Source: Candidatus Gastranaerophilales bacterium
GTDB lineage: Bacteria; Cyanobacteriota; Vampirovibrionia; Gastranaerophilales; Gastranaerophilaceae
NCBI GenBank assembly: GCA_944322885.1
Contig: CALUQH010000020.1
Location: 1 to 64,000, forward strand
Reading direction: 5' to 3'
Length of the DNA stretch: 64,000 bases
The notes under the pieces were generated by a model. It made no database searches and was not told the DNA's origin. It saw only the letters and a program-made list of their open reading frames with translations. Numbering within the stretch: the stretch's first letter is position 1; the number at the start of each line of letters is the position of its first letter. Position numbers and translations under genes: made by a program. Below are positions 1 to 64,000 of this stretch, one piece after another.

Positions 1-2
1 AA

Positions 3-131
3 AAAGATTTCGCTACAAAAAGAGGTCTTTTGATGATGGTAGGTAAAAGAAAAAGACTACTTTCTTATTTGAAATCTCAAAATCTTGATGAATACAGAGA
101 TTTAATCAAGAAATTGGGTATCAGAGGCTAA
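3..131 (+). CDS. rpsO: 30S ribosomal protein S15, C-terminal part (cut by window edge)
   Basis: The window opens inside this reading frame; 42 residues remain before TAA at 129-131. The visible part has the S15 C-terminal signature: [18 protein letters not shown], then the conserved ending [10 protein letters not shown]15 binds the central domain of 16S rRNA in the small ribosomal subunit. The N-terminal half lies upstream of the window. A rho-independent terminator follows directly, so hydF is probably transcribed separately. Confidence 0.95.
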
Positions 132-152
132 TTTAAAGCTAATGGAAAATTT

Positions 153-184
153 TAAAAGACTGTCAAATGACGGTCTTTTTTAAT
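153..184 (+). terminator. Rho-independent terminator after rpsO
   Basis: Near-perfect hairpin with arms AAAAGACTGTCA and TGACGGTCTTTT around an AA loop, followed by a T run. It lies 22 bases after the rpsO stop. A potential ATG at 167 sits inside this hairpin, which argues against it being the start of hydF. Confidence 0.85.
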
Positions 185-199
185 ATAAGGGGTTTAAAA

Positions 200-1375
200 A
201 TGAAAACATTAAAGTCAATGCGTCTGCATATCGGAGTTTTTGGAAGAACAAATGTCGGTAAATCTTCGTTGTTAAACAGGATTACAAATCAGGAAATTTC
301 TATTGTGTCTGAAATTGCCGGCACAACGACGGATGTTGTTGAAAAATCAATGGAGCTTTTGCCTGTCGGCCCTGTAACTTTTCTGGATACTGCAGGACTT
401 GACGACAATACTGAACTCGGAGAAAAACGTATTGAAAAGACAATGAAAATCGTCAATCGTATTGACGTTGGTGTAATTGTCTGTGATTTTAACGGTCTTG
501 ATGATTATGAAAAAGAGCTTATTAAAAAGTTTGATGAACTTAAAATTCCTTACTTAATCGTTGAAAATAAATGTGATATTAAAAAATCAGAAATTGAAGG
601 TTTTAAAAATGTTTTATACACTTCTGTAAAAGATGACGAAAGCCTTGTTTTTAGATTTAAAGAGGCTCTTGTAAAGCTTCTGCCTGATGATTTCGTAAAT
701 TCTCCGAAAATCGCGGGAGATTTAGTTCCTGAAAAAAGTACGGTAATTCTTGTTATTCCGATAGACAAAGAAGCTCCGAAAGGCAGAATTATTTTACCGC
801 AGGTTCAGACAATAAGGGATTTACTTGATAGTGACTGCTTATCTTACGTTGTGAAAGAAACAGAACTAAAACAGGCGCTTGAAAATTTAAAAACTCCGCC
901 TGCTTTAGTCGTAACAGACAGTCAGGCATTCAGGCAGGTTAGTGAAATTGTGCCTGAAAATATTCCTCTGACATCTTTTTCAATTCTTTTTGCGCGTTTG
1001 AAGGGTGATTTGGACGAATTTATAAAAGGCGCGGAAGCGATTGAAAATTTGAAAGACGGTGATTGTGTTTTAATTCTTGAAAGCTGTACACATCACGCAA
1101 TAGAAGATGATATCGGACGGGTAAAAATCCCTAATCTTCTCAGAAAAAGAACAGGCAAAAATCTTGTCATACATAATTATGCAGGACATGATTTCCCTGA
1201 TATTTCTGATTATAAACTGATAATTCACTGCGGCGCCTGTATGACAAACAGACGTGAGGTCTTGTCAAGAATTCTGATTGCAAATCAGGCAAATGTCCCT
1301 ATAACAAATTACGGAGTTGTAATTTCTTACTGTCTCGGGATTTTGCCAAGAGCAATTAATATTTTTAAGCATTAA
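200..1375 (+). CDS. hydF: [FeFe]-hydrogenase H-cluster maturation GTPase HydF
   Basis: 391 residues from the ATG at 200, which follows AAGGGG. The frame is open back to 167, but that ATG is inside the rpsO terminator. N-terminal TrmE-like GTPase domain: P-loop GRTNVGKS at about residue 15, DTAGLDD near 64, and a NKCD G4 motif. The C-terminal half carries the HydF iron-sulfur ligands CTHH (about 296) and HCGAC (about 343). HydF is the scaffold on which HydE and HydG build the 2Fe subcluster before transfer to the hydrogenase. No hydE, hydG or hydA lies in this window, so the gene is an orphan here. It indicates hydrogen-metabolising anaerobic physiology. Confidence 0.95.
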   Translation: MKTLKSMRLHIGVFGRTNVGKSSLLNRITNQEISIVSEIAGTTTDVVEKSMELLPVGPVTFLDTAGLDDNTELGEKRIEKTMKIVNRIDVGVIVCDFNGLDDYEKELIKKFDELKIPYLIVENKCDIKKSEIEGFKNVLYTSVKDDESLVFRFKEALVKLLPDDFVNSPKIAGDLVPEKSTVILVIPIDKEAPKGRIILPQVQTIRDLLDSDCLSYVVKETELKQALENLKTPPALVVTDSQAFRQVSEIVPENIPLTSFSILFARLKGDLDEFIKGAEAIENLKDGDCVLILESCTHHAIEDDIGRVKIPNLLRKRTGKNLVIHNYAGHDFPDISDYKLIIHCGACMTNRREVLSRILIANQANVPITNYGVVISYCLGILPRAINIFKH

Positions 1376-1383
1376 TAATTTAT

Positions 1384-1818
1384 CTACAGATTTTTCTTGT
1401 AAAAATTAAAGGTTTCCATAAACCATCTTGCAAGATTATCGGGTTTTTCCTGCGGGTTCATGTAGAAATTCTGTGTTTTGTCGCTTCCGTCCATCTGCAT
1501 GTATATATTTTCACGGCCAAATCTATCTGATGTGTGTTTTATTCGATTAGTTTCGGTGCAAAAGAATTCGTCATAGGTGCCGTTTTTTACATAATTGGCT
1601 TTTGACGGGTGCAGGGCATGAATTTTAAGTTCAGAATTCTTTGGTTCTCTGCTTAAAAAGCTGCTTATGATATTGAATGCTTCTTTTAAATTATTTTGTT
1701 CTTCCCTGAAGTGAAAACTGTTAATAAATTTTTTCAAACTCTGTGTTTGAATTAGCTTCATTTGGAATGCTGGTTGATAATAATACCCGTTTTGGCAATT
1801 GACATTATTTATTTTCAT
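1384..1818 (-). CDS. Lineage-specific small protein with a degenerate xxFxx N-terminal tag
   Basis: 144 residues. The start is supported by AAAGGGG seven bases before the ATG. I recognise no domain. No signal peptide or membrane segment is visible. The N-terminus carries QPAFQMK at residues 15-21, a weak version of the xxFxG tag of several other small genes here (see 21414, 31972, 55217, 62915). The rest is a polar helical region (KKFINSFHFREEQNNLKEAFNIISSFL) followed by a basic/aromatic segment. It ends 8 bases from hydF, in convergent orientation. Function unknown. Confidence 0.7.
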   Translation of the reverse strand: MKINNVNCQNGYYYQPAFQMKLIQTQSLKKFINSFHFREEQNNLKEAFNIISSFLSREPKNSELKIHALHPSKANYVKNGTYDEFFCTETNRIKHTSDRFGRENIYMQMDGSDKTQNFYMNPQEKPDNLARWFMETFNFYKKNL

Positions 1819-1973
1819 ATAAATACCCCTTTAATCCTTTTTACTAATAATATACTAATTTATTGAAATTACTATTTAATTCCCTGAATTATTAATAAAA
1901 TGTTACAAATGTAATAAATATTTTACTCTAAAAAAATGATAAAAATTTTTATTTTTAGTTTTATTATATTTGT

Positions 1974-2297
1974 ATGTATGATTATATGCCGGAAATTGAA
2001 GACAAAGAATTGAAAAAAGTCGGCCTTGAACTGATGTTTATGACACCGGAGAAAGGGGCCGTTGATAATTGGGTTACTGCTGTAGAACTGGCCAAAATGG
2101 TTGATTTGCCGGTTGAAATTGTAAAGAAAAAACTTGTTATATTGCGTGATGCAGGAATAGTCAGTGTAAAAGGGATTAATCCGAAATTCTGGAAATTTGA
2201 TAACTATAATTTTCAACGTATGGATGAAGATGACGAAGTTTATAAACTGCTTTGCAGTTTTGATGATGTGGATTTCGACAGGTATTTTAGTTATTAG
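1974..2297 (+). CDS. Small putative winged-helix protein
   Basis: 107 residues from ATG 1974; an in-frame ATG at 1986 (PEIEDKEL...) is an alternative. Neither start has a Shine-Dalgarno sequence. Residues 30-70 (WVTAVELAKMVDLPVEIVKKKLVILRDAGIVSVKG) look like the recognition-helix part of a winged-helix domain: two helices with a turn, then a short basic wing. The C-terminus is very acidic (DEDDEVYKLLCSFDDVDFD). It may be a small transcriptional regulator, but this rests on the helix pattern alone. Confidence 0.55.
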   Translation: MYDYMPEIEDKELKKVGLELMFMTPEKGAVDNWVTAVELAKMVDLPVEIVKKKLVILRDAGIVSVKGINPKFWKFDNYNFQRMDEDDEVYKLLCSFDDVDFDRYFSY

Positions 2298-2349
2298 AAT
2301 GTGAAAGTTTAAACTGTTTCAACTAATGTGACGAAATGTAAATATGGAT

Positions 2350-2377
2350 TTTAAATAAGCTAAAACCTTGTTATACT
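2350..2377 (+). promoter_or_regulatory. Putative sigma70 promoter of the 2485 gene
   Basis: TTTAAA at 2350-2355, a 16-base spacer and TATACT at 2372-2377. Transcription would begin close to 2384, inside the AGGAT tandem repeat. A second TATACT at about 2454 lacks a clear -35. Confidence 0.45.
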
Positions 2378-2382
2378 GCCTC

Positions 2383-2404
2383 ATAGGATAGGATAGGATA
2401 GGAT
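2383..2404 (+). repeat. Pentanucleotide tandem repeat, about 4.4 copies of ATAGG
   Basis: Perfect 5-bp units (ATAGG) four times, followed by AT. The tract starts 6 bases after a -10-like TATACT, so it lies at the likely transcription start, about 80 bases upstream of the 2485 ORF. Short perfect non-triplet repeats at promoters are a typical substrate for slipped-strand length change. Confidence 0.9.
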
Positions 2405-2484
2405 GTATTGCGCCTATAGCAATAATTTTAACCTTTTTGTTTTAATAAAAGTATATACTGTGTAAAAGCTTAAGGGACAAGTGT

Positions 2485-3276
2485 ATGCTCAATTCAATTT
2501 TTCCGGTTAGTGTAAATAGAAACTATATAAATTATTTTAAAGGGGAAATAAAACCTGAACAGGTGGCACCTGAGTCTAAAAAGGGGATGACAAATCCCGA
2601 AAAAATTCTTGTTGGATTAGGAGCCGCAGCAGCATTGGTAATAGGCGGGATTTTAGTAAAGAAACATTTGGATTCACAATGTGTCAATGGTTTGGTTAAA
2701 TCTGTGCAAACAACAACCGAAACAGCTAATCAAACAGGAAATGTAATAAAAAAAATTAGTCCTGAATTTATAGAAGACAAAGATTTAAGAAAAGTTATAG
2801 AAGAATTAAATTGTGAAAATGTTGCAGATTTTGCTAATAAAGATGATCCTACTTTTTACTTAAATTCATATATTGACAGAATGGAGCGAAATCTTTATAT
2901 AAACTTTCTAGAAAGATTTGCGAACTATCATTCTCCTTCAGAATTATATAAGGCAATAGAAGAGTTAAACACAAAAAAATGTAATATTTCTGTAAAAGCA
3001 TTAGAAAATTGTGCTGATAATATAGACTTTGAACGACTTTTAGAAAGTAGAGAAGTAAAAATTGTATTTCCAAAAGATTCGACACCACAAGAAAAACTAA
3101 GAATAATTTTAAATAGATCTACAGAAGATTGTAAAAAACGTTTAATGGATAGGATAAAATCACTTGTTCCTGCAATAGATGTCAATGCACTACAAACTGA
3201 GAAAACTAAAATAATAGAAAAATATTATACAAAAATAATTACAAACTTAAAGGAGACACTTGATTTTTTGCAATAG
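2485..3276 (+). CDS. Membrane-anchored lineage-specific protein
   Basis: 263 residues from ATG 2485; GGGACAAG lies just upstream. No family recognised. The N-terminus contains NYINYFKGEIK (residues 13-23), resembling the xxFxG tag of other small proteins here. It is followed by a single hydrophobic segment (about residues 53-68, ILVGLGAAAALVIGGILVKK). The remaining 190 residues are polar and helical, with several cysteines and a basic C-terminus. A pentanucleotide repeat sits at its predicted promoter. Base composition is even more AT-rich than the neighbours. Function unknown. Confidence 0.7.
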   Translation: MLNSIFPVSVNRNYINYFKGEIKPEQVAPESKKGMTNPEKILVGLGAAAALVIGGILVKKHLDSQCVNGLVKSVQTTTETANQTGNVIKKISPEFIEDKDLRKVIEELNCENVADFANKDDPTFYLNSYIDRMERNLYINFLERFANYHSPSELYKAIEELNTKKCNISVKALENCADNIDFERLLESREVKIVFPKDSTPQEKLRIILNRSTEDCKKRLMDRIKSLVPAIDVNALQTEKTKIIEKYYTKIITNLKETLDFLQ

Positions 3277-3291
3277 GTCTAAGACCACGCT

Positions 3292-4626
3292 TTATTTCCC
3301 GATACAAAAATGGTCAAATATGTTGTTTAGAATATCGTCGGTTATAACTTCCCCTGTGATTTCGTCTAAAAATAAAAGCGCTGATTTTAAATCAATTGAG
3401 ATTAAATCCTGAAGCTGATGTTCTTTTGCAGCTTCGAGAGCTTGAATTAGGCTTTCTTTACATTTTTCAAGGCAGTCCTGCTGGCGGTTGTTTGTTACAA
3501 ATTCAGTGTCATCCAGAGAGAAGTTATAAGAAATTTCTTTTATTTTGTTTTTAAGTTCCTCAAGCCCCTCTTTGGTTTTTGTAGAAAGATAGAAAACGTC
3601 TTTTTGTTTTTCTGTAATAAGGTCGGATTTGTTAGCGATTATGATGTGATTTTTGTCTTTTATCAGATCAAGAATTACCTTATCGTCATCGTTCATTCCT
3701 TTTGAGGCGTCATATAAAAACAAAACAAGGTCGGCTTCATCTGCTGACTGTTTTGAATATTCAATCCCGATTTCTTCAACTTTTCCGACTTCATCGTTGT
3801 CGCGAATCCCTGCCGTATCAATTAGAGTAATCGCAACATCCCAGTCAAGAGTTTCTTTTAAGACATCGCGTGTCGTTCCTGCAATATCTGTTACGATTGC
3901 GCGTTCAACATTTAACAGTGTATTAAAAAGCGAGGACTTACCGACATTAGGTTTTCCGACAATTGCAATTTTTATCCCCTGACGCATTATATTTGATGAA
4001 TTTGCACATGATAAAATCTTATCTATTTTTTCAAGAGCTTTTTCAAATTCGGAAATTATATAATCGTATTCGGGTTCTGCAACATCTTCCGGAAAATCAA
4101 TGCCGGCAATAATTTTTGAAAGAACATCAAAAATATCTTTTCTGATTTCTTTAATTTTTGAGCTTAAAACTCCCGATAAATTTTTGGCTGATTGTTTTGC
4201 AAAATCTCTGGTTTTGGCGTGGATTAAATCCGCAACAGCTTCTGCCTGCGACAAATCCATTTTTTTGTTCAAAAACGCGCGTTTTGTAAATTCTCCGCGT
4301 TCTGCCATGCGAGCTCCGTTTTTGAGGACAACATCCAGAATATTTCTAACAACATTAATCCCGCCGTGGCAGTGAATTTCAATAACATCTTCTCCTGTAT
4401 AGCTGTGCGGATTTTTGAAGGGAAGGAGTAAAACTTCATCAATTTTTTTATCTTCGTCAACAATCCAGCCATGAGAAATTTTTCCTGCTTCAAGATTGTG
4501 TTTTGAGTAAATTTTATTGACTATCTCGAAACTTCTGTCGCCTGAAATCCTAATAACTCCGACTCCGCCGGTGCCTATTGGTGTTGCTATTGCAGCTATT
4601 GTATCAAATTCCTGTAAGATGTTCAT
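3292..4626 (-). CDS. mnmE: tRNA-5-carboxymethylaminomethyl-uridine GTPase MnmE (TrmE)
   Basis: 444 residues from the ATG at 4626. The frame is open a further 6 codons, but MNILQEFDTIAAIATPIGTG aligns with the family start. The TrmE-N tetrahydrofolate-binding domain comes first, then a helical domain interrupted by a G domain (P-loop GKPNVGKSS, DTAGIRD, NKSD). The catalytic C-terminal CIGK ends the protein. MnmE with MnmG modifies U34 of tRNAs reading split codon boxes. The mRNA appears leaderless: TATAAT lies six bases before the ATG with no Shine-Dalgarno. MnmG is not in the window. Confidence 0.97.
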   Translation of the reverse strand: MNILQEFDTIAAIATPIGTGGVGVIRISGDRSFEIVNKIYSKHNLEAGKISHGWIVDEDKKIDEVLLLPFKNPHSYTGEDVIEIHCHGGINVVRNILDVVLKNGARMAERGEFTKRAFLNKKMDLSQAEAVADLIHAKTRDFAKQSAKNLSGVLSSKIKEIRKDIFDVLSKIIAGIDFPEDVAEPEYDYIISEFEKALEKIDKILSCANSSNIMRQGIKIAIVGKPNVGKSSLFNTLLNVERAIVTDIAGTTRDVLKETLDWDVAITLIDTAGIRDNDEVGKVEEIGIEYSKQSADEADLVLFLYDASKGMNDDDKVILDLIKDKNHIIIANKSDLITEKQKDVFYLSTKTKEGLEELKNKIKEISYNFSLDDTEFVTNNRQQDCLEKCKESLIQALEAAKEHQLQDLISIDLKSALLFLDEITGEVITDDILNNIFDHFCIGK

Positions 4627-4641
4627 AGTTTGATTATAACC

Positions 4642-4653
4642 CAAACATGTTTG
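4642..4653. promoter_or_regulatory. 12-bp perfect palindrome between divergent promoters
   Basis: CAAACATGTTTG is a perfect inverted repeat. It lies between the leaderless mnmE promoter (minus strand) and the promoter of the antisense RNA at 4659-4686 (plus strand). Its position suits a shared operator, but no regulator is identified. Confidence 0.4.
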
Positions 4654-4658
4654 AACAC

Positions 4659-4686
4659 TTGAAATTGTTATGGAATATGTTATAAT
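4659..4686 (+). promoter_or_regulatory. Strong sigma70 promoter for antisense RNA 1
   Basis: TTGAAA at 4659-4664, a 16-base spacer and a consensus TATAAT at 4681-4686. Transcription would start near 4693, at the base of a GC-rich hairpin. No ORF follows on this strand. Confidence 0.75.
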
Positions 4687-4692
4687 GTTTAT

Positions 4693-4799
4693 ATAGGGAA
4701 GCCGGTCAGGTTCTTGACCAACCTAACCGACTTGTCGCCCCTATAAGAATAATCGAATTAGTTTAAGTAAAATCTCTAGTAGGGCTAGAGATTTTTTTA
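4693..4799 (+). ncRNA. Antisense RNA of type I toxin-antitoxin-like locus 1
   Basis: Predicted from a consensus promoter at 4659-4686 and a rho-independent terminator at 4770-4799. The RNA is about 105 nt. It starts with a stem-loop closed by TATAGGG (4692-4698) and CCCTATA (4739-4745), containing GGTCA/TGACC and GGTT/AACC pairings. It then runs antisense through about three quarters of the 24-codon peptide gene on the minus strand. The second locus at 26.7 kb has the same plan. It probably represses the peptide by pairing with its mRNA; this is inferred from architecture only. Confidence 0.7.
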
Positions 4800-4815
4800 T
4801 TAATTCTCTATTCAT
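4741..4815 (-). CDS. 24-residue amphipathic/hydrophobic peptide, toxin-like (locus 1)
   Basis: ATG at 4815, preceded by a near-perfect AAAGGAGGT. The frame encodes 24 residues, starting MNRELIKKSLALLE and ending LIRLFL, then TAG. It is a leucine-rich helix with a few basic residues, the size and character of membrane-active type I toxins. The Shine-Dalgarno can be masked by an upstream ACCTCC in the mRNA. The antisense RNA terminator lies wholly inside this ORF, so the codons serve double duty. No sequence match to Ibs, Fst, Ldr or TxpA is claimed. Confidence 0.65.
   Translation of the reverse strand: MNRELIKKSLALLEILLKLIRLFL
4770..4799 (+). terminator. Rho-independent terminator inside the peptide gene
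   Basis: Perfect 10-bp stem AAATCTCTAG / CTAGAGATTT, 5-base loop, then TTTTT. It serves the plus-strand antisense RNA and lies within the coding sequence of the minus-strand peptide. Confidence 0.85.
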
Positions 4816-4817
4816 AC

Positions 4818-4870
4818 TACCTCCTTTCTCGCCCTATTGTCGCTAATAGTTTGTAGACGCATTGGAGGTA
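4818..4870 (-). promoter_or_regulatory. Anti-Shine-Dalgarno inverted repeat in the peptide mRNA leader
   Basis: TACCTCC at 4818-4824 (the ribosome site of the minus-strand peptide) has a perfect 7-base complement, GGAGGTA, at 4864-4870. In the minus-strand mRNA the upstream arm can mask the ribosome binding site. A competing CGCCC/GGGCG pairing in the same leader cannot form in the same nest, so two alternative folds are possible. Confidence 0.6.
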
Positions 4871-4890
4871 TCGGGCGTTTCCCTGTTAAG

Positions 4891-4919
4891 ATTTTATCAT
4901 AAGATATTTAATAAGGCAA
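4891..4919 (-). promoter_or_regulatory. Promoter of peptide gene, locus 1
   Basis: On the minus strand: TTGCCT (4919-4914), 17-base spacer, TAAAAT (4896-4891). The sequence across the -35 (GCAATATTATTAAAATT on the plus strand, 4916-4932) is repeated exactly at 26979-26995 upstream of the second peptide gene. Confidence 0.55.
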
Positions 4920-4930
4920 TATTATTAAAA

Positions 4931-4958
4931 TTCAACGGGCTTTTTTAAGCCCGTTGAA
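4931..4958 (-). terminator. Rho-independent terminator of the phage-like gene
   Basis: Perfect 10-bp stem TTCAACGGGC / GCCCGTTGAA at the end of the 4964-5665 gene. On the minus strand it is followed by TTTTAATAAT. It also separates that gene from the peptide locus. Confidence 0.8.
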
Positions 4959-4963
4959 TAAAT

Positions 4964-5665
4964 TTATACATAATTTTTTGCTATTTGTAATGCTGCTGAT
5001 GCCGCCATTCCGTATGGGCCCATTGTACTTAGAACACCTGAAGCAAGATTTGCGTACTTCCCGAATGTGCTCCCTGATGACTTGTTGTTTGCAGCATAAG
5101 CCTGTGCATTATAATTGTTACCGGCAGAGCTGTTTTGCTGGGAGCCTGAAATGTAGTTTAAAATATTTGAATTTATGCTGCTTTGCAAATCTTGCAAGAA
5201 ACCCAGATATGTATATCTTTGAGCGAGTTCGTTGCTTACCAGTTCGTCGCGTTTTGCAAGTACATCCTGTGCAAGGTTGTTAATTGATTCTGCACGGTTT
5301 TCTTCAATTGAGTTTAAATTGTCCATAAATACCGAATTATCAAAATTCCCGAAGCGCGATGCAATATCTGTTTTCAAATCTTCTATCATAGGAGTGTACA
5401 TATTATTTATTAATTTTTGACCGTTAAGGGTGTATGCATCAAGTTGTGATTGAAGATTTTTCTTTGTATCTTCATCAAAAACATTCACTGATGGTAAGTA
5501 ATTTGCAATAGAATTTTGTGTGTAGTCATAAATTCTTTTTTCAGCATCGGACATATTATAATTTGAAACAATGTTATTACCCTGTTTGCTGGTTGTTGCT
5601 TTGTCCGCACCGTTAATGGAGATAGTCCCGCCTGAAAATGACGGGTATTTTGAGGATTTTCCCAT
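4964..5665 (-). CDS. Phage-like or virion-associated hypothetical protein
   Basis: 233 residues, start supported by AAAGGAAC. The N-terminus MGKSSKYPSFSGGTISING is glycine/serine-rich. The middle (residues 40-170) is long alpha-helix, likely coiled coil. The C-terminus is Ala/Gly-rich and mildly hydrophobic (ASGVLSTMGPYGMAASAAL). I do not recognise a family. The phage connection is inferred: its promoter and leader are homologous to those of the tail-fibre gene at 32994-33683, including CACGTG beside the -10. The gene stands alone, with its own terminator, beside a divergent TPR gene. Confidence 0.6.
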   Translation of the reverse strand: MGKSSKYPSFSGGTISINGADKATTSKQGNNIVSNYNMSDAEKRIYDYTQNSIANYLPSVNVFDEDTKKNLQSQLDAYTLNGQKLINNMYTPMIEDLKTDIASRFGNFDNSVFMDNLNSIEENRAESINNLAQDVLAKRDELVSNELAQRYTYLGFLQDLQSSINSNILNYISGSQQNSSAGNNYNAQAYAANNKSSGSTFGKYANLASGVLSTMGPYGMAASAALQIAKNYV

Positions 5666-5721
5666 TTTTGTTCCTTTCCGGACAAAAATGTAATGAATTT
5701 TTTAAGGCGTTTATAGAACTT

Positions 5722-5751
5722 ATTATACCACGTGTTTTTAAAATCTGTAAA
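5722..5751 (-). promoter_or_regulatory. Sigma70 promoter with CACGTG element (phage-like gene)
   Basis: On the minus strand: TTTACA, an 18-base spacer and TATAAT. CACGTG (5729-5734) lies one base upstream of the -10. The block GATTTT...AAACACGTGGTATAAT and the following leader match the promoter at 33746-33775 almost base for base. Confidence 0.8.
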
Positions 5752-5779
5752 GTAATTTTGTTTGGTGTATAATTCAGTT

Positions 5780-7540
5780 ATGGAGAATTTTGATAAAATA
5801 AATGAGCTTATAAAAGAGAAAAAATTTGAGGAAGCTAAAAAAGAATTATCCGCACGGATTAAAGGTGATGAAAAAGATGTTGAGGCCTTGAAACTTCTTG
5901 GATTATGCCATATTAATCTCGGGGAATTTAAAGAAGGACAGGGAGTTTTTGAAACTGTTGTTAAGTATAAAGATGATCCCGCAAGCTGGTTTTATCTCGC
6001 AAACTGCTATGATAATCAGGATGATTATCTGCATGCAATTGCGGCCTACGAAGAAGTTTTGAGAATGAGAAGCAGCTATGTTGATGCGTATAAAAATCTT
6101 GCTGTTGTTTATGTCAAAAATAAAGAACCTCAAAAAGCCGTAGACACTGTTAAAAAAGCATTACAATATACAGACGATGATGATTATACAATTTATTATA
6201 TAGCCGGAACTGCCTGTATGGCTTTGAAAAATTTTGAAGAGGCAGTGAGTTTTTTAGAAAAAGCTATTGAGCTTAATCCTGAACATTCGCAGCTTTATAA
6301 CAATCTCGGAACCTGCTATGTGACAATTGGGAATCTTGATAAAGCTTATGAAAATTTTATAAAAGCAAGTGAATATGATCCGAATAATTCTATAACTTAT
6401 TTTAATATTGCATCTATTTTACAGCTGCAGAATAAGCATAAGGAAGCCTGCGAATTTTTCAGGAAAGCATATACTATTGAACCGCAGGATAATTATCTTA
6501 TCGCTCTTGCGCTTTCTGAAGTCAAGTCAAATCAGTTGGAAGAAGCAATAAGACATTATAAAATCCTTGTTTCCCATCATCCTGAAAAACCTAATTTTCA
6601 GTACAATTTAGCCTGTTGTTACGATGCGGCCGGAGAATATGCAAATGCTATTGGAATTCTTGCCCACCTTGTACTTTTGAACCCGAAATCCGTTTCCATG
6701 GCAAGGAAGTTAGCTAGTATATATACAAAAATAGGTCAATTTATGGGAGCAAAAGAACTTTATGAAAAAATTCTGCTTCAGGGTAATGTTTCTTTTGAAA
6801 TTTATTATGAATTTGCTCATATATGTGTAAAAACAGGTGATATGGATAAGGCTGAAAAGATTTTGAAGAAAGTCGTTGAGCTAAATCCTGAATTTGCGTC
6901 TGCGCATAAGGACCTTGGCGTTTTGTATCTGGATAAAAAATTGTTTGACTATGCGGAAGATGAATTTAATCAGGCATTAACACTTGCACCTGATAATTTT
7001 GATGTTCTTTTTGAGTATGCAAATTATCTTCATGCAACAACGGATTTTGCAAAGGCAGATGAATATTATCAAAAAGCACTTGAAATAGAACCGCATGATA
7101 TTGATGCACTCGGGTTTTCCGCATTGAATAAAATTCATCTGAAAGACTTTGACAAAGCCTATGAACAGATTGAACATGTTTTAAAACACGTTACAAATAA
7201 CGGTTTTATGTACTATATCGCAGGTAAAATCAAATATCTTCAAGGGCAGTTTGAAGATGCCAAAATGTTTTTGATTAAGTCTTATGAGCTGGAAAAAACT
7301 CATGACGCGGAAAATCTTCTCGGACTCTGTTATTACGAACTGGGCGACTATAATCAGGCAAATTCAATATTTACGAGTATGCTGAAAGAAAATCCGCTTA
7401 ATGTTAATTTACTTTTGAGCAGTGCAAGATGTTACGAAAAACTCGGGGACAACGATTCTGCTCTTGCTGCGCTTGACAAAGTGGTTGAAGCTTTTCCGGA
7501 GTGCGAAGAAGCTCAGGAATTAATTCGTGAAATTTCATAA
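5780..7540 (+). CDS. Large cytoplasmic TPR repeat protein
   Basis: 586 residues from ATG 5780. The mRNA appears leaderless: TATAAT at 5768-5773 is six bases upstream and there is no Shine-Dalgarno. The frame opens slightly earlier, but only inside the promoter. The whole protein is tetratricopeptide repeats of 34 residues, roughly 15 of them, with typical ...A...LG..Y...G....A...F..AL...P patterns (for example LYNNLGTCYVTIGNLDKAYENF). There is no signal peptide and no catalytic domain. It is probably a protein-interaction scaffold. Its promoter is divergent from that of the phage-like gene. Confidence 0.9.
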   Translation: MENFDKINELIKEKKFEEAKKELSARIKGDEKDVEALKLLGLCHINLGEFKEGQGVFETVVKYKDDPASWFYLANCYDNQDDYLHAIAAYEEVLRMRSSYVDAYKNLAVVYVKNKEPQKAVDTVKKALQYTDDDDYTIYYIAGTACMALKNFEEAVSFLEKAIELNPEHSQLYNNLGTCYVTIGNLDKAYENFIKASEYDPNNSITYFNIASILQLQNKHKEACEFFRKAYTIEPQDNYLIALALSEVKSNQLEEAIRHYKILVSHHPEKPNFQYNLACCYDAAGEYANAIGILAHLVLLNPKSVSMARKLASIYTKIGQFMGAKELYEKILLQGNVSFEIYYEFAHICVKTGDMDKAEKILKKVVELNPEFASAHKDLGVLYLDKKLFDYAEDEFNQALTLAPDNFDVLFEYANYLHATTDFAKADEYYQKALEIEPHDIDALGFSALNKIHLKDFDKAYEQIEHVLKHVTNNGFMYYIAGKIKYLQGQFEDAKMFLIKSYELEKTHDAENLLGLCYYELGDYNQANSIFTSMLKENPLNVNLLLSSARCYEKLGDNDSALAALDKVVEAFPECEEAQELIREIS

Positions 7541-7544
7541 ATAA

Positions 7545-7598
7545 ACATCCGAAAAACCGGCCTATTAGTTTAATGGTCGGTTTTGGATGCTATTTTTT
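7545..7598 (+). terminator. Rho-independent terminator of the TPR gene
   Basis: Long hairpin CATCCGAAAAACCG ... CGGTTTTGGATG followed by a T-rich tail. It starts 5 bases after the TPR stop codon. Confidence 0.8.
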
Positions 7599-7630
7599 AA
7601 TCTCTAAAATCCTTTTTGTCTATTTTTTTC

Positions 7631-7792
7631 TTATATCAATCCGAGAACTTTTCTGTACCAGGAGAATGTTTCCAATTCAATCCCGTTGAAAGTTGTTTTT
7701 AAACATTGATTTTTAAGATAATTTTCGAACTCATCATTGAATTTTGATTTTGTTCTTTTTTCCTTTTTGGTTTTCGAAACTAACACTGTCAT
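7631..7792 (-). CDS. 53-residue basic hypothetical protein
   Basis: ATG at 7792 is preceded by AAAAGGAGT at good spacing. A TATAAT lies about 60 bases upstream on the same strand. The product starts MTVLVSKTKKEKRTKSKF and is strongly basic in its first third, then helical, ending RKVLGLI. No family recognised. It is the only plausible gene between the TPR gene and 8052. The rest of that interval (7793-8051) holds only its promoter and AT-rich leader. Confidence 0.55.
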   Translation of the reverse strand: MTVLVSKTKKEKRTKSKFNDEFENYLKNQCLKTTFNGIELETFSWYRKVLGLI

Positions 7793-8051
7793 AATGTACT
7801 CCTTTTAATTTTCCATTAGTACCCCATATATAATTCATGTTCAAATTATAACATATCTTGACAAGTTTTTCTAGTGGTATAGAAACCAGAAGTAATCAAA
7901 ATTTGCGCACTGCCTGCGAAAATTCGATGTAAATTTTTGTAAAAGATTTTGGATGCAATATCGACATCAGTATATTAAATGTATTACATCTTAATTTCAA
8001 TTACCCGAACGGGCTAAAAATGGTTTTATCTTTTTGTGATAAAATAGGTTT

Positions 8052-8966
8052 ATGATTTTAATAGGCGAAAACATACATGTTATTTCTAAATCAGTTCAAA
8101 ATGCTCTTGTTGAACGTGATGAAAGATTTATTTCCGAGCTGATAGAACTTCAGAAAAATATGGATTACATAGATTTGAATGTCGGGCCTGCGAAAAAAAA
8201 TATGGAAGGTATTTTGCCATGGCTTGCAAAATTGGTACAAAGTTCTTGTGCTCAGGGGATTTCATTTGATACAACAAATATCGCTGAAATGGAGAGCGGG
8301 TTAAAGTCATTCAACGGCAAAACATTTATTAACAGCACAAGCAAAGATATTGAACGCCTTGAAAAAATGACGGATTTAGCCGTTGAATTTTGCAGCAATC
8401 TTATAGCTTTGACTTTAAGCAAAGAAACAGGTATTCCTAAAACCGCTGACGGAAGGCTTGAAATTGCTTTTGAGATTTATGAAAAATGTCTGGAAAAGGG
8501 AATTGACAGCGAAAAAATATTTTTTGACCCTTTGATTTTGCCCGTTTGTGTTGAACAGGGGCAGGCTTTAGAAGCATTGAATACAATTCAAATGGTTAAG
8601 GAAAGTTTTGATCCGCCCGTAAATACTGTTATCGGGCTTTCCAATGTGTCTAACGGCTGTCCGAAAGATATACGGCCTTTGATTAATCGTGTTTTTGGAG
8701 TTCTGGCTTTCGGCGCAGGACTTGATGCTGCTATTATTGATGCAAAAGATGAGGAGCTGGTGAGAATTTTCAGAATGCTTGAAAATAATTCGCCAAAATC
8801 TGATGTGGATAAACTATATATTTCTCTTGCGGATATAATCAGAAATTTTGGAGAAATTGAGGAAATAGATTATGATAAAGATAGTGCGGAGCAGGCAAAA
8901 ATTGTTAAAACTGCAAAAATTCTTTTAAATAAAGAGATTTATTCGCACAGCTTTACACAAATATAA
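8052..8966 (+). CDS. Pterin-binding methyltransferase (AcsE/MetH pterin-domain family)
   Basis: 304 residues. Dihydropteroate-synthase-like TIM barrel: MILIGENIH at the N-terminus, then YIDLNVGPAKK (typical of methyltetrahydrofolate:corrinoid methyltransferases), ISFDTTN, FINSTS and VIGLSNVSNGCP. AcsE of acetogens, which moves a methyl group from CH3-H4folate to the corrinoid iron-sulfur protein, is about 262 residues, so this is somewhat longer at the C-terminus. No corrinoid protein, CODH/ACS or MetH partner is in the window, so the acceptor is unknown. Leaderless start: TAAAAT six bases before ATG. Confidence 0.8.
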   Translation: MILIGENIHVISKSVQNALVERDERFISELIELQKNMDYIDLNVGPAKKNMEGILPWLAKLVQSSCAQGISFDTTNIAEMESGLKSFNGKTFINSTSKDIERLEKMTDLAVEFCSNLIALTLSKETGIPKTADGRLEIAFEIYEKCLEKGIDSEKIFFDPLILPVCVEQGQALEALNTIQMVKESFDPPVNTVIGLSNVSNGCPKDIRPLINRVFGVLAFGAGLDAAIIDAKDEELVRIFRMLENNSPKSDVDKLYISLADIIRNFGEIEEIDYDKDSAEQAKIVKTAKILLNKEIYSHSFTQI

Positions 8967-8979
8967 TTTTTGGTATAAT
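8952..8979 (+). promoter_or_regulatory. Sigma70 promoter of secreted TPR gene
   Basis: TTTACA at 8952-8957, 16-base spacer, consensus TATAAT at 8974-8979. The -35 overlaps the end of the preceding methyltransferase gene. Confidence 0.7.
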
Positions 8980-9011
8980 GTTGTTATATAGCTAAAGATT
9001 AGGAGAGTGGG

Positions 9012-11054
9012 ATTATTAAAAAGCAGTTATTAGTTTCGGCATTATTATCTTTAATACTTACGGGTTCTCAAGTGCAGGCAATGACGCCTGAAGTAAACCT
9101 GTTATATCAGCAGGCATGTTCTGCTGAGTACAAAGAAGATTATACAACGGCAGTTCAAAAGCTGACGGAAGCTTTAAAACTTGCCGGCAATGATGTTATG
9201 CTTTATACCAAACTTGCAGGTGTTTACAGTGAAATGGGCGAGTATGATAAAGCGCTTGCGGCTTACGCTAAAGTCGCCGAACTAAAACCTGCGGACGGTT
9301 ATATTTATATAAGCGTCGGAAGTATTTATGAAAATCAGGGCAAATATAAAGAAGCTCTGGAAGCTTATAACAAAGTTGCGCAAATGTGCCCTGAATATTT
9401 GTATAATTATTTGAATATTGCAAATGTTCAGTATCAGCTGAGGGATTATAAATCAGCGATTGAAAATTATAACAAATTTTTGGCAACTTACTCGCAGCAT
9501 TCCGAAGCTCGCGAAAATCTTGCAAATTCATATATGAATGACGGAAACTATTCCAGCGCTGCAAATGAGTATGAAAATCTTTATGTAAAAAATCCTGCTT
9601 CGTTTAAGGATTATGCAAATTTTGGGCTTGCTTTATTTAAGCTTAAAAATTATGAAAAAGCCTCTGCTTTTCTTGAAAAAGCGGTGGAAGTCGATCCGGA
9701 CAATATTTCTGCACGTATAAGTCTCGCTCTTTCTTATCAGGAGTTAGAAAAAGACGATCTGGCGCTCGCGCAGTATGATGTAATATTCAGGCAGCAGCCG
9801 GGATTAAACTCTCTGCGTCTTGATTACGGTAATCTTCTTGCTGATATGGGGAAAGACGAGGCGGCTATTGCAAACTACAGAATTTATATCCAGAACTTCC
9901 CACAGGATGCAAGAGCTTATCAAAATATAGGTGTTGTTTACAAACGCATGAACAAACTTGATGATGTGATAGCAAATTATGAAAAAGCTCTTGAACTTCA
10001 GAAGGATAAAAAAGATATTGACCTTGTGGAAGATTTGGCCGAATGTTATCACATGAAGAAAGATTATCCGAATGCTTTGAAATACTATAATGAAGTTCTT
10101 CTTGTGAAAAAAGATGATTACAACCTAAAATATAATAAAGCACTTGTTCTTCACGCAATGGAACAATATAACGATGCTATTGCGATTTATACGGAACTTT
10201 TAAAACAAAAGAGCGATGATTCTGCTGTTAAGAATAATTTGACGGCTGCGCTGGTTGCATTGGGCGATGCTTATTATAACGATAAAAACTTCTCACTTGC
10301 AACTTCCGCTTTTGAACAGGCTGTAGAACTTGATACAAAAGATGGCTATGCTTACTACGGTCTTGCAAAGTCCTATCGCGTCTGTGAATTGAACGATAAA
10401 GCCGCGGCAGCTTATGAAAAGGCAATTGCTCTTGCGCCTGATAATACGGAATACAGTAATGAGTATGCTGAATTTATTTCGTCAACAAATAAACCGGCGG
10501 CTGTTGCACCGTCAATTCAGGAAGAATCTGCTGAAATTAAGGAAATCACACTTACGGCCGAACCTGAGGTTCAGGAAAACACTGATAAAAATTTAGCTAA
10601 TAAAAGTTTGATTGCCAAAGGTGATGCAAATTATAAAAGCCAGCAATATGATGAGTCAATCAAAAATTATCAGGAAGCGTTAAAGCTGAATCCTTCTGAT
10701 GAGATTACTCTTTTGAAAATCGGCAACATTTATAAGATAAAAAATGATAACAAAAACGCATTGGATTTTTATAAAAAAGCTATAGTTGTGAACCCGAACT
10801 ATGCTGATGGATGGTTTAATCTCGGTTTGGTTTACGCGAATGAAGAAAATACTTCTAAGGCAAAAGAATGTTTCCATCGTGTAATTACACTTGATCCTGC
10901 ATACGGTTATGCATATTATGCACTTGCTCTGGCTTATGATCAGGACGGGGACGAAAAGGAAGCTCTGGATAATTACAGAATATTCTTAACCCGTAATAAG
11001 GACGAGGCTGTTGCTAAAACAGTCAGAGAAAGAATTAAAGCACTCGAAAAATGA
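9012..11054 (+). CDS. Secreted TPR repeat protein, apparent ATT start codon
   Basis: About 680 residues. The first ordinary start in frame is GTG 9072, but the frame is open upstream and encodes a clear signal peptide, (I)IKKQLLVSALLSLILTG, ending SQVQA at a type I cleavage site. That region has no ATG, GTG or TTG. AGGAG at 9001-9005 is correctly spaced from ATT at 9012 (or 9015). The mature protein is almost entirely TPRs in two blocks, separated by a low-complexity linker near residue 490 (EESAEIKEITLTAEPEVQEN). It overlaps the lipoprotein gene by 4 bases (ATGA), so the two are probably co-translated. Probably a periplasmic or surface scaffold. Confidence 0.85.
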   Translation: MIKKQLLVSALLSLILTGSQVQAMTPEVNLLYQQACSAEYKEDYTTAVQKLTEALKLAGNDVMLYTKLAGVYSEMGEYDKALAAYAKVAELKPADGYIYISVGSIYENQGKYKEALEAYNKVAQMCPEYLYNYLNIANVQYQLRDYKSAIENYNKFLATYSQHSEARENLANSYMNDGNYSSAANEYENLYVKNPASFKDYANFGLALFKLKNYEKASAFLEKAVEVDPDNISARISLALSYQELEKDDLALAQYDVIFRQQPGLNSLRLDYGNLLADMGKDEAAIANYRIYIQNFPQDARAYQNIGVVYKRMNKLDDVIANYEKALELQKDKKDIDLVEDLAECYHMKKDYPNALKYYNEVLLVKKDDYNLKYNKALVLHAMEQYNDAIAIYTELLKQKSDDSAVKNNLTAALVALGDAYYNDKNFSLATSAFEQAVELDTKDGYAYYGLAKSYRVCELNDKAAAAYEKAIALAPDNTEYSNEYAEFISSTNKPAAVAPSIQEESAEIKEITLTAEPEVQENTDKNLANKSLIAKGDANYKSQQYDESIKNYQEALKLNPSDEITLLKIGNIYKIKNDNKNALDFYKKAIVVNPNYADGWFNLGLVYANEENTSKAKECFHRVITLDPAYGYAYYALALAYDQDGDEKEALDNYRIFLTRNKDEAVAKTVRERIKALEK

Positions 11055-11455
11055 AGAAATTAATTCTTGCAGTTTGTTTTATACTTTTGTTTACAACCGC
11101 CTGTACGACTGATAAAGCCGGTATTTTGTTTAACAAATATCCAATTACAAAGGATAACATTTATGATTATGAAAAGGTTTTTCCTGCGGGCTCAAGAATT
11201 TATTATGTAATTTTAATGCCCAGAAAGGTTGAATCAAGATACCTGTATATTCAGGTTGTAAAAAAAGATAATGACTACGGACAGTTTGGCTACAAACTCG
11301 TCTGGACACGCGATATAAGATTAAAAGATGAAGAAATAAATTATTTTACGGATTACTTTGTACTTCATGAAGACGGTTACTATTTTATGAAGGTTTATTC
11401 CAAGGACAATCCGCATAAAGTTCTTACCGCAGCAGAGTTTTCTGTAACTAAATAA
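11051..11455 (+). CDS. Small lipoprotein
   Basis: 134 residues. The N-terminus MKKLILAVCFILLFTTAC is a lipoprotein signal sequence with a lipobox cysteine at residue 18 (FTTAC). The mature part has alternating beta-rich, aromatic stretches (SRIYYVILMPRKVESRYLYIQVVKK) that suggest a small beta-sandwich. Translation is coupled to the secreted TPR gene by an ATGA overlap, so the two products probably work together in the periplasm. No named family recognised. Confidence 0.8.
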   Translation: MKKLILAVCFILLFTTACTTDKAGILFNKYPITKDNIYDYEKVFPAGSRIYYVILMPRKVESRYLYIQVVKKDNDYGQFGYKLVWTRDIRLKDEEINYFTDYFVLHEDGYYFMKVYSKDNPHKVLTAAEFSVTK

Positions 11456-11525
11456 ATAGACAAACAAGTTATTTTATTGTAATATACTCTAAAATGTTTG
11501 GCGTACTTTCCGAAAAGAGGTATTT

Positions 11526-12416
11526 ATGAAAGGTATTGTATTAGCAGGCGGTTCAGGCACAAGGTTGTATCCAAGTACTATCGCAGTTTCAAAACAGCTG
11601 CTTCCTATTTATGACAAGCCGATGATTTATCATCCGATTTCTGTTCTGATGCTTGCAGGTATTAGAGATATTTTGATTATTTCAACTCCTGCTGATTTGC
11701 CGAATTTTAAACGCCTTTTAGGGGACGGAAGCCAGTTTGGCGTAAATTTTTCATATAAAGAACAGCCCTCTCCTGACGGGCTTGCACAGGCATTTATACT
11801 TGGTGAAGAATTTATAGGGAATGAAGATGTTGCTTTGATTCTTGGAGATAACATATTTTACGGCGGCGGATTTTCAGGAAAGTTGAAACGTGTTGTTGAA
11901 AGCATTAAACATAACGGCGGTGCAACTGTTTTCGGATATCTTGTGAAGGATCCGCAAAGGTTCGGGGTTGTTGAATTTGAAAAGAATGAAACCTCTGCTT
12001 TGAAAGTGCTTTCTATAGAAGAAAAACCGCAAAATCCGAAATCAAATTATGCCGTAACAGGTGTGTATTTTTACGATAATAAAGTTGTTGAATATGCAAA
12101 AAATTTGAAGCCTTCTGCCAGAGGCGAGCTTGAAATTACGGATTTAAATAACATTTACCTGAAGAATAATAAATTAAGTGTGGAACTTTTTCCGCGTGGT
12201 TTTGCATGGCTTGATACGGGAACCCACAATTCGCTTTTACAGGCAAGCCAGTATGTTAAAACCATAGAAGAAAATCAGGGGATAAAAATTGCCTGCCTTG
12301 AAGAAGTTGCTTACCGCATGGGGTTTGTAACAAAAGAAGATTTACAAAAAATTGTAGAAAAGTATAATAATAATGAATATTTTGCATACATAAAAAATAT
12401 GCTTAACAAGTTGTAA
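11526..12416 (+). CDS. rfbA: Glucose-1-phosphate thymidylyltransferase
   Basis: 296 residues with AGAGG before the ATG. N-terminal nucleotide-binding signature [18 protein letters not shown], then [24 protein letters not shown] and [15 protein letters not shown], all diagnostic of RmlA. The length matches the family (about 290). It makes dTDP-glucose from dTTP and glucose-1-phosphate, the first step of dTDP-L-rhamnose and other deoxysugars for surface polysaccharides. The later genes rfbB, rfbC and rfbD are absent from the window. Confidence 0.95.
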
Positions 12417-12474
12417 GATTTTTGATTTTCACCTATAATTACTTTTGAGATTCAGGGTAATGTGTGAGGTGAGC

Positions 12475-13725
12475 ATGAATATTGATAATATTAAAAAAGT
12501 TGATCCGCAGGTAGCAGCTGAAATAGAAAAAGAGTTTGAAAGACAGCAAAATACGATTGAGCTGATTGCAAGCGAGAATATAACATCAAAAGCTGTTATG
12601 GAAGCATGCGGAAGTGTTTTGACAAATAAATACGCGGAGGGTAAACCGCATAAAAGATTTTATAACGGCTGCGAGCATGTGGATGTGATTGAAGAACTTG
12701 CTCAAAAAAGAGCATGCGAACTTTTTAAAATGGATCATGCAAATGTTCAGCCCCACAGTGGTGCTCAGGCAAATATGGCTGTTTTTATGGCGGTTTTAAA
12801 ACCGGGTGATAAGGTTCTCGGTATGGATTTGTCAAACGGCGGCCACCTGTCGCATGGTTCTCCTGTGAATTTTTCAGGACTTTACTTTGATGTAAAAAGC
12901 TACGGAGTGGATGAATACGGTAATATAGATTATGAAAACGTTCGTCAGATGGCTCACGAACACAAACCAAAACTTATTATCTGCGGTGCAAGCAACTATT
13001 CTAAAATTATTGACTTTAAAAAGTTCAGAGAAATTGCCGATGAAGTTGGTGCATATTTGTTAGCTGATATTGCGCACATTGCAGGACTTGTTGCAGCAGG
13101 TTTGCATCCATCTCCTGCGGGTTATGCTCAGTTTGTAACAACAACTACTCACAAATCTTTAAGAGGCCCCAGAGGCGGAATTACTATGTGTGATGAGGAG
13201 TTTGCTCAAATTATTGATAAAGCTATTTTCCCCGGCATGCAGGGCGGCCCTTTAGAACACATTATTGCAGGTAAAGCTGTTGCGCTTTTGGAAGCTTCAA
13301 AACCGGAATTTAAAGAGTATGCGCAGCAGATTTTGAAAAATGCAAAAGCTCTTGCGCAGGGCTTAATGGATGAAGGTATGGACATTGTCGGCGGAATGAC
13401 CGAAAATCATTTGATGACGCTTGACCTTCGCAAAACCGGAAAAACCGGAAAAGATATGGCAAATGTTCTTGAGCGTGTCGGAATAACCGCGAACAAAAAT
13501 ACAGTGCCTAATGACCCGCAAAGCCCCTTTATTACAAGCGGCATAAGATTAGGGGTTCCTGCTGTAACCACTCGCGGTTTTAAAGAAGAAGATATGACGG
13601 AAGTTGCAAAAATTATTGCATCTGCGATATTTTCATCAGATAATGAATTGGGATTGCAAAATTTAAGAGAACGTTCTCTCAAACTTTGCAAGAAATACCC
13701 GATATATCAGAAGATAGGAGGGTAA
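12475..13725 (+). CDS. glyA: Serine hydroxymethyltransferase
   Basis: 416 residues from ATG 12475, chosen because GAGGTGAG sits just upstream and [20 protein letters not shown] matches the family start. The frame is open to 12445 and also has an ATG at 12460. PLP enzyme converting serine and H4folate to glycine and 5,10-methylene-H4folate. Motifs: [34 protein letters not shown] and the PLP-lysine motif [14 protein letters not shown]. Only 37 bases separate it from the WecA-like gene. It supplies one-carbon units that could feed the methyltransferase at 8052. Confidence 0.97.
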
Positions 13726-13762
13726 GAAGTTAGGAAGGTAAGCCTTAAAAGGGATTAATACA

Positions 13763-14794
13763 ATGTTAATTAAATTGACACATGCACATGTAATCGGAAC
13801 GGTAATAGCTTATTTAATAGGGGTATGCCTTGTACCTCTTGTTATAAATTTTTCTAAAAAAGAAGGGCTTGTAGATGTTCCTAATGAGCGTAAAATTCAT
13901 ACTAAACCGATTTCACGTATCGGTGGTGTTGCCATTTGGGCAAGTACAATGCTTACATTTTTGTGCCTCGTGTTTATGAGCTATTATCCTTACGGAAGTT
14001 TGTTATCGGGAATTTTGCTCGGCGGTTCTTTGATGTTTTTGCTCGGGCTCGTTGATGATATTTATAATCTTGATGCAAAATTTAAACTGTTTTTACAGGT
14101 TTCGATTGCGACACTGGTTTATCTTCTGGGTGTTCAGATTAATAATGTTCCATTCATAGGCGATTTGGGTATATTTTCATACCCGATAACTTTATTATGG
14201 ATTGTGGGAATTTCAAACGCTCTGAACTTTATAGACGGTGTAGACGGTCTTGCGGGGTCTGTTGTAACCATAAACGCAGTAACCCTTGCAATTATCGCGG
14301 TTGCAATGACTCCGCCTAATCCTATCAGCGCCTTAATCGGTTTTATTCTTGCAGGTTCAATGCTTGCATTCTTAACTTATAACTTTAATCCTGCAAAAAT
14401 TTTTATGGGGGACAGCGGTGCTTTGTTTTCGGGCTTTTTACTGGCAACTATATCAATAACCGGAGTTATGAAAGCTGCGACACTTGCTATATTGCTTCCG
14501 TTTTTGGTTCTCGCTGTTCCGATTATGGATATCACTTTTTCCTCATTGCGCAGAATTGCAAAAGGCAAATCTCCGTTTGTGGCTGATGCGGAACATATTC
14601 ACCACAAATTGCTGCATGCAGGATTTTCGCAAAAAAAGACAGTTATGATTTTAACATCGGTTGCCATTATCGCAGGTGCCCTTGCTTCATTGTTTATGGG
14701 CAGCCAGACAATCAAGCATTATTTCGTTTACATTCTGGTAATTGTAGCGATAATGTTGTTGCTAAACTTCATAAAGGTATTGACAAAAAAATAA
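13763..14794 (+). CDS. Undecaprenyl-phosphate sugar-1-phosphate transferase (WecA/TagO family)
   Basis: 343 residues, polytopic (about ten hydrophobic segments). Contains the family's cytoplasmic motifs: HTKPISRIGGVAIW, LGLVDDIYNLDAKFK, ALNFIDGVDGLAG, FMGDSGALFSGF, and the C-terminal DAEHIHHKLL, which marks the WecA/TagO group rather than MraY. It transfers GlcNAc-1-phosphate or a related sugar phosphate to undecaprenyl phosphate at the inner membrane, starting O-antigen, enterobacterial common antigen-like or wall polymer synthesis. It fits with rfbA upstream. Confidence 0.93.
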   Translation: MLIKLTHAHVIGTVIAYLIGVCLVPLVINFSKKEGLVDVPNERKIHTKPISRIGGVAIWASTMLTFLCLVFMSYYPYGSLLSGILLGGSLMFLLGLVDDIYNLDAKFKLFLQVSIATLVYLLGVQINNVPFIGDLGIFSYPITLLWIVGISNALNFIDGVDGLAGSVVTINAVTLAIIAVAMTPPNPISALIGFILAGSMLAFLTYNFNPAKIFMGDSGALFSGFLLATISITGVMKAATLAILLPFLVLAVPIMDITFSSLRRIAKGKSPFVADAEHIHHKLLHAGFSQKKTVMILTSVAIIAGALASLFMGSQTIKHYFVYILVIVAIMLLLNFIKVLTKK

Positions 14795-14808
14795 TTATGT
14801 GTTATTAT
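14780..14808 (+). promoter_or_regulatory. Consensus sigma70 promoter
   Basis: TTGACA at 14780-14785, 17-base spacer, TATTAT at 14803-14808, for the 14976 gene. The -35 is inside the last codons of the WecA-like gene. The long leader that follows (about 160 bases) includes a TAGACTT/AAGTCTA hairpin at about 14907-14929. Confidence 0.75.
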
Positions 14809-14975
14809 CCCTAATGGATTTAATTACTCAGTTTTGAGCCATGTCGTTTTCACGAGATAGATGTTCAAAATATTTAAGTGTAAGTCCGTCTATATATTTT
14901 TTACGTTAGACTTGTTTCAAGAAGTCTAGCAGTAGAAGACATTACGTGTATTAGTTAAGTAAAGGTTTATTAGCT

Positions 14976-15503
14976 ATGACGGTAAGTAAAGTTGGACAAA
15001 ACGAAAATACTCATTTAAGCACTATTGTAAAATCTACGGCTCTGGGTACGGCAGCAGGATACTCTCTCAAATATTTGTGGCCTGTAACAAAACAGGAAAA
15101 TGATTTTAACCCCCGTACCGTTATTAATTACTGCCGTAAGGTTACAAACAAAAATTGTATATCAGAATTTAAGTCAAAACAACATATGACTCCTGCTCAG
15201 GATATGTTTGTTAAAATGATTGAAAATGAAGATAAAATCAGAAAAGATGCATTTTCCTATGCAAATATAACTAAAAAGGTTAAAGCTTTAGGCGGTGAAG
15301 ATTCAGCTGCAGGAAAAGAATTTAGAAATATTATTCGTTATGTAAATGAATCTTCTAAAAATATGACAAGAAAATTTGCAACGGCATATCATATAATGCT
15401 CAAGTTTAAAAGACCGGCAGTACCGTTTTTGGTTGCAGGTGCAGGTGCCGGATTTTTGGCAGGTTTTGCGCATAATGTCATGAAAGATGACTTTATCGCA
15501 TAA
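14976..15503 (+). CDS. Lineage-specific protein with C-terminal membrane hairpin
   Basis: 175 residues, start supported by AAAGG. N-terminus MTVSKVGQNENTHLSTIV leads to a mildly hydrophobic Gly/Ala segment (KSTALGTAAGYSLKYLW). The centre is polar, basic and helical. The C-terminus has a hydrophobic Gly-rich segment, AVPFLVAGAGAGFLAGFAHN. No known domain recognised. It is transcribed from its own consensus promoter with an unusually long leader and ends at a terminator, so it is a single-gene unit. Confidence 0.7.
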   Translation: MTVSKVGQNENTHLSTIVKSTALGTAAGYSLKYLWPVTKQENDFNPRTVINYCRKVTNKNCISEFKSKQHMTPAQDMFVKMIENEDKIRKDAFSYANITKKVKALGGEDSAAGKEFRNIIRYVNESSKNMTRKFATAYHIMLKFKRPAVPFLVAGAGAGFLAGFAHNVMKDDFIA

Positions 15504-15532
15504 TTTTATATTTTTTCACCAAAAAATATAAG

Positions 15533-15563
15533 GTCGAATTGGTTCAATTCGGCTATTTTTTTT
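15533..15563 (+). terminator. Rho-independent terminator
   Basis: Hairpin GTCGAATT ... AATTCGGC followed by eight T. A second AT inverted repeat (TATATTTTTT / AAAAAATATA) lies just upstream at about 15507-15530. Confidence 0.75.
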
Positions 15564-15591
15564 ACATAATAAATGTTTGAGCGGTAAAGAG

Positions 15592-15612
15592 ATTCCGAAA
15601 CGAGTTCGGAAT
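15592..15612. repeat. Dispersed palindrome ATTCCGAA...TTCGGAAT
   Basis: 8-bp arms around a 5-base loop, in the flanking context GAG...GAC. The same unit with one altered loop is at 46496-46516. Neither is next to a T run, so they are not simple terminators. Confidence 0.7.
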
Positions 15613-15891
15613 GACGGAAAGATATAGCGAGTTCATCCGCTCGGGTTTAATTTAGTGTAGATTAAACAACAGCGTGTTTTTCTTTCTTTGCTTAATTTCT
15701 TTCTTTTTATTGCGATGTAAAAAGAAAGAAATTAAGTGCGGGGTGCGGGGACGCAGAGTTCCCGCATATAAAATAAACTATTTACTTTTCGTCATTACAG
15801 ACTTGATCCGCAATCGCATAAACTTAAAAGTCTACCCATGCCCTCCCTAAAAAGGGAGGGGTTAATCAATAACTCTACTATGGAATAAAAT
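15613..15891. other. Intergenic region without a gene
   Basis: No ORF with a credible start is visible. It holds a T-rich/A-rich inverted stretch (TTTCTTTCTTT near 15680 against AAAGAAAGAAA near 15721), a CG-rich patch (GCGGGGTGCGGGGACGC), and the dispersed palindrome CCCTCCCT-aaaa-AGGGAGGG at 15841-15860. Confidence 0.6.
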
Positions 15892-17226
15892 TTATTTTAT
15901 TTCTCCTTGCAGATACCAGGTTTTTGCACCGGTAATTTTAACGTTTACAAATTCTCCGCTCATATCTTTATCGCAAGGGATATGCACTGTTTTAAAGTTT
16001 CTTGTTTTGCCTGTGTTAATCATTTTACCTTTGTGCTCGTAGAAGTTTTCAATTAAAACTTCCATTTCGCGTCCGACGTATTTAAGATTTGATTTAAGGC
16101 AGTTTTCCTGAACTTTTTTGTTCAGTCTTTGAAATCTTTCATCTTTAATATCTTCAGGTATAAATTTGTCTGTCCATCTTGCGGCAACAGTTTTTTCCCG
16201 CGGGGAGTATGCTGCGAGGTTTGAGTAATCAAGTTCAAATTCATCAATTGCTGTGAGGGTTTCCTGAAACTGCTCTTCTGTTTCTCCGGGGAAACCTGCT
16301 ATGAAGTCGCTTGTGATTGTCACATCAGGTACCATATCCCTGACTTTTTGAACTATTTTGGCATAGGTTTGTCTGTCATAGCGTCTGTTCATTGCTTTTA
16401 AGACTTCCGAGCTGCCCGACTGCATAGGGATATGGAAGTATTCACAAACCTTGTCAAGTTCAACAACGGTTTTTATAAGTTCGTCTGTGATGTCTGTCGG
16501 GTAAGAAGTTACAAAGCGTATTCTGAATTTCCCGTCAATTGCGTTCAGTTCTCTTAAAAGGTCTGCAAGCCTGTAATTTCTGTCTTTAAAATCTTTTCCG
16601 TAGCTGTCAACATTTTGACCGAGAAGTGTAATTTCTTTGAAACCTGTGTTTAATGCGTCTTTGGCTTCTTTTATTATAAGTTCAGGAAGTCGTGAGCGTT
16701 CTCTCCCTCTTGTATACGGAACTATACAGTAGGTGCAGAAATTGTTGCAGCCCTCTGTTATCGGAATCCAGGCATTTACTCCTTTAACTCTTTTAATATC
16801 ATAGTTTTTTGCCAAATTATCCTCGGTTGCGTTAGTTTCTGTGCATTCGCAAACCTTTTCTCCTTTATTAATCCTTTCTATAATTTCAGGAAGTGCATAG
16901 ATTTTATGGGTTCCGAGAACAAAATCAACATAAGGTGCCCGCTTGAAAATGCTTTCGGCTTTTTGCTGGGCAACGCAGCCTGCTATTCCTATTTTAAGAG
17001 GTTTAAAATCTGCTTTTTCATGTTTCCATTTACCCCACACGCCAAGCTGGCTGAAGGCTTTATCTTCACTAAGCTGTCTGATGGAGCATGTGTTAACTAT
17101 TAACAAATCTGCCTGTTCAGGTTCTTTAGTTTCTTCATATCCCATATATGAGAGCATTCCGAGCATTCTTTCTGTATCGGATTTGTTCATCTGACAGCCC
17201 ATTGTTTCTATGTAAACTTTTTTCAT
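15892..17226 (-). CDS. miaB: tRNA-2-methylthio-N6-dimethylallyladenosine synthase
   Basis: 444 residues. MTTase N-terminal domain with three cluster-binding cysteines (in MGCQMNKSD, NTCSIR and GCVAQQ). Radical-SAM motif CNNFCTYC at about residue 161, and a C-terminal TRAM domain. It methylthiolates i6A37 in tRNAs reading UNN codons. GGAATTTT precedes the ATG. The next gene upstream is divergent, so it forms a single unit. Confidence 0.97.
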   Translation of the reverse strand: MKKVYIETMGCQMNKSDTERMLGMLSYMGYEETKEPEQADLLIVNTCSIRQLSEDKAFSQLGVWGKWKHEKADFKPLKIGIAGCVAQQKAESIFKRAPYVDFVLGTHKIYALPEIIERINKGEKVCECTETNATEDNLAKNYDIKRVKGVNAWIPITEGCNNFCTYCIVPYTRGRERSRLPELIIKEAKDALNTGFKEITLLGQNVDSYGKDFKDRNYRLADLLRELNAIDGKFRIRFVTSYPTDITDELIKTVVELDKVCEYFHIPMQSGSSEVLKAMNRRYDRQTYAKIVQKVRDMVPDVTITSDFIAGFPGETEEQFQETLTAIDEFELDYSNLAAYSPREKTVAARWTDKFIPEDIKDERFQRLNKKVQENCLKSNLKYVGREMEVLIENFYEHKGKMINTGKTRNFKTVHIPCDKDMSGEFVNVKITGAKTWYLQGEIK

Positions 17227-17350
17227 ATTTTAAAATTCCTGCTATTTATATTAACTGTTAAAATTATAATACAAAAATAGTTAACTCTCTTGACTTTAAG
17301 CTGAAAAAATTATATTCTGATATCATAATGGTGTGAAAGGTGTTTATTTT

Positions 17351-19024
17351 ATGGGATTATGTAAGAAAAATGTTTTGTTTTTGCTGCAGGAGCGTACCGA
17401 AAAATACGCTGATAAAGTCGCCTTAGGAATGAAAAACAAATACGGATGGCGGGAATTTACTTATCGCGGGATAGGTTTGATGTCAAGAAAGCTTGCGCAT
17501 TACCTGATTAATGAGGTTAATGTTCAAAAAGGAGACAGATTAGCAATTCTTTCCGAATCAAAGCCTGAATATGGTGCCTGTGTCTTTGCATCAGTTATAT
17601 CTGGGATGACGGCTGTTCCTCTGGATGTAAAACTTACAAAGTATGAATTAAAGTCCATTCTGTCGGACTGTGAACCTTCTGTAATTATGGCTTCCGAAAA
17701 TAATCTTGAAATGGCAAGGTATTTGAAGGATGTGCTTCCTTCAATAAAAGAAGTTATTTTGATGGATGAACCTTCCGCAGATTTTGATGAAAAAAGTATT
17801 TATGAACTTCCCGAAAACTATGATTATAAATGGCGTTTCAGAAGTTCTAATTCAACTGCTTTTATAATTTACACGTCAGGAACAACAGGTGCGCCAAAGG
17901 GTGTGGAAATAACATTTGCAAATATGCTTGCACAGCTAGATGATTTAAAGATCGCACTTGACGAAATCCTCCCATATAAGCATGTAAATATACTTTCAAT
18001 TTTGCCAATGAACCATCTTTTTGAAATGACAGTCGGGTTTTCAACATTTTTAAATTTCGGTTTTTCGGTTTATTACACTCCGAGCCTTAAACCGAAAGAT
18101 GTTTTAAGTATAATGAGGGAGAAGCAGATTGAGTTTATGATTGTCGTTCCGGCTTTTTTAAAGCTTTTGAAAACAGGAATTGAGTCGGAACTGCGAAATT
18201 CTCCGAAACATGTTCAAACAGCTTTTAATATAATGTTTAAACTTGCAAAATTTATCCCGTCATACAGAATTAAGAAATTAATGTTTAGAAAAATTCATGA
18301 AAAATTTGGCGGCCATTTTTCAGGTTGTATTTCCGGTGGTGCGCCTCTGGAAGTTTCTGTAGGCGATTTTTTCCAGAGAATAGGCATAAAGGTCTATCAG
18401 GGATACGGTCTTTCTGAAACAAGTCCTGTAGTTTCTGTTAATACAGACAGACGGAATGATATTGCATCGGTAGGAAAACCGTTAAAAAGTTTTGAGGCAA
18501 AAATTGATGAACAGACAGGCGAATTAATGCTTAAGGGACCTGCTGTCATGAAGGGGTACCATAATCATCCGGAATTGACCGCGGAAGTAATTGAACCCGA
18601 CGGCTGGCTGCACACCGGTGATATTGCAAAAATAAGCAAAGAAGGACATATTTATATAACCGGACGTATTAAAAATATGATTGTTCTTTCGGGCGGGAAA
18701 AAGGTATTCCCCGAGGAAGTTGAATCAGTGATTGACAAAAGCCCTTATATCGCTGAGGTTTGTGTGTTGGGAACTACGAGAAACTCCGGCTCAAAGGACG
18801 GGACGGAAGAAATAACTGCCGTTATAGTGCCCTGTGAAGATATTATTCAAAAGTTTGAACGGGATATTGTAGATAAACTTATTAGAGATGAGGTTAAAAA
18901 ATTATCTTTGAGGTTGACTCCATACAAAAGACCTATTAATATAATTATAAGCAGACAACCTTTACCGAGAACTACAACAAGAAAGGTTAAACGTAAAGAA
19001 GTAAAAGAGCTTGTAAATATATAG
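17351..19024 (+). CDS. AMP-binding acyl-CoA/acyl-ACP synthetase-like enzyme
   Basis: 557 residues from ATG 17351, preceded by AAAGGTG. Adenylate-forming superfamily: P-loop-like IIYTSGTTGAPKGVE (about residue 175), YQGYGLSETSP, LHTGDIA, GRIKNMIVLSGGKKVFPEEVE, and a C-terminal PRTTTRKVKRKEV with the catalytic lysine region. This pattern is typical of long-chain fatty-acid CoA ligases. The exact acyl substrate cannot be read from sequence. A short secreted-protein gene follows after 8 bases, so the two may be an operon. Confidence 0.85.
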   Translation: MGLCKKNVLFLLQERTEKYADKVALGMKNKYGWREFTYRGIGLMSRKLAHYLINEVNVQKGDRLAILSESKPEYGACVFASVISGMTAVPLDVKLTKYELKSILSDCEPSVIMASENNLEMARYLKDVLPSIKEVILMDEPSADFDEKSIYELPENYDYKWRFRSSNSTAFIIYTSGTTGAPKGVEITFANMLAQLDDLKIALDEILPYKHVNILSILPMNHLFEMTVGFSTFLNFGFSVYYTPSLKPKDVLSIMREKQIEFMIVVPAFLKLLKTGIESELRNSPKHVQTAFNIMFKLAKFIPSYRIKKLMFRKIHEKFGGHFSGCISGGAPLEVSVGDFFQRIGIKVYQGYGLSETSPVVSVNTDRRNDIASVGKPLKSFEAKIDEQTGELMLKGPAVMKGYHNHPELTAEVIEPDGWLHTGDIAKISKEGHIYITGRIKNMIVLSGGKKVFPEEVESVIDKSPYIAEVCVLGTTRNSGSKDGTEEITAVIVPCEDIIQKFERDIVDKLIRDEVKKLSLRLTPYKRPINIIISRQPLPRTTTRKVKRKEVKELVNI

Positions 19025-19032
19025 GAGTTGCC

Positions 19033-19479
19033 ATGAAGAAAGTATTATTGTTAGCGTCATTATTGGTTATAGGAATGCCTGTAATTTGTGATGATACTGT
19101 TGAAGAAATCAGTATACCGAAATCCGAAGTTATTCCCGTGCAGGAAGTTATTAAACCTGTAGATCCTGTTAGAGAAGAATTGCCGCCGAGATGGTCGGAA
19201 TTCTGTGAAGCAGGTTATGAAAATGCTGTTTATAAGGATAGTCATGACGTTTTTAATTTCATTAGCTTTGTAAAATCGGAACGCGCCAAAAAGAACTATT
19301 GGGCGGAACGCCGTGTAAGTTTTGAAAAATATCTGAAAAGTTGTGAAGTGTTAAGCAGCGAGGCAAAATCTACCTGTTATGCAAATTTGAGAGAAATGGA
19401 AACACAGAAAAACGATTTGTATAAGATAAAAAGTAAACAGCTTTTGTATGAAAATAATGTTGATATCCACAGGAGATAA
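19033..19479 (+). CDS. Small secreted hypothetical protein
   Basis: 148 residues with AGGAGTTGCC before the ATG. Signal peptide MKKVLLLASLLVIGMPVIC, then an acidic/proline-rich spacer (EEISIPKSEVIPVQEVIKPVDP) and a charged helical C-terminal half with three cysteines in the mature region (EFCEAGYEN, SCEVLSSEAKSTCYANL). It probably sits in the periplasm or is exported. No family recognised. Confidence 0.75.
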   Translation: MKKVLLLASLLVIGMPVICDDTVEEISIPKSEVIPVQEVIKPVDPVREELPPRWSEFCEAGYENAVYKDSHDVFNFISFVKSERAKKNYWAERRVSFEKYLKSCEVLSSEAKSTCYANLREMETQKNDLYKIKSKQLLYENNVDIHRR

Positions 19480-19482
19480 TTT

Positions 19483-19671
19483 TCAGGTATTTTCAATTAT
19501 TATGTCTGCTTCCTTGACCGCAAGGTCAAGGATTTCATATATATTGCCTATTTTATCGTTATCTCCCATTTCATTTTGAGTATAACCGTATAAGACATGC
19601 AGATAGCTTGACAGTTTTGTTGCATGTTCGGCGATTATGCAGTTTTTATTAAAATAAAACTTGTCATCCAT
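19483..19671 (-). CDS. 62-residue hypothetical protein paired with AbrB-like gene
   Basis: MDDKFYFNKNCIIAEHAT..., a small mostly helical acidic protein. The ATG at 19671 has no Shine-Dalgarno. A TTGACA-17-TAGAAT promoter ends only nine bases before it, so the mRNA is nearly leaderless. An inverted repeat overlaps the -10. It is divergent from the AbrB-like gene at 19758. It could be the partner of that regulator, but no toxin family is recognised. Confidence 0.55.
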   Translation of the reverse strand: MDDKFYFNKNCIIAEHATKLSSYLHVLYGYTQNEMGDNDKIGNIYEILDLAVKEADIIIENT

Positions 19672-19680
19672 TATAATATT

Positions 19681-19709
19681 ATTCTAATATTATTAGAATT
19701 GATTGTCAA
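19681..19709 (-). promoter_or_regulatory. Promoter with overlapping 17-bp inverted-repeat operator
   Basis: On the minus strand: TTGACA (19709-19704), 17-base spacer, TAGAAT (19686-19681). TTCTAATATTATTAGAA at 19682-19698 has 8-bp arms around one base and covers the -10. It probably binds a repressor of the 62-residue gene; the AbrB-like product is the obvious candidate. Confidence 0.6.
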
Positions 19710-19757
19710 GGTTATTTTGTTATTATATTATTATAACTTTATTATAATGAGGTAATA

Positions 19758-19922
19758 ATGGTTCGCAGAAAGTTACAAACAATTGGTACAAGTTACGGTA
19801 TAATTATACCAAAGCTTTATATGGAAGAAATGGGACTTAATCCCGTTTTGCACGATGTTGATATTGAAGTGAAAGACAAAGTTTTAATGGTTAAAAAGCT
19901 CGAGAAAGAAAAAGATAAATAA
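19758..19922 (+). CDS. AbrB/MazE-type SpoVT-AbrB domain protein
   Basis: 54 residues from ATG 19758, with GAGG upstream. The sequence starts MVRRKLQTIGTSYGIIIPK and continues LYMEEMGLNPVLHDVDIEVKD, a typical swapped-hairpin AbrB fold (…GTSYGIIIPK…: DNA-binding basic strand, then helix, then strand). Such proteins are antitoxins or transition-state regulators. It is followed immediately by a terminator, so no toxin gene lies downstream. The divergent 62-residue gene is the only neighbour it could pair with. Confidence 0.8.
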   Translation: MVRRKLQTIGTSYGIIIPKLYMEEMGLNPVLHDVDIEVKDKVLMVKKLEKEKDK

Positions 19923-19927
19923 AAAAA

Positions 19928-19951
19928 GGCACTTTTTAAAAGTGCCTTTTT
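19928..19951 (+). terminator. Bidirectional rho-independent terminator
   Basis: GGCACTTTT-taa-AAAGTGCC flanked by A7 and T5, between the AbrB-like gene and the converging rubrerythrin gene. It can serve both. Confidence 0.85.
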
Positions 19952-19973
19952 GGTTATTGATTATGACATCAAA

Positions 19974-20516
19974 TTATGAAAAATATCTTTTCAACAATCC
20001 GTCAAAACCTCTGCCATGGCGTGCTTCGTCTTTAGCCATTTCATGAACTGTGTCATGGATAGCATCATAGCCTAATTGTTTAGCGCGTGCCGCAATAGCG
20101 AGTTTGCCTTCGCAAGCGCCGTGTTCAGCTTCTGCACGTAATTCAAGGTTTTTCTTTGTTGAATCTGTTACAACTTCGCCTAACAATTCAGCGAATTTAG
20201 CTGCGTGTTCTGCTTCTTCAAAAGCGTATCTTTTGTAAGCTTCCGCAACTTCAGGATATCCTTCTCTTTCAGCAACTCTTGCCATTGCAAGATACATACC
20301 TACTTCTGTACATTCTCCTGCAAAATGAGCTCTTAATCCGTCCATTACTTCTTTATCTTCAACTTTTCCGTCGCCTACTTTATGTTCACAAGCATATACT
20401 TTCCCTTCTGCTGTGTTGATTTCTTTGAAAGTAGTTGCTCCGCATAAAGGACATCTTTCCGGAGCTTTATCAGCTTCTGTAGACCAACCGCATACTGTAC
20501 ATACAAATTTAGCCAT
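19974..20516 (-). CDS. Reverse-type rubrerythrin
   Basis: 180 residues from the ATG at 20516, preceded by AAAGGTGGTC. The frame opens 11 codons earlier without a ribosome site. The rubredoxin domain comes first (FVCTVCGW ... CPLCG, residues 4-25). It is followed by a ferritin-like diiron domain ([42 protein letters not shown]). This order is reversed relative to classical rubrerythrin. Reverse rubrerythrins of anaerobes act as NADH-linked peroxidases and oxidases for oxygen and peroxide protection. It supports an obligate anaerobe. Confidence 0.93.
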
Positions 20517-20704
20517 TTTGACCACCTTTCTTAATTCAAATAATAGCATCTCTTTTTCTACAATACTATTTTACTATACAATATTTTATTTGTAAAGTAG
20601 GAATTATTCTCATTTTTATAATTTAATTGAATAAACTTGTATTTTTCTTGTTTAGTCTGGATTACAGGTTTAATCAAAACCTATATGTCAGCTGTAGTGG
20701 CTGT

Positions 20705-20840
20705 GCTTATCTCTAGTTTAGATATTATAATTATAAGTCTGATGCAAAATATGTGTGTCGGGTTGAGCGGCTACGCTTATCTTTAGTTTAGATATTATAA
20801 GTCTGATGTAAAATATGTGTATTGGGTTGAGCGGCTACGC
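20705..20840. repeat. Two-copy imperfect tandem repeat, 70 and 65 bp
   Basis: The unit starts GCTTATCT(C/T)TAGTTTAGAT and ends GAGCGGCTACGC. Copies start at 20705 and 20775. The second lacks about six bases. A third partial unit (GC) ends at 20840. TGAGCGgctaCGCTCA inside the unit is a hairpin. No ORF of credible quality overlaps. Confidence 0.75.
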
Positions 20841-20842
20841 TC

Positions 20843-20871
20843 AAAAAAAAAGACCTTGTATTATCAAGGTC
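20843..20871 (-). terminator. Rho-independent terminator without an assigned minus-strand gene
   Basis: On the minus strand: GACCTTG-6-CAAGGTC, then nine T. No minus-strand ORF lies between it and 21414. It may end a small RNA from 20872-21004, or be a remnant. The stretch 20550-21004 otherwise contains only the tandem repeat and the promoter of the 21005 gene. Confidence 0.5.
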
Positions 20872-21004
20872 AAGGTTGGTTATTTTGGTTATGTTATAGT
20901 AATTATGATTAAGTTTCGCTTTACATTGTTTATAATTATCCTGAATGTTCAGATTTGCCATAACCTGTTGAAAAGTTTACAAAACTTTATGTTATTATGT
21001 AGTT

Positions 21005-21421
21005 ATGTTTGAGAAATTCCGGAAATTTTTTTTATCGAAAATATTGCGGCGTAAGTATTACAGGACGGGCAAATGCAATGCTTGCGGGAAATGTTGTACC
21101 CAGATTTATGTTAAACATTACAAGCATGTTGTTCAGGATGAGGAGGAATTTAAAAAGCTTCAATATCTTCACAGATTTTATACATACCTGAAAATTATCG
21201 GGAAAGATGATATAGGTCTTATATTTGAGTGCCAGAATCTTGACCCTGATACGCACAAATGCAAAATTCACAGAACCCGTCCCGGAATCTGCAGAAGATA
21301 CCCTCAGGAAGAATTGTTTTCCATGGGCGGTGCGTTGTCAGAGGATTGCGGGTACAAAATGGAACCAATAATCCCATTCTCGGAAGTGTTAGAAAAAGAA
21401 ATCAGAAAAAAATCTAAATAA
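21005..21421 (+). CDS. YkgJ-type cysteine-cluster protein
   Basis: 138 residues. Contains the cysteine-cluster pattern CNACGKCCTQIYV (about residue 24), CQNLDPDTHKCKIHRTRPGICRRYP and a final C near residue 118, diagnostic of the UPF0153/YkgJ (CxxCxxCC) family thought to bind zinc or iron. Basic N-terminus. The mRNA is probably leaderless: TATTAT at 20993-20998 is six bases before ATG and no Shine-Dalgarno exists. Its 3' end overlaps the converging gene by 8 bases. Cellular role unknown. Confidence 0.88.
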   Translation: MFEKFRKFFLSKILRRKYYRTGKCNACGKCCTQIYVKHYKHVVQDEEEFKKLQYLHRFYTYLKIIGKDDIGLIFECQNLDPDTHKCKIHRTRPGICRRYPQEELFSMGGALSEDCGYKMEPIIPFSEVLEKEIRKKSK

Positions 21422-21971
21422 TATTTGTATTATTTAATTCCACAATATCAAAAGCATCTTCAATATTTGTCGATTTATTTTTTTCCAATGTTAATTCAAA
21501 TCTATCTTTAAGCGGGTGAAGTATAATGTTTTCTTCCGGTTTTTTTGCACATGCTATGATTGATGTATCAATATCCGGTCTGTCACACAGAACTTCTGCA
21601 AGTTTATTTACTGCTTCTATTGTTGAACCGCCGGTTCTGCTTTTGATAGCTCCGCCGCCGATTATCCATGCTGTTAATTTAGATTTGGCAGTTTCTGCAA
21701 GTTTTGTCACTCTGCGTGCGATTTCTTCCGTAATTTCATCGAGCTCCAGTTCAACAGGAACATATTTTAAGAAACCTTTATCTTTATTTCTTACAATAAC
21801 TACAAGATTACCGGCATCAGGTTTTGCTGTATAGACTTGTCCGTTTTGTAAAGTGCATTTATTATTATGCCCTAATTCTTGTGATTTTTTAAAAATTCCG
21901 GGGGTGATTTCATTGTATTTTTTTGGGTTGAGTATTAAATTTGTGCGTCCTTGAAAACTTACATTATCCAT
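21414..21971 (-). CDS. Lineage-specific protein with N-terminal NVSFQG tag
   Basis: 185 residues from the ATG at 21971. An ORF extension of 8 codons exists, but the AAAGGAG ribosome site lies inside that extension, so the shorter start is right. The protein begins MDNVSFQGRTNLIL, the clearest short form of the xxFxG tag. The rest has a beta-rich half (NKCTLQNGQVYTAKPDAGNLVVIV) and an alpha/beta half (LTAWIIGGGAIKSRTGGSTIEAVNKLAEVL). No signal peptide, no membrane segment, no family recognised. Confidence 0.75.
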   Translation of the reverse strand: MDNVSFQGRTNLILNPKKYNEITPGIFKKSQELGHNNKCTLQNGQVYTAKPDAGNLVVIVRNKDKGFLKYVPVELELDEITEEIARRVTKLAETAKSKLTAWIIGGGAIKSRTGGSTIEAVNKLAEVLCDRPDIDTSIIACAKKPEENIILHPLKDRFELTLEKNKSTNIEDAFDIVELNNTNII

Positions 21972-22100
21972 TTTATAAAAACTCCTTTTTTTCATCAGTA
22001 TAAAAAGATGTGAAAAATTTTTTTTGCTACTTTCCGGTAATGAAAAATATCAAATTGTCGTTTAAGCTGATAATGTGGAATAATTCGAAAGGTTGGAAAT

Positions 22101-22427
22101 ATGAAAAATTTTATATTAATAATTAGCTGGTTATTTATGTCTGTGCCTGTCTTTGCGGTTTGCAGTATAACCGGCGGGGCTTGTACGGCAACATCAAACT
22201 GGGAAACAAAACCTCTGGAACAGCGGCTGGTACCTGATAACTTACAGGATATTCAAAGAACGGATGCATTTCAGCCTTCTTACAGGAAGCCATATTATGA
22301 CATGTTGATAAATACAGAACAGGAAAATACAGCTTTACCTCCTCAAAGTGATTATAATTCAAATTGTCAGTTCGGAGTTTGTATGCCGGGCGAAACTACC
22401 GGTGCAGGTGCTGAGTTAGTAGAATAG
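22101..22427 (+). CDS. Small secreted protein with four cysteines
   Basis: 108 residues with GGTTGGAA before ATG. Signal peptide MKNFILIISWLFMSVPVFA, cleaved before VCS. The mature part has two cysteine pairs (VCSITGGAC near the start, NCQFGVC near the end) joined by a polar region. Disulfide pairing in the periplasm is likely. The function is not recognisable. Confidence 0.75.
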   Translation: MKNFILIISWLFMSVPVFAVCSITGGACTATSNWETKPLEQRLVPDNLQDIQRTDAFQPSYRKPYYDMLINTEQENTALPPQSDYNSNCQFGVCMPGETTGAGAELVE

Positions 22428-22476
22428 AAAAGCCGGTTTATTCATGGTTTTTCTTTACTGCAAAGCATGGCATATT

Positions 22477-22501
22477 TTCCCTCTCCGACAGGAGGGGGAA
22501 A
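22477..22501. repeat. Dispersed palindrome of the CCCTC/GAGGG type
   Basis: TTTCCCTCTCC-gaca-GGAGGGGGAAA, between the small secreted gene and dnaK. It is related in layout to copies at 15841, 47703, 47758 and 61591. It might also act as a weak terminator, but no T run follows. Confidence 0.6.
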
Positions 22502-22596
22502 TATTAATTTTTTGTTTATTTTTTTAAGATTTGAAAAAAAAGGTGTTATAACATAAATATAGTTAATGGAATGTTAATGATTAGTAAAGGAGATAA

Positions 22597-24444
<1,848 letters not shown>

Positions 24445-24479
24445 AGTTAATTAATTTTATTCTTATTTGCTTTAAATAC

Positions 24480-24510
24480 GAAGAAGCAGTAACACTGCTT
24501 CTTCGTTATA
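24480..24510 (+). terminator. Rho-independent terminator of dnaK
   Basis: Perfect 11-bp stem GAAGAAGCAGT / ACTGCTTCTTC with loop AAC, followed by a modest T-rich tail. Confidence 0.75.
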
Positions 24511-24702
24511 TTATGAAAAAATATTAATCAAGTAAAATTTATATTTTTTCATTATTCGTATTTGGATTTAAAAATTGGGGAATCCGGATAAAATTCTCTC
24601 TAAGGTAAAAATTTTTAAAGTATAAGTGTTAAATTTTTTTCAGATTGTGGCATATAATAACAAGTTGATTATGGATTTAAATAATTAAAGGAGTAACCCC
24701 TT

Positions 24703-25008
24703 ATGTCAGAATTAAAAAAAGATTTAAACAACGGCCGAGTAATTTTGTCAGAAAATTATGAAGTTTACGAACCCAAAAGCGGTGAATACTGGTACAGTAT
24801 AGTTTCTTCTAAGTACGGAGCAGATTCTGATGAGGCAAAAGAAATTGTAAAAGATTTAAAAGAGTTTAACGGTATAAATACATTTTCTTTAATTATTCAG
24901 CCTGATATTATGAAATTACCGAAAGTTATTAAACTTGGCGGTAAAGAGTTTAAACTTGATAATGAAAAACAGGTTGATATAAGAAGTTACAGACTTGCTA
25001 CATCGTAA
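24703..25008 (+). CDS. Small LysM-like domain protein without signal peptide
   Basis: 101 residues, AAAGGAGT before ATG. Residues 20-85 follow the LysM plan: YEVYEPKSGEYWYSIVSSKYG (compare Y-x-V-x-x-G-D-T-L-W-x-I-A-x-K-Y-G), then FNGINTFSLIIQPDIMKLP (compare N-x-I-x-x-x-I-x-P-G-Q-x-L-x-I-P). There is no signal peptide or membrane segment, so peptidoglycan binding is not obvious. It could act in the cytoplasm or be exported another way. The call is inferred from pattern only. Confidence 0.6.
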   Translation: MSELKKDLNNGRVILSENYEVYEPKSGEYWYSIVSSKYGADSDEAKEIVKDLKEFNGINTFSLIIQPDIMKLPKVIKLGGKEFKLDNEKQVDIRSYRLATS

Positions 25009-25034
25009 AAACTGCAAACTATAATCTGAAAAAA

Positions 25035-25071
25035 CAAGCGTCTGATATATTTCTACCGGACGCTTGTTAAC
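25035..25071 (+). terminator. Rho-independent terminator
   Basis: ACAAGCGTC ... GACGCTTGT with a 19-base loop, after the LysM-like gene. Confidence 0.55.
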
Positions 25072-25116
25072 CTTTATGTTTGAGATGACATGTTATACTT
25101 ATTATTTTTATAATAA

Positions 25117-25145
25117 AAAAGCGGTTATTAAAACCGCTTTTTTTG
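25117..25145. terminator. Bidirectional terminator between LysM-like gene and gatA
   Basis: AAAGCGGTT-atta-AACCGCTTT with A and T runs on both sides. It can end gatA on the minus strand. Confidence 0.85.
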
Positions 25146-25169
25146 TAATAATTTTGGTGAACGCCGTTT

Positions 25170-26633
25170 TTATATGTCTGCCAGCTGCAGGTAGTAATCG
25201 TTTGCTCTTTCAAACTTGTGGGCTGCATTAAATAATCTGCTTTCCTGCAATTGCGGAGCTAAGATTTGTAATCCTATCGGCATTCCGTCTTTATCAAATC
25301 CTGCTGGTACACTCAATCCCGGAATTCCTGCAAGGTTAGCGGAAATTGTTGCAATATCGGTTAAATACATCGCAAGAGGATCTGAAGCTTTTGCACCGAG
25401 ATCAAATGCAGTATTCGGGCAGGTTGTTGAAATTAAAATATCAACTTTTTTGAATGCTTCTTCAAAGTCGCGTGCAACAAGTGCTCTCATCTGCTGTGCT
25501 TTTTTGTAGTAAGCGTCGTAATACCCTGACGATAATGCGTAAGTTCCGAGCATTATACGGCGTTTTACTTCAGGGCCGAAACCTTCCGCTCTTGTTTTTG
25601 TGTACATTTCCATAAGATTTTTGGCATCAGGAGTTCTGTAACCGTATTTTACCCCATCAAATCTTGCAAGGTTTGATGAACATTCGGCTGTTGCAAGAAT
25701 ATAATAAATACCGATTGAGTGTTTCAAGTTCGGTAATGAAATTTCAACGATTTCACATCCTAATTTTTTATAATCTTCAATGGCTTTTTCAACAGCTTTT
25801 TGAACATCTTCCGACAAAGCATCAGTCATAAGTTCTTTTATAACTCCGACTTTCATCCCCTTAATATCATCGTTGAGGTGTGCTGCATAATGTTCTACAG
25901 GAAGATTTAAAGATGTAGAGTCTTTAGCGTCATGTCCTGAAATAACTTCAAGAAGATTTGCAGCATCTTCAACAGTTCTTGCAAATGGGCCGATTTGGTC
26001 AAGAGATGATGCAAATGCAATCAAACCGTATCTTGAAACACGTCCGTAAGTCGGTTTCATACCGACAATACCGCAGAAAGAAGCAGGAAGTCTGATTGAA
26101 CCGCCGGTATCAGAACCTAGGGCTAGAGTTGCTTCACAAGCTGCTACAGAAGCTGCGGAACCGCCTGATGAACCGCCCGGAACTTTATTCAAATTCCAGG
26201 GGTTATGAACTTTTTTAAATGCAGAGTTTTCGTTGGAAGAACCCATCGCAAATTCATCAAGGTTAGCTTTCCCGACAATCGGAACGAGGTTATTTAATAA
26301 TTTTTCGCTTATCGTTGCATTGAAAGGAGATACAAAATTCTCAAGAATTTTGGAAGAAGCAGTTGTTTTCGACCCCTTCAAATTCATATTATCTTTAAGT
26401 GCAAGCGGAATACCTGCAAGAAGCGGTAATTCTTCTCCCTTTGCTATTTTTTCATCAACTTTTTTAGCTGTATCAAGTGCAATTTCTTTTGTTAATGAAT
26501 TAAATGCACCTAATTTTTCGTCAAGTTCATCAATCCTTTTAAATGCCGCGTTTGTCAATTCTACGGCAGAAACTTCTTTATTTTTTAAAGCTTTGCTCTG
26601 TTCGGCTGCTGATTTTTTTAAAAGCTCGTTCAT
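25170..26633 (-). CDS. gatA: Asp-tRNA(Asn)/Glu-tRNA(Gln) amidotransferase subunit A
   Basis: 487 residues with AAGGAG before the ATG. Amidase-signature enzyme: catalytic lysine in PLALKDNMNLKG (about residue 76), and the Ser-cisSer region VPGGSSGGSAASVAA ... LGSDTGGSIRLPASFCG (about 150-180). It releases ammonia from glutamine for transamidation of misacylated Asp-tRNAAsn or Glu-tRNAGln. gatB and gatC are not in the window. The length matches the family. Confidence 0.97.
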   Translation of the reverse strand: MNELLKKSAAEQSKALKNKEVSAVELTNAAFKRIDELDEKLGAFNSLTKEIALDTAKKVDEKIAKGEELPLLAGIPLALKDNMNLKGSKTTASSKILENFVSPFNATISEKLLNNLVPIVGKANLDEFAMGSSNENSAFKKVHNPWNLNKVPGGSSGGSAASVAACEATLALGSDTGGSIRLPASFCGIVGMKPTYGRVSRYGLIAFASSLDQIGPFARTVEDAANLLEVISGHDAKDSTSLNLPVEHYAAHLNDDIKGMKVGVIKELMTDALSEDVQKAVEKAIEDYKKLGCEIVEISLPNLKHSIGIYYILATAECSSNLARFDGVKYGYRTPDAKNLMEMYTKTRAEGFGPEVKRRIMLGTYALSSGYYDAYYKKAQQMRALVARDFEEAFKKVDILISTTCPNTAFDLGAKASDPLAMYLTDIATISANLAGIPGLSVPAGFDKDGMPIGLQILAPQLQESRLFNAAHKFERANDYYLQLADI

Positions 26634-26715
26634 AATATCTCCTTAAAGCTATTCATTTTTATTATAAGAAAATTTTATGACAAAAATAACAGTTTAGCAA
26701 GCGGTGTTTTGACAC

Positions 26716-26746
26716 TTGACAAAATATTGAAAATCGTAAATAATAT
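26716..26746 (+). promoter_or_regulatory. Promoter of antisense RNA 2
   Basis: Consensus TTGACA at 26716-26721 and TAATAT at 26741-26746, with a 19-base spacer. It directs transcription into the hairpin at 26751. Confidence 0.6.
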
Positions 26747-26752
26747 AAGTGT

Positions 26753-26870
26753 AGGAAGAGCCAATAAGAATAAGTGTGGTTTTTCTTAGAGGCTCATCTT
26801 CACTCCTACGGTTTACAATTTTAGTGCTATTACTGCAACAGCAAATGCCAGTAATAGCATTATTATTTGT
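26753..26870 (+). ncRNA. Antisense RNA of type I toxin-antitoxin-like locus 2
   Basis: It begins with a long hairpin closed by GTAGGA (26751-26756) and TCCTAC (26804-26809), with further GAGCC/GGCTC pairing. It then runs antisense across the 21-codon peptide gene and ends at an 11-bp hairpin, TGCTATTACTG / CAGTAATAGCA (26825-26859), followed by TTATTATTTGTTT. The order (promoter, 5' stem-loop, terminator inside the peptide gene) is the same as at 4.7 kb. The terminator tail is weaker here. Confidence 0.6.
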
Positions 26871-26878
26871 TTATCCAT
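26813..26878 (-). CDS. 21-residue hydrophobic peptide, toxin-like (locus 2)
   Basis: ATG at 26878 with a strong AAAGGAGGG upstream. The product starts MDKQIIMLLLAF and ends VIALKL: a short charged N-terminus, then one uninterrupted hydrophobic helix, as in Ibs-type membrane toxins. The ribosome site is part of an inverted repeat that can hide it. The central codons also form the terminator hairpin of the antisense RNA on the other strand. Composition differs from the locus 1 peptide, so the kinship shows in architecture and promoter rather than in protein. Confidence 0.65.
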   Translation of the reverse strand: MDKQIIMLLLAFAVAVIALKL

Positions 26879-26887
26879 AGTGCCCTC

Positions 26888-26931
26888 CTTTCCGACCAAT
26901 TTCTTCACTAATTGTGTGTGCCGGCGGAAAG
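26888..26931 (-). promoter_or_regulatory. Anti-Shine-Dalgarno inverted repeat, locus 2
   Basis: CTTTCCG (26888-26894, ribosome site of the minus-strand peptide) is perfectly complementary to CGGAAAG (26925-26931). Pairing in the mRNA would mask the AAAGGAGGG site. Confidence 0.6.
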
Positions 26932-26953
26932 CATGAGCTTGTCCTACAATATA

Positions 26954-26982
26954 ATCGTAATACAAATTTGATTTTAACGCAA
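26954..26982 (-). promoter_or_regulatory. Promoter of peptide gene, locus 2
   Basis: On the minus strand: TTGCGT, 17-base spacer, TACGAT. The same 17 bases (GCAATATTATTAAAATT, plus strand 26979-26995) occur at the locus 1 promoter. The element overlaps the stop codon of the 26995 gene. Confidence 0.5.
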
Positions 26983-26994
26983 TATTATTAAAAT

Positions 26995-27576
26995 TTATAA
27001 TTTCTGCATTTTTTTATTAATTTCGGCATGGATGCGGTTTGCACGGTAAAGGTAGTTTGTCAGCTTTTCGTAATTGGCTTTTGTTTCACCGTACGGAACT
27101 TTCATTGCAATAAGCTCATCTACGTTTTCGTTTATGCTTGTAAGAGTGTCCAGGGAGTCGCTTAAATCCAGTATTGATTTAACTTTTTTCGACATGCGGG
27201 CAATAATTCTCCTTGATACAAATCGGGCAAGGCGATGTATCGGCGACAATTTCGGTTTAGGCTTTTTGGCAATTATCGCGTCAGTTATTTTTTCTGCCAT
27301 ATTGCGCTTTGAATACTGTTCTTTTAAGTCGGCCAGTTCATTTTCTATCTTTTTTGCCTGAATTTTTAAATCCATAACATCAAGAAGTTTTCCCAACAAT
27401 TCTGCCCCTTTTATTTTTGAATTGAGGGCATCAAGAGCTTCTTCTTTTTCAGCTATCAGACATTCCAGTTTTAAAGTTTTGTCGTCGAGGTCTTTAAAAG
27501 AATTATCATTTAATATGTTTAAATCATAATCATTTAATCTTTTATTAAAATTTGTTTGAAATAAATTATTGTTCAT
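26995..27576 (-). CDS. Coiled-coil hypothetical protein
   Basis: 193 residues with AGGGAAA before ATG. Residues 30-90 are a long charged coiled coil (LDDKTLKLECLIAEKEEALDALNSKI..., KKIENELADLKEQYSKR). Then comes a very basic patch (KKPKPKLSPIHRLARFVSRRIIARMSKKVK), and a helical C-terminus. The basic patch may bind membrane lipids or nucleic acid. No signal peptide. No family recognised. It lies directly downstream of the LptF/G-like gene. Confidence 0.7.
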   Translation of the reverse strand: MNNNLFQTNFNKRLNDYDLNILNDNSFKDLDDKTLKLECLIAEKEEALDALNSKIKGAELLGKLLDVMDLKIQAKKIENELADLKEQYSKRNMAEKITDAIIAKKPKPKLSPIHRLARFVSRRIIARMSKKVKSILDLSDSLDTLTSINENVDELIAMKVPYGETKANYEKLTNYLYRANRIHAEINKKMQKL

Positions 27577-27612
27577 TCCAGTTTCCCTAAAAACCGTAAA
27601 TCAGGATTTTTG

Positions 27613-28728
27613 TCACTCGATTGTGTAAACTTTTTTGTAATATAGAAATGCTCCTACAATGGTTAGTACAATATTGGGCATCCAGGCGGCAAGGAAAGGC
27701 TGTAGTGTTCCCGCTTCCCCGAATGATATTGAAAGCGCTCTTATCAGGTAATAAGCAAATATAATAAGAATACTGAATAAGAAACCTCTGTTATACCTTA
27801 CTCTCGGCGGTGTAATTGCAAGCGGCACACCTATCAAAACCAGTGCAATTGTTGTCAGCGGCAGAGCAAGTTTGTCATAAAGTTCTATATGAATTACATT
27901 TTTTTGTTCATCGCTGATATGATTGTGACGGATAAAGTTTATCAGCTGTGTAAAGTTCATTTCTTTTGCAACATTTTTATTTAATTCTTTTGACATATCA
28001 AGGCCGAATTTTACAACTGACCTGTCAAACAGTGTGGTATTAAGAATTTTACCGTCATCACCGACCGTATAAACAGCTCCTTTTTCAAATTCCCATCCTT
28101 CGGGCGAAGTTTTTCCTTCATCAGCCTGTAAAACTTGAATAGTTCCCTGTTTTGCTGTATCAAGAACAGTTATATTATGTAAAACTTTGTTTTCGCAAAA
28201 GCCTACATAAAAAAGTCTTTTTAAACTCGCTCCGTCTGTCAATTCTTTGAATACAAAGTTTTGTTTGCCCTCGGGAATATTTTTCTGCCCCAGTGACCAT
28301 AAAGCTAAATCTTTTGACTGTTTTGTCATAACAGGAACTATGCTTTCATTAATAATGAAACTGCAAATTGACATTACAAGCGCAAAGATAAATATAGGTT
28401 TTGCAATTCTGTTTAAGCCGATACCGCAAGCTCTCATGACGGTGATTTCTGATTTTAAGCTTAATCCGTTTAAAGTCATAACTGTTGCAAGCAAAACTCC
28501 CATAGGAATTGTCATTACAATAACCTGCGGAAGGTTTAGTATAATCATCATTAAAGCAACTTTGAAAGGAATTCCGAACAGCGAAATTTGTTTAATCAGG
28601 GTGATAAATGTGTCTGAAGCAAAGATGATTGATGTAAACACGCAAACACCCATGATAAACATCTCAATTACCTGTCTTAAGATATATTTATCAAGTATTG
28701 AAATTCTGCTGTCGTCAAAGTTTGCCAT
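27613..28728 (-). CDS. LptF/LptG-type permease (YjgP/YjgQ family)
   Basis: 371 residues. Three hydrophobic segments at the N-terminus (FIMGVCVFTSIIFASDTF, VALMMIILNLPQVIVMTIPMGVLLA, IFIFALVMSICSFIINE), a large periplasmic domain (about 130-270), and three C-terminal segments, matching LptF/LptG. These form the transmembrane part of the ABC transporter that extracts lipopolysaccharide from the inner membrane, which indicates a diderm cell. The promoter is clear: TTGATA-17-TAATAT exactly six bases before ATG 28728, with no Shine-Dalgarno, so the mRNA is leaderless. The -35 overlaps the last codons of the upstream dehydrogenase gene. Confidence 0.9.
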   Translation of the reverse strand: MANFDDSRISILDKYILRQVIEMFIMGVCVFTSIIFASDTFITLIKQISLFGIPFKVALMMIILNLPQVIVMTIPMGVLLATVMTLNGLSLKSEITVMRACGIGLNRIAKPIFIFALVMSICSFIINESIVPVMTKQSKDLALWSLGQKNIPEGKQNFVFKELTDGASLKRLFYVGFCENKVLHNITVLDTAKQGTIQVLQADEGKTSPEGWEFEKGAVYTVGDDGKILNTTLFDRSVVKFGLDMSKELNKNVAKEMNFTQLINFIRHNHISDEQKNVIHIELYDKLALPLTTIALVLIGVPLAITPPRVRYNRGFLFSILIIFAYYLIRALSISFGEAGTLQPFLAAWMPNIVLTIVGAFLYYKKVYTIE

Positions 28729-28752
28729 AATTTAATATTACTGGAAACAAGT

Positions 28753-29724
28753 TTATTTATCAAATTCAATAAGAACTTTTAACGTTTCTTTTTCTTTATT
28801 TTTTTCAAAAGCTTCAAGTGCGTCATCTGCCTTGTATTTGGCAGAAATCAGAGGTGAAAAGTCTACTTTTCCTGATTTCAAAAGTCTTAAAGCCGGCCCG
28901 AACTGGCCGCATCTTGAGCCTAAAACAGTAATTTCATCAATTACAATCGGCGCAAGATTAAATTCCTTTGATGCTGCAACCGTACTTTTTAGAACAAGAA
29001 CCCCGCGGGGTTTGGTCAGCGCAAGCGATGTCTCAAATCCTGAAACCGAACCTGTTGCTTCGACAACAACGTCATAGATTTTTTCAATTTTCAAGTCATT
29101 GAGAAGTTTTGTTTTTACGCCTTGCGCATGCGCAATATCAAGTTTGTTTTGATGTTTACCGACAAGTGTAACATCATAATTTTGGGCATTAAGAGCAAGT
29201 GCGGTAATAAGTCCTAATTTTCCGTCACCAAGAATTATAACTTTTTGAAAAGGTTTAATATGAAGCTGTTCCGTGATTTCACAGGCTGCTGCAAGGGGTT
29301 CAACAAACACGGCCTGTTCATCGGTTACGTTATCAGGAACTTCAAAAAGTGTTTCCAGAGGCATTGTAAAATACTCTGCAAAAACTCCGTCTTTTCTCCA
29401 AATTCCGAGAGTGTGGCGGTCGGGGCAGTGTCGGTAAAGTTTTTCCGCACAATAAGGACAGTCAGTTTTTTTACAGCCGTAGCTGATTTCAGGAACTACT
29501 CTTTTGCCTAACAGTGATTGGTCTTCGTCATTGATTTCTTCAACAACTCCGACAGCTTCGTGCCCCAAAATACCTTTATAGCCCATATAGCCTTTAGTAA
29601 TCTCGTAATCTGTATTGCAAATCCCTGCAAGAGTTACACGTACTAATGCTTCTCCCTTTTGCGGAACGGGCTTTTTATAATCATTTACTAATTTTAATCC
29701 TTCATCAAATACTACAGCTTTCAT
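28753..29724 (-). CDS. Medium-chain zinc-dependent dehydrogenase (alcohol/polyol type)
   Basis: 323 residues from ATG 29724, preceded by GGAGAG; a longer start is possible at 29736. GroES-like domain with the catalytic zinc ligands (GICNTDYE, GHEAVGVV) and the structural zinc cysteines C-x(n)-C (GCKKTDCPYCAEKLYRHC). Rossmann NAD(P)-binding domain with ILGDGKLGLITALAL. Substrate not deducible: alcohol, threonine or sorbitol dehydrogenase relatives all fit. Followed by the lptF/G-like gene in the same direction. Confidence 0.88.
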   Translation of the reverse strand: MKAVVFDEGLKLVNDYKKPVPQKGEALVRVTLAGICNTDYEITKGYMGYKGILGHEAVGVVEEINDEDQSLLGKRVVPEISYGCKKTDCPYCAEKLYRHCPDRHTLGIWRKDGVFAEYFTMPLETLFEVPDNVTDEQAVFVEPLAAACEITEQLHIKPFQKVIILGDGKLGLITALALNAQNYDVTLVGKHQNKLDIAHAQGVKTKLLNDLKIEKIYDVVVEATGSVSGFETSLALTKPRGVLVLKSTVAASKEFNLAPIVIDEITVLGSRCGQFGPALRLLKSGKVDFSPLISAKYKADDALEAFEKNKEKETLKVLIEFDK

Positions 29725-29778
29725 TTTTCTCTCCATGTTATATATTAACGGTGCAGTTTTAAGTCTTTTGAATTACTT

Positions 29779-29979
29779 TTAGCCTTCAGCCACAACTGTT
29801 GCTATTAATTCTCCGTAGCTGTTCATAGAACCGTCAGTTTCTTCTACTACGTATGAATATCCCTCTTTACCTTCAACGGCTTTTTCTGCTTTTTGCAGTG
29901 CTTCATCATAGTCTTTTGTTTCTGCAACTAATGTTTTTGAAAATTCTGAATGATTTTTTAATGTATATACATGATACAT
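29779..29979 (-). CDS. 66-residue hypothetical protein
   Basis: AAAAGGAGGG, a very strong ribosome site, precedes ATG 29979. MYHVYTLKNHSEFSKTLVAETKDYDEALQKAEKAV... is a compact beta-alpha-beta pattern with an acidic surface (KDYDEALQKAEKAVEGKEG) ending in ELIATVVAEG. No cysteines, no signal peptide. It lies between cysE and the dehydrogenase on the same strand, so it may be co-transcribed. Confidence 0.75.
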   Translation of the reverse strand: MYHVYTLKNHSEFSKTLVAETKDYDEALQKAEKAVEGKEGYSYVVEETDGSMNSYGELIATVVAEG

Positions 29980-29994
29980 CGTTTAACCCTCCTT

Positions 29995-30651
29995 TTATTT
30001 GTTTAATTTTTCAACTTTATCTTTTAATTCTATAACTTCGTATTTTAATCTGTTCAATTCGCATTTAACAGGATCGGGAATTCTGTTATGCATAAGAACT
30101 CCGTTTTTATCTTTAATTTTTCTATGCACAACTCTTCCGGGGACACCGACGACTGTTGAATATTCGGGAACGTCATCAACGACTACCGAACCCGCGCCTA
30201 CTCTGACGTAATCTCCAAGAGTGATGTTTCCGAGGACTTTTGCTCCTGCACCGACAATTACTCCGTTACCAAGGGTCGGATGGCGTTTGCCGTGCTCTTT
30301 ACCTGTTCCGCCTAAGGTTACCTGCTGATAAATAAGCACATCATCGCCTATTATGGTGGTTGCACCGATTACAACACCTTCGCCATGGTCTATAAAAAAT
30401 CTTCGTCCGATTTTTGCTGCAGGGTGAATTTCAATACCTGTAATAATTCTTGTTATATAAGAAATTATACGCGGGATTAAAGGAATATGCCATTTGTAGA
30501 GTCTATGGGCAAAGCGGTAGGCAATTAATGCATGAAGCCCCGGATAACATAAAATTACCTCAAGCAGATTTTCTGCTGCCGGATCTTTGTCGTAGATTAC
30601 CTGAATATCTTCTTTTACCTTTGTTATTCCGCGTTTGAGTATCTTTAGCAT
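29995..30651 (-). CDS. cysE: Serine O-acetyltransferase
   Basis: 218 residues with GAGGACAC before ATG. Serine acetyltransferase N-terminal helices (AAENLLEVILCYPGLHALIAYRFAHRLY), then left-handed beta-helix hexapeptide repeats: GIEIHPAAKIGRRFFIDHGEGVVIGATT, GTGKEHGKRHPTLGNGVIVGAGAKVLGN. The catalytic His/Asp pair lies in DHGEG. It makes O-acetylserine for cysteine synthesis. Short form of the family, as in many anaerobes. tyrS is directly upstream on the same strand (27 bases). Confidence 0.95.
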   Translation of the reverse strand: MLKILKRGITKVKEDIQVIYDKDPAAENLLEVILCYPGLHALIAYRFAHRLYKWHIPLIPRIISYITRIITGIEIHPAAKIGRRFFIDHGEGVVIGATTIIGDDVLIYQQVTLGGTGKEHGKRHPTLGNGVIVGAGAKVLGNITLGDYVRVGAGSVVVDDVPEYSTVVGVPGRVVHRKIKDKNGVLMHNRIPDPVKCELNRLKYEVIELKDKVEKLNK

Positions 30652-30678
30652 TTAAGTGTCCTCACATTTGACCTTCAC

Positions 30679-31896
30679 TTAAATTAATTTTGCAAATTTG
30701 CGTTTTCCTGCTTGCAATACTACGCTGTCTGTAAAGTTAAATGTATAAGCCATATCGGTAATTTTTTCACCGTCAACTTTTACACCGCCGCCTTGTATTA
30801 AGCGTTTTGCTTCTCCTTTGCTGGCAGTGAATTTAAGTTCTACAAGAACATCCAGAATCCCCTTACCGTTCATACCTGATATTTCTTCAATATCATCAGG
30901 GATACCTTTGTTGGAAACGACATTTATAAAAGCATCCTGGCCGCGTTTAGCGCCTTCTTCACCGTGGTATTCTGCGGTAATTGTGTATGCAAGTTTCAGT
31001 TTTATATCGCGCGGGTTAACAGAGCCTTCTGCGATTTGTTTATCAATTGCTTCAAGTTCTTCTTTTGTAGCATCTGTGAGCAGGCTGTAATATCTTGAAA
31101 TCATGTTATCAGGAATACTCATTAATTTCCCGAACATATCAATTTCGCTGTCTGTTAAAGAAATACAGTGTTCCGGATATGTTTTAGACATTTTTACAAC
31201 TCCGTCTGTTCCTTCCAATAAAGGCAGAAGCATTACAAGCTGAGGATATTTTTTACCGTATGCGGCTTGAATATCTCTCCCTAACAGTGTGTTAAATCTC
31301 TGGTCTGTTCCGCCAAGTTCTATATCTGAATCAATTTCAACAGAATCGTAAGCCTGCATAAGAGGATAGAAAAATTCGTGAATTGCAATCGGTTTGCCTT
31401 CTGCATAGCGTTTTGCAAAATCGTCGCGTGTCATCATTTGCGCAACAGTAACTTGTGATGCAAGTTTAAGCAAATCAGTAAAAGTCATTTTGTGAAGCCA
31501 GTCAGCATTATTTACCACTTCGGCCTTTGAAACATCAAGGACTCTTGACATTTGTTCAAAGTAGGTTTTTGCGTTTGCTTCAACCTGTTCTTTAGTCAGA
31601 GCCGGACGTGTTTCGGATTTTCCTGACGGGTCGCCGACCATTGCAGTTGCTCCGCCGACAATTAAAACTATTTTATGACCGAGATTTTGAAACTCTCTCA
31701 ATTTTCTCATAACAACGGTATGACCTAAATGTAAATCGGGCCTTGTCGGATCCATTCCGAGTTTTACTCTAAGCGGAGTATTTGTATCATGTGAATACTG
31801 CAATTTTACTGCTAATTCTTCAATTCCACCAGGCAAAACTTCTGCGTTGCGTGTTAAGTGCTTTGCCTGTTCTATAAATTCCTCTCTTATTTCCAT
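30679..31896 (-). CDS. tyrS: Tyrosyl-tRNA synthetase
   Basis: 405 residues with GGAGAAAA before ATG. Class I motifs: HLGHT (HIGH, about residue 57) and KMSKT (about 237). FYPLMQAYDSVEI and ELGGTDQRFN mark the tyrosine pocket. C-terminal S4 RNA-binding domain (GKGILDVLVELKFTASKGEAKRLIQGGGVKVDGE). The KMSKS-type motif and length place it in the TyrZ-like group. No T-box leader is visible upstream. It is divergent from the 31972 gene. Confidence 0.97.
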   Translation of the reverse strand: MEIREEFIEQAKHLTRNAEVLPGGIEELAVKLQYSHDTNTPLRVKLGMDPTRPDLHLGHTVVMRKLREFQNLGHKIVLIVGGATAMVGDPSGKSETRPALTKEQVEANAKTYFEQMSRVLDVSKAEVVNNADWLHKMTFTDLLKLASQVTVAQMMTRDDFAKRYAEGKPIAIHEFFYPLMQAYDSVEIDSDIELGGTDQRFNTLLGRDIQAAYGKKYPQLVMLLPLLEGTDGVVKMSKTYPEHCISLTDSEIDMFGKLMSIPDNMISRYYSLLTDATKEELEAIDKQIAEGSVNPRDIKLKLAYTITAEYHGEEGAKRGQDAFINVVSNKGIPDDIEEISGMNGKGILDVLVELKFTASKGEAKRLIQGGGVKVDGEKITDMAYTFNFTDSVVLQAGKRKFAKLI

Positions 31897-31971
31897 AAAT
31901 TTTTCTCCGATTTATTAATTTCTGTAAAATAATTATATCACACGCAAAAAATTTTTTTCAGGGGTTTAAAA

Positions 31972-32538
31972 ATGACTATGGACAAGATTAATAATATAAG
32001 TTTTACGGGAATACGAAATATAGGTTTTATAAATTTTAAAAGGCCTTCTCTTTTGGCTAATGCTAAATCAAAAAGTCTTTCTATGGTTTTAAGTGATGAT
32101 TATAACGGAAAAGATTTAACCGAGTTTTTTGATGTGTTAAACAAAATTCCGCGGACTCAATACGGTTATCTTCATCCCGAATCAAAAAATATTTTAAATA
32201 TCGAATGTACAACTTTTAAGGATTATAATACCCTTTTAATAAACGGCAGACCTGTAAAGGTTGATGATAAGCATCTGCCGATGTTTTCATATATTGCGAA
32301 ACTTACAAGAAAAATCGCAGGTTTGACGGATAAACAAATGGCGGTTAATGAAAGTTATAAGGAATTTGCGGCGGATGAATTGCTTGTGTTCGGAGAAAAA
32401 GTGTCAAAAATGCCGGAGTCTGGATATTCAGAAAAATCAATTGATTATTACCTAAACAGAAATGTCGCGAGAATGGGAGCCGGACGTGTTAACGCTTTTA
32501 TTCAAAATATAATGAACCAATATTTTTGTATTAAATAA
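31972..32538 (+). CDS. Lineage-specific protein with N-terminal NISFTG tag
   Basis: 188 residues with AGGGG before ATG. MTMDKINNISFTGIRNIGF carries the xxFxG tag at residues 8-13. The remainder is mixed alpha/beta, with many lysines, no signal peptide and no membrane segment. The middle part (YGYLHPESKNILNIECTTFKDYNTLLINGRPVKV) has a beta-strand pattern. The C-terminus ends FIQNIMNQYFCIK. No family recognised. A bidirectional terminator follows. Confidence 0.75.
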   Translation: MTMDKINNISFTGIRNIGFINFKRPSLLANAKSKSLSMVLSDDYNGKDLTEFFDVLNKIPRTQYGYLHPESKNILNIECTTFKDYNTLLINGRPVKVDDKHLPMFSYIAKLTRKIAGLTDKQMAVNESYKEFAADELLVFGEKVSKMPESGYSEKSIDYYLNRNVARMGAGRVNAFIQNIMNQYFCIK

Positions 32539-32540
32539 AA

Positions 32541-32571
32541 AGACCGGTGAAAGAAACCGGCCTTTTTTATT
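32541..32571. terminator. Bidirectional rho-independent terminator
   Basis: AGACCGGTgaaagaAACCGGCCTTTTTT between the converging tagged gene and the tail-fibre chaperone gene. Confidence 0.85.
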
Positions 32572-32573
32572 TT

Positions 32574-32984
32574 TTAACCTGTAATTGAATTTAGTTCAGT
32601 GCGTAATTCTGTTATTTGCGAATTGTAATATTCAAGCCAGGTTGTATCCTCGTCTTTGAGGGAAGGTTCTGCAAGAGCTCGAATTCTTTTTTTATCAATT
32701 TCTTCCAGCTCATTTTGAATTTCTTTTACTCTGATTGCATTTTGAATATTTAATTGTTTAATGTTTGTTTCTTCGGCTGATAATTTTTTCCAAATACCAT
32801 TTTCCTGTGAGTATTGCTTTTCATCTGCCGCTATTACATTCCCTTCAAACGGGATAATTATTTTTCCTTTATTTTGTTCGTTGAGCAAATTTATCCAGTA
32901 TTGGTCAGTTATTTCTATTGCATTTTCAAAGTTTTCTTCATAAAAACCGTAATCTTTATTATTTTTTGTTCCGTAATATTTCAT
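32574..32984 (-). CDS. Putative tail fibre assembly chaperone
   Basis: 136 residues, start preceded by AAGGAGGG. N-terminal half: MKYYGTKNNKDYGFYEENFENAIEITDQYW (short beta strands typical of Tfa-like proteins), GKIIIPFEGNVIAADE. C-terminal half: long coiled coil (IKQLNIQNAIRVKEIQNELEEIDKKRIRALAEP), ending TTWLEYYNSQITELRTELNS, as in phage tail-fibre chaperones. It sits 9 bases downstream of the tail-fibre gene in the same transcript. No other virion genes lie nearby. Confidence 0.7.
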   Translation of the reverse strand: MKYYGTKNNKDYGFYEENFENAIEITDQYWINLLNEQNKGKIIIPFEGNVIAADEKQYSQENGIWKKLSAEETNIKQLNIQNAIRVKEIQNELEEIDKKRIRALAEPSLKDEDTTWLEYYNSQITELRTELNSITG

Positions 32985-32993
32985 TTTCCCTCC

Positions 32994-33683
32994 TTAATAT
33001 CCGAATGCAACCCAGTTCATGTTATTAAATACTCCTCCGCTGCCTACATTAAACCCTGTTAAAGATTGAGTTGCTATGCCCGTATCACTTCTGGAGCTGT
33101 TCATACTCCATCCATCTTTGGTAAAAAGAGCGCCGACAACAGTTGTGTAAGCCAGCGGATAGGTTATAACTCCGCCATTTTGTGCTCCCCATTGAATTAT
33201 TATTCCACTGGGCAATTTTATGTATCCTGGATTGCTTATTGTTGTGGTACCTGTTATGGGATACCATTCGCCCCAGGCAGAAGCGGTAAAATTTCTGGTA
33301 AATATTTCCGGATTTTCTTCATCACAATACCAGATTTGTTTTATCACAGAAGAATCTTCACCTGTGACAATGAGCATTCCGGATGTGCCTTTCGGAATAT
33401 TTTCCGGAGTGTAAGAGGATGAAAATATGTATGTGCCTTTGGTTTTGTAATCGTTTAAATCCGTATCATATTCTGTCACGGTATGCTCATTTATTAATTC
33501 GGTTTTGTCAGCTTTGGTTGAATTTACCTGTTCAAGCTGTTCATTAATATCAGAAATATTTTCGTCACAGGCAGATTTGTTTGTGTCGATTTTATCGGCC
33601 AGAGCAATAAAATTTGCATTTACTTCACTTGCTTTTGCCTTGGTACCGGGGATAAAAGAGTACGGTATCATTGAATTAGTCAT
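32994..33683 (-). CDS. Orphan phage-type tail fibre/collar protein
   Basis: 229 residues with AAAGGGAA before ATG. IPYSFIPGTKAKASEVNANFIALADKI at the N-terminus is a recurring start of phage tail fibres. A short coiled coil follows (ACDENISDINEQLEQVNSTKADK), then a beta-rich region (WYCDEENPEIFTRNFTASAWGEWYPI) and a C-terminal tip (GYIKLPSGIIIQWGAQNGG ... NNMNWVAFGY). It is encoded alone with its chaperone, under a strong sigma70 promoter shared in sequence with the 4964-5665 gene. It is therefore a domesticated or residual cassette rather than an intact prophage. Confidence 0.8.
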   Translation of the reverse strand: MTNSMIPYSFIPGTKAKASEVNANFIALADKIDTNKSACDENISDINEQLEQVNSTKADKTELINEHTVTEYDTDLNDYKTKGTYIFSSSYTPENIPKGTSGMLIVTGEDSSVIKQIWYCDEENPEIFTRNFTASAWGEWYPITGTTTISNPGYIKLPSGIIIQWGAQNGGVITYPLAYTTVVGALFTKDGWSMNSSRSDTGIATQSLTGFNVGSGGVFNNMNWVAFGY

Positions 33684-33745
33684 AAATTCCCTTTCTGACT
33701 AATTTAATGAATTATATTTATTTTAAAAAGGCGTTTGAATACTTA

Positions 33746-33775
33746 ATTATACCACGTGTTTGCAAAATCCGTCAA
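33746..33775 (-). promoter_or_regulatory. Sigma70 promoter with CACGTG element (tail fibre)
   Basis: On the minus strand: TTGACG, 18-base spacer, TATAAT. CACGTG at 33753-33758 is one base upstream of the -10, as at 5722-5751. The leaders also match (TTTC-GAC and TAATGAATT blocks). It overlaps the divergent acpS promoter. Confidence 0.8.
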
Positions 33776-33789
33776 TCTTGTGCTAATAT
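33760..33789 (+). promoter_or_regulatory. Leaderless promoter of acpS
   Basis: TTGCAA at 33760-33765, 18-base spacer, TAATAT at 33784-33789, then exactly six bases to ATG 33796. No Shine-Dalgarno. It overlaps the tail-fibre promoter on the other strand, so polymerase can probably occupy only one at a time. Confidence 0.65.
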
Positions 33790-33795
33790 TTCTTT

Positions 33796-34140
33796 ATGGC
33801 TATCGGTGTTGATATAGAAGATATTTCAAGATTTAAAGATAAAACAGAAGGTTTTATTAAAAGGGTATTTACTGATTTGGAGCAGGAATACTGCTGTAAA
33901 TTTTCAAAACCGGAAAGTCATTTTGCCGCTCGTTTTTGTGCGAAAGAAGCTGTTATTAAGGCTTTGTCAGCATTAAATGTAAAAAATGTTCAGCTTAATG
34001 AAATTGAAGTTTTTCATAATGAAAATCAATGCCCGCAGATTCGAATTCTAAAAAAATTGGACAAAAATATTGATTTTCAATTGAGCATGTCGCATGACAG
34101 ATCAAAAGCAATTGCGTTTGTTACTGCTGAAGAACAATAG
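33796..34140 (+). CDS. acpS: Holo-[acyl-carrier-protein] synthase
   Basis: 114 residues. MAIGVDIEDISRF carries the Mg-binding Asp of the AcpS fold; FAARFCAKEAVIKAL is the second signature. It transfers 4'-phosphopantetheine from CoA to apo-ACP for fatty acid synthesis. Leaderless mRNA. Converges with pheA, overlapping it by 20 bases at the 3' ends. Confidence 0.95.
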   Translation: MAIGVDIEDISRFKDKTEGFIKRVFTDLEQEYCCKFSKPESHFAARFCAKEAVIKALSALNVKNVQLNEIEVFHNENQCPQIRILKKLDKNIDFQLSMSHDRSKAIAFVTAEEQ

Positions 34141-34993
34141 CCTTGCTTTTTTTATATGAACCCATAAATCTCATAAAAGTTATTTTTTCTTTGATTTCCT
34201 GTACGGTGCTCATTATTTTAGGTTCGTGAATATGTCCGTCAAAATTTACTATGAATATATAATCTCCGAACTGGTGTTTTGACGGGCGGGATGCAATGTA
34301 TGAAAGATTTATGTTGTTTTTCATGAAGATTTCAAGAATGTTTAAAAGCGCACCGGGTTTATTTTCCGTTGAAAATGCAAGAGATGTTTTGTCGTTGCCT
34401 GTTGCTTCAGTTTCAAAATCACCAATTAAAATGAAGCGTGTCTGGTTTGTTTTATCATCATTTATATTTTCTTTTAAAACATTTAGGTTATAAGTTTCTG
34501 CAGTTTTTTTGCTCCCGATTGAAGCATAAGTAAGATTGTAATTTTGAAGGCTTCTTGCAGCTTCCGCAGTACTGGGTGCCTCAATGATATTTACGTTAAA
34601 AGGCAGTTCATTGTGAATAAAATTCTGACACTGAGCAAGCGCCTGCGGGTGTGAAATTATACCGGTGATAGATGAAAATTCTGTTGTTCTAGCAAGCAGA
34701 CAGTGATGTATAGGCATATAATATTCCGATAAAATTCTTATGTTGGGATTTTGGGTCATCATAAGATTATCCATAGATTCTCTTACCGCACCTTCTATAG
34801 AATTTTCTACGGCTAAAACTCCCAGTGTATCAGGGTTGTTGTCGACATATTCAACAACCTGCCTTATGGTTGTTAAGGGCGTAGGGTATGCATTAATGTT
34901 AAATTTATCGCAGAAATAATCCTTTGCCATTTCTGTAAAAGAGGCCTGCGGGCCTAAATATGCAACTGATTTTACTGTTTCAAAATTTAACAT
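34121..34993 (-). CDS. pheA: Prephenate dehydratase
   Basis: 290 residues with AAGGAGTAATCG before ATG. N-terminal bilobal PDT domain: YLGPQASFTEMAK, VLAVENSIEGAVRESMD, ISHPQALAQCQNFI, and NQTRFILIG containing the conserved Thr-Arg-Phe. C-terminal ACT domain (SLAFSTENKPGALLNILEIFMKNNINLSYIASRPS) gives feedback control by phenylalanine. It makes phenylpyruvate. Monofunctional; no chorismate mutase domain. Confidence 0.95.
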   Translation of the reverse strand: MLNFETVKSVAYLGPQASFTEMAKDYFCDKFNINAYPTPLTTIRQVVEYVDNNPDTLGVLAVENSIEGAVRESMDNLMMTQNPNIRILSEYYMPIHHCLLARTTEFSSITGIISHPQALAQCQNFIHNELPFNVNIIEAPSTAEAARSLQNYNLTYASIGSKKTAETYNLNVLKENINDDKTNQTRFILIGDFETEATGNDKTSLAFSTENKPGALLNILEIFMKNNINLSYIASRPSKHQFGDYIFIVNFDGHIHEPKIMSTVQEIKEKITFMRFMGSYKKSKAIVLQQ

Positions 34994-35053
34994 TTGCGAT
35001 TACTCCTTCTTTTTAATATGATGATTATAACAGAGAGAAAATATTGAGGCAAT

Positions 35054-36427
35054 ATGAGTAATATAAAATTCGGAACAGACGGCTGGAGAGCTGTAGTAGG
35101 TAAAGATTTTAACAGTGATAATGTAGAAAAGGTTACAAAAGCCATAGGTAAATATGTTTTTGATAACTTTGGATCGGATAAAAAAATAATTGTCGGGTAT
35201 GACCCGAGAAATAAGGCTGAGGATTTTGCAGTTTATACAGCAAATCAGCTTGCGGGATACGGTTTTAAGGTTTTGCTGAGCGATAAAGTTATTCCTACCC
35301 CTGTTCTTGCATATAGTGCAAAACATTTAAATGCCTGTGCTGTTATGTTTACTGCTTCGCACAATCCGCCCGAGTATCTTGGTATCAAATTTATTCCGGA
35401 TTATGCTGGCCCTGCAACTTCGGAAATTACTGATGAATTGATGCTTAATTTGCATATACCTTTTCGCGAAACTGGCAGGGGCAGTGTTGAAAGGTACAAT
35501 TTTAAGCCGGATTATTTCAGTCATATTGAAAAACTTATTGACTTTGGCAAAATTAAAACACTTGATAAAAATATTATTTTTGACGGACTTTACGCTGCAA
35601 GTATAGGTTATTTTGACAAACTGTTAGAAATTCATAGTATAAACTTTGACAGTATACACATGTTTCATGACATAAATTTTGGCGGCGGAATGCCTGAACC
35701 TAAACCGAAATTCTTAAAAGCATTGATTGAAAAGGTTAAAGCAACGCCAAATTCCGTAGGTTTTGCAAATGACGGGGATTCGGACAGGTTTGGTGTAATA
35801 AATGAAAACGGAGAGTATGTTTCTCCGAATGAAATTATTTCAATTCTTTTAATTCATTTGACTAAAAATAAGGGACTTAAAGGACCGCTTGTAAAGACAG
35901 TCGGAGCGAGTCTGCTTTTAAACAAAATCGCAGAAAAGCTTGGAGTTGAAGTTATTGAAACAGCGGTCGGATTTAAGCATGTCGGGGAGGCCATGAGAAA
36001 ATTTAACCCGATTATAGGAGGAGAAGAATCCGGCGGATTAAGTATTCAGGGACATATTCCGGAAAAAGACGGAATACTTGCAAATCTCTTGATTTTGGAA
36101 GCTATGGCTTATGAAAATAAATCTCTTGTTGAACTTCAAAAAGAATTATATGATTTTGTCGGGTGCAGATTTTACAATGACAGAATTGATAAACATCTTG
36201 AAAATTTTGATGAAATAAAACCGCTTCTTGAAGATTATAAAAATAAGTCAACAATAGGCGATTTTAAGGTTAAGAATATTGATACAAAAGACGGCGTAAA
36301 ATTGTATTTTGATGATGATACAAGCTGGATGCTCATACGTCCGAGCGGAACAGAGCCGCTTTTAAGGGTTTATTTTGAAAGCGACAGCTTAGGAAAATTG
36401 GATAAGCTTAGAAGAAGTGACGTCTAA
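35054..36427 (+). CDS. Phosphoglucomutase/phosphomannomutase family enzyme
   Basis: 457 residues with GAGGC before ATG. Four-domain alpha-D-phosphohexomutase: FGTDGWRA at the start, catalytic phosphoserine loop TASHNPPEYLGIKF (about residue 100), metal loop GDSDRFG (about 243), GGEESGGLS (about 325) and phosphate loop RPSGTEPLLRVYF (about 430). It interconverts hexose-6-P and hexose-1-P, so it can supply glucose-1-P to RfbA or mannose-1-P to glycan synthesis. Which sugar is not certain from sequence. The stop overlaps the converging zinc-ribbon gene by 20 bases. Confidence 0.9.
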   Translation: MSNIKFGTDGWRAVVGKDFNSDNVEKVTKAIGKYVFDNFGSDKKIIVGYDPRNKAEDFAVYTANQLAGYGFKVLLSDKVIPTPVLAYSAKHLNACAVMFTASHNPPEYLGIKFIPDYAGPATSEITDELMLNLHIPFRETGRGSVERYNFKPDYFSHIEKLIDFGKIKTLDKNIIFDGLYAASIGYFDKLLEIHSINFDSIHMFHDINFGGGMPEPKPKFLKALIEKVKATPNSVGFANDGDSDRFGVINENGEYVSPNEIISILLIHLTKNKGLKGPLVKTVGASLLLNKIAEKLGVEVIETAVGFKHVGEAMRKFNPIIGGEESGGLSIQGHIPEKDGILANLLILEAMAYENKSLVELQKELYDFVGCRFYNDRIDKHLENFDEIKPLLEDYKNKSTIGDFKVKNIDTKDGVKLYFDDDTSWMLIRPSGTEPLLRVYFESDSLGKLDKLRRSDV

Positions 36428-36944
36428 AATATCGGCGTCTGCAGCTTCTGGCCAATAAATCTACAGCTGCTGAAAACATTTTAAATTTTCTGTCCTCATC
36501 AAGTGCATCTTTACAGAAGTCATGAAGGTCTATTCGTTCCTGCTGGTTATTATTAACTTGCTGCGGTCTCTTTTTATTTTTTTGTTGTATATGTTCCTGA
36601 ATTTTCTCAAATTCATTATTGTCAAGGAAAATTCCGCCGCAGGTGTAGCATGTATCTATTTGTACTCCAAAAGTTTTTGTTTTCACCATAGGTTTATTAC
36701 ATACCGGACAAATTCTTGTTTGGGTTTCATCAACCGGCATGAAGTTTTTATTTTCAACAATTTTCCTGATTTCTTCCGCAGAATTATCTGACGCTCCGCA
36801 CTGCTGTAATTCTTTATTATCGAAGAATATTCCGCCGCAGTTATTGGCGCAAATATCAATATTTATTCCTTTATCTGGAATGAATATTTTTTCCATTTCC
36901 TGTCCGCAGGCAGGACATATTAAATTTTTAGTGGAATCTGTCAT
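36408..36944 (-). CDS. Double zinc-ribbon (zf-TFIIB-like) protein, second copy
   Basis: 178 residues. Two zf-TFIIB units: CPACGQEM ... CANNCGGIFFDNKELQ (about 10-55) and CPVCNKPMV ... DTCYTCGGIFLDNNEFEKI (about 80-120). A Gln/Lys-rich tail and a basic end (SCRRRYFRRHFF) follow. ATG 36944 overlaps the stop of the upstream paralogue by 4 bases (ATGA), so translation is coupled. Metal-binding protein of unknown role. Confidence 0.85.
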   Translation of the reverse strand: MTDSTKNLICPACGQEMEKIFIPDKGINIDICANNCGGIFFDNKELQQCGASDNSAEEIRKIVENKNFMPVDETQTRICPVCNKPMVKTKTFGVQIDTCYTCGGIFLDNNEFEKIQEHIQQKNKKRPQQVNNNQQERIDLHDFCKDALDEDRKFKMFSAAVDLLARSCRRRYFRRHFF

Positions 36945-37465
36945 AAAACCCCTTTATAAAATAATTTGTCCATCATTTTTAAAAACTTTGAACGCTGTGC
37001 AAACTTCAGATTATTTTTAAGTTCTAAATTATCTATTTTAGCACCTATTTCATTATATGTTTCGGTAAGTAAAGCCTGACGCCTATCTTGTTCTGTCGGA
37101 TATTCTTCGCGCATTTTGGTTAATTCTCCATGGTCGAAAAATTTTGCACCGCAGTTGTAACATTCGTCAATTATTATATTACCTTTTACGCTTACTGAAT
37201 TTTTGACCATATTAGTTCTGCAGACAGGACATATTCTTATTTGACTTTCATCAGTTTTTTCAAAAGTTTTATTATTAATAGCTTTTTTTAATTCTTCAAT
37301 ATTTTCAGTGTATTCATCAAATTTTTTCAACTCGCGGTTGTCAAAAAATATTCCGCCGCAACCATTAAGGCAAATATCAAGATTTACGCCTCCTTCGCTC
37401 ATAAAAATTTTTGTCATTTCTTTCCCGCAGGCTGGGCAGTTTATAACTTCTGATGTATCACTCAT
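36941..37465 (-). CDS. Double zinc-ribbon (zf-TFIIB-like) protein, first copy
   Basis: 174 residues from ATG 37465, with AAAGGAG; the frame is open 7 codons earlier but without a ribosome site. Two zinc ribbons like those of its neighbour: CPACGKEMT ... CLNGCGGIFFDNRELKKF and CPVCRTNMVK ... DECYNCGAKFFDHGELTKM. A basic helical C-terminus follows (NNLKFAQRSKFLKMMDKLFY). The two genes are paralogues from local duplication. Confidence 0.85.
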   Translation of the reverse strand: MSDTSEVINCPACGKEMTKIFMSEGGVNLDICLNGCGGIFFDNRELKKFDEYTENIEELKKAINNKTFEKTDESQIRICPVCRTNMVKNSVSVKGNIIIDECYNCGAKFFDHGELTKMREEYPTEQDRRQALLTETYNEIGAKIDNLELKNNLKFAQRSKFLKMMDKLFYKGVL

Positions 37466-37493
37466 TTTCGTTTCTCCTTTATACAAGCCTGTT

Positions 37494-37533
37494 AAGAAGG
37501 TAGGCAGACTGTTGCCTATCTCCCTACCTTCTT
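37494..37533. other. Long perfect inverted repeat in intergenic space
   Basis: AAGAAGGTAGG (37494-37504) and CCTACCTTCTT (37523-37533) are perfect 11-bp arms, with an inner GGCA/TGCC hairpin. It lies between the M48-like gene and the zinc-ribbon pair on the same strand. It may be an attenuator or terminator, but there is no strong T run. Confidence 0.5.
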
Positions 37534-37546
37534 ATCTTCTGTTCTT

Positions 37547-38383
37547 CTATTTTGTTTCTGAGCTTTCAGACAGATTTTTCAAAATAGTATAGGAAGCATC
37601 CCATCCGTTAAGTCCGCCTGTAGCTTTGTATTTTGCGATTTGTTTTGCTCTTTCTTTCTTCAATTTTGCCTGTTCTTTTTCCCATTTGGCAAGTTTTTTA
37701 GTATTTGCATTTCTTTCATCGATATCAGGCTGTATGAATGCAAGGAAATTTTTATATTCCTGACATCCGTATCCTGCTTTAACTTTTGAAGGATAATTAT
37801 ATGCAAGGTAATCATAGATGTACATTGTTCTTTTAAAGTTGTTAGGTTGTCCCTTTAAAAGGTCTAATGTACTGCCTGGCATTTTCCCGAGAACAACAAT
37901 CATTGCAAGCGGGTTATATCCTGCCTGAATCATTAAATCAACGCCTGTAATATCGGCTGCCTGTTGATCTTTATCAGACATATTATTGAGAGCAAGTTCG
38001 TTTGCGGCGAGAGCTGTTGTTTCAAGCCCTGTGTCAACAAAACTTCCTGCAATAGCAGATGTAATATTTGAAACCAATTTTTTTCTTGAGGCATTTGCAT
38101 TTACAAGTGCTCCGACCTCCTGTGCAATAACTGCCGCAACTTCATTATCATTACCTGTATATTGTAAATTTGTTTTATTTATGTATAGTTCATTATTAGC
38201 ATTTGAAGTACTGTTGACTACTTCCGTATCAGTTACAACAAATTTCGTATTAGCAGGTAGTCCATTTTTAGATAAAACCTGCTTGCCCACTGTCGGGACT
38301 CTGTCAACTGCGCTCCATGTTGCTGCCAGTGAAGGTACTGCAAGCGATGCTGCTAAAAATAGCGATAAAATTAATTTTTTCAT
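37547..38383 (-). CDS. Secreted M48-family pseudopeptidase (zinc ligands lost)
   Basis: 278 residues with AAGGGG before ATG. Signal peptide MKKLILSLFLAASLAVPSLA. The fold pattern is that of M48/BepA-type peptidases: NELYINKTNLQYTGNDNEVAAVIAQEVGALVNANAS aligns with the usual ...ELAAVLAHEIGHVVNRHA. Here HExxH reads QEVGA, so both histidines are replaced. The downstream EADxxG ligand motif reads AADITG. All three zinc ligands are missing. The TG-rich region and GYNPLAMIVVLGKM, typical of the family, are kept. It is probably a non-catalytic periplasmic scaffold or chaperone. Highly charged C-terminus. Confidence 0.75.
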   Translation of the reverse strand: MKKLILSLFLAASLAVPSLAATWSAVDRVPTVGKQVLSKNGLPANTKFVVTDTEVVNSTSNANNELYINKTNLQYTGNDNEVAAVIAQEVGALVNANASRKKLVSNITSAIAGSFVDTGLETTALAANELALNNMSDKDQQAADITGVDLMIQAGYNPLAMIVVLGKMPGSTLDLLKGQPNNFKRTMYIYDYLAYNYPSKVKAGYGCQEYKNFLAFIQPDIDERNANTKKLAKWEKEQAKLKKERAKQIAKYKATGGLNGWDASYTILKNLSESSETK

Positions 38384-38407
38384 ACTTTTCCCCTTATATT
38401 ATTAATG

Positions 38408-39097
38408 TTAATCCGTAAATCTGTATTTTATTAATGCAATTATAGCATGAATTCCGTCTTTCCAGGTAATTTTTTTACCTTCCGCAAATTCTCTTCCATA
38501 GTATGAAACAGGTAATTCATACAATCGGGCTCCGCGTTTTAAAACTTTTGCCGTAATTTCTGGTTCAAAATCAAACCTGTCAGATTTAATTTCAATTCCT
38601 TTAATAAAATCAGCCCTGAAGGCTTTATAGCATGTTTCCATATCGGTTAATGTCGAGCCGTATAAAATATTTGTTAAAAGTGATAAAAATTTGTTTCCCA
38701 AAAGGTGGTGGAACATAAACGATCTTGAAGGTTTTCCGCTTGACAGTCTTGAACCGTAACAAACATCAGCCCTGCCGTCAAGTATTAACTGTATCAGCGG
38801 TTCATAATCAACAGGGTCATATTCCAAATCCGCATCCTGAATAACTATTATATCTCCTGTTGCTTCTTTAAATCCCGTTCTTAAAGCTGCCCCTTTACCC
38901 TGATTGTATTCATGGTAGAGAATTTTGTACGGGTATTTTGAATATAAATCCCTTGTACCGTCTGTAGAATAGTCATCTATAAGAATTATTTCTTTTTCAA
39001 GACCGCAAAAGTTTGCTTCCTCTACTTTTTTTAGAATTTTATCAAGTGTAGCAGCCTCATTATAAACGGGAATAAGTATTGTGATTTTATTCATCAT
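38408..39097 (-). CDS. Family 2 glycosyltransferase (dolichol-phosphate mannosyltransferase-like)
   Basis: 229 residues with GAAGG before ATG. GT-A fold: ILIPVYNEAATLDKIL, IILIDDYSTDGTRDLY, NQGKGAALRTGFKEATGD, IVIQDADLEYDPVDY (DxD-type motif) and DMETCYKAFR. The sequence is typical of soluble polyprenyl-phosphate glycosyltransferases that supply lipid-linked sugars for surface glycans. No membrane segments, unlike the long DPM1 forms. Confidence 0.88.
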   Translation of the reverse strand: MMNKITILIPVYNEAATLDKILKKVEEANFCGLEKEIILIDDYSTDGTRDLYSKYPYKILYHEYNQGKGAALRTGFKEATGDIIVIQDADLEYDPVDYEPLIQLILDGRADVCYGSRLSSGKPSRSFMFHHLLGNKFLSLLTNILYGSTLTDMETCYKAFRADFIKGIEIKSDRFDFEPEITAKVLKRGARLYELPVSYYGREFAEGKKITWKDGIHAIIALIKYRFTD

Positions 39098-39199
39098 TAA
39101 CCTTCTGTAAAAACAATTGTAATATTCTAAAAAATATTGTACAATAAAAACATAGAGTTGTAAATTATTATAATAGGTTAGTGAATGGATTAAGAAAAA

Positions 39200-40918
39200 A
39201 TGAGTGAGTGTAATAAAGAAATAATTAAGAAGGGGCTATCTCTTTTAGAAGACCGGAATTATGAAGAGGCATTGAAGGTTTTTGCCGATGCCAAGAAGTT
39301 ATATAGTGAACAAAAATCTGATGAGAATGTTTCTGTTGCCTTGAGTTTTCTCGGAATGACAAAATATCTGCTGGACAAATCCAACTATTCAGAGGCATTA
39401 AAATTACTTGCAGATGCTGAATATATGGCTCAATATTCAAAAAACGGGACTGCGAAACTTGTTAATGAATTTGCACGCGGGAACATTTATTTTGGAGAAG
39501 GCGTCAATGATGTTGCGATGATGCATTTTAATAACGCAAAAAATATTTCTATGGAAAACGGGGATGAGCTGTCTATTATCGGTTACGTTTTAACCAGAAT
39601 AAAACAAATAAAAAGCGGTCTTGATTTTTCAACCCCTGTTGCAAGCGATCCTTTAGTTTCGCTTGTAAAAATTGGGCGTTCAATCAGTGCGGTAACGGAT
39701 ATTGACGTTTTATTAAAAGTTATAGCAGAAGAAACACGTATTGCAATTCAGGCTGACAGATGTACGGTATTTTTGCTTGATAAGGAAAAGAATGAACTGT
39801 GGAGCAAGGTTGCACTCGGAATGGACAGCCAGGAAATAAGATTTCCTGCTGACAAGGGGCTTGCCGGATATGTAGTTAAAACTGGAGAACCGCTTAATAT
39901 TCCTGATGCATACAATGACCCGAGATTTAACCCTGATGTTGATAAGGAAACAGGGTACAAAACAAAAACAATTCTTTGTCTGCCTATCAAAAACAATAAC
40001 AAAGAAATTATAGGTGCGTTTCAGGTCTTGAATAAAAAAGGCGGAGTGTTCACCAAAGGTGATGAGGATTTGCTTGTTGCAATCGGCGGAAGTGCATCTA
40101 TAGCGTTAGAAAATGCTCAGCTTTTTGAACAGCAGAAAGAACTTTACAAAGAACAGAAAGAACTTTTTGAAAGTTTTATTAACACACTTGCAGCTTCTAT
40201 TGATGCACGTGATAAGATTACGGCAGGTCATTCAAGCAGAGTAAAACTATATTCCATGCTTCTTGTAGACGCACTGGGATGTGACGAAAAATTTAAAGAA
40301 CTTGTCGAGCGTGCGGCAATACTTCATGATATCGGAAAAATCGGTATCAGAGATACGGTTCTGCAAAAAGAAGGCAAGTTGACTCCGGAAGAATACAAGC
40401 ATATTCAGGAGCACGTTCAGATAACACATAATATTCTTGACAAAATTTATATGTCGAATGATTTTAAGATGATAACCGAAATTGCCTGCTCTCATCATGA
40501 AAAATATGACGGAACAGGTTATTACAGACAGCTTAAAGGTGAAGATATTCCTTACGGCGGAAGAATACTTGCTGTAGCTGATGTTTTTGATGCTATAACA
40601 TCACGGCGTCACTATCGTGACAAAATGCCAATTCAAAATGTAATTGATATTTTACTTGAAGGCAAGAACAAACACTTTGACGGGAATCTTGTTGACGTGT
40701 TTTTAAAAATTCCCGCTGATAAAATTATTAAAGTATTTTTAACGGAAAATCACCACTGTTTTAAAGAAGAAGATCAGGAAACTTTAAGTCATTATAATCT
40801 TTTGGATATTCACGATTTTATCATTAATGAAAATGCAGATGATAATCAAAAGCATATTGCGGAATTGTTTAATTTCTATTATTCTGGTAATGTAGCAGAA
40901 AGTGGGGAGAACAATTAA
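39200..40918 (+). CDS. TPR-GAF-HD-GYP signalling protein, putative c-di-GMP phosphodiesterase
   Basis: 572 residues, no membrane segment. Residues 1-150 are TPR-like helices. A GAF domain follows at about 160-310 (DIDVLLKVIAEETRIAIQADRCTVFLLDKE, FPADKGLAGYVVKTGEPLNIPDAYNDPRFN). The HD-GYP domain is at about 325-520: ASIDARDKITAGHSSRV, LHDIGKIGIRD (HD), HEKYDGTGYYRQLKGEDIPYGGRI, and the GYP-like segment is readable as DGTGY. The HD-GYP family hydrolyses cyclic di-GMP. First gene of an operon with a secreted TPR protein, two response regulators and a pentapeptide-repeat protein. Confidence 0.88.
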   Translation: MSECNKEIIKKGLSLLEDRNYEEALKVFADAKKLYSEQKSDENVSVALSFLGMTKYLLDKSNYSEALKLLADAEYMAQYSKNGTAKLVNEFARGNIYFGEGVNDVAMMHFNNAKNISMENGDELSIIGYVLTRIKQIKSGLDFSTPVASDPLVSLVKIGRSISAVTDIDVLLKVIAEETRIAIQADRCTVFLLDKEKNELWSKVALGMDSQEIRFPADKGLAGYVVKTGEPLNIPDAYNDPRFNPDVDKETGYKTKTILCLPIKNNNKEIIGAFQVLNKKGGVFTKGDEDLLVAIGGSASIALENAQLFEQQKELYKEQKELFESFINTLAASIDARDKITAGHSSRVKLYSMLLVDALGCDEKFKELVERAAILHDIGKIGIRDTVLQKEGKLTPEEYKHIQEHVQITHNILDKIYMSNDFKMITEIACSHHEKYDGTGYYRQLKGEDIPYGGRILAVADVFDAITSRRHYRDKMPIQNVIDILLEGKNKHFDGNLVDVFLKIPADKIIKVFLTENHHCFKEEDQETLSHYNLLDIHDFIINENADDNQKHIAELFNFYYSGNVAESGENN

Positions 40919-42454
40919 TTGATACAAAAAATATTATTTACGGCTGTAATAACTTATTTTCTGACAACCCCTGCTTTTGCTGACGGGTTTGACAGTATTA
41001 AGCCTGCCAGTCCTTTTGACGAAAATTCGGCCCCCGTAAATACTATTGCCCTGCCTGTGAAAAAAGCAACTCTTACTCATAACAGTATTCATAACCAGTA
41101 TGTAATAGCATTTGAAAGATTTATGCAAAGCAATGTCAAATCTGCTTATCGTAATTTTAAAGTTTTGATAGAAACAATGGAACCTAACGACTACGGTTAT
41201 ATGCAGGTGGCCGAAAGAATGGCCGATATCGGTTTTTTTAATCTTTCTGAAATGGCCGCTTCAAAAATTGATGATAAAACTCTTTCGGATTTTTTAATCG
41301 ACGATATAAAAAGTTATTATTACCCTTCTAAAAAATTGAAGCCGGATGATGAAATTTATCTCGGAGAAGTTTTCTCAAACATAATTTATAATGATCAGAG
41401 CCGCGAAGCGACCGCCGAACTTGTCAGGAATACATCTCTTCTTGCGGAATCGGATTACGCAAATTATGTTGCGGCACTCGGGTATTTAAAATCAAGCAAT
41501 ATCGCAAATGCTGAAAAATATATTGATGAAGCAATTAAAAAAAATCCGCAGAATATCAACTATAAAAAACTGAAAGCAGAAATTTTATCTCAGGGCAAAA
41601 AACCTAAAAATGCCCTAAAAATGGTAGAATATTTAAAAACACAAAGATTTTATACAACCGATTTTATAAAAAAAGCAAATTCACTTGAGCAATATGTCCT
41701 TTATAAATCCGAAAAAGATTATGCAAAAAAAATGTATCATCTCGGATATTACTATTATTATGAAGGAGAACTTGCCAAGTCCATAAGAACTCTGCAGGGA
41801 GCCGTTACTTCAAAGAAAAAGCATAACAAGGAAGTTTATGCGATTATGGCGCGCGTATATTTTGATATGCAGGACTATGAAAAAGCTCAGGATAATGCTT
41901 TGAAAGCTAACAAACTTGACGATAATAACCCTGTTGCATTGATTGTGCTGGGAGATTTGAGCTATAGAAAAGGTGATTACAAAGAAGCTTTAAAATACTA
42001 CAAAGATGCTGAATCAAATGATAAAAATTCCTGGATTTGCCCCGTAAGAATAGCGCAAACCTATGAACAACTCGGAAAAGGGAAAAAAGCAGTTGAAATT
42101 TATGAGAAGGTTTTAAAAACATTTTCCGATGCTTATGTTGCGTACTATAAAATTGCACTGAAAGATAAGTCAAAAGAACTTGCATATTTAAAAAAAGCAA
42201 TAGCAATAAATATGAATTATGATGAAGCATGGATAGATTTAGGGCGTGTTGCCATAGAACAGCAAAACTATTCCGAAGCTTCCAAATATCTCAGTATTGC
42301 AAACTATATTGACGAAAATAATTTTAGATATTATTATTATCAAGGATTGGTAGCAAAAAATCAGGGAATGAAACAGGATGCTGTTCAATATTTTAAAAAA
42401 TCTCTGGCGATAAATCCTGATTACCGGCCTGCGAAAGAGGAATTAAATTTATGA
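40919..42454 (+). CDS. Secreted TPR protein, TTG start
   Basis: 511 residues, TTG at 40919 directly after the HD-GYP stop, preceded by GGGGAG at nine bases. Signal peptide MIQKILFTAVITYFLTTPAFA. The N-terminal half is helical (residues 50-190), then come TPRs (for example MARVYFDMQDYEKAQDNALKAN, VALIVLGDLSYRKGDYKEALKY, AWIDLGRVAIEQQNYSEASKYL). Overlaps the next gene by 4 bases (ATGA). Probably a periplasmic interaction partner of the signalling operon. Confidence 0.88.
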   Translation: MIQKILFTAVITYFLTTPAFADGFDSIKPASPFDENSAPVNTIALPVKKATLTHNSIHNQYVIAFERFMQSNVKSAYRNFKVLIETMEPNDYGYMQVAERMADIGFFNLSEMAASKIDDKTLSDFLIDDIKSYYYPSKKLKPDDEIYLGEVFSNIIYNDQSREATAELVRNTSLLAESDYANYVAALGYLKSSNIANAEKYIDEAIKKNPQNINYKKLKAEILSQGKKPKNALKMVEYLKTQRFYTTDFIKKANSLEQYVLYKSEKDYAKKMYHLGYYYYYEGELAKSIRTLQGAVTSKKKHNKEVYAIMARVYFDMQDYEKAQDNALKANKLDDNNPVALIVLGDLSYRKGDYKEALKYYKDAESNDKNSWICPVRIAQTYEQLGKGKKAVEIYEKVLKTFSDAYVAYYKIALKDKSKELAYLKKAIAINMNYDEAWIDLGRVAIEQQNYSEASKYLSIANYIDENNFRYYYYQGLVAKNQGMKQDAVQYFKKSLAINPDYRPAKEELNL

Positions 42455-43098
42455 AAATAAATATTCTTATAGTTGAAGATCATGAGTTAACCAGATTTGG
42501 TTTAAAAACCACATTTGAAAATGTTGATTATATAGATAATATTTATGAGGCTGATTCTGCTGAAGCAGCAATTGAAGTTTTTAACAATAATAATATTGAT
42601 GTAATCATCATGGATTTGGGATTGCCGAATATGAACGGTATTGAAGCGACAAAACAAATCCGTTCATCTAACAAAGATGTAAAAATTGTAATTTTAACTT
42701 CTCATAATGATGAAAAAGAAGTTTTGAACAGCTTAAAAGCCGGTGCTAATGCTTATTGTTCAAAAGAAATTAATCCTCAAAGACTCGTCCAGGTCGTACA
42801 GTCAGTTGCAGACGGTGCCGCATGGTTTGACCCCAGCATTGCTCATATTGTTTTGAAGGCAAGTGCAAATTCGCCGTCTTTTGATACCGAAACAAACCGA
42901 AAAGATTACGACCTTACCTCGCGTGAAGCACAGATTTTAAAACTTATGACAGAAGGATACAGCAATATGGAAATTGCTCAAATTCTTGTTATAAGTATTA
43001 ATACTACTAAGGCACATGTGGCCAATATTTTGCAAAAGTTAGAAGTTGATGACAGACTTCAGGCAGCCCTGAAAGCTCTAAAAAATAAAATAGTTTAA
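42451..43098 (+). CDS. NarL/FixJ-type response regulator
   Basis: 215 residues. Receiver domain: ILIVEDHELTRFG, phosphorylatable Asp in VIIMDLGLPNMNG (about residue 54), switch Thr/Ser in KIVILTSHN, and Lys in CSKEIN. C-terminal LuxR helix-turn-helix: LTSREAQILKLMTEGYSNMEIAQILVISINTTKAHVANIL. The dimerisation and DNA-binding parts look intact. No histidine kinase lies next to it. It is part of the operon starting at 39200. Confidence 0.93.
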   Translation: MKINILIVEDHELTRFGLKTTFENVDYIDNIYEADSAEAAIEVFNNNNIDVIIMDLGLPNMNGIEATKQIRSSNKDVKIVILTSHNDEKEVLNSLKAGANAYCSKEINPQRLVQVVQSVADGAAWFDPSIAHIVLKASANSPSFDTETNRKDYDLTSREAQILKLMTEGYSNMEIAQILVISINTTKAHVANILQKLEVDDRLQAALKALKNKIV

Positions 43099-43119
43099 TA
43101 AATTAAAGGAATAAAGTAT

Positions 43120-43731
43120 ATGTCTGACTTGACACATGTTCTGTTAGTTGACGACAATTCCAAATATTTAAAAGATGCCCTTCCGTTTTACGGTTATGAG
43201 GTTACTGCAGTCCACGATGGCGTGCAGGCGCTAAAAGTGCTTTCCAAAGACAATAAATTTGACATTGTTCTTTTGGATGTTATGATGCCTAATATGGACG
43301 GCTGGGAAACTTTAAAATCCATTCGCGCGTCTGAAAAAACGAAAAATTTACCTGTTATAATGCTTACAGCAGTAAATGATGAACAAAAAATGGTTTCAGG
43401 CTTAAAAATCGGAGCCGATGATTATATTGTAAAGCCGTTTATTTTACCCAACCTTTTGGCGCGGATGGAAGCTGTTTTAAGACGTTCGCAAAGATTTGTA
43501 AAACCCGCTGAAACCGCTGCTCCGGCACTATCTGCGGATATTTTGACATCAAGAGAAAAAGAAGTGTTACAAATGATAACAAAAGGGGCAAGTAATAAAC
43601 AGATAGCAGACAAAATGTTTGTGAAAGAGGTTACAATAAAAACACATTTGAACAGTATTTATAAAAAGTTAAAGGTAGCAAATAGAACCCAGGCGGTGCT
43701 TGTTGCTATGCAGACGGATTTAGTAAAGTAA
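43120..43731 (+). CDS. Receiver-HTH (LuxR-type) response regulator, second copy
   Basis: 203 residues with TTAAAGGAAT before ATG. Receiver with VLLVDDNSKYL, phospho-Asp in IVLLDVMMPNMDGWETL (about residue 52), VIMLTAVND and YIVKPF. After a short linker (ETAAPALSADI) comes a LuxR HTH (LTSREKEVLQMITKGASNKQIADKMFVKEVTIKTHLNSIYKKL). The linker is unlike the previous regulator's, so it is not a recent duplication. Output promoters are unknown; the iteron-like sites at 44583-44671 are nearby. Confidence 0.92.
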   Translation: MSDLTHVLLVDDNSKYLKDALPFYGYEVTAVHDGVQALKVLSKDNKFDIVLLDVMMPNMDGWETLKSIRASEKTKNLPVIMLTAVNDEQKMVSGLKIGADDYIVKPFILPNLLARMEAVLRRSQRFVKPAETAAPALSADILTSREKEVLQMITKGASNKQIADKMFVKEVTIKTHLNSIYKKLKVANRTQAVLVAMQTDLVK

Positions 43732-43756
43732 GAAATATAAGGAGAATTTATAAATC

Positions 43757-44290
43757 ATGATTGATTATACTAAAGAAGAATTGATTGAATTATTGAGAAA
43801 GAACCCCGAAAAATTTAATGAATGGAAAGCCGAACAGGATGAGGTTGACCTGTCGGAAGTCGATTTTTCAGGTATAAATCTTTCAGAGATTGATTTTTCT
43901 GATGCTGATTTAAATTCCAGTTCATTTGCGGACTGCAATTTGTCGCTGGTTAATTTTACAAATGCGGATTTGACATCAGTAGATTTTACGCGTGCAAGAG
44001 TTTTGGAATGCGATTTTACGGATTCGCTTTTAACAGGTGCTGACTGCAGTTATGCGTCTATGACTTACTGTAATTTTTCTGATTCCGATATGGCAGGATG
44101 TATTTTGTCGGAAACTGATTTGAGTAATTCTGACTTGTCTGCAAGCCAGAATTTGAATTCAAGCAGATTTGACGAGGACACAGTATGGCCTGATGATGAT
44201 ATGCTGCCTGAAGATTTTGACGGTACCGGACACAAAGATTTGTCGGCACTTCAGGATGAAGACGATGATATGGTCTCATCTGACTGGTAA
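43757..44290 (+). CDS. Pentapeptide-repeat protein with acidic tail
   Basis: 177 residues with AAGGAGAAT before ATG. Residues 35-130 are pentapeptide repeats A(D/N)Lxx: VDFSGINLSEIDFSDADLNSS, NLSLVNFTNADLTSVDF, CDFTDSLLTGADCSY. These fold into a right-handed quadrilateral beta helix. The last 45 residues are extremely acidic (DEDTVWPDDDMLPEDFDGTG ... DEDDDMV). Cytoplasmic. Such proteins can mimic DNA or act as scaffolds; role in this operon unknown. Last gene before a terminator. Confidence 0.9.
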   Translation: MIDYTKEELIELLRKNPEKFNEWKAEQDEVDLSEVDFSGINLSEIDFSDADLNSSSFADCNLSLVNFTNADLTSVDFTRARVLECDFTDSLLTGADCSYASMTYCNFSDSDMAGCILSETDLSNSDLSASQNLNSSRFDEDTVWPDDDMLPEDFDGTGHKDLSALQDEDDDMVSSDW

Positions 44291-44333
44291 AACTTATAAA
44301 CTAATGTATTCTGATTTGTTATAAATTTTATTT

Positions 44334-44374
44334 AATCCATTCTTTTTTAAGGGAAGAATGGATTACTGTTTTTT
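44334..44374. terminator. Bidirectional rho-independent terminator
   Basis: AATCCATTCTT-9-AAGAATGGATT followed by ACTG and T6. It ends the signalling operon and also overlaps the 3' end of the convergent HTH gene. Confidence 0.8.
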
Positions 44375-44572
44375 AACTATTTTAATTTCATATCCGAGCA
44401 AATCAGCTATTATTTCCATTTCATCATAATTAAGTGAACTTAAAAATATTTTATTCTGCAGACTTCGCTGTGTATAGTGTTTGCCTGTTTTTTCGGTTAG
44501 TAATTCAGCTAACTTTTGAACAGTTAATGCTTCTTTCATTATTAATATTTTAAGTTCATTTCTTGATGTCAT
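44363..44572 (-). CDS. Small helix-turn-helix protein (Xre-like/DUF6471-like)
   Basis: 69 residues, very polar and helical: ELKILIMKEALTVQKLAELLTEKTGKHYTQRSLQNKI...LNYDEMEIIADLLGYEI. The helix 2-helix 3 unit (VQKLAELLTE...TQRSLQNKI) fits an Xre-type HTH used by small regulators. A GAGGAAA ribosome site lies upstream. It is divergent from the pseudopilin gene, with three direct repeats between them (44583-44671), which are its most likely binding sites. Confidence 0.7.
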   Translation of the reverse strand: MTSRNELKILIMKEALTVQKLAELLTEKTGKHYTQRSLQNKIFLSSLNYDEMEIIADLLGYEIKIVKKQ

Positions 44573-44582
44573 TTTTTCCTCA

Positions 44583-44671
44583 TATTTGAGATAATTATAC
44601 TTTTATTTGGAGGAAAGTTGACAAATATAAGATAATTTATTAATATCATACTTAAATATAAGATAATTATT
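44583..44671. repeat. Three direct repeats of ATATAAGATAATTAT (iteron-like operator)
   Basis: Copies start at about 44583 (ATTTGAGATAATTAT), 44625 (AATATAAGATAATTTAT) and 44655 (AATATAAGATAATTAT). Spacing is about 41 and 30 bases. Copy 2 exactly fills the spacer of the TTGACA-TAATAT promoter at 44618-44646. A regulator that binds the repeats would control both divergent genes. Confidence 0.7.
44618..44646 (+). promoter_or_regulatory. Consensus sigma70 promoter for the pseudopilin gene
   Basis: TTGACA at 44618-44623, 17-base spacer, TAATAT at 44641-44646. The spacer is a copy of the direct repeat, so bound protein would block polymerase. Confidence 0.75.
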
Positions 44672-44710
44672 TTATATTTAGGATTTATTATTAAGATAAG
44701 GAGTAAATAA

Positions 44711-45685
44711 ATGAATATAAAGGCTTTTACATTATCTGAAGTTTTAATTACTCTGGGGATAATTGGTGTTATTGCGGCAATTACTATGCCTGCGATTACT
44801 GCAAATGTAACCGAACGTATTAATTCTTACCGTCAGGCAAATATTGCTTATAAAGTAACACAGGCAACCGATAAAATGAAAGCTCTTGGACTATTGAAGT
44901 CATACTCCTCAACGGATGATTTTGTTGATGAACTTCAAAAGCATTTAAAAATTGCGAAAAGGTGTGATGCCGCTCATTTAACAGAGTGCTGGCCTACTGA
45001 AAAAGTAATTACATCTGAAGGAGAAGAGTTTGATGTAAAAGAAGCCAAAACCGGTAAGAATTTGAATATACAATCAAATAAAAGTAACAATGTAGGACTT
45101 ATTCTGGCTGACGGTGCATCTATCATTTTGACATATAATCAAGACAGTGACGGTATGGATATTGGGGATGCAATCGCTGCTCAGCCGAAGACTTTGCCGG
45201 TTGGATTTGGTAAAAGCAAGGATTTCGCTTATACAACATCATCTACAGCAGCTATCGATTTTGTTATGGACGTAAATGGAGCAAAGGGACCTAATAGCGA
45301 AACAATAGATAATAAGTATCATGATATACGTTCATTTAAGGCTGCACGTTTTAGTACTGCCTGTGCAGGAACCAGGATAGATGGTATAGGTTGTATAGTA
45401 AATCTTGGAACGAGTTATGATTGCGATGCATCAAACCGTTGGGACTGTGCTATGAAGGCTTGTACTGATATTGGTATGGAATTGCCTGGTACCAGTACTC
45501 TACAAAGTATATATCTTATGAAAGATGAGTATCCTGATATCCCGCAAAGTGGTCGGTTCTGGGCATCAGAGACCAGAGGTAATGGTGCCGGAAGCGGATA
45601 CTCATATTCTTTAAATTTTGATAATGGTTTGACGTACTTTGGTGACCGTATATTCAATTATGGTGCACTATGTGTTGGCGAATAA
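44711..45685 (+). CDS. Type IV pilin-like protein (prepilin N-terminus, large C-terminal domain)
   Basis: 324 residues, AAGGAG before ATG. Prepilin leader MNIKA, cleaved before F (FTLSEVLITLGIIGVIAAITMP), with the conserved Glu at mature position 5. Prepilin peptidase would cut and methylate it. The globular part has several cysteines and a C-terminal region (SGRFWASETRGNGAGSGYSYSLNFDNGLTYFG) resembling the DUF1566/Lcl-type domain often fused to pseudopilins. Likely a surface-displayed or type II-secretion-like pseudopilin. No minor pilin partners or assembly ATPase adjacent. Confidence 0.88.
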   Translation: MNIKAFTLSEVLITLGIIGVIAAITMPAITANVTERINSYRQANIAYKVTQATDKMKALGLLKSYSSTDDFVDELQKHLKIAKRCDAAHLTECWPTEKVITSEGEEFDVKEAKTGKNLNIQSNKSNNVGLILADGASIILTYNQDSDGMDIGDAIAAQPKTLPVGFGKSKDFAYTTSSTAAIDFVMDVNGAKGPNSETIDNKYHDIRSFKAARFSTACAGTRIDGIGCIVNLGTSYDCDASNRWDCAMKACTDIGMELPGTSTLQSIYLMKDEYPDIPQSGRFWASETRGNGAGSGYSYSLNFDNGLTYFGDRIFNYGALCVGE

Positions 45686-45782
45686 TTTTTTAATTAAATT
45701 ATCCATTCATATATTTTTAATCTTGACTGGCTCCTTTCAGCAAATACAATAGTCTTGTATATAACCGAAGGGAGTATAGAAA

Positions 45783-46487
45783 ATGTTGGATCGTATACAA
45801 ATTACAAAAGAAGTAGAAGAAATGTGCTGCGTTAAACGCGGCGTTAAAGGCGAGCCTGCTCCTATCCCTCAAGAAGGCGATTGGACAAAAGTTAAGGAAA
45901 TTAAAGAGATTTCCGGCTTGACACACGGTTGCGGATGCTGTGCACCGCAGCAGGGTACCTGCAAATTAACTCTTAATGTTAAAGACGGTATCATTCAGGA
46001 AGCACTTGTTGAAACCCTTGGCTGCTCAGGCATGACACACTCTGCAGCTATGGCAGCAGAAATTCTTCCGGGTAAAACTATTCTTGAAGCGCTAAATACA
46101 GACCTTGTATGTGACGCTATTAACGTTGCTATGAGAGAATTGTTCTTACAAATCGTTTACGGAAGAACTCAAACCGCTTTTTCTGATAACGGTTTGCCGG
46201 TTGGCGCAGGTCTTGAAGATTTAGGCAAAGGCTTACGTTCACAGGTTGGTACTATTTATTCAACTAAGCAAAAAGGACCAAGATATCTTGAACTTGCAGA
46301 AGGATACGTTCTTGAATTAGGTCTTGACAAAAATGATGAAATTATCGGATATAAATTCGTTCATATGGGCAAATTTATGGACGCCGTTAAAAAAGGTGTT
46401 GATCCGAAAGAAGCTCTTGAAAAATTCACAAGCACTTACGGCAGATTTGCTGAAGCTGTGAAGAAAATTGATCCAAGAGTTGAATAG
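45783..46487 (+). CDS. NifU-like iron-sulfur scaffold protein, partner of GGGtGRT
   Basis: 234 residues. Cysteine signatures EEMCCVKRG, HGCGCCAPQQGTC and LGCSGMTH; the last matches the NifU/IscU N-terminal scaffold family (GCSAT-like). It is longer than IscU (about 130), with a C-terminal alpha/beta extension (YVLELGLDKNDEIIGYKFVHMGKFMDAV). The gene pair with the downstream GGGtGRT protein is conserved in anaerobic bacteria from my knowledge of annotated genomes. The role is not established. Confidence 0.8.
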   Translation: MLDRIQITKEVEEMCCVKRGVKGEPAPIPQEGDWTKVKEIKEISGLTHGCGCCAPQQGTCKLTLNVKDGIIQEALVETLGCSGMTHSAAMAAEILPGKTILEALNTDLVCDAINVAMRELFLQIVYGRTQTAFSDNGLPVGAGLEDLGKGLRSQVGTIYSTKQKGPRYLELAEGYVLELGLDKNDEIIGYKFVHMGKFMDAVKKGVDPKEALEKFTSTYGRFAEAVKKIDPRVE

Positions 46488-46495
46488 TAAAGGAG

Positions 46496-46560
46496 ATTCC
46501 GAAATAAATTCGGAATGACATGTCATCCTGAATGTCGGATTGACCTCCGTGTTTCAGGAT
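46496..46560. repeat. Dispersed palindromes within an operon
   Basis: ATTCCGAAataaaTTCGGAAT at 46496-46516 (same unit as at 15592), followed by ATCCTGAA (46525-46532) and TTCAGGAT (46553-46560). They sit between the NifU-like gene and the GGGtGRT gene. They could be RNA-processing or stability elements, or a mobile palindromic repeat. Confidence 0.7.
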
Positions 46561-46598
46561 CTCAGTAACAAAATATAAAAAATTAAGAGGAAAATAAA

Positions 46599-47603
46599 AT
46601 GACAGTAAAATTTGAAGGACAAGACAGACGTCAGGCTAAATTGAATAAATTGTTACCTGAATACGGCTTCAAATCTTTGGAAGAAGCTCAGGAACTTTGC
46701 AAATCAAACGGTATTGACGTTGAAGCTATTGTTAAAGGAATTCAGCCTATCGCATTTGAAAATGCTGTTTGGGCTTATACATTAGGTGCAGCAATTGCAC
46801 TTAAAAAACAGGCTAAAGACGCTGCAGAAGCTGCAAGCTTAATTGGCGAAGGCTTACAGGCATTTTGTGTCCCCGGTTCTGTCGGCGACACAAGAAAAGT
46901 TGGTATCGGTCACGGTAATTTGGCAGCTATGCTTTTAAGAGAAGAAACTCAGTGCTTCTGTTTCTTAGCAGGCCACGAATCATTTGCAGCTGCTGAAGGC
47001 GCTATCGGTATCGCAAGAAACGCTAACAAAGTAAGAAAAAATCCTTTAAGAGTTATCTTGAACGGTTTGGGTAAAGACGCAGCTTATGTAATCTCAAGAA
47101 TTAACGGTTTTACATCTGTTGAAACAAAATATGATTACAAAACAGGTGAATTAAAAGTTGTTAAAGAACAGAGATTTTCAGAAGGTGAAAGAGGCGAAAT
47201 CAGATGCTACGGTGCTGATGATGTATCAGAAGGTGTTGCTATCATGATTAAAGAAGGGGTTGACGTTTCTATTACAGGTAACTCAACTAACCCGACCCGC
47301 TTCCAACACCCTGTAGCAGGTACTTACAAAAAATGGTGCTGGGAAAACGGCAGAAAATACTTCTCAGTAGCATCAGGCGGTGGTACAGGAAGAACATTAC
47401 ACCCTGATAACGTAGCAGCAGGCCCTGCTTCTTACGGTATGACAGATACTATGGGAAGAATGCACGGAGATGCTCAATTTGCAGGATCATCATCAGTTCC
47501 TGCGCACGTAGAAATGATGGGTATTATCGGTATGGGTAATAACCCGATGGTAGGTGCAACAGTAGCAGTTGCAGTTGCTGTAGATCAGGCTCTGCGTAAA
47601 TAG
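46599..47603 (+). CDS. GGGtGRT family protein
   Basis: 334 residues with GAGG before ATG. Contains the family motif SGGGTGRTLHPDNVAAG (about residue 264), plus GAAIALKKQAKDAAEAA and LLREETQCFCFLAGHESFAAAEGAIG. Ends MVGATVAVAVAVDQALRK. The family is widely distributed in anaerobes, has no known biochemical function, and is commonly paired with the NifU-like gene just upstream. It has cysteines but no clear cofactor site. Likely cytosolic. Confidence 0.9.
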   Translation: MTVKFEGQDRRQAKLNKLLPEYGFKSLEEAQELCKSNGIDVEAIVKGIQPIAFENAVWAYTLGAAIALKKQAKDAAEAASLIGEGLQAFCVPGSVGDTRKVGIGHGNLAAMLLREETQCFCFLAGHESFAAAEGAIGIARNANKVRKNPLRVILNGLGKDAAYVISRINGFTSVETKYDYKTGELKVVKEQRFSEGERGEIRCYGADDVSEGVAIMIKEGVDVSITGNSTNPTRFQHPVAGTYKKWCWENGRKYFSVASGGGTGRTLHPDNVAAGPASYGMTDTMGRMHGDAQFAGSSSVPAHVEMMGIIGMGNNPMVGATVAVAVAVDQALRK

Positions 47604-47621
47604 CAAATTGTTTTAAAAATA

Positions 47622-47657
47622 AAAAATTCCCGCTTAACTAGAGCGGGAATTTTTTTG
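47622..47657 (+). terminator. Rho-independent terminator of the GGGtGRT operon
   Basis: AAATTCCCGCT-taact-AGAGCGGGAATTTTTTT, perfect stem with long T run. Confidence 0.9.
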
Positions 47658-47702
47658 ACCTCATCCCAAGCCCTTCTCGTAATGACAATTATGATGAATA
47701 AT

Positions 47703-47777
47703 CCCCTCCCTGATTAGGGAGGGGCAAGGGGTGGGTATTAATCGATACCCATCCAAACCTTCCCTGATTAGGGAAGG
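47703..47777. repeat. Two dispersed palindromes, CCCTCCCT-gatt-AGGGAGGG type
   Basis: CCCCTCCCT-gatt-AGGGAGGGG at 47703-47724 and CCTTCCCT-gatt-AGGGAAGG at 47758-47777. The region 47658-47962 has no other gene: it holds these palindromes, degenerate stretches, and two TGTCATTC... fragments (about 47867 and 46521) of the same kind of repeat. Confidence 0.7.
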
Positions 47778-47962
47778 CTTTTTCGAGAGTTTCGCTCATC
47801 GATAACAGCCTGCCTTCCTGTCTTCCTGACCTTTCGACTGCATTATTCCGATTCTTCGCCTAACTGTCATTCTGTGTACATCCCCCTAAGAATCTCATAT
47901 TATAGGCTCAAAATGACAAAGGAATGCTTTATTTTTTCCTCTCCTTAAACCCGAATGCAGTT

Positions 47963-48280
47963 TTATAAATTTTGTATTGCGCGTTCTAAGGCTTCGGTTT
48001 CCGTTATTCCGTTTTCTGATGCGTAGGTCTTTAATTTGTTGATTAATTCTTCATTTAATCTTCTGTTAAACGGGATTTTAGGATTTTCGCATTTTCTGCC
48101 GGCGCCTTCTCTTTTGCCGCCCCATTGGCCTTTCCCGTGACAGCCCCCGCCGCCGCAGTTGTGCCCTTCTTCGTGGTTATGGCACTGATGTCCTTCACCG
48201 TGCCCGTGGCAATTGTGTTCGCCGTGCACGCAATTTTGACCTTCGTGATGACAATGATGTTCATGATTACATTCGTGCAT
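47963..48280 (-). CDS. His/Cys-rich metal-binding protein fused to a ribbon-helix-helix domain
   Basis: 105 residues with AAGGAGGTTA before ATG. Residues 1-51 contain 15 His and 7 Cys (HECNHEHHCHHEGQNCVHGE...). Then GGKREGAGRK and a C-terminal ribbon-helix-helix region (IPFNRRLNEELINKLKTYASENGITETEALERAIQNL), with the beta-strand and two helices of RHH repressors. The domain order is unlike NikR, where the RHH is first and the metal domain second. A metal-responsive repressor or buffer is likely; the metal is unknown. Confidence 0.8.
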   Translation of the reverse strand: MHECNHEHHCHHEGQNCVHGEHNCHGHGEGHQCHNHEEGHNCGGGGCHGKGQWGGKREGAGRKCENPKIPFNRRLNEELINKLKTYASENGITETEALERAIQNL

Positions 48281-48365
48281 AATTTTAACCTCCTTGTAAT
48301 CATTATAACTCTTTTCTTGATTTTGTCAATACATTTTCAAGATAAAATATTTTATTGCTGCTAAA

Positions 48366-51332
48366 TTACAGTTTAATACAATTTATTCTGCAGAAGGATG
48401 TTAGGACGCCTTTTGCTTTTTGCAGTTCGTTGTAAACGTATCTGTTTTCTGTGCTTTTTATAGTATTTTCTGCCTGTTTGTACATTTTTTCTGCTGCCTG
48501 CAAATATTCAAGCTGCTGCGCCGATTTGACAAGTCCTATTTCCTGAAAATATGTTCCGTATAACAAGAACAGTCTTGAGAGAAGATCGTTCATGCTGAAT
48601 TTTTTTGCGATAAATATTGCATTTTCTATATGGATTTTTGCAGTGTCGAAATCAGAAAGTGTTATACAGCATTTGGCAATAACCATTTTGAAAAGAACTG
48701 TGAAGAAATAGTTGTCTATTTTCGGATTTTGTGCAACCTCTAAAGCCTGTTGGGCTATTTCAAGCGCATTTTTCGGCCCCTCGGTTACAAGTGTCGCTTC
48801 TGATATAAAGTACCATGTAAGCAAAGCTCCGAGAGCCATTTTTTCTTTTGCAAAATAAGCAATTTGATCGTTATATATTTCCATTGCCTGTTTTGTGTTT
48901 TCGTTATCTTTGAACATTTTGCCCAGAAGTGTTTTTAAAATATTTTTAGTAAAATTGTCACCGTTGTTGTTTGCAAAAGTTACTATCTGGAATAAATCTT
49001 CCTGCATTCCGTCGTAGCGTTTTCTGAGGAAATTATTTATTATATTGATAAAGTTCCAGCGGATAATGGTTTCATTATCCATAATATTTTCGCGATAGGA
49101 TTTCAAAACATCTTCAAGCATTTGTTCTGACGCTTTAAAGTTTCCTTTAACAGTATTTGCAAGGGCAAGCGTAAGTTTGCATTTGCAGATAAACAGTTCA
49201 TCCTGAATTTGATTTCTTTCGATAATATCAAAAAGTATTGTCAAAACTTCAAATGACCTGTCATTTCCCTGAACGGCAAGAGCATTTGCCAGTATCAGGT
49301 AAGTTTTTAACCATGTTTCATAGATAAAAGGAGTCTGCGGATTTTTTAAATTTTTCTTCCGGGCAAAGTAATTATCCAGAACCGGCATTATTTCCGTATC
49401 AATCATGTTGATAATTTGTCCGCAGTTTCCGATATTTAAAAGAGCATTCAGTTTTGTACATTTCAATAGACCTATATCAAGAGTATTTTCGGGTTTCGCC
49501 TTTTTCAATACTGCGTCAACACATTCAACTTCCCCAAAATAATTTCCTGTTTTTCTGCAGCAGGAGGACATATATGCTAAAAGCTCAATTTCTTTAGGAC
49601 TGTCGCCGACCGCCTGAGCGTTAGAAATTGCATCCGGCAGGTATTCAATTGCCTCTGTAGGATTTGAATTAGCAAGGAGTTTGCCGAGGCGTTCAGAGAT
49701 ATTATACCTGATTTTTAAAGTTGCACTTTCATCAAATTCGTTAATAAGCGCCATTGATTGCTTTTGAGAAATTGCATACAGATTTAAATCCCCTACGTAA
49801 GCCGCAAGTTTTGTATTTTTTGTCCAAATTTCAAGTGCAAGACGGGGCTGTTTTAAATTTTGTGCAATAACCCCGAGAATTGCATTTGAATTAAGGGTAA
49901 ATCCTGTAAAATATTCAAGAATTTTTTTATTGATTGCTTCATATTTTTCGGCATTTTTTGAAGTTTTCAGGATTGTTTCCCACAGGGTCAGCGAGCTGAA
50001 TTCGCAGTATATATCGTTTACGTGGTTTATGTAATCCATTTTTTTTAGATAAATCAGAATATCTCTGAATGTTTCATCATCAACACCGAAAATTTCTTTA
50101 ACGAGATTCATATTAATCTTGTCGCCTATTATAGCAGAGCCGACAAGGATATCGTATGCAATCGGGTTTAGTTCTTCAAGCAGTTTAAGCCGGTATTCCA
50201 AAAGTCCTGTGAAAGTTGCTGCAATCTCGAATTCTTTTCCGCAAAGCTGGCAGTCAAAGCATAAACTCAATGCGTGATTTATGTAAGACGGGTTTCCGCC
50301 GCTTATTTTATAGATTTCCTGTAACTCTGCATTGTTAAGATTAGGAAATCCGTCGATTTTCTTATTTTTTTGTTCTAAGAGCATGAATATCTGTTTAAAT
50401 TCCAGAGGGGCAATTCCTACATCTAAATAAAAATTTTCTTTATCATTTTCCGGAAAATAAAAATATCCTTTTGACGGTTTTGGTTCGTTATATATAAGGA
50501 GCAGTTTTAAATTGTCCCAGATATTTTCTTTTTTTATGTATCTGCTTATGAATTCATATGAAAAACCGTCAATAAAATCAAAATTGTCTATTACAAATAC
50601 AAATTTATTTAAACTTGTTATATTATCAAAAATTTTATTCAGAAATTCAAACGTTTTATTTTTTGCTGCGACAATATTTTCAAAAGTTCCTTCCTTATCG
50701 GGGTAGAGGAAATTTAACAGGTCAAAAATTTCATTATTATTAAGAGCCGGAAATTCATTTTTAAAATACTGTGATGCATTTTTTTTGAAATCCAGATTAT
50801 TAATGCAGAAGTTCGGCAGATTAAAAACATTGAGCAGGATATCCTGAATAAGTCCGCCAGGTGTAATTTGGGTTAACGGTGTGCATTTCCCGTAAAGCCA
50901 TGATATATTCCGGTCATTTAAACTTTGCATAATTGCTTTTAATACAAGACTTTTACCTACACCTTTTTCTCCGCTGAGAGAAAGTATTTTTTTACTTTGA
51001 GAAAGTAATCCTTTAACAAGCAAATTTTTTGCGCTTTGCTGCGAAACTGTTTTTGTACCGTATTCAAGTTTAATTTTTTGCGGTTTTGGTTCTTCTTGTA
51101 TGGGCGTTGTGAATTCATGAGCGCATTTACGGCACTTTTCAGCGTTCGGGAAATTAACACTTTTACATTGCGGACAGAGTTTTAAGATTTCTTTTCCGCA
51201 ATTTTTGCATTTAAAATCGAATAACGAGTTAACCGTATTGCAATTTTTACATATCAATCCGGTACGTGCCTTACAATAAGGGCATTTGAGCGCATTGTCA
51301 GGAATGTTTTTTTTACATATAGGACATTTCAT
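48366..51332 (-). CDS. Zinc-ribbon AAA-type ATPase with TPR C-terminus
   Basis: 988 residues. Residues 1-75 hold three or four zinc-ribbon pairs (CPICKKNIPDNALKCPYC, CKNCNTVNSLFDFKCKNCG, CPQCKSVNFPNAEKCRKC). An AAA/STAND-like ATPase follows: Walker A GEKGVGKSLVLKA (about 120), Walker B FVFVIDNFDFID (about 245). The C-terminal 600 residues are TPR-like helices. The layout recalls signal-transducing ATPases such as MalT-like or bacterial adenylate-cyclase-associated proteins, but no DNA-binding or cyclase domain is visible. Five bases separate it from the sigma gene, so they are co-transcribed. Confidence 0.85.
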   Translation of the reverse strand: MKCPICKKNIPDNALKCPYCKARTGLICKNCNTVNSLFDFKCKNCGKEILKLCPQCKSVNFPNAEKCRKCAHEFTTPIQEEPKPQKIKLEYGTKTVSQQSAKNLLVKGLLSQSKKILSLSGEKGVGKSLVLKAIMQSLNDRNISWLYGKCTPLTQITPGGLIQDILLNVFNLPNFCINNLDFKKNASQYFKNEFPALNNNEIFDLLNFLYPDKEGTFENIVAAKNKTFEFLNKIFDNITSLNKFVFVIDNFDFIDGFSYEFISRYIKKENIWDNLKLLLIYNEPKPSKGYFYFPENDKENFYLDVGIAPLEFKQIFMLLEQKNKKIDGFPNLNNAELQEIYKISGGNPSYINHALSLCFDCQLCGKEFEIAATFTGLLEYRLKLLEELNPIAYDILVGSAIIGDKINMNLVKEIFGVDDETFRDILIYLKKMDYINHVNDIYCEFSSLTLWETILKTSKNAEKYEAINKKILEYFTGFTLNSNAILGVIAQNLKQPRLALEIWTKNTKLAAYVGDLNLYAISQKQSMALINEFDESATLKIRYNISERLGKLLANSNPTEAIEYLPDAISNAQAVGDSPKEIELLAYMSSCCRKTGNYFGEVECVDAVLKKAKPENTLDIGLLKCTKLNALLNIGNCGQIINMIDTEIMPVLDNYFARKKNLKNPQTPFIYETWLKTYLILANALAVQGNDRSFEVLTILFDIIERNQIQDELFICKCKLTLALANTVKGNFKASEQMLEDVLKSYRENIMDNETIIRWNFINIINNFLRKRYDGMQEDLFQIVTFANNNGDNFTKNILKTLLGKMFKDNENTKQAMEIYNDQIAYFAKEKMALGALLTWYFISEATLVTEGPKNALEIAQQALEVAQNPKIDNYFFTVLFKMVIAKCCITLSDFDTAKIHIENAIFIAKKFSMNDLLSRLFLLYGTYFQEIGLVKSAQQLEYLQAAEKMYKQAENTIKSTENRYVYNELQKAKGVLTSFCRINCIKL

Positions 51333-51337
51333 TTTGG

Positions 51338-51913
51338 TTAATCCTGGTTAAATGCTTGTTTTACTTTCTCCAATAATTTAAATAGTCTTTTTGAAACTTC
51401 GGACTGAGAAAGGTTTAATTCTTTAGCAATTTCATTTTGTGTCATGCCTTTTTCGTATCTGAGATAGTATAATCTATAGTAATTTTTATCCGGAGTTTCT
51501 TCATCAATTTTATAAACAGCATTCACTATATTTTGTAATATATCTTTTTTTATAACAACATCTTCCGGTGTTTCCTGAATATTGATATTTTCATATCTTA
51601 TTTCGACTTTTGAGTAATCAGTAACTGTTGTAGAAGCCGGAGATTCCAGGGAAACTTCATTTGTTGACATATAACCGCTTTTTGTTCTTCTTAGCCGTCC
51701 TTCATTTTTCAAAACATTCAAAATAGAAGTTGTAGCAATTTTTCTTAAATAAGCTTCTAAAGTGTCATCAGATGTAACGGTTTTTACAATAAGCAAAGAG
51801 CGTTTGCATGTTTCATTGAAAAAGTCATCATACAAATCTTCATTATTCGTGAACTTACGGTCACTTTTTATAATTTTTTCTATTAAATCTATTTTATCCT
51901 GAGCTAATTCCAC
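51338..51913 (-). CDS. Sigma-70 family (ECF-like) RNA polymerase sigma factor
   Basis: 191 residues. Region 2 part: LYDDFFNETCKRSLLIVKTV ... AYLRKIATTSILNVLKNEGR. Region 4 part: LYYLRYEKGMTQNEIAKELNLSQSEVSKRLFKLLEKVKQAF, a clear sigma HTH. A long insert with beta-like character separates the two. There is no obvious region 3. It lies between the TonB-C transmembrane protein gene and the ATPase gene. This suggests that the transmembrane protein is its sensor or anti-sigma, but this is inferred from order only. Confidence 0.82.
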   Translation of the reverse strand: MELAQDKIDLIEKIIKSDRKFTNNEDLYDDFFNETCKRSLLIVKTVTSDDTLEAYLRKIATTSILNVLKNEGRLRRTKSGYMSTNEVSLESPASTTVTDYSKVEIRYENINIQETPEDVVIKKDILQNIVNAVYKIDEETPDKNYYRLYYLRYEKGMTQNEIAKELNLSQSEVSKRLFKLLEKVKQAFNQD

Positions 51914-51950
51914 TATAAAGTTTCCTTGTTCTTACCACATTATAGCATAA

Positions 51951-54900
51951 TTAAAAATATATGATAAGATTCAAATTGAAATCGGGGGTGCTAATCTCGT
52001 TGCTGGGCGGTTTTACGACATTTAAAGTATCTTTAACAGATTGTAACACAATGTTATCAATTTCTGTAGAACCGCTGCTGGAAATAATTTTTGCATCCTG
52101 AACATTGCCGTCCTTGCTTAATTTCAAGCTGACTTTAACCTGATTTGAATATGCATATTCGGTTGCAAGCAGTAAATCAGCAGAAAGTGAAAGTTTAATA
52201 CTTTTTCCTGCTGTTCTCAGGTAATTTTGTATTTTGGGACTGTAAGAAAGTACATCGGGTACATCCCATACAAGACGGTTAACTTCAAGATATGATTCTG
52301 TTGATATAGGTTTTTTGACTGCCGGTGTATTTTTAAGTTCTTTTACCTGTTTTTTAGTTTGTTGTACTTTTTTATCTGCGGATTTATTAATGGTTGGTGC
52401 ATTTGTTTCCAAAATATTTTCGTCATTGCTGTTTACAGGTTTATTTTTAACTGTTTCGGTTGGTGAAGGTACAGCAGGTTCAATATCTGAAGTTGTATCT
52501 GATTTTGGTTTCAGAAATACAAAAGCGGAAGCTCCCGCAAGTATAGCAACTAAGGCTGCAGTTGTGATAAGGGTCTTTTTATTGGATTTCTTTTGTTTTA
52601 AAAATGCTGCGCCCGGTATAGCCTGTTGTTCTTCGTTAACAGGGTTGAATGTATTATCCTGATCAATGCTGTCAAGTTCCGTGTCAGATGTTGGATCTGT
52701 ATCATTAAATAATACGTTCAATTTGTCATTTTCCGAATCTTCATTTTGTGTGTCTGAATTATCACCCATATTAAGAAGCTCATCAATATTGAAGTCGGAA
52801 ATATCTTCGTCATCTTGACTTGCTGTTGTTTGATATGCAGTATCATCAACAGAATTTTCCGGCATCACTGGAGTATGTGTATCCGGTTCTGTTAATGGTG
52901 ACGATACGAGTGAATCAATATCAGGGATGTCCTGTAAAGGATTGTCAGTACTGTCGCCTTGTTCTTGTAAATTTGTTTGTTCGCTGTCATTTATTTGAGG
53001 GGAAGGAACTTCTTCCTCGGTTGAATTGAGTATGCTATCTATCTGTGATAAGAGTTCATCAGAAGTAATCTCCTCAACATTCTTGCTGATAGGTGTTTCG
53101 TCGAGGCCTAAGTCGTCTATGGAGATATTGCTTATATTTTCTTCTGTAATATTTTCAAGAAGATTTTTCCCAAATGAGCCTGAGCTGCTGTCGGCCTGTA
53201 TATTTTCACCCGATGAATCATTTCCTAACGGAGTTTCCGGTAACTCTGAATTTAATGCTTCAAAATCAACATCTGAATCGTTTTCTGCTGTATTTGAGAC
53301 GGATTCGTTGCCATCATCCATAAGTTTAAGAGGTTCAACATTTAAATCTTCACTGTTATCAATTTCTTCAGGGAAATCAATTTGTAAATCCTCAATCTGT
53401 AAGTCGGAGTCATCCATACTTTCCGGCTCGTTAATATTATTTTCGGTGTTTGTAGTATTTGGAGCCTGTTCTTCTTTCCCCGGGGTTTCTGTAAGTTCTA
53501 TAACGCCAGAATCAGCGTTATCTAACTCTTCAATTCCTTCTAATGCAGATGTATCAATATCATCAAGAGAAATTGTTTCATCTTCTACGGAAGGCAAATT
53601 AGGAGTTTCATCCATAAAAGATGTATCTATATCATCAAGCGATATTGTATCAGAAGTCTGTGGCTGTGTTTCCTTATTGCCTTGATTTTCTGTTGTTGTT
53701 TCTTCCGGGAGCTCAATGTCATCAAATGATATTTTGTTATCGATTTCATTAATATAATCTATGTCATTATGAGTTCCCGAAGTATCAATGTTATCAAAAG
53801 ATATCGTTTCTTCTTCATAATTATCGGCATTAGGATACGCTATATTGTCAAGTGCTGAAGTGTCTATCTCATCAAAAGCAATAGGTTCAGGTGCTTCTGT
53901 TTCTGTATTAACAAGATCTTTTTCTACTTCAATTCCTGTATCTACGATATTTAAAGCATTTTCAATTGAATCAGCGGAAAGCTCCGTTGCTTCAACTGCA
54001 CCTGCAGCACCTTCAACAGCTGCGGTTCCTGCAATAATTCCTGCTGCACCTGCTCCAAGTTCTGCAATCCCTTCGGAAACAGTTTCATTACCGGAATTTT
54101 GAGTTTGTGTTAATGCGTCATCAGGTGATATATTTTCTATATTTTCAACCGGCTCTAGTTCAAGGTTATCAAAATTTTCTAAACTGTCGAAAGTTTCAAT
54201 ACTTTCAATACTTTCAATGCTGTTTTCCGGAGCCGTTCCATCCGAAATATTTCCGGCAGGAGTTTCAAAATTATTTTCTTCATATAAAGGTTGGTCAGAC
54301 TGTTTGTCCTCAGACATTGGGGTATTATCCTCATCAATTTCTTTTTTCAAAATTTGCGGGTCAGTCATTGCTTTGTATGATAATGTCTCAAAATTTTCAT
54401 ATTCAATAAACTTGTCTCTGAGTTGTGCACTTTTTGTCAGCTGTTTTATTAAATATTGCTTTTCATCTTCCGAAACATCATTGTCGGCCATAGCCATAAT
54501 TATTCTTTCGGAATTTTCAATATCATGTTCGGAGATTCCAGATGTAGTGTTCCCTTTAAAGTTTTCAATAAAAGTTTTAAGGTCTGAAGGAGGATTTAAC
54601 TTTTCTTTTTCAATGAAATAATAATCATGGTTCTGATTATTTTTGTTAATTAGTTTTGGTTCAAAGAAACCTAATAATTTAACATGGGAGAAATCTTCAG
54701 CAAGGTTCAAGACAACATATATATCAGGCACGAGATTGTATTTAAAATGAGATTTCGGAATAAAAATAAGATTTTCATCAAAAACAACCCTTACATCAAT
54801 ATGTATATTCGGAAGCATAATATCTGAAATATCTAATTCTTCCAGAATTTTTTTAATTGAATGTATATTGTATATGCCTGAAATGTTAATATTTTCAGAG

Positions 54901-55049
54901 GCCAGATATTTTAGGGTCAATTCGGCTCCAAGCGTGTTTACATAAGCTCTGTTTTTAACATTTCTGTCTGCAAAAGAATTTGCGGCTGCACTTGCATCAA
55001 GTTTGTCCTGATTTTCAATGTATATTATAGTATCCTGTTGAAATCCCAT
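51951..55049 (-). CDS. DUF1822-like/TonB-C transmembrane protein, putative sigma regulator
   Basis: 1,032 residues from the ATG at 55049 (GGAGAG upstream; the frame is open 14 codons earlier). Residues 1-180 resemble cyanobacterial DUF1822 proteins: RAYVNTLGAELTLKYLA, ILEELDISDIMLPNIHIDVRVVF, DIYVVLNLAEDFSHVKLLGFFEP (recalled pattern, not searched). About 600 acidic residues follow, with at least five copies of an ISxDDIDTS-type motif. A single membrane helix follows near residue 840 (KKTLITTAALVAILAGASAFVFLKP). The C-terminus (about 930-1032) is TonB-C-like: KVSLKLSKDGNVQDAKIISSSG, IVLQSVKDTLNVVKPPS. It would span the inner membrane, with the C-terminus in the periplasm. Confidence 0.75.
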   Translation of the reverse strand: MGFQQDTIIYIENQDKLDASAAANSFADRNVKNRAYVNTLGAELTLKYLASENINISGIYNIHSIKKILEELDISDIMLPNIHIDVRVVFDENLIFIPKSHFKYNLVPDIYVVLNLAEDFSHVKLLGFFEPKLINKNNQNHDYYFIEKEKLNPPSDLKTFIENFKGNTTSGISEHDIENSERIIMAMADNDVSEDEKQYLIKQLTKSAQLRDKFIEYENFETLSYKAMTDPQILKKEIDEDNTPMSEDKQSDQPLYEENNFETPAGNISDGTAPENSIESIESIETFDSLENFDNLELEPVENIENISPDDALTQTQNSGNETVSEGIAELGAGAAGIIAGTAAVEGAAGAVEATELSADSIENALNIVDTGIEVEKDLVNTETEAPEPIAFDEIDTSALDNIAYPNADNYEEETISFDNIDTSGTHNDIDYINEIDNKISFDDIELPEETTTENQGNKETQPQTSDTISLDDIDTSFMDETPNLPSVEDETISLDDIDTSALEGIEELDNADSGVIELTETPGKEEQAPNTTNTENNINEPESMDDSDLQIEDLQIDFPEEIDNSEDLNVEPLKLMDDGNESVSNTAENDSDVDFEALNSELPETPLGNDSSGENIQADSSSGSFGKNLLENITEENISNISIDDLGLDETPISKNVEEITSDELLSQIDSILNSTEEEVPSPQINDSEQTNLQEQGDSTDNPLQDIPDIDSLVSSPLTEPDTHTPVMPENSVDDTAYQTTASQDDEDISDFNIDELLNMGDNSDTQNEDSENDKLNVLFNDTDPTSDTELDSIDQDNTFNPVNEEQQAIPGAAFLKQKKSNKKTLITTAALVAILAGASAFVFLKPKSDTTSDIEPAVPSPTETVKNKPVNSNDENILETNAPTINKSADKKVQQTKKQVKELKNTPAVKKPISTESYLEVNRLVWDVPDVLSYSPKIQNYLRTAGKSIKLSLSADLLLATEYAYSNQVKVSLKLSKDGNVQDAKIISSSGSTEIDNIVLQSVKDTLNVVKPPSNEISTPDFNLNLIIYF

Positions 55050-55216
55050 GCTATTTTCTCTCCTATCTCTACTTAATAAGATGACACTCAATCAAAAAAT
55101 ATTCCAATTTTATTGTAAAGTTTTGTAACAAATATTGAAAAATAAATTTCTTTTAGTCAAAATAGATATATCAGTCGTTTTAATTATATAAAAGTGTGTT
55201 TAAAAGGAGGTTTCTC

Positions 55217-55609
55217 ATGATAAGTTCTGTTTCCGGTATTAGTTTTCGCGGTGAAGCTCCTGCCAGTACTGCTGATTTAATCAATTCTCCCGGTAAATAT
55301 TCTATTCCGGGTGTAAAAGTGGATGCGCATGGTGATTCATTTGCCAGTAAAACCGAAAAGAAAAAAAGCAATACAGGAGCTGTAATAGGTACAATTGTTG
55401 CCCTGCTTGCCGCAGCTTATATAGGTTTAGGTGTTGCAGTTAACAAAGGTAAATTCAAAAAGATTGATAATCCGGAAGGAATTATGCAGAAAACTAAGAA
55501 CTTCTTCCACAAAATTGGTGAAAGTGCAGACAATTTATGGAAAAGAGTTAGAGGCCAAAAAGCCGAAGGAAAATCTGAAACACCAAAAACTGAGGGTGAA
55601 ACAAAATAA
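55217..55609 (+). CDS. Single-pass membrane protein with N-terminal GISFRG tag
   Basis: 130 residues from ATG 55217, preceded by AAAAGGAGG. The upstream GTG-initiated extension contains this ribosome site, so it is not coding. Starts MISSVSGISFRGEAPAS, an xxFxG tag at residues 7-12. One hydrophobic segment (AVIGTIVALLAAAYIGLGVAV). The C-terminus is basic, Lys/Glu/Pro-rich (KAEGKSETPKTEGETK). Function unknown; lineage-specific. Confidence 0.75.
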   Translation: MISSVSGISFRGEAPASTADLINSPGKYSIPGVKVDAHGDSFASKTEKKKSNTGAVIGTIVALLAAAYIGLGVAVNKGKFKKIDNPEGIMQKTKNFFHKIGESADNLWKRVRGQKAEGKSETPKTEGETK

Positions 55610-55635
55610 TAAATTTAATATTATAAAATATAAAA

Positions 55636-55661
55636 AGGCCCGTACAATACGGGCTTTTTTA
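55636..55661. terminator. Bidirectional rho-independent terminator
   Basis: GGCCCGTA-caa-TACGGGC with A and T runs on both sides, between the small membrane protein gene and hemW. Confidence 0.9.
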
Positions 55662-56747
55662 TTCCAAAAATTCCGAAAGTATAATGTTGCTGACAAGTAT
55701 CCCCTCATTAGTTAGCGTAAATCCTTCATTAGTATCTTTAAGATACTTATAAGAGATATACTTTTTTAATTGTTCTGCGTACTTTTCGCGGAAATCAATA
55801 TTAAATTTTTCATTTATTTTTTTTATGTTTATTCCTTCAGATTTTCTAAATCCTAAGAAAATCTCTTCCTCTAATTGCTCTTGTTGCGTGACTTTATGAA
55901 TATTTTTATGGATACAGGGATTTTTTATATATTCTTTTAAATTTGATGTGTTAAAGTATCTTATACCGTTCTCATAGCCGTGTGCTCCTGCCCCAAAACC
56001 ATAGTAACTGTTATTGTCCCAGTAATTTAAATTATGGCGTGATTCAAAGCCGTTAATTGTGAAATTACTTATTTCATAATGTTCAAAATTATCGTTAGTG
56101 AGGATTTCGATTGCTTTAAGATACATATCAGCCTGCATATCTTCATCAGGAAGATTATCGGGCGGATTTTTAAAGAAGAAACAACCCTCTTCTATTTTAA
56201 GCCCGTAAAGTGATATGTGACTGATACCTAAAGAGACTGCGTGTTTCAAATCTTCTTCAAACATTTGGATTGTCTGTCCGGGCAGACCGTAGATAAAATC
56301 AAGGCTTATATTATTGAAACCTGTTTGTTGAGCGTATTTTACAACATTCTCTACATCCTTTGCATTGTGACGGCGTCCGATTTCTTTGAGAATTTTATCT
56401 TTGAATGTCTGGCAACCAATGCTTAGCCGGTTTATTCCGATTTCTTTTAATCTTATAAGATAGTCTGGTGTAATTGTTTCAGGATTAAGTTCGACAGTAA
56501 TTTCCGTTGATAAACTTGTGTTAAAAAGCTTTATTATTTTGGAAAATTCTTCTGTTGTGAGAAGTGAAGGCGTCCCTCCGCCAAAATAAAGAGTATTTAA
56601 TTTTTCCTGTTTGTATGATTTCAGAATTTCTTTTTTTAATGCGGACAGATATTCTGTTTTTAAGTTTATTGCGCAGAAAGATACAAATGAACAATACTTG
56701 CATTTTGACCTGCAAAACGGAATATGTATATAAACATTTTTTACCAT
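55659..56747 (-). CDS. hemW: Radical SAM heme chaperone HemW
   Basis: 362 residues. Radical-SAM motif CRSKCKYCSF near residue 13, YFGGGTPSLL (GGE-type motif), ISLDFIYGLPGQT and LYGLKIEEG. C-terminal HemN-like domain (LGFRKSEGINIKK). Like HemW, it has the CX3CX2C motif but is shorter than HemN, and lacks the coproporphyrinogen-specific features I know of HemN. HemW inserts heme into respiratory enzymes; in anaerobes its client is uncertain. No Shine-Dalgarno before ATG. Confidence 0.9.
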   Translation of the reverse strand: MVKNVYIHIPFCRSKCKYCSFVSFCAINLKTEYLSALKKEILKSYKQEKLNTLYFGGGTPSLLTTEEFSKIIKLFNTSLSTEITVELNPETITPDYLIRLKEIGINRLSIGCQTFKDKILKEIGRRHNAKDVENVVKYAQQTGFNNISLDFIYGLPGQTIQMFEEDLKHAVSLGISHISLYGLKIEEGCFFFKNPPDNLPDEDMQADMYLKAIEILTNDNFEHYEISNFTINGFESRHNLNYWDNNSYYGFGAGAHGYENGIRYFNTSNLKEYIKNPCIHKNIHKVTQQEQLEEEIFLGFRKSEGINIKKINEKFNIDFREKYAEQLKKYISYKYLKDTNEGFTLTNEGILVSNIILSEFLE

Positions 56748-56783
56748 AATTTTATAGTATTATAAATAATATTTAAATTATAG

Positions 56784-56813
56784 TTGCAAAACTTATTAAA
56801 TATGAGTTATAAT
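56784..56813 (+). promoter_or_regulatory. Sigma70 promoter of the phase-variable surface gene
   Basis: TTGCAA at 56784-56789, 18-base spacer, consensus TATAAT at 56808-56813. It precedes the GGAG-ATG start at 56846. Confidence 0.7.
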
Positions 56814-56845
56814 AAAAAATATAACATTAACGGAATGGAGTAATT

Positions 56846-58986
56846 ATGGGAATGATTGTAAACAAATGTAAAAAAGTCGGGGGGGGGGCACTCTAAGCAC
56901 TCCTGACGATGGTTTTAGAGATTTAAGAGCTTTCAGATTTAAGCATTTCGGATTTACATTAGCTGAAATGATGGTTGTAATGTTAATTTTGAGCATCGTT
57001 ATGGCTGCAATGGCTCCTGTGATGACGACGAGGAATAAATTAGACCAGTCGTCCCCGTGGAATTGGGCAACCAACGGTTCAGATGCTTACTATGGTCTTG
57101 GAGATGCACAGGTTGCTATGATAGGCCAGCAGGAAGCAAGGAACGATGATTCGGGTGCCCGTCTTGTAATCAATACCGGTGACGGCAAAGACCATATTTT
57201 ATTTAAAAGCGGTGAAAATGTACAGGGTCGTATAAAGTTTGAGAACAGCGGTTTGTTACTTGGCAGTTTAGCGAGCGGCAATCTTGGCAGTAATGCTACT
57301 GCCATTGGCGTTAACACTACCTCTTCAAACAGTAATACTACAGCTATAGGAACAAATGCTTCGGCAACCGGTTCCTCGGCGACCGCTATAGGTTATCAAT
57401 CAAATGCTGCAGGTACCCAATCTACTGCAATCGGTTTATCTGCAGAAAGTTCTGATTATTATGCAGTTGCGATAGGTGGTTCTTCCAAGGCAAGCAGAGA
57501 GTCCATATCAGTCGGCTTTCAATCAGAAGCATCCGGCACCCAGTCAACCGCAATTGGTCTAAGATCCCTTGCCTCTGAAAAATTTTCAAGTGCTATCGGT
57601 TATTCCTCCAGTGCAAAAGGTCCTTATTCAATAGCTTCAGGTTTTTCCTCTGTAGCATCCGGCGATACATCCATAGCTATCGGTCATTCATCAAAAGCTA
57701 CTGAACTTTATAGTACTTCAATAGGTGCTAATTCAGAATCAACGGGTCAATATAATAATGCCATCGGTTATACATCCAAGGCCATGAGTTCTTATACAAA
57801 TGCCTTAGGTTATAATGCAGTAGCATCAGGAACCGATGCTGTAGCGATTGGTACAAATTCTTCATCGTTCGGAATTCAATCAATAGCAATCGGTCGAGAA
57901 TCAGAGGCTTCTTCTAATTATGCAACAGCTTTAGGTTATAATTCATCTGCCACAGACACTCAATCAACAGCGTTAGGTTATGGAGCAATTGCTTCAGCCC
58001 CTCATTCAACGGCTTTAGGAGCAGAATCATTAGCATCCACGACCAATTCTGTAGCCTTGGGTTATAATGCAGCAGCTTCCGGCAATTATGCAATAGCCGT
58101 CGGTTATAATGCCAATGCTAAAGGTAATAATAACATAGCTATAGGTGTAGATGCCTGTTCAAATGTTCTCACAAATGGTGCAAATAAAATATGTATTGGT
58201 GCAAATTCGGGGCCTAGTGAATCATCAAGTTGGAATTCCGATACTGTTGAACGTATATTCATAGGCAGTAAATCAAAGTTTGATGGCGGTGCTGCTGTTT
58301 TAGAGGTGCATAACGATGCAACACTTGATACGTCTTTTGGTTCTGACTATGGCAGTATTAATAAAACAGCTGTTGTAATACACGGAGGTTTGGTTGTAAC
58401 CGGTCCTATTTATAATCTTGCTAAAGACAAAGGTGCGGGTAATACATGGAAAAAGTGGGGTGTCTTAGAATATGACCATGGTGGTGTAGGTATACAACAG
58501 GGTGACCAGCGTGGTTTAGGTTCTCCTTCTCGCTATCCTGATTATGTTAACGTGGCTGTAAAAAATAAGTATCCTGCTTTTATGGGAAAAAGCAATAATA
58601 ATTCTGATAGACGTTTAAAATATGTTGGTAAAGAAAGTACGTCAGGTCTTGATAAAATTCGCCAGTTAAAAATCTTTAACTATACCTTTAAAAAAGATGA
58701 GAAGAAAACTCCTCATGTCGGCGTAATCGCACAGGATTTGCAAAAAGTTTTTCCTGATGCTGTAAAAAAAGGCGTTGACGGCTTTTTAACCATACGTTTT
58801 GAGGATATGTTTTTTGCAATGATAAATGCAATTAAAGAACTTGATTCACGTATAACAGTTCTTGAAAAAGAAAATCAACAAATAAAAGCACAAAATAGCG
58901 AACTGCAAGAAATTCTGAAACAAGTTCAGAATGACAGTAAAAAACAAAATGAGCGTTTAAAATTGCTTGAATCAAAGATTAAATAA
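56846..58986 (+). CDS. Poly-G phase-variable prepilin/YadA-head/S74 surface protein (frame broken, phase OFF)
   Basis: Start ATG 56846 has GGAG at five bases. Reading from it crosses ten G (56879-56888) and hits a stop at 56894-56896. Adding one G (11) or removing two (8) joins it to the downstream frame and gives 713 residues. The joined protein has a prepilin leader ending FKHFG, cut before FTLAEMMVVMLILSIVMAAMAP, with Glu5. Next come about 20 YadA-head-like repeats (ATAIGYQSNAAGTQSTAIGL). A C-terminal S74-type intramolecular chaperone (SDRRLKYVGKESTSGLDKIRQL ... VGVIAQDLQKVFPDAV) and a coiled coil end it. Likely a pilin-anchored adhesin. Drawn here as the whole locus. Confidence 0.8.
56879..56888. 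repeat. Homopolymeric G10 tract (phase-variation switch)
   Basis: Ten consecutive G directly after AAAGTC, inside the coding start of the surface-protein gene. Slippage by one base changes the frame. In this assembly the frame is broken. Confidence 0.9.
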
Positions 58987-59047
58987 GTTTGTTTATTCAA
59001 AAAGATAAACTCTCCGCAACTGCGGTTTGTTTATTCTTTCATTCCTT

Positions 59048-59073
59048 CCCGCATTGAATAATGCGGGTTTTTC
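59048..59073 (+). terminator. Rho-independent terminator of the surface-protein gene
   Basis: CCCGCAT-6-ATGCGGG followed by TTTTTCTTT, about 60 bases after the stop. Confidence 0.8.
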
Positions 59074-59317
59074 TTTGCCGTCCGTCCAAATTTTAACCAG
59101 TAATGACAAAAAATACCTTCCCTTATTAGAGAAGGTAAGGATGGGTTTCAATCAACACCCACACCTTCCACCTCCCTATTAGAGAGGAAAATCAAATAAA
59201 TTTGATTTTTGAAAAATATCCATTAAATGATTGATGTGCGGTGTTAGTAAATAGTCTATTGTATTTATGGGGAAAGCTCATTATTACAGACTTGAATAAG
59301 GGATAGCAGATTAAAAT
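59074..59317. repeat. Gene-free intergenic region with dispersed palindromes
   Basis: No credible ORF. Holds an ACCTTC/GAAGGT palindrome at 59115-59136 and a CCTCCC...GAGAGG one at about 59170-59187, of the same style as those at 15841, 47703 and 61591. The last 100 bases are the AT-rich leader of the flagellar-type operon. Confidence 0.6.
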
Positions 59318-60514
59318 ATGATTAATCAAAAAATCAACTCAATAGATTATAAAGAATTGTATGCGCAGTACAATTGGTTCGCCAAGAATTTTCCGCCTGC
59401 CGTTCAGTCTGCCTGTGATGAATTTTTTGACCCCGGATTTCAATTTATACTGGCAGGAATAAGTAAAAATATTAATACTTTGATGGATAAGGATGCTTAT
59501 TTTGTTACAAAAATCCGTATAGATAAGCTTCATGATATGTTTTTCCGCACTTCCGAAAAAGCTGTCGGGATTATTCTGGATAAAATTTTAGGGAAACCGA
59601 ATTCGAGGTTTAATCTTAATAAATTAACTGATTTGGAAGCTAAAATTATAACAGCATTTAATGATTATATGTTTAATATGGTTTCAAAATTTCTTTCCCC
59701 TGCCCCGCCGACATTGAAAAGAACAAATTTTGATGTTGTGCATTTAACTTTTTTGTTAAAGGATATTGAGAAAAATGAAGTTGCAAAGTTTGTAATAACT
59801 TTACCCGAAGAGCTTTTAAACCCCGAAATTGTGGTTTCCAAAAATGATAAATTTGATTACGGAGCTTTCTCAACGAGCGTAATTGATATTGCAGTAAAAA
59901 TAGGAAGTACAAAGTTTAAACTTATAGATGTGAAAAATATTGAAGTTGATGACATTGTTGTTTTTGATAACAGTAATATAAACCACATGGTTATGAAGTT
60001 TAATGACTATGAAAAAGATATAAATTTGAACCCGAATTTGGGACTTGTTATTCCGGTGGAAAACGAAGAAGGAGAAGATAATATGGCAGGAGAGAATACT
60101 AATCTCTGGGACAGTATTGAGGTTGAGATGGGTGCTCAATTTGATACGGTAAAAATTACTCTCGGCGAGTTAAAAAAGATAGAGGAAGGATTGGTTGTTG
60201 ATTTGACCTCTATATATGATAACAAGGTAACTTTGAGCGTTGAAGATAAACCTATTGCACGCGGAGAACTGGTTATAGTTAATGACAGATACGGTGTTAA
60301 GATTGAAGAAGTTATCGCTCAAATGCCTGCTCAGGCTCAGACAGATGAATCTGTCCCGCAAGGCGGTTTTGAGGATGAATTTAATAATTCTTTTGACGAA
60401 ACTTCTCCAAATCCGTCTGAAGCACCTGCTCAGGAACCGCAAAATGCTAAACCTGCAGATGAAGAAGATGAATTTGACTACAGTGACTTTGAATTAGAAG
60501 ACGAGGATATATAA
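59318..60514 (+). CDS. FliM/FliN/SctQ-like C-ring protein with SpoA domains
   Basis: 398 residues. The N-terminal 140 residues are helical. Two SpoA (surface presentation of antigens) domains follow: a diverged one at about 175-250 (VIDIAVKIGSTKFKLIDVKNIEVDDIVVFD) and a typical one at about 270-335 (VEMGAQFDTVKITLGELKKIEEGLVVDL ... DNKVTLSVEDKPIARGELVIVNDRYGVKI). The tail is very acidic (DEEDEFDYSDFELEDEDI). This resembles FliY/FliN or SctQ of flagellar and type III systems. First gene of the export operon. Confidence 0.82.
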   Translation: MINQKINSIDYKELYAQYNWFAKNFPPAVQSACDEFFDPGFQFILAGISKNINTLMDKDAYFVTKIRIDKLHDMFFRTSEKAVGIILDKILGKPNSRFNLNKLTDLEAKIITAFNDYMFNMVSKFLSPAPPTLKRTNFDVVHLTFLLKDIEKNEVAKFVITLPEELLNPEIVVSKNDKFDYGAFSTSVIDIAVKIGSTKFKLIDVKNIEVDDIVVFDNSNINHMVMKFNDYEKDINLNPNLGLVIPVENEEGEDNMAGENTNLWDSIEVEMGAQFDTVKITLGELKKIEEGLVVDLTSIYDNKVTLSVEDKPIARGELVIVNDRYGVKIEEVIAQMPAQAQTDESVPQGGFEDEFNNSFDETSPNPSEAPAQEPQNAKPADEEDEFDYSDFELEDEDI

Positions 60515-60536
60515 AATACTTTGAAAGGCGGTACAA

Positions 60537-60917
60537 ATGGCTGGTAGTGCTTACTTATTAAATTTTATAGTTTATACGGCGGCAATGGTCGGAATAATTT
60601 TTCTGGCTTTGTTTGTGTATAAAAAATTCTCTTATTCTACCGTGTCAAAGTCAAAATTTCTTGATATAGAAGATTGTATAGGGCTTGGACCGCGTAAAAA
60701 TCTTTATGTTGTTCGTGCCGGTAAAGAGAGGTTTCTTGTAGCCTCTGACGTTGATAAAACTTCGCTTATTTCAAAGCTTGATATAAACGGAGAAACTTCC
60801 GAAAAAGCTGTTCTGACAGAAAATACTAAAAGTGTGGACGATTTGCCTTCTATTGTGAATATAAATAAGGCTAATCAACCGAAAAAAGTCTTTAAAAACC
60901 TGATAAATAAACTATAA
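60537..60917 (+). CDS. fliO: FliO-like flagellar export protein
   Basis: 126 residues with AAAGGCGG before ATG. One N-terminal membrane segment (FIVYTAAMVGIIFLALFVYKKF), then a small cytoplasmic domain with GLGPRKNLYVVRAGKERFLVASD, the typical FliO pattern. FliO assists FliP assembly. Gap to fliP is 15 bases. Confidence 0.82.
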   Translation: MAGSAYLLNFIVYTAAMVGIIFLALFVYKKFSYSTVSKSKFLDIEDCIGLGPRKNLYVVRAGKERFLVASDVDKTSLISKLDINGETSEKAVLTENTKSVDDLPSIVNINKANQPKKVFKNLINKL

Positions 60918-60932
60918 AAAAAGGAAACTATA

Positions 60933-61574
60933 ATGGATACAATTATAAAGGATATGAATCCTGTATTGCAAATGTTAATATTGATGACGGTATTTTCTTT
61001 GCTGCCGTTAGTTTTTTGCTGTATGACAAGCTTTTTACGTTTTGTCATAGTGTTTTCAATGCTTAAGACAGCATTAGGTACACAGCAGGTTCCGCCTTCC
61101 ATCGTAATTATCGGACTCGCAATGATTTTGACATTTTATACAATGGGTTCGACTTTTCAAAAAATGTATGAGCTCGGCTCTGTGCCGTATCATAAAAATC
61201 AGAATGTCATAGAGGCGATTAACGAGGGTTCAAAACCTTTGAAAGAGTTTATGATGAAGCAGACAAGGGAAAGCGATCTGGCATTTTTTATCGAAATGTC
61301 AAAGGGGACTGCGCCTAAAAGTCCTGATGAAATTACCGTATGGCAGGTTGCTCCGGCATTTATCATAAGCGAATTGAAAACATCTTTTGAAATCGGCTTT
61401 ATTATATTTGTACCATTTATAGTTTTAGACCTTGTTGTTGCAAATATATTGCTGGCATTAGGTATGTTCATGCTGTCGCCTACGATTATATCATTACCGT
61501 TTAAGCTTTTGATATTTATTGCGGTTGACGGCTGGGCGCTCATAGTACAGGGGCTTGTAACAAGCTATAATTAA
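60933..61574 (+). CDS. fliP: Flagellar/type III export pore protein FliP
   Basis: 213 residues with AAAGGAAA before ATG. Four hydrophobic segments with family signatures LVFCCMTSFLRFVIVFSMLKTALGTQQVPP, FMMKQTRESDLAFF, APAFIISELKTSFEIGFIIFVPF and GMFMLSPTIISLPFKLLIFI. It lacks the long N-terminal signal peptide of some FliP proteins. FliP forms the inner-membrane export gate with FliQ and FliR. Confidence 0.95.
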   Translation: MDTIIKDMNPVLQMLILMTVFSLLPLVFCCMTSFLRFVIVFSMLKTALGTQQVPPSIVIIGLAMILTFYTMGSTFQKMYELGSVPYHKNQNVIEAINEGSKPLKEFMMKQTRESDLAFFIEMSKGTAPKSPDEITVWQVAPAFIISELKTSFEIGFIIFVPFIVLDLVVANILLALGMFMLSPTIISLPFKLLIFIAVDGWALIVQGLVTSYN

Positions 61575-61590
61575 ATAACCGTCTCCCTGA

Positions 61591-61610
61591 CCCTCTCCGC
61601 AGGAGAGGGG
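61591..61610. repeat. Dispersed palindrome between fliP and fliQ
   Basis: CCCTCTCC-gc-AGGAGAGGGG flanked by further complementary bases (TCTCCCT ... GGGGAGA). Inside an operon, so more likely a repeat element than a terminator. Confidence 0.6.
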
Positions 61611-61638
61611 AGAAATATAAACATGAGGACAATAAAAA

Positions 61639-62127
61639 ATGGAAGTTTTAGTTGAATATTTAGCAAAAGGTTTTTTATTAATGCTTGCGATATCTATGCC
61701 ATGCGTTCTTGTTGCTGCCGGTATCGGTCTTGTTGTGGGTATTTTACAGGCTGTTACGCAGGTTCAGGAGCAGACTATTGCTGCGGCACCTAAAATTCTC
61801 GGGGTTTTTCTGGTTATTATTATCGGCGGAATCGGTTTTATTAATATGCTCAGAGGTTTTGTAACAGACGGTTTTGCAATGGCATTTAATCTTGTGTCTA
61901 AAAATGATTCTTATGTTTTGCCTGCTGATTATTATAAATACACTTCTCCTTTTGAACATGAAATGAACGATAAATTTAAAAATCAGCCTTCAATAAATGA
62001 GTTAATGAAAAATCCGGGTAAGGTTCCGTATATTGATAATCAGCAGAAAATGAAATATTTGCCGAGTCCGCAGACTCCTATGCCAAAACCTGACTTTGTA
62101 GAAACAAATACAATTCTGGGGAGATAA
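61639..62127 (+). CDS. fliQ: FliQ-type export protein with unusual C-terminal extension
   Basis: 162 residues. Residues 1-90 match FliQ (two membrane segments: FLLMLAISMPCVLVAAGIGLVVGIL and PKILGVFLVIIIGGIGFINMLRGFV, with QAVTQVQEQTI between). FliQ is normally about 89 residues. Here about 72 extra residues follow, polar and Pro-rich (YVLPADYYKYTSPFEHEMND ... PSPQTPMPKPDF), likely cytoplasmic or periplasmic and non-membrane. Confidence 0.9.
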   Translation: MEVLVEYLAKGFLLMLAISMPCVLVAAGIGLVVGILQAVTQVQEQTIAAAPKILGVFLVIIIGGIGFINMLRGFVTDGFAMAFNLVSKNDSYVLPADYYKYTSPFEHEMNDKFKNQPSINELMKNPGKVPYIDNQQKMKYLPSPQTPMPKPDFVETNTILGR

Positions 62128-62131
62128 TTAA

Positions 62132-62911
62132 TTGGAAGAACTTATAACCGAATTAATGAAAATGTTTCCGATGCTGAATGCTTATCTGGCGGCAGGTATT
62201 TTTATATTTGCAAGACTTTTGGGCTTTTTCAGGATGGCTCCGGTGTTTAACAGGAAGGAAATCCCCGGAATGGTAAAAATTTCTCTGGCATTGCTTCTTT
62301 CTATTGTATTAACTTGTGTTGTAAAACCTGACGTAACTATTATTAAGGAATCTTTTGTTCTTTCAATATTTTTAAACATGGTTGTCGGAGCAATGCTCGG
62401 ATATGTTGCACAGCTGATACTTCTTGCAATAGACGCAGGCGGTGATATGGTGAATATGCAGATGGGGTTGTCATCAGCTATGGTTTTGGATCCCACAACT
62501 TCCTCTCAGGTTTCTATTGTCGGTAAATGTTTTTCATTTCTCGGGCTTTTAATTTTTATTCAGCTCGGGGGTGTTTATTGGCTTTTAAACGCTTTTATGA
62601 GAAGTTTTGAAATATTTCCTCTGGATGCAACAATCGTCCCTCTGGCAAAGCTTGTAAATCTGGATTATGTTGTAGATTTGTCATCAAATGTTCTTTATAT
62701 GGGCTTGCAGATAGCATCTCCTATTCTTCTTGCAACGCTCGGACAGGATATAATTCTCGGGGTAATTTCAAAAACGGCTCCTCAGGTTAACGTTTTTCAG
62801 TTAAGCTTTCTTTTCAAACCTGTATTGGGGGCTGCAATAATGGTATGGATTTTGCCAATGCTTGTGAATATTATTTCCGATTACTTTTTATCGTTTGCGA
62901 ATATAATTTAG
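62132..62911 (+). CDS. fliR: FliR-type export protein, TTG start
   Basis: 259 residues from TTG 62132, 4 bases after fliQ, preceded by GGGGAG. About six membrane segments (AGIFIFARLLGFFRMAPVF, ISLALLLSIVLTCVV, VFSFLGLLIFIQLGG...). Contains the FliR signature region VNMQMGLSSAMVLDPTTSSQVSIVG. It completes FliPQR. No flhB, flhA or fliF is in the window, so whether this serves flagella or another export system is open. Confidence 0.93.
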   Translation: MEELITELMKMFPMLNAYLAAGIFIFARLLGFFRMAPVFNRKEIPGMVKISLALLLSIVLTCVVKPDVTIIKESFVLSIFLNMVVGAMLGYVAQLILLAIDAGGDMVNMQMGLSSAMVLDPTTSSQVSIVGKCFSFLGLLIFIQLGGVYWLLNAFMRSFEIFPLDATIVPLAKLVNLDYVVDLSSNVLYMGLQIASPILLATLGQDIILGVISKTAPQVNVFQLSFLFKPVLGAAIMVWILPMLVNIISDYFLSFANII

Positions 62912-62914
62912 TTT

Positions 62915-63328
62915 TTAAATATCAAAATCTTTTTTTATAACCTTGCAGAAATTTTCTATAAAATCTTTAACATTATGTATATAGCCGATTTCTTCAACTA
63001 TATCGTTTGTGACAGTATCGTTTATTTCCTTTTGATTTTTATATTTTGATAAATCCAGTGCTGTTTCGGATATTCCGTCAAAAATCAATTTTCTGTCAGG
63101 CCGGAAAAGGTTTCGTGGTTCAACGATTTTGCATCTATACCAGTATTCAAGAATTTTTCCGTAAGGTTCTTGTACTTCCCGTTGAAATTGGGATATAAAT
63201 ACATCGTTGTTAAGTGAGAGCTTTTGAATAGCAGGGCATTCCCAGAATGCTTCCTGAATTTGCGGGGAAACTTTTTTAAAATACAGACCGTTGAAATTTA
63301 TTGGATTTTGCGAGTTTTGAATTTTCAT
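62915..63328 (-). CDS. Lineage-specific protein with N-terminal INFNG tag
   Basis: 137 residues with AAAAGG before ATG. MKIQNSQNPINFNGLYFKKVSPQIQEAF bears the xxFxG tag at residues 9-14. The remainder is a polar helix-rich protein with a central basic/aromatic part (WYRCKIVEPRNLFRPDRK) and an acidic C-terminal half. No signal peptide. Located directly beside the export operon (4 bases from fliR, converging). Confidence 0.75.
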   Translation of the reverse strand: MKIQNSQNPINFNGLYFKKVSPQIQEAFWECPAIQKLSLNNDVFISQFQREVQEPYGKILEYWYRCKIVEPRNLFRPDRKLIFDGISETALDLSKYKNQKEINDTVTNDIVEEIGYIHNVKDFIENFCKVIKKDFDI

Positions 63329-63391
63329 ATTCTGCCTTTTTAGTATATAAGAAATACGGGCAGAAAATTTTTTGCTAAATTTTTTATATTT

Positions 63392-63619
63392 TCAGGGATT
63401 ATATTTAACATATTTGTCACAACTGAGGAGCAGTTCAAAGTACTCTTTTTGATAGTGATTTAATATATCAAGCAGATCGCACTGCCAGTTGTTGATTTGT
63501 TGCGAGTGTAAACGCGGGAGTTTTCCTCTTTCCAAAATGTTATTAAGATAAATATTGAGAGAATACCTGTACAACTCCTGTTCAAATTCTTCAATAAAAT
63601 CCAGTATTTTCCAAAACAT
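63392..63619 (-). CDS. 75-residue helical hypothetical protein
   Basis: AAAGAAGG precedes ATG 63619. Very polar, helical and aromatic (MFWKILDFIEEFEQELYRYSLNIYL ... QWQ-like NNWQCDLLDILNHYQKEY). No family recognised. It shares the minus strand with the tagged gene at 62915. Confidence 0.55.
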   Translation of the reverse strand: MFWKILDFIEEFEQELYRYSLNIYLNNILERGKLPRLHSQQINNWQCDLLDILNHYQKEYFELLLSCDKYVKYNP

Positions 63620-63719
63620 AATATAAACCTTCTTTAAACTTAATTACTATTTATAGTACTTAAATTACTAAATATAGTTATTAATGTCAAGTCAATAATA
63701 AAAAGTTTATACTTTTATT

Positions 63720-63923
63720 ATGATAACTTGTAATTTAGATGATTTGATATGGCGTTATAGAACAACCGCAAAGGATATCTTTTTAAAAACGGGAATTAGT
63801 GAAAATACATTATCTAGAATGCGTAATAATGATACTGTCAGATATGATGCCAAAACTTTAGACTTGTTGTGTAAGTATTTCAACTGCAAGGTTTCCGATT
63901 TGCTAGAGTTTACCCCTGATTAG
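63720..63923 (+). CDS. Small Xre/Cro-type HTH regulator
   Basis: 67 residues: LDDLIWRYRTTAKDIFLKTGISENTLSRMRNNDTVRYDAKTLDLLCKYFNCKVSDLLEF fits the Cro/C1 HTH with all five helices and the usual ending. Leaderless: TATACT at 63708-63713 is exactly six bases from ATG. Its 3' end overlaps the reading frame that runs off the window on the other strand. Confidence 0.88.
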   Translation: MITCNLDDLIWRYRTTAKDIFLKTGISENTLSRMRNNDTVRYDAKTLDLLCKYFNCKVSDLLEFTPD

Positions 63924-64000
63924 ATTTCAAATTTTTTACAAAGTCGCCGATTGCAAAGGCTTCTATTGTGCCCACAACTATTTCGAAGTCCTGTATTTCT
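63910..64000 (-). CDS. C-terminal part of an unidentified protein (cut by window edge)
   Basis: On the minus strand an open frame runs from beyond 64000 to TAA at 63910-63912. It encodes about 30 residues with EIVVGTIEAFAIGDFVKN, then KSNQG. It overlaps the end of the small HTH gene by 14 bases. Too little is visible to name it. Confidence 0.45.
   Translation of the reverse strand, partial: EIQDFEIVVGTIEAFAIGDFVKNLKSNQG

Follow-up and report, generated by a model that had tools for sequence, protein, structure and literature searches.

A ten-guanine tract in the leaders of prepilin genes from gut Gastranaerophilales points to a default-off, phase-variable pilin repertoire

Dozens of prepilin genes in a genus of gut Gastranaerophilales carry a run of ten G or C near their start, and we consider it rather probable that they form a default-off, phase-variable repertoire governed by a length switch in the cleaved leader. 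The starting point was a locus within a stretch of 64,000 nucleotides (the window), which is contig 20 of a genome of 1.86 Mb with a completeness of 97.7%. The genome would contain about 60 switchable prepilin genes, and this locus would be among them. With ten bases in the run the gene would be off and translation would stop soon after the run, and one additional base (11) or two fewer (8) would bring the intact downstream open reading frame into frame. The in-frame product would be exported as a prepilin, and prepilin peptidase would then cut off the leader together with its poly-Gly or poly-Pro stretch, such that the switch would reside in the portion to be discarded and the mature protein would be left untouched and independent of the tract. 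In the window gene, the predicted mature part combines a pilin stem with a trimeric YadA-like head, and the C-terminal S74 chaperone would bring about its folding. Since ten is the usual length, nearly all tract-bearing pilins should be off by default with only a few on per lineage, and this would give rise to a combinatorial surface repertoire. Length change by slippage within populations, export, cleavage, trimer formation and adhesive function are parts of this picture that we infer.

The tract and the fusion protein at the window locus

The features of the locus are collected in Table 1. A start codon with a ribosome-binding site leads into ten G that begin 33 nt past the ATG and then to a stop, just as the first-pass annotation had described; a second in-frame ATG of the short frame is located at 56852. 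The long frame runs uninterrupted from 56872 to 58983 (stop at 58984-58986) and is closed upstream by a TAA at 56869-56871. It contains no ATG, GTG or TTG before 56968, a position that already lies within the pilin helix and past the cleavage site. We thus agree with the earlier statement that the FTLAE frame lacks a start, and the absence of a usable one speaks for the phase-variable reading. The restoration of the frame by one extra G or two fewer was likewise reproduced: the open reading frame from ATG 56846 comprises 713 amino acids with 11 G and 710 with 8 G. The locus therefore has a frame-setting repeat tract in its 5' coding region, one of the marks by which contingency loci are recognized. 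Runs of ten G were found in none of 100 dinucleotide shuffles of the window, and no other run of G or C longer than five is present in its 64 kb. The switch had originally been placed between the leader and the adhesin body. This has to be corrected, as the tract belongs to the N-terminal leader itself and precedes the predicted cleavage site (GGA 56950-56952/TTT 56953) by 64 nt, and the residues encoded by it would consequently be lost on maturation. Genes of the FliM/N-C-domain, FliO, FliP, FliQ and FliR type (flagellar/type III export) follow directly 3' and share the strand of the switch gene (59318-62911, +), and a sigma-70 region-4-like gene is found beside a gene for a long acidic protein that carries a TonB domain at its C-terminus, at 51338-55091 (-).

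Table 1. Features of the window locus and loci used for comparison (positions in the window unless a locus handle is given)
Feature	Position	Strand	Remarks
Shine-Dalgarno-like GGAG	56837..56840	+	5 nt ahead of ATG; from sequence
Start codon ATG	56846..56848	+	short frame MGMIVNKCKKV-Gly
Copy of the genus-wide DNA element	56876..56898	+	GTC-G10-CACTCTAAGC in the window; consensus (T/G)TC-G10-CA(A/C)TTCTNAGC
G10 tract	56879..56888	+	10, off; 11 or 8, in frame
TAA ending the short frame at tract length ten	56894..56896	+	
Prepilin-YadA-S74 open frame	56872..58986	+	704 codons and stop; lacks a start codon before 56968
Prepilin methylation/cleavage motif (N_methyl)	56941..57012	+	predicted cut Gly 56950-56952/Phe 56953, G/FTLAE
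YadA-head repeats, AIGxxxxAxG type	57285..58215 (limits approximate)	+	translation; PF05658, 3.8e-52, 11 stretches
Peptidase_S74 intramolecular chaperone	58603..58767	+	starts at SDRRLK
C-terminal helical tail, probably coiled-coil	58768..58983 (limits approximate)	+	predicted; weak ZapB/YabA-like matches below cut-off
Tract-free prepilin gene start	44712..44785	+	in-frame ordinary leader MNIKAFTLSEV; comparison, outside the switch
Non-pilin G10 loci	L016, L024, L027:3020, L039, L001, L153/L154		

Prepilin leader, YadA-head-like repeats and S74 chaperone, the three parts recognized at first sight, all exceed the curated Pfam cut-offs (N_methyl 2.9e-7, YadA_head 3.8e-52 in 11 stretches, Peptidase_S74 3.9e-16). 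With its G/FTLAE leader motif followed by a hydrophobic helix, the protein is of the type IV prepilin type. The S74 domain reaches 59.5 bits against a cut-off of 22 and begins with Ser-x4-Lys (SDRRLK). A Ser-Lys spacing of this kind is typical of self-cleaving members (S74/MYRF), and the S74 chaperone of the window protein may therefore cleave itself. No Pfam match to a C-terminal YadA beta-barrel anchor was obtained, the C-terminus consisting of the S74 domain and the helical tail, and for this reason the protein is not classed as a trimeric autotransporter. The three-part fusion had been thought unusual. The search of relatives instead revealed that the fusion occurs throughout the genus as a family, most species having several members, of which some carry the switch and others do not. 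Among the tract-bearing copies, L066, L073, L074 and L081 have G10 and are off, L072 has G11 and is on, and L091 is on with G10; the remaining copies have short in-frame leaders such as MLKIKHGFTLAEMM.

Distribution of the element and its frame offset

The window genome contains 70 tracts of at least eight G, 58 of them with exactly ten, and a C precedes 65 of the 70, mostly in the context (T/G)TC-G10-CA(A/C)TTCTNAGC. A tract is present within 450 nt upstream of 60 of the 90 prepilin-type starts, in support of a switchable repertoire; no tract was seen at the remaining starts. This DNA element with G10 is common to about 30 sister species, each represented by one genome, mostly a metagenome assembly. 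Many genomes hold 50-120 tracts, which lie mostly in pilin leaders. Read in coding sense, G and C tracts are roughly equal in number in the window genome, and the G:C ratio amounts to 46:16 and 45:16 in the sister species G014 and G018, respectively. A motif scan of 84,980 species yielded matches only in Gastranaerophilales/Melainabacteria, in assemblies labeled 'uncultured bacterium' and in records of Fusobacterium sp. CAG:439 (L099 and L127; FR900478.1 and FR900479.1), and the name on the latter looks wrong. As to the order itself, the genus of the window is rich in the element, other genera of the family have few copies (0-15), and 22 genomes of the order from outside the family have none. 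A phage origin was rejected, as IMG/VR contained no match to the motif.

Where orthologues lack a tract, their leaders are plain and in frame. An example is the pilin gene just 3' of mutS (G000:C31:60592, i.e. L053; L188, L197, L202), whose position next to mutS is conserved in several species irrespective of the tract. It carries C10 in four species, an off state in all cases with a readable frame, and in four others its leader is plain and in frame. A dispersed intergenic repeat with a GATGGGTTTCAATCA core is present at 59100-59190 of the window and also in the pilin leaders L009, L021, L031, L033, L038, L041, L054 and L056. These approximately eight switchable leaders seem to have taken it up in frame between tract and cleavage site, and the leaders that contain it reach up to about 100 amino acids.

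The many intact but silent pilin reading frames in one genome, with a G-rich element at their start, could also be taken for donors that recombine into an expressed locus, as do the silent cassettes of Neisseria. We consider this very improbable, because each pilin has its own start codon and ribosome-binding site, no shared 3' or upstream repeats occur among 58 pilins, and orthologues come into frame by a one-base change in place. Extended shared sequence flanking the cassettes, as in the Neisseria type, was not found.

In order to describe the frame, we pooled pilins from the window genome, the two sister species and loci from others, with start codons assigned by rule. At a tract length of ten, 170 of 178 pilins are one base short, seven are in frame and a single one is out the other way, counts that include related genes and species and hence do not represent independent events. 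In the same pool, tracts of 11 are in frame in nine of 13 cases and tracts of eight in both of two, and all seven tracts of nine are off. The distance from start to tract is mostly 19-38 nt and falls into all three modulo-3 classes, indicating that compensating changes in the leader, and not descent alone, maintain the offset. When the element resides in non-pilin genes, it is in frame at ten, a further point in favor of a pilin switch. These carriers comprise two glycosyltransferases, an F420-hydrogenase/transferase-like and a glycogen-synthase-like protein, L001 and an AAA ATPase, the names being derived from sequence and not from family searches. In two orthologues of the AAA ATPase, the element has decayed by substitutions with its length kept (GGGGGATGGG and GGGAGGTAAG). 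Mobile insertion leaving clean empty sites was rejected, since the AAA-ATPase orthologues show either decay in place or unrelated sequence of similar length and no clean insertion.

A constant slippery sequence combined with a constant offset, as observed here at a length of ten, is the pattern by which programmed frameshifting is recognized. The G10 or C10 allele could accordingly be the normal expressed form and be read by means of a ribosomal -1 shift or of an RNA polymerase that adds a base, with the DNA length remaining constant. Such recoding explains the single offset better than length switching does: with one exception against the 170, the offset could be corrected by a -1 shift or one added base. 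The nearly fixed length and the purifying selection on proteins from G10 genes (see below) are in accord with it as well. On the other hand, a run of seven bases would serve a ribosomal shift and none was seen, orthologues with 11 bases are simply in frame, and non-pilin genes carry the element in frame. Moreover, recoding is silent on the replication-strand polarity, on the flanks common to both gene orientations and on the lack of runs of seven and eight bases that are described below. All in all, we regard it as unlikely.

Tract length, strand polarity and change between species

When the motif was searched with the length left free, 43 of 47 copies had exactly ten bases. In the sampled stretches of G014, the tract strand contains three runs of six G, none of seven or eight, two of nine, 59 of ten and one each of 11 and 12. 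Part of this sharp mode may reflect the commonest length in each population, as the assemblies are mostly population consensus. Even so, known contingency loci vary more in length, which counts against a phase-variable repertoire, and the spread lengths and near-random frames of Campylobacter are not seen. They are seen in another member of the same genus, G025, in which the tracts are mostly 11-16 G long (CATC-G11..16-ATTTTCTCCTAGCAAGG before prepilins, L263-L292), lie in a different context and exhibit broad lengths, mixed frames and strand switches like ordinary contingency loci. With lengths of nine and 11 about equally rare, slippage alone does not predict the 170:1 bias of the offset.

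Of 176 pairs of neighboring tracts from four genomes, 171 have both members on one strand; the strand of the genes at the tract loci of the window genome switches in 16 of 38 instances. In G014, the tract strand flips at two points only, both of them flips of the GC skew, and G is on the leading strand. Tract strand thus follows the leading strand of replication independently of gene strand. A mere by-product of GC skew was rejected as the cause, for runs of five bases are distributed 34:13 in favor of the tract strand as compared to 59:0 for runs of ten. More than 90% of the tracts are followed by CA or CG and about 70% show the pattern [CT]T-AGC, in both cases in either gene orientation, and coding can therefore not explain these flanks. 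Slippage as such gives no account of the polarity or of the shared flanks either, and both have to be counted against the phase-variable reading.

These features would all be accounted for if replication itself set the length. A replication-coupled process might create or reset the element, a strand-specific factor or nucleic-acid template at the fork holding it at ten, and the offset in pilins would then be a secondary use. The leading-strand G of neighboring tracts, identical flanks in both orientations, a length of ten without sevens or eights and the occurrence in unrelated genes all fit such a process. However, neither an enzyme nor a template was identified, and clean insertions at orthologous sites were not found, the AAA-ATPase orthologues decaying by substitution in place. 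Selection for slippage behavior in one orientation, a milder form of the same idea, could yield the polarity just as well, and we judge the process in its strict form to be quite improbable. Somewhat easier to accept, yet tentative, is a combination of both views: a lineage-specific G10 element, whose ten bases are put in place or maintained by a fork-associated process with G always on the leading strand, could keep dozens of prepilins one base out of frame in a default-off state and thereby bring about a length-regulated, strand-locked phase variation.

Related genomes speak for the phase-variable reading. A comparison of G014 with G018 gave 21 tract loci as reciprocal best matches. The lengths are 10/10 at 15 loci, 10/11 at three, 10/9 at two and 10/13 at one, and at all three 10/11 loci off becomes on. 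Length thus differs at one and the same locus between related genomes with an effect on the on/off state, as is characteristic of contingency loci. Pairs that are off in both species have a pooled dN/dS of about 0.27, i.e. they are under purifying selection, which indicates that the pilin proteins are made at some time and matter. Orthologous length changes together with dN/dS support switching by tract length and argue against error and pseudogenes; the latter were rejected in view of intact reading frames and a dN/dS well below 1. Miscounted bases in the runs or dead genes are hardly credible for further reasons. It is true that homopolymers are hard to count, as noted for Bifidobacterium (PMC9187656), and that most of the genomes are metagenome assemblies. 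Nevertheless, length, place and offset recur in many independent assemblies, runs of 11-16 G were assembled for G025 and the reading frames are intact. Sequencing error, formerly named as the main alternative, can consequently no longer be given that rank. Loss of mismatch repair as a cause of unstable tracts was also rejected: MutS1 matches were found in 33 of 33 genomes, in 32 of them over the cut-off. The presence of MutS at the same time speaks against a slipping repertoire. Of the poly-G length switch as initially proposed, changes of length and frame between orthologues bear out the switch, but ordinary poly-G slippage gives no account of the near-fixed ten, the single-sense offset and the replication-strand polarity.

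Comparison with known systems

In the literature searched, nothing was found on phase variation in Gastranaerophilales or Melainabacteria. To judge from this literature, the gut Gastranaerophilales would thereby gain their first described contingency system, which would also be a large one. Automatic gene calling on these genomes will probably overlook or shorten the majority of the tract-bearing pilins. The fixed length, the single offset and the polarity make control of bacterial slippage by orientation and flanks directly testable, whereas work on Campylobacter found none for flanks.

Among adhesins, YadA-type trimeric proteins and phage S74 tail spikes resemble the window protein in their YadA_head repeats and in an S74 domain with SDxRLK. 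They differ in that here a prepilin signal replaces the Sec signal, no YadA anchor was detected and the protein is cellular and not from phage. The pilE/pilS system of Neisseria with its upstream G-quadruplex likewise has a large number of silent pilin genes and a G-rich signal in the DNA; in the Gastranaerophilales, in contrast, neither shared cassette flanks nor a single expression locus are present, and it is the tract length that changes.

Nearest in kind are the contingency loci of Campylobacter and the pilus switch of Bifidobacterium breve. The poly-G loci of Campylobacter (PhasomeIt) are alike in their 5' homopolymeric G, surface-related genes, AT-rich genome and length-set frame. In that organism, 52% of the tracts have nine and 30% ten G, the median is 20 tracts, flanks do not matter and about 95% of the tracts within genes read G on the coding strand (PMC6321876; PMC4965091). 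Here, in contrast, about 90% have exactly ten, up to about 120 tracts occur per genome and a quarter to half are poly-C in coding sense; strand tracks replication, flanks are shared and the tract lies in a cleaved leader. Bifidobacterium breve is likewise a gut commensal with pilin genes controlled by G tracts, which are off at the annotated G10 or G11 and on after replication slippage (PMC9187656). Its two sortase-pilus clusters, however, have the tract between Sec signal and LPXTG body (PMC9187656), whereas the Gastranaerophilales system comprises dozens of type IV prepilins and does not involve sortase chemistry.
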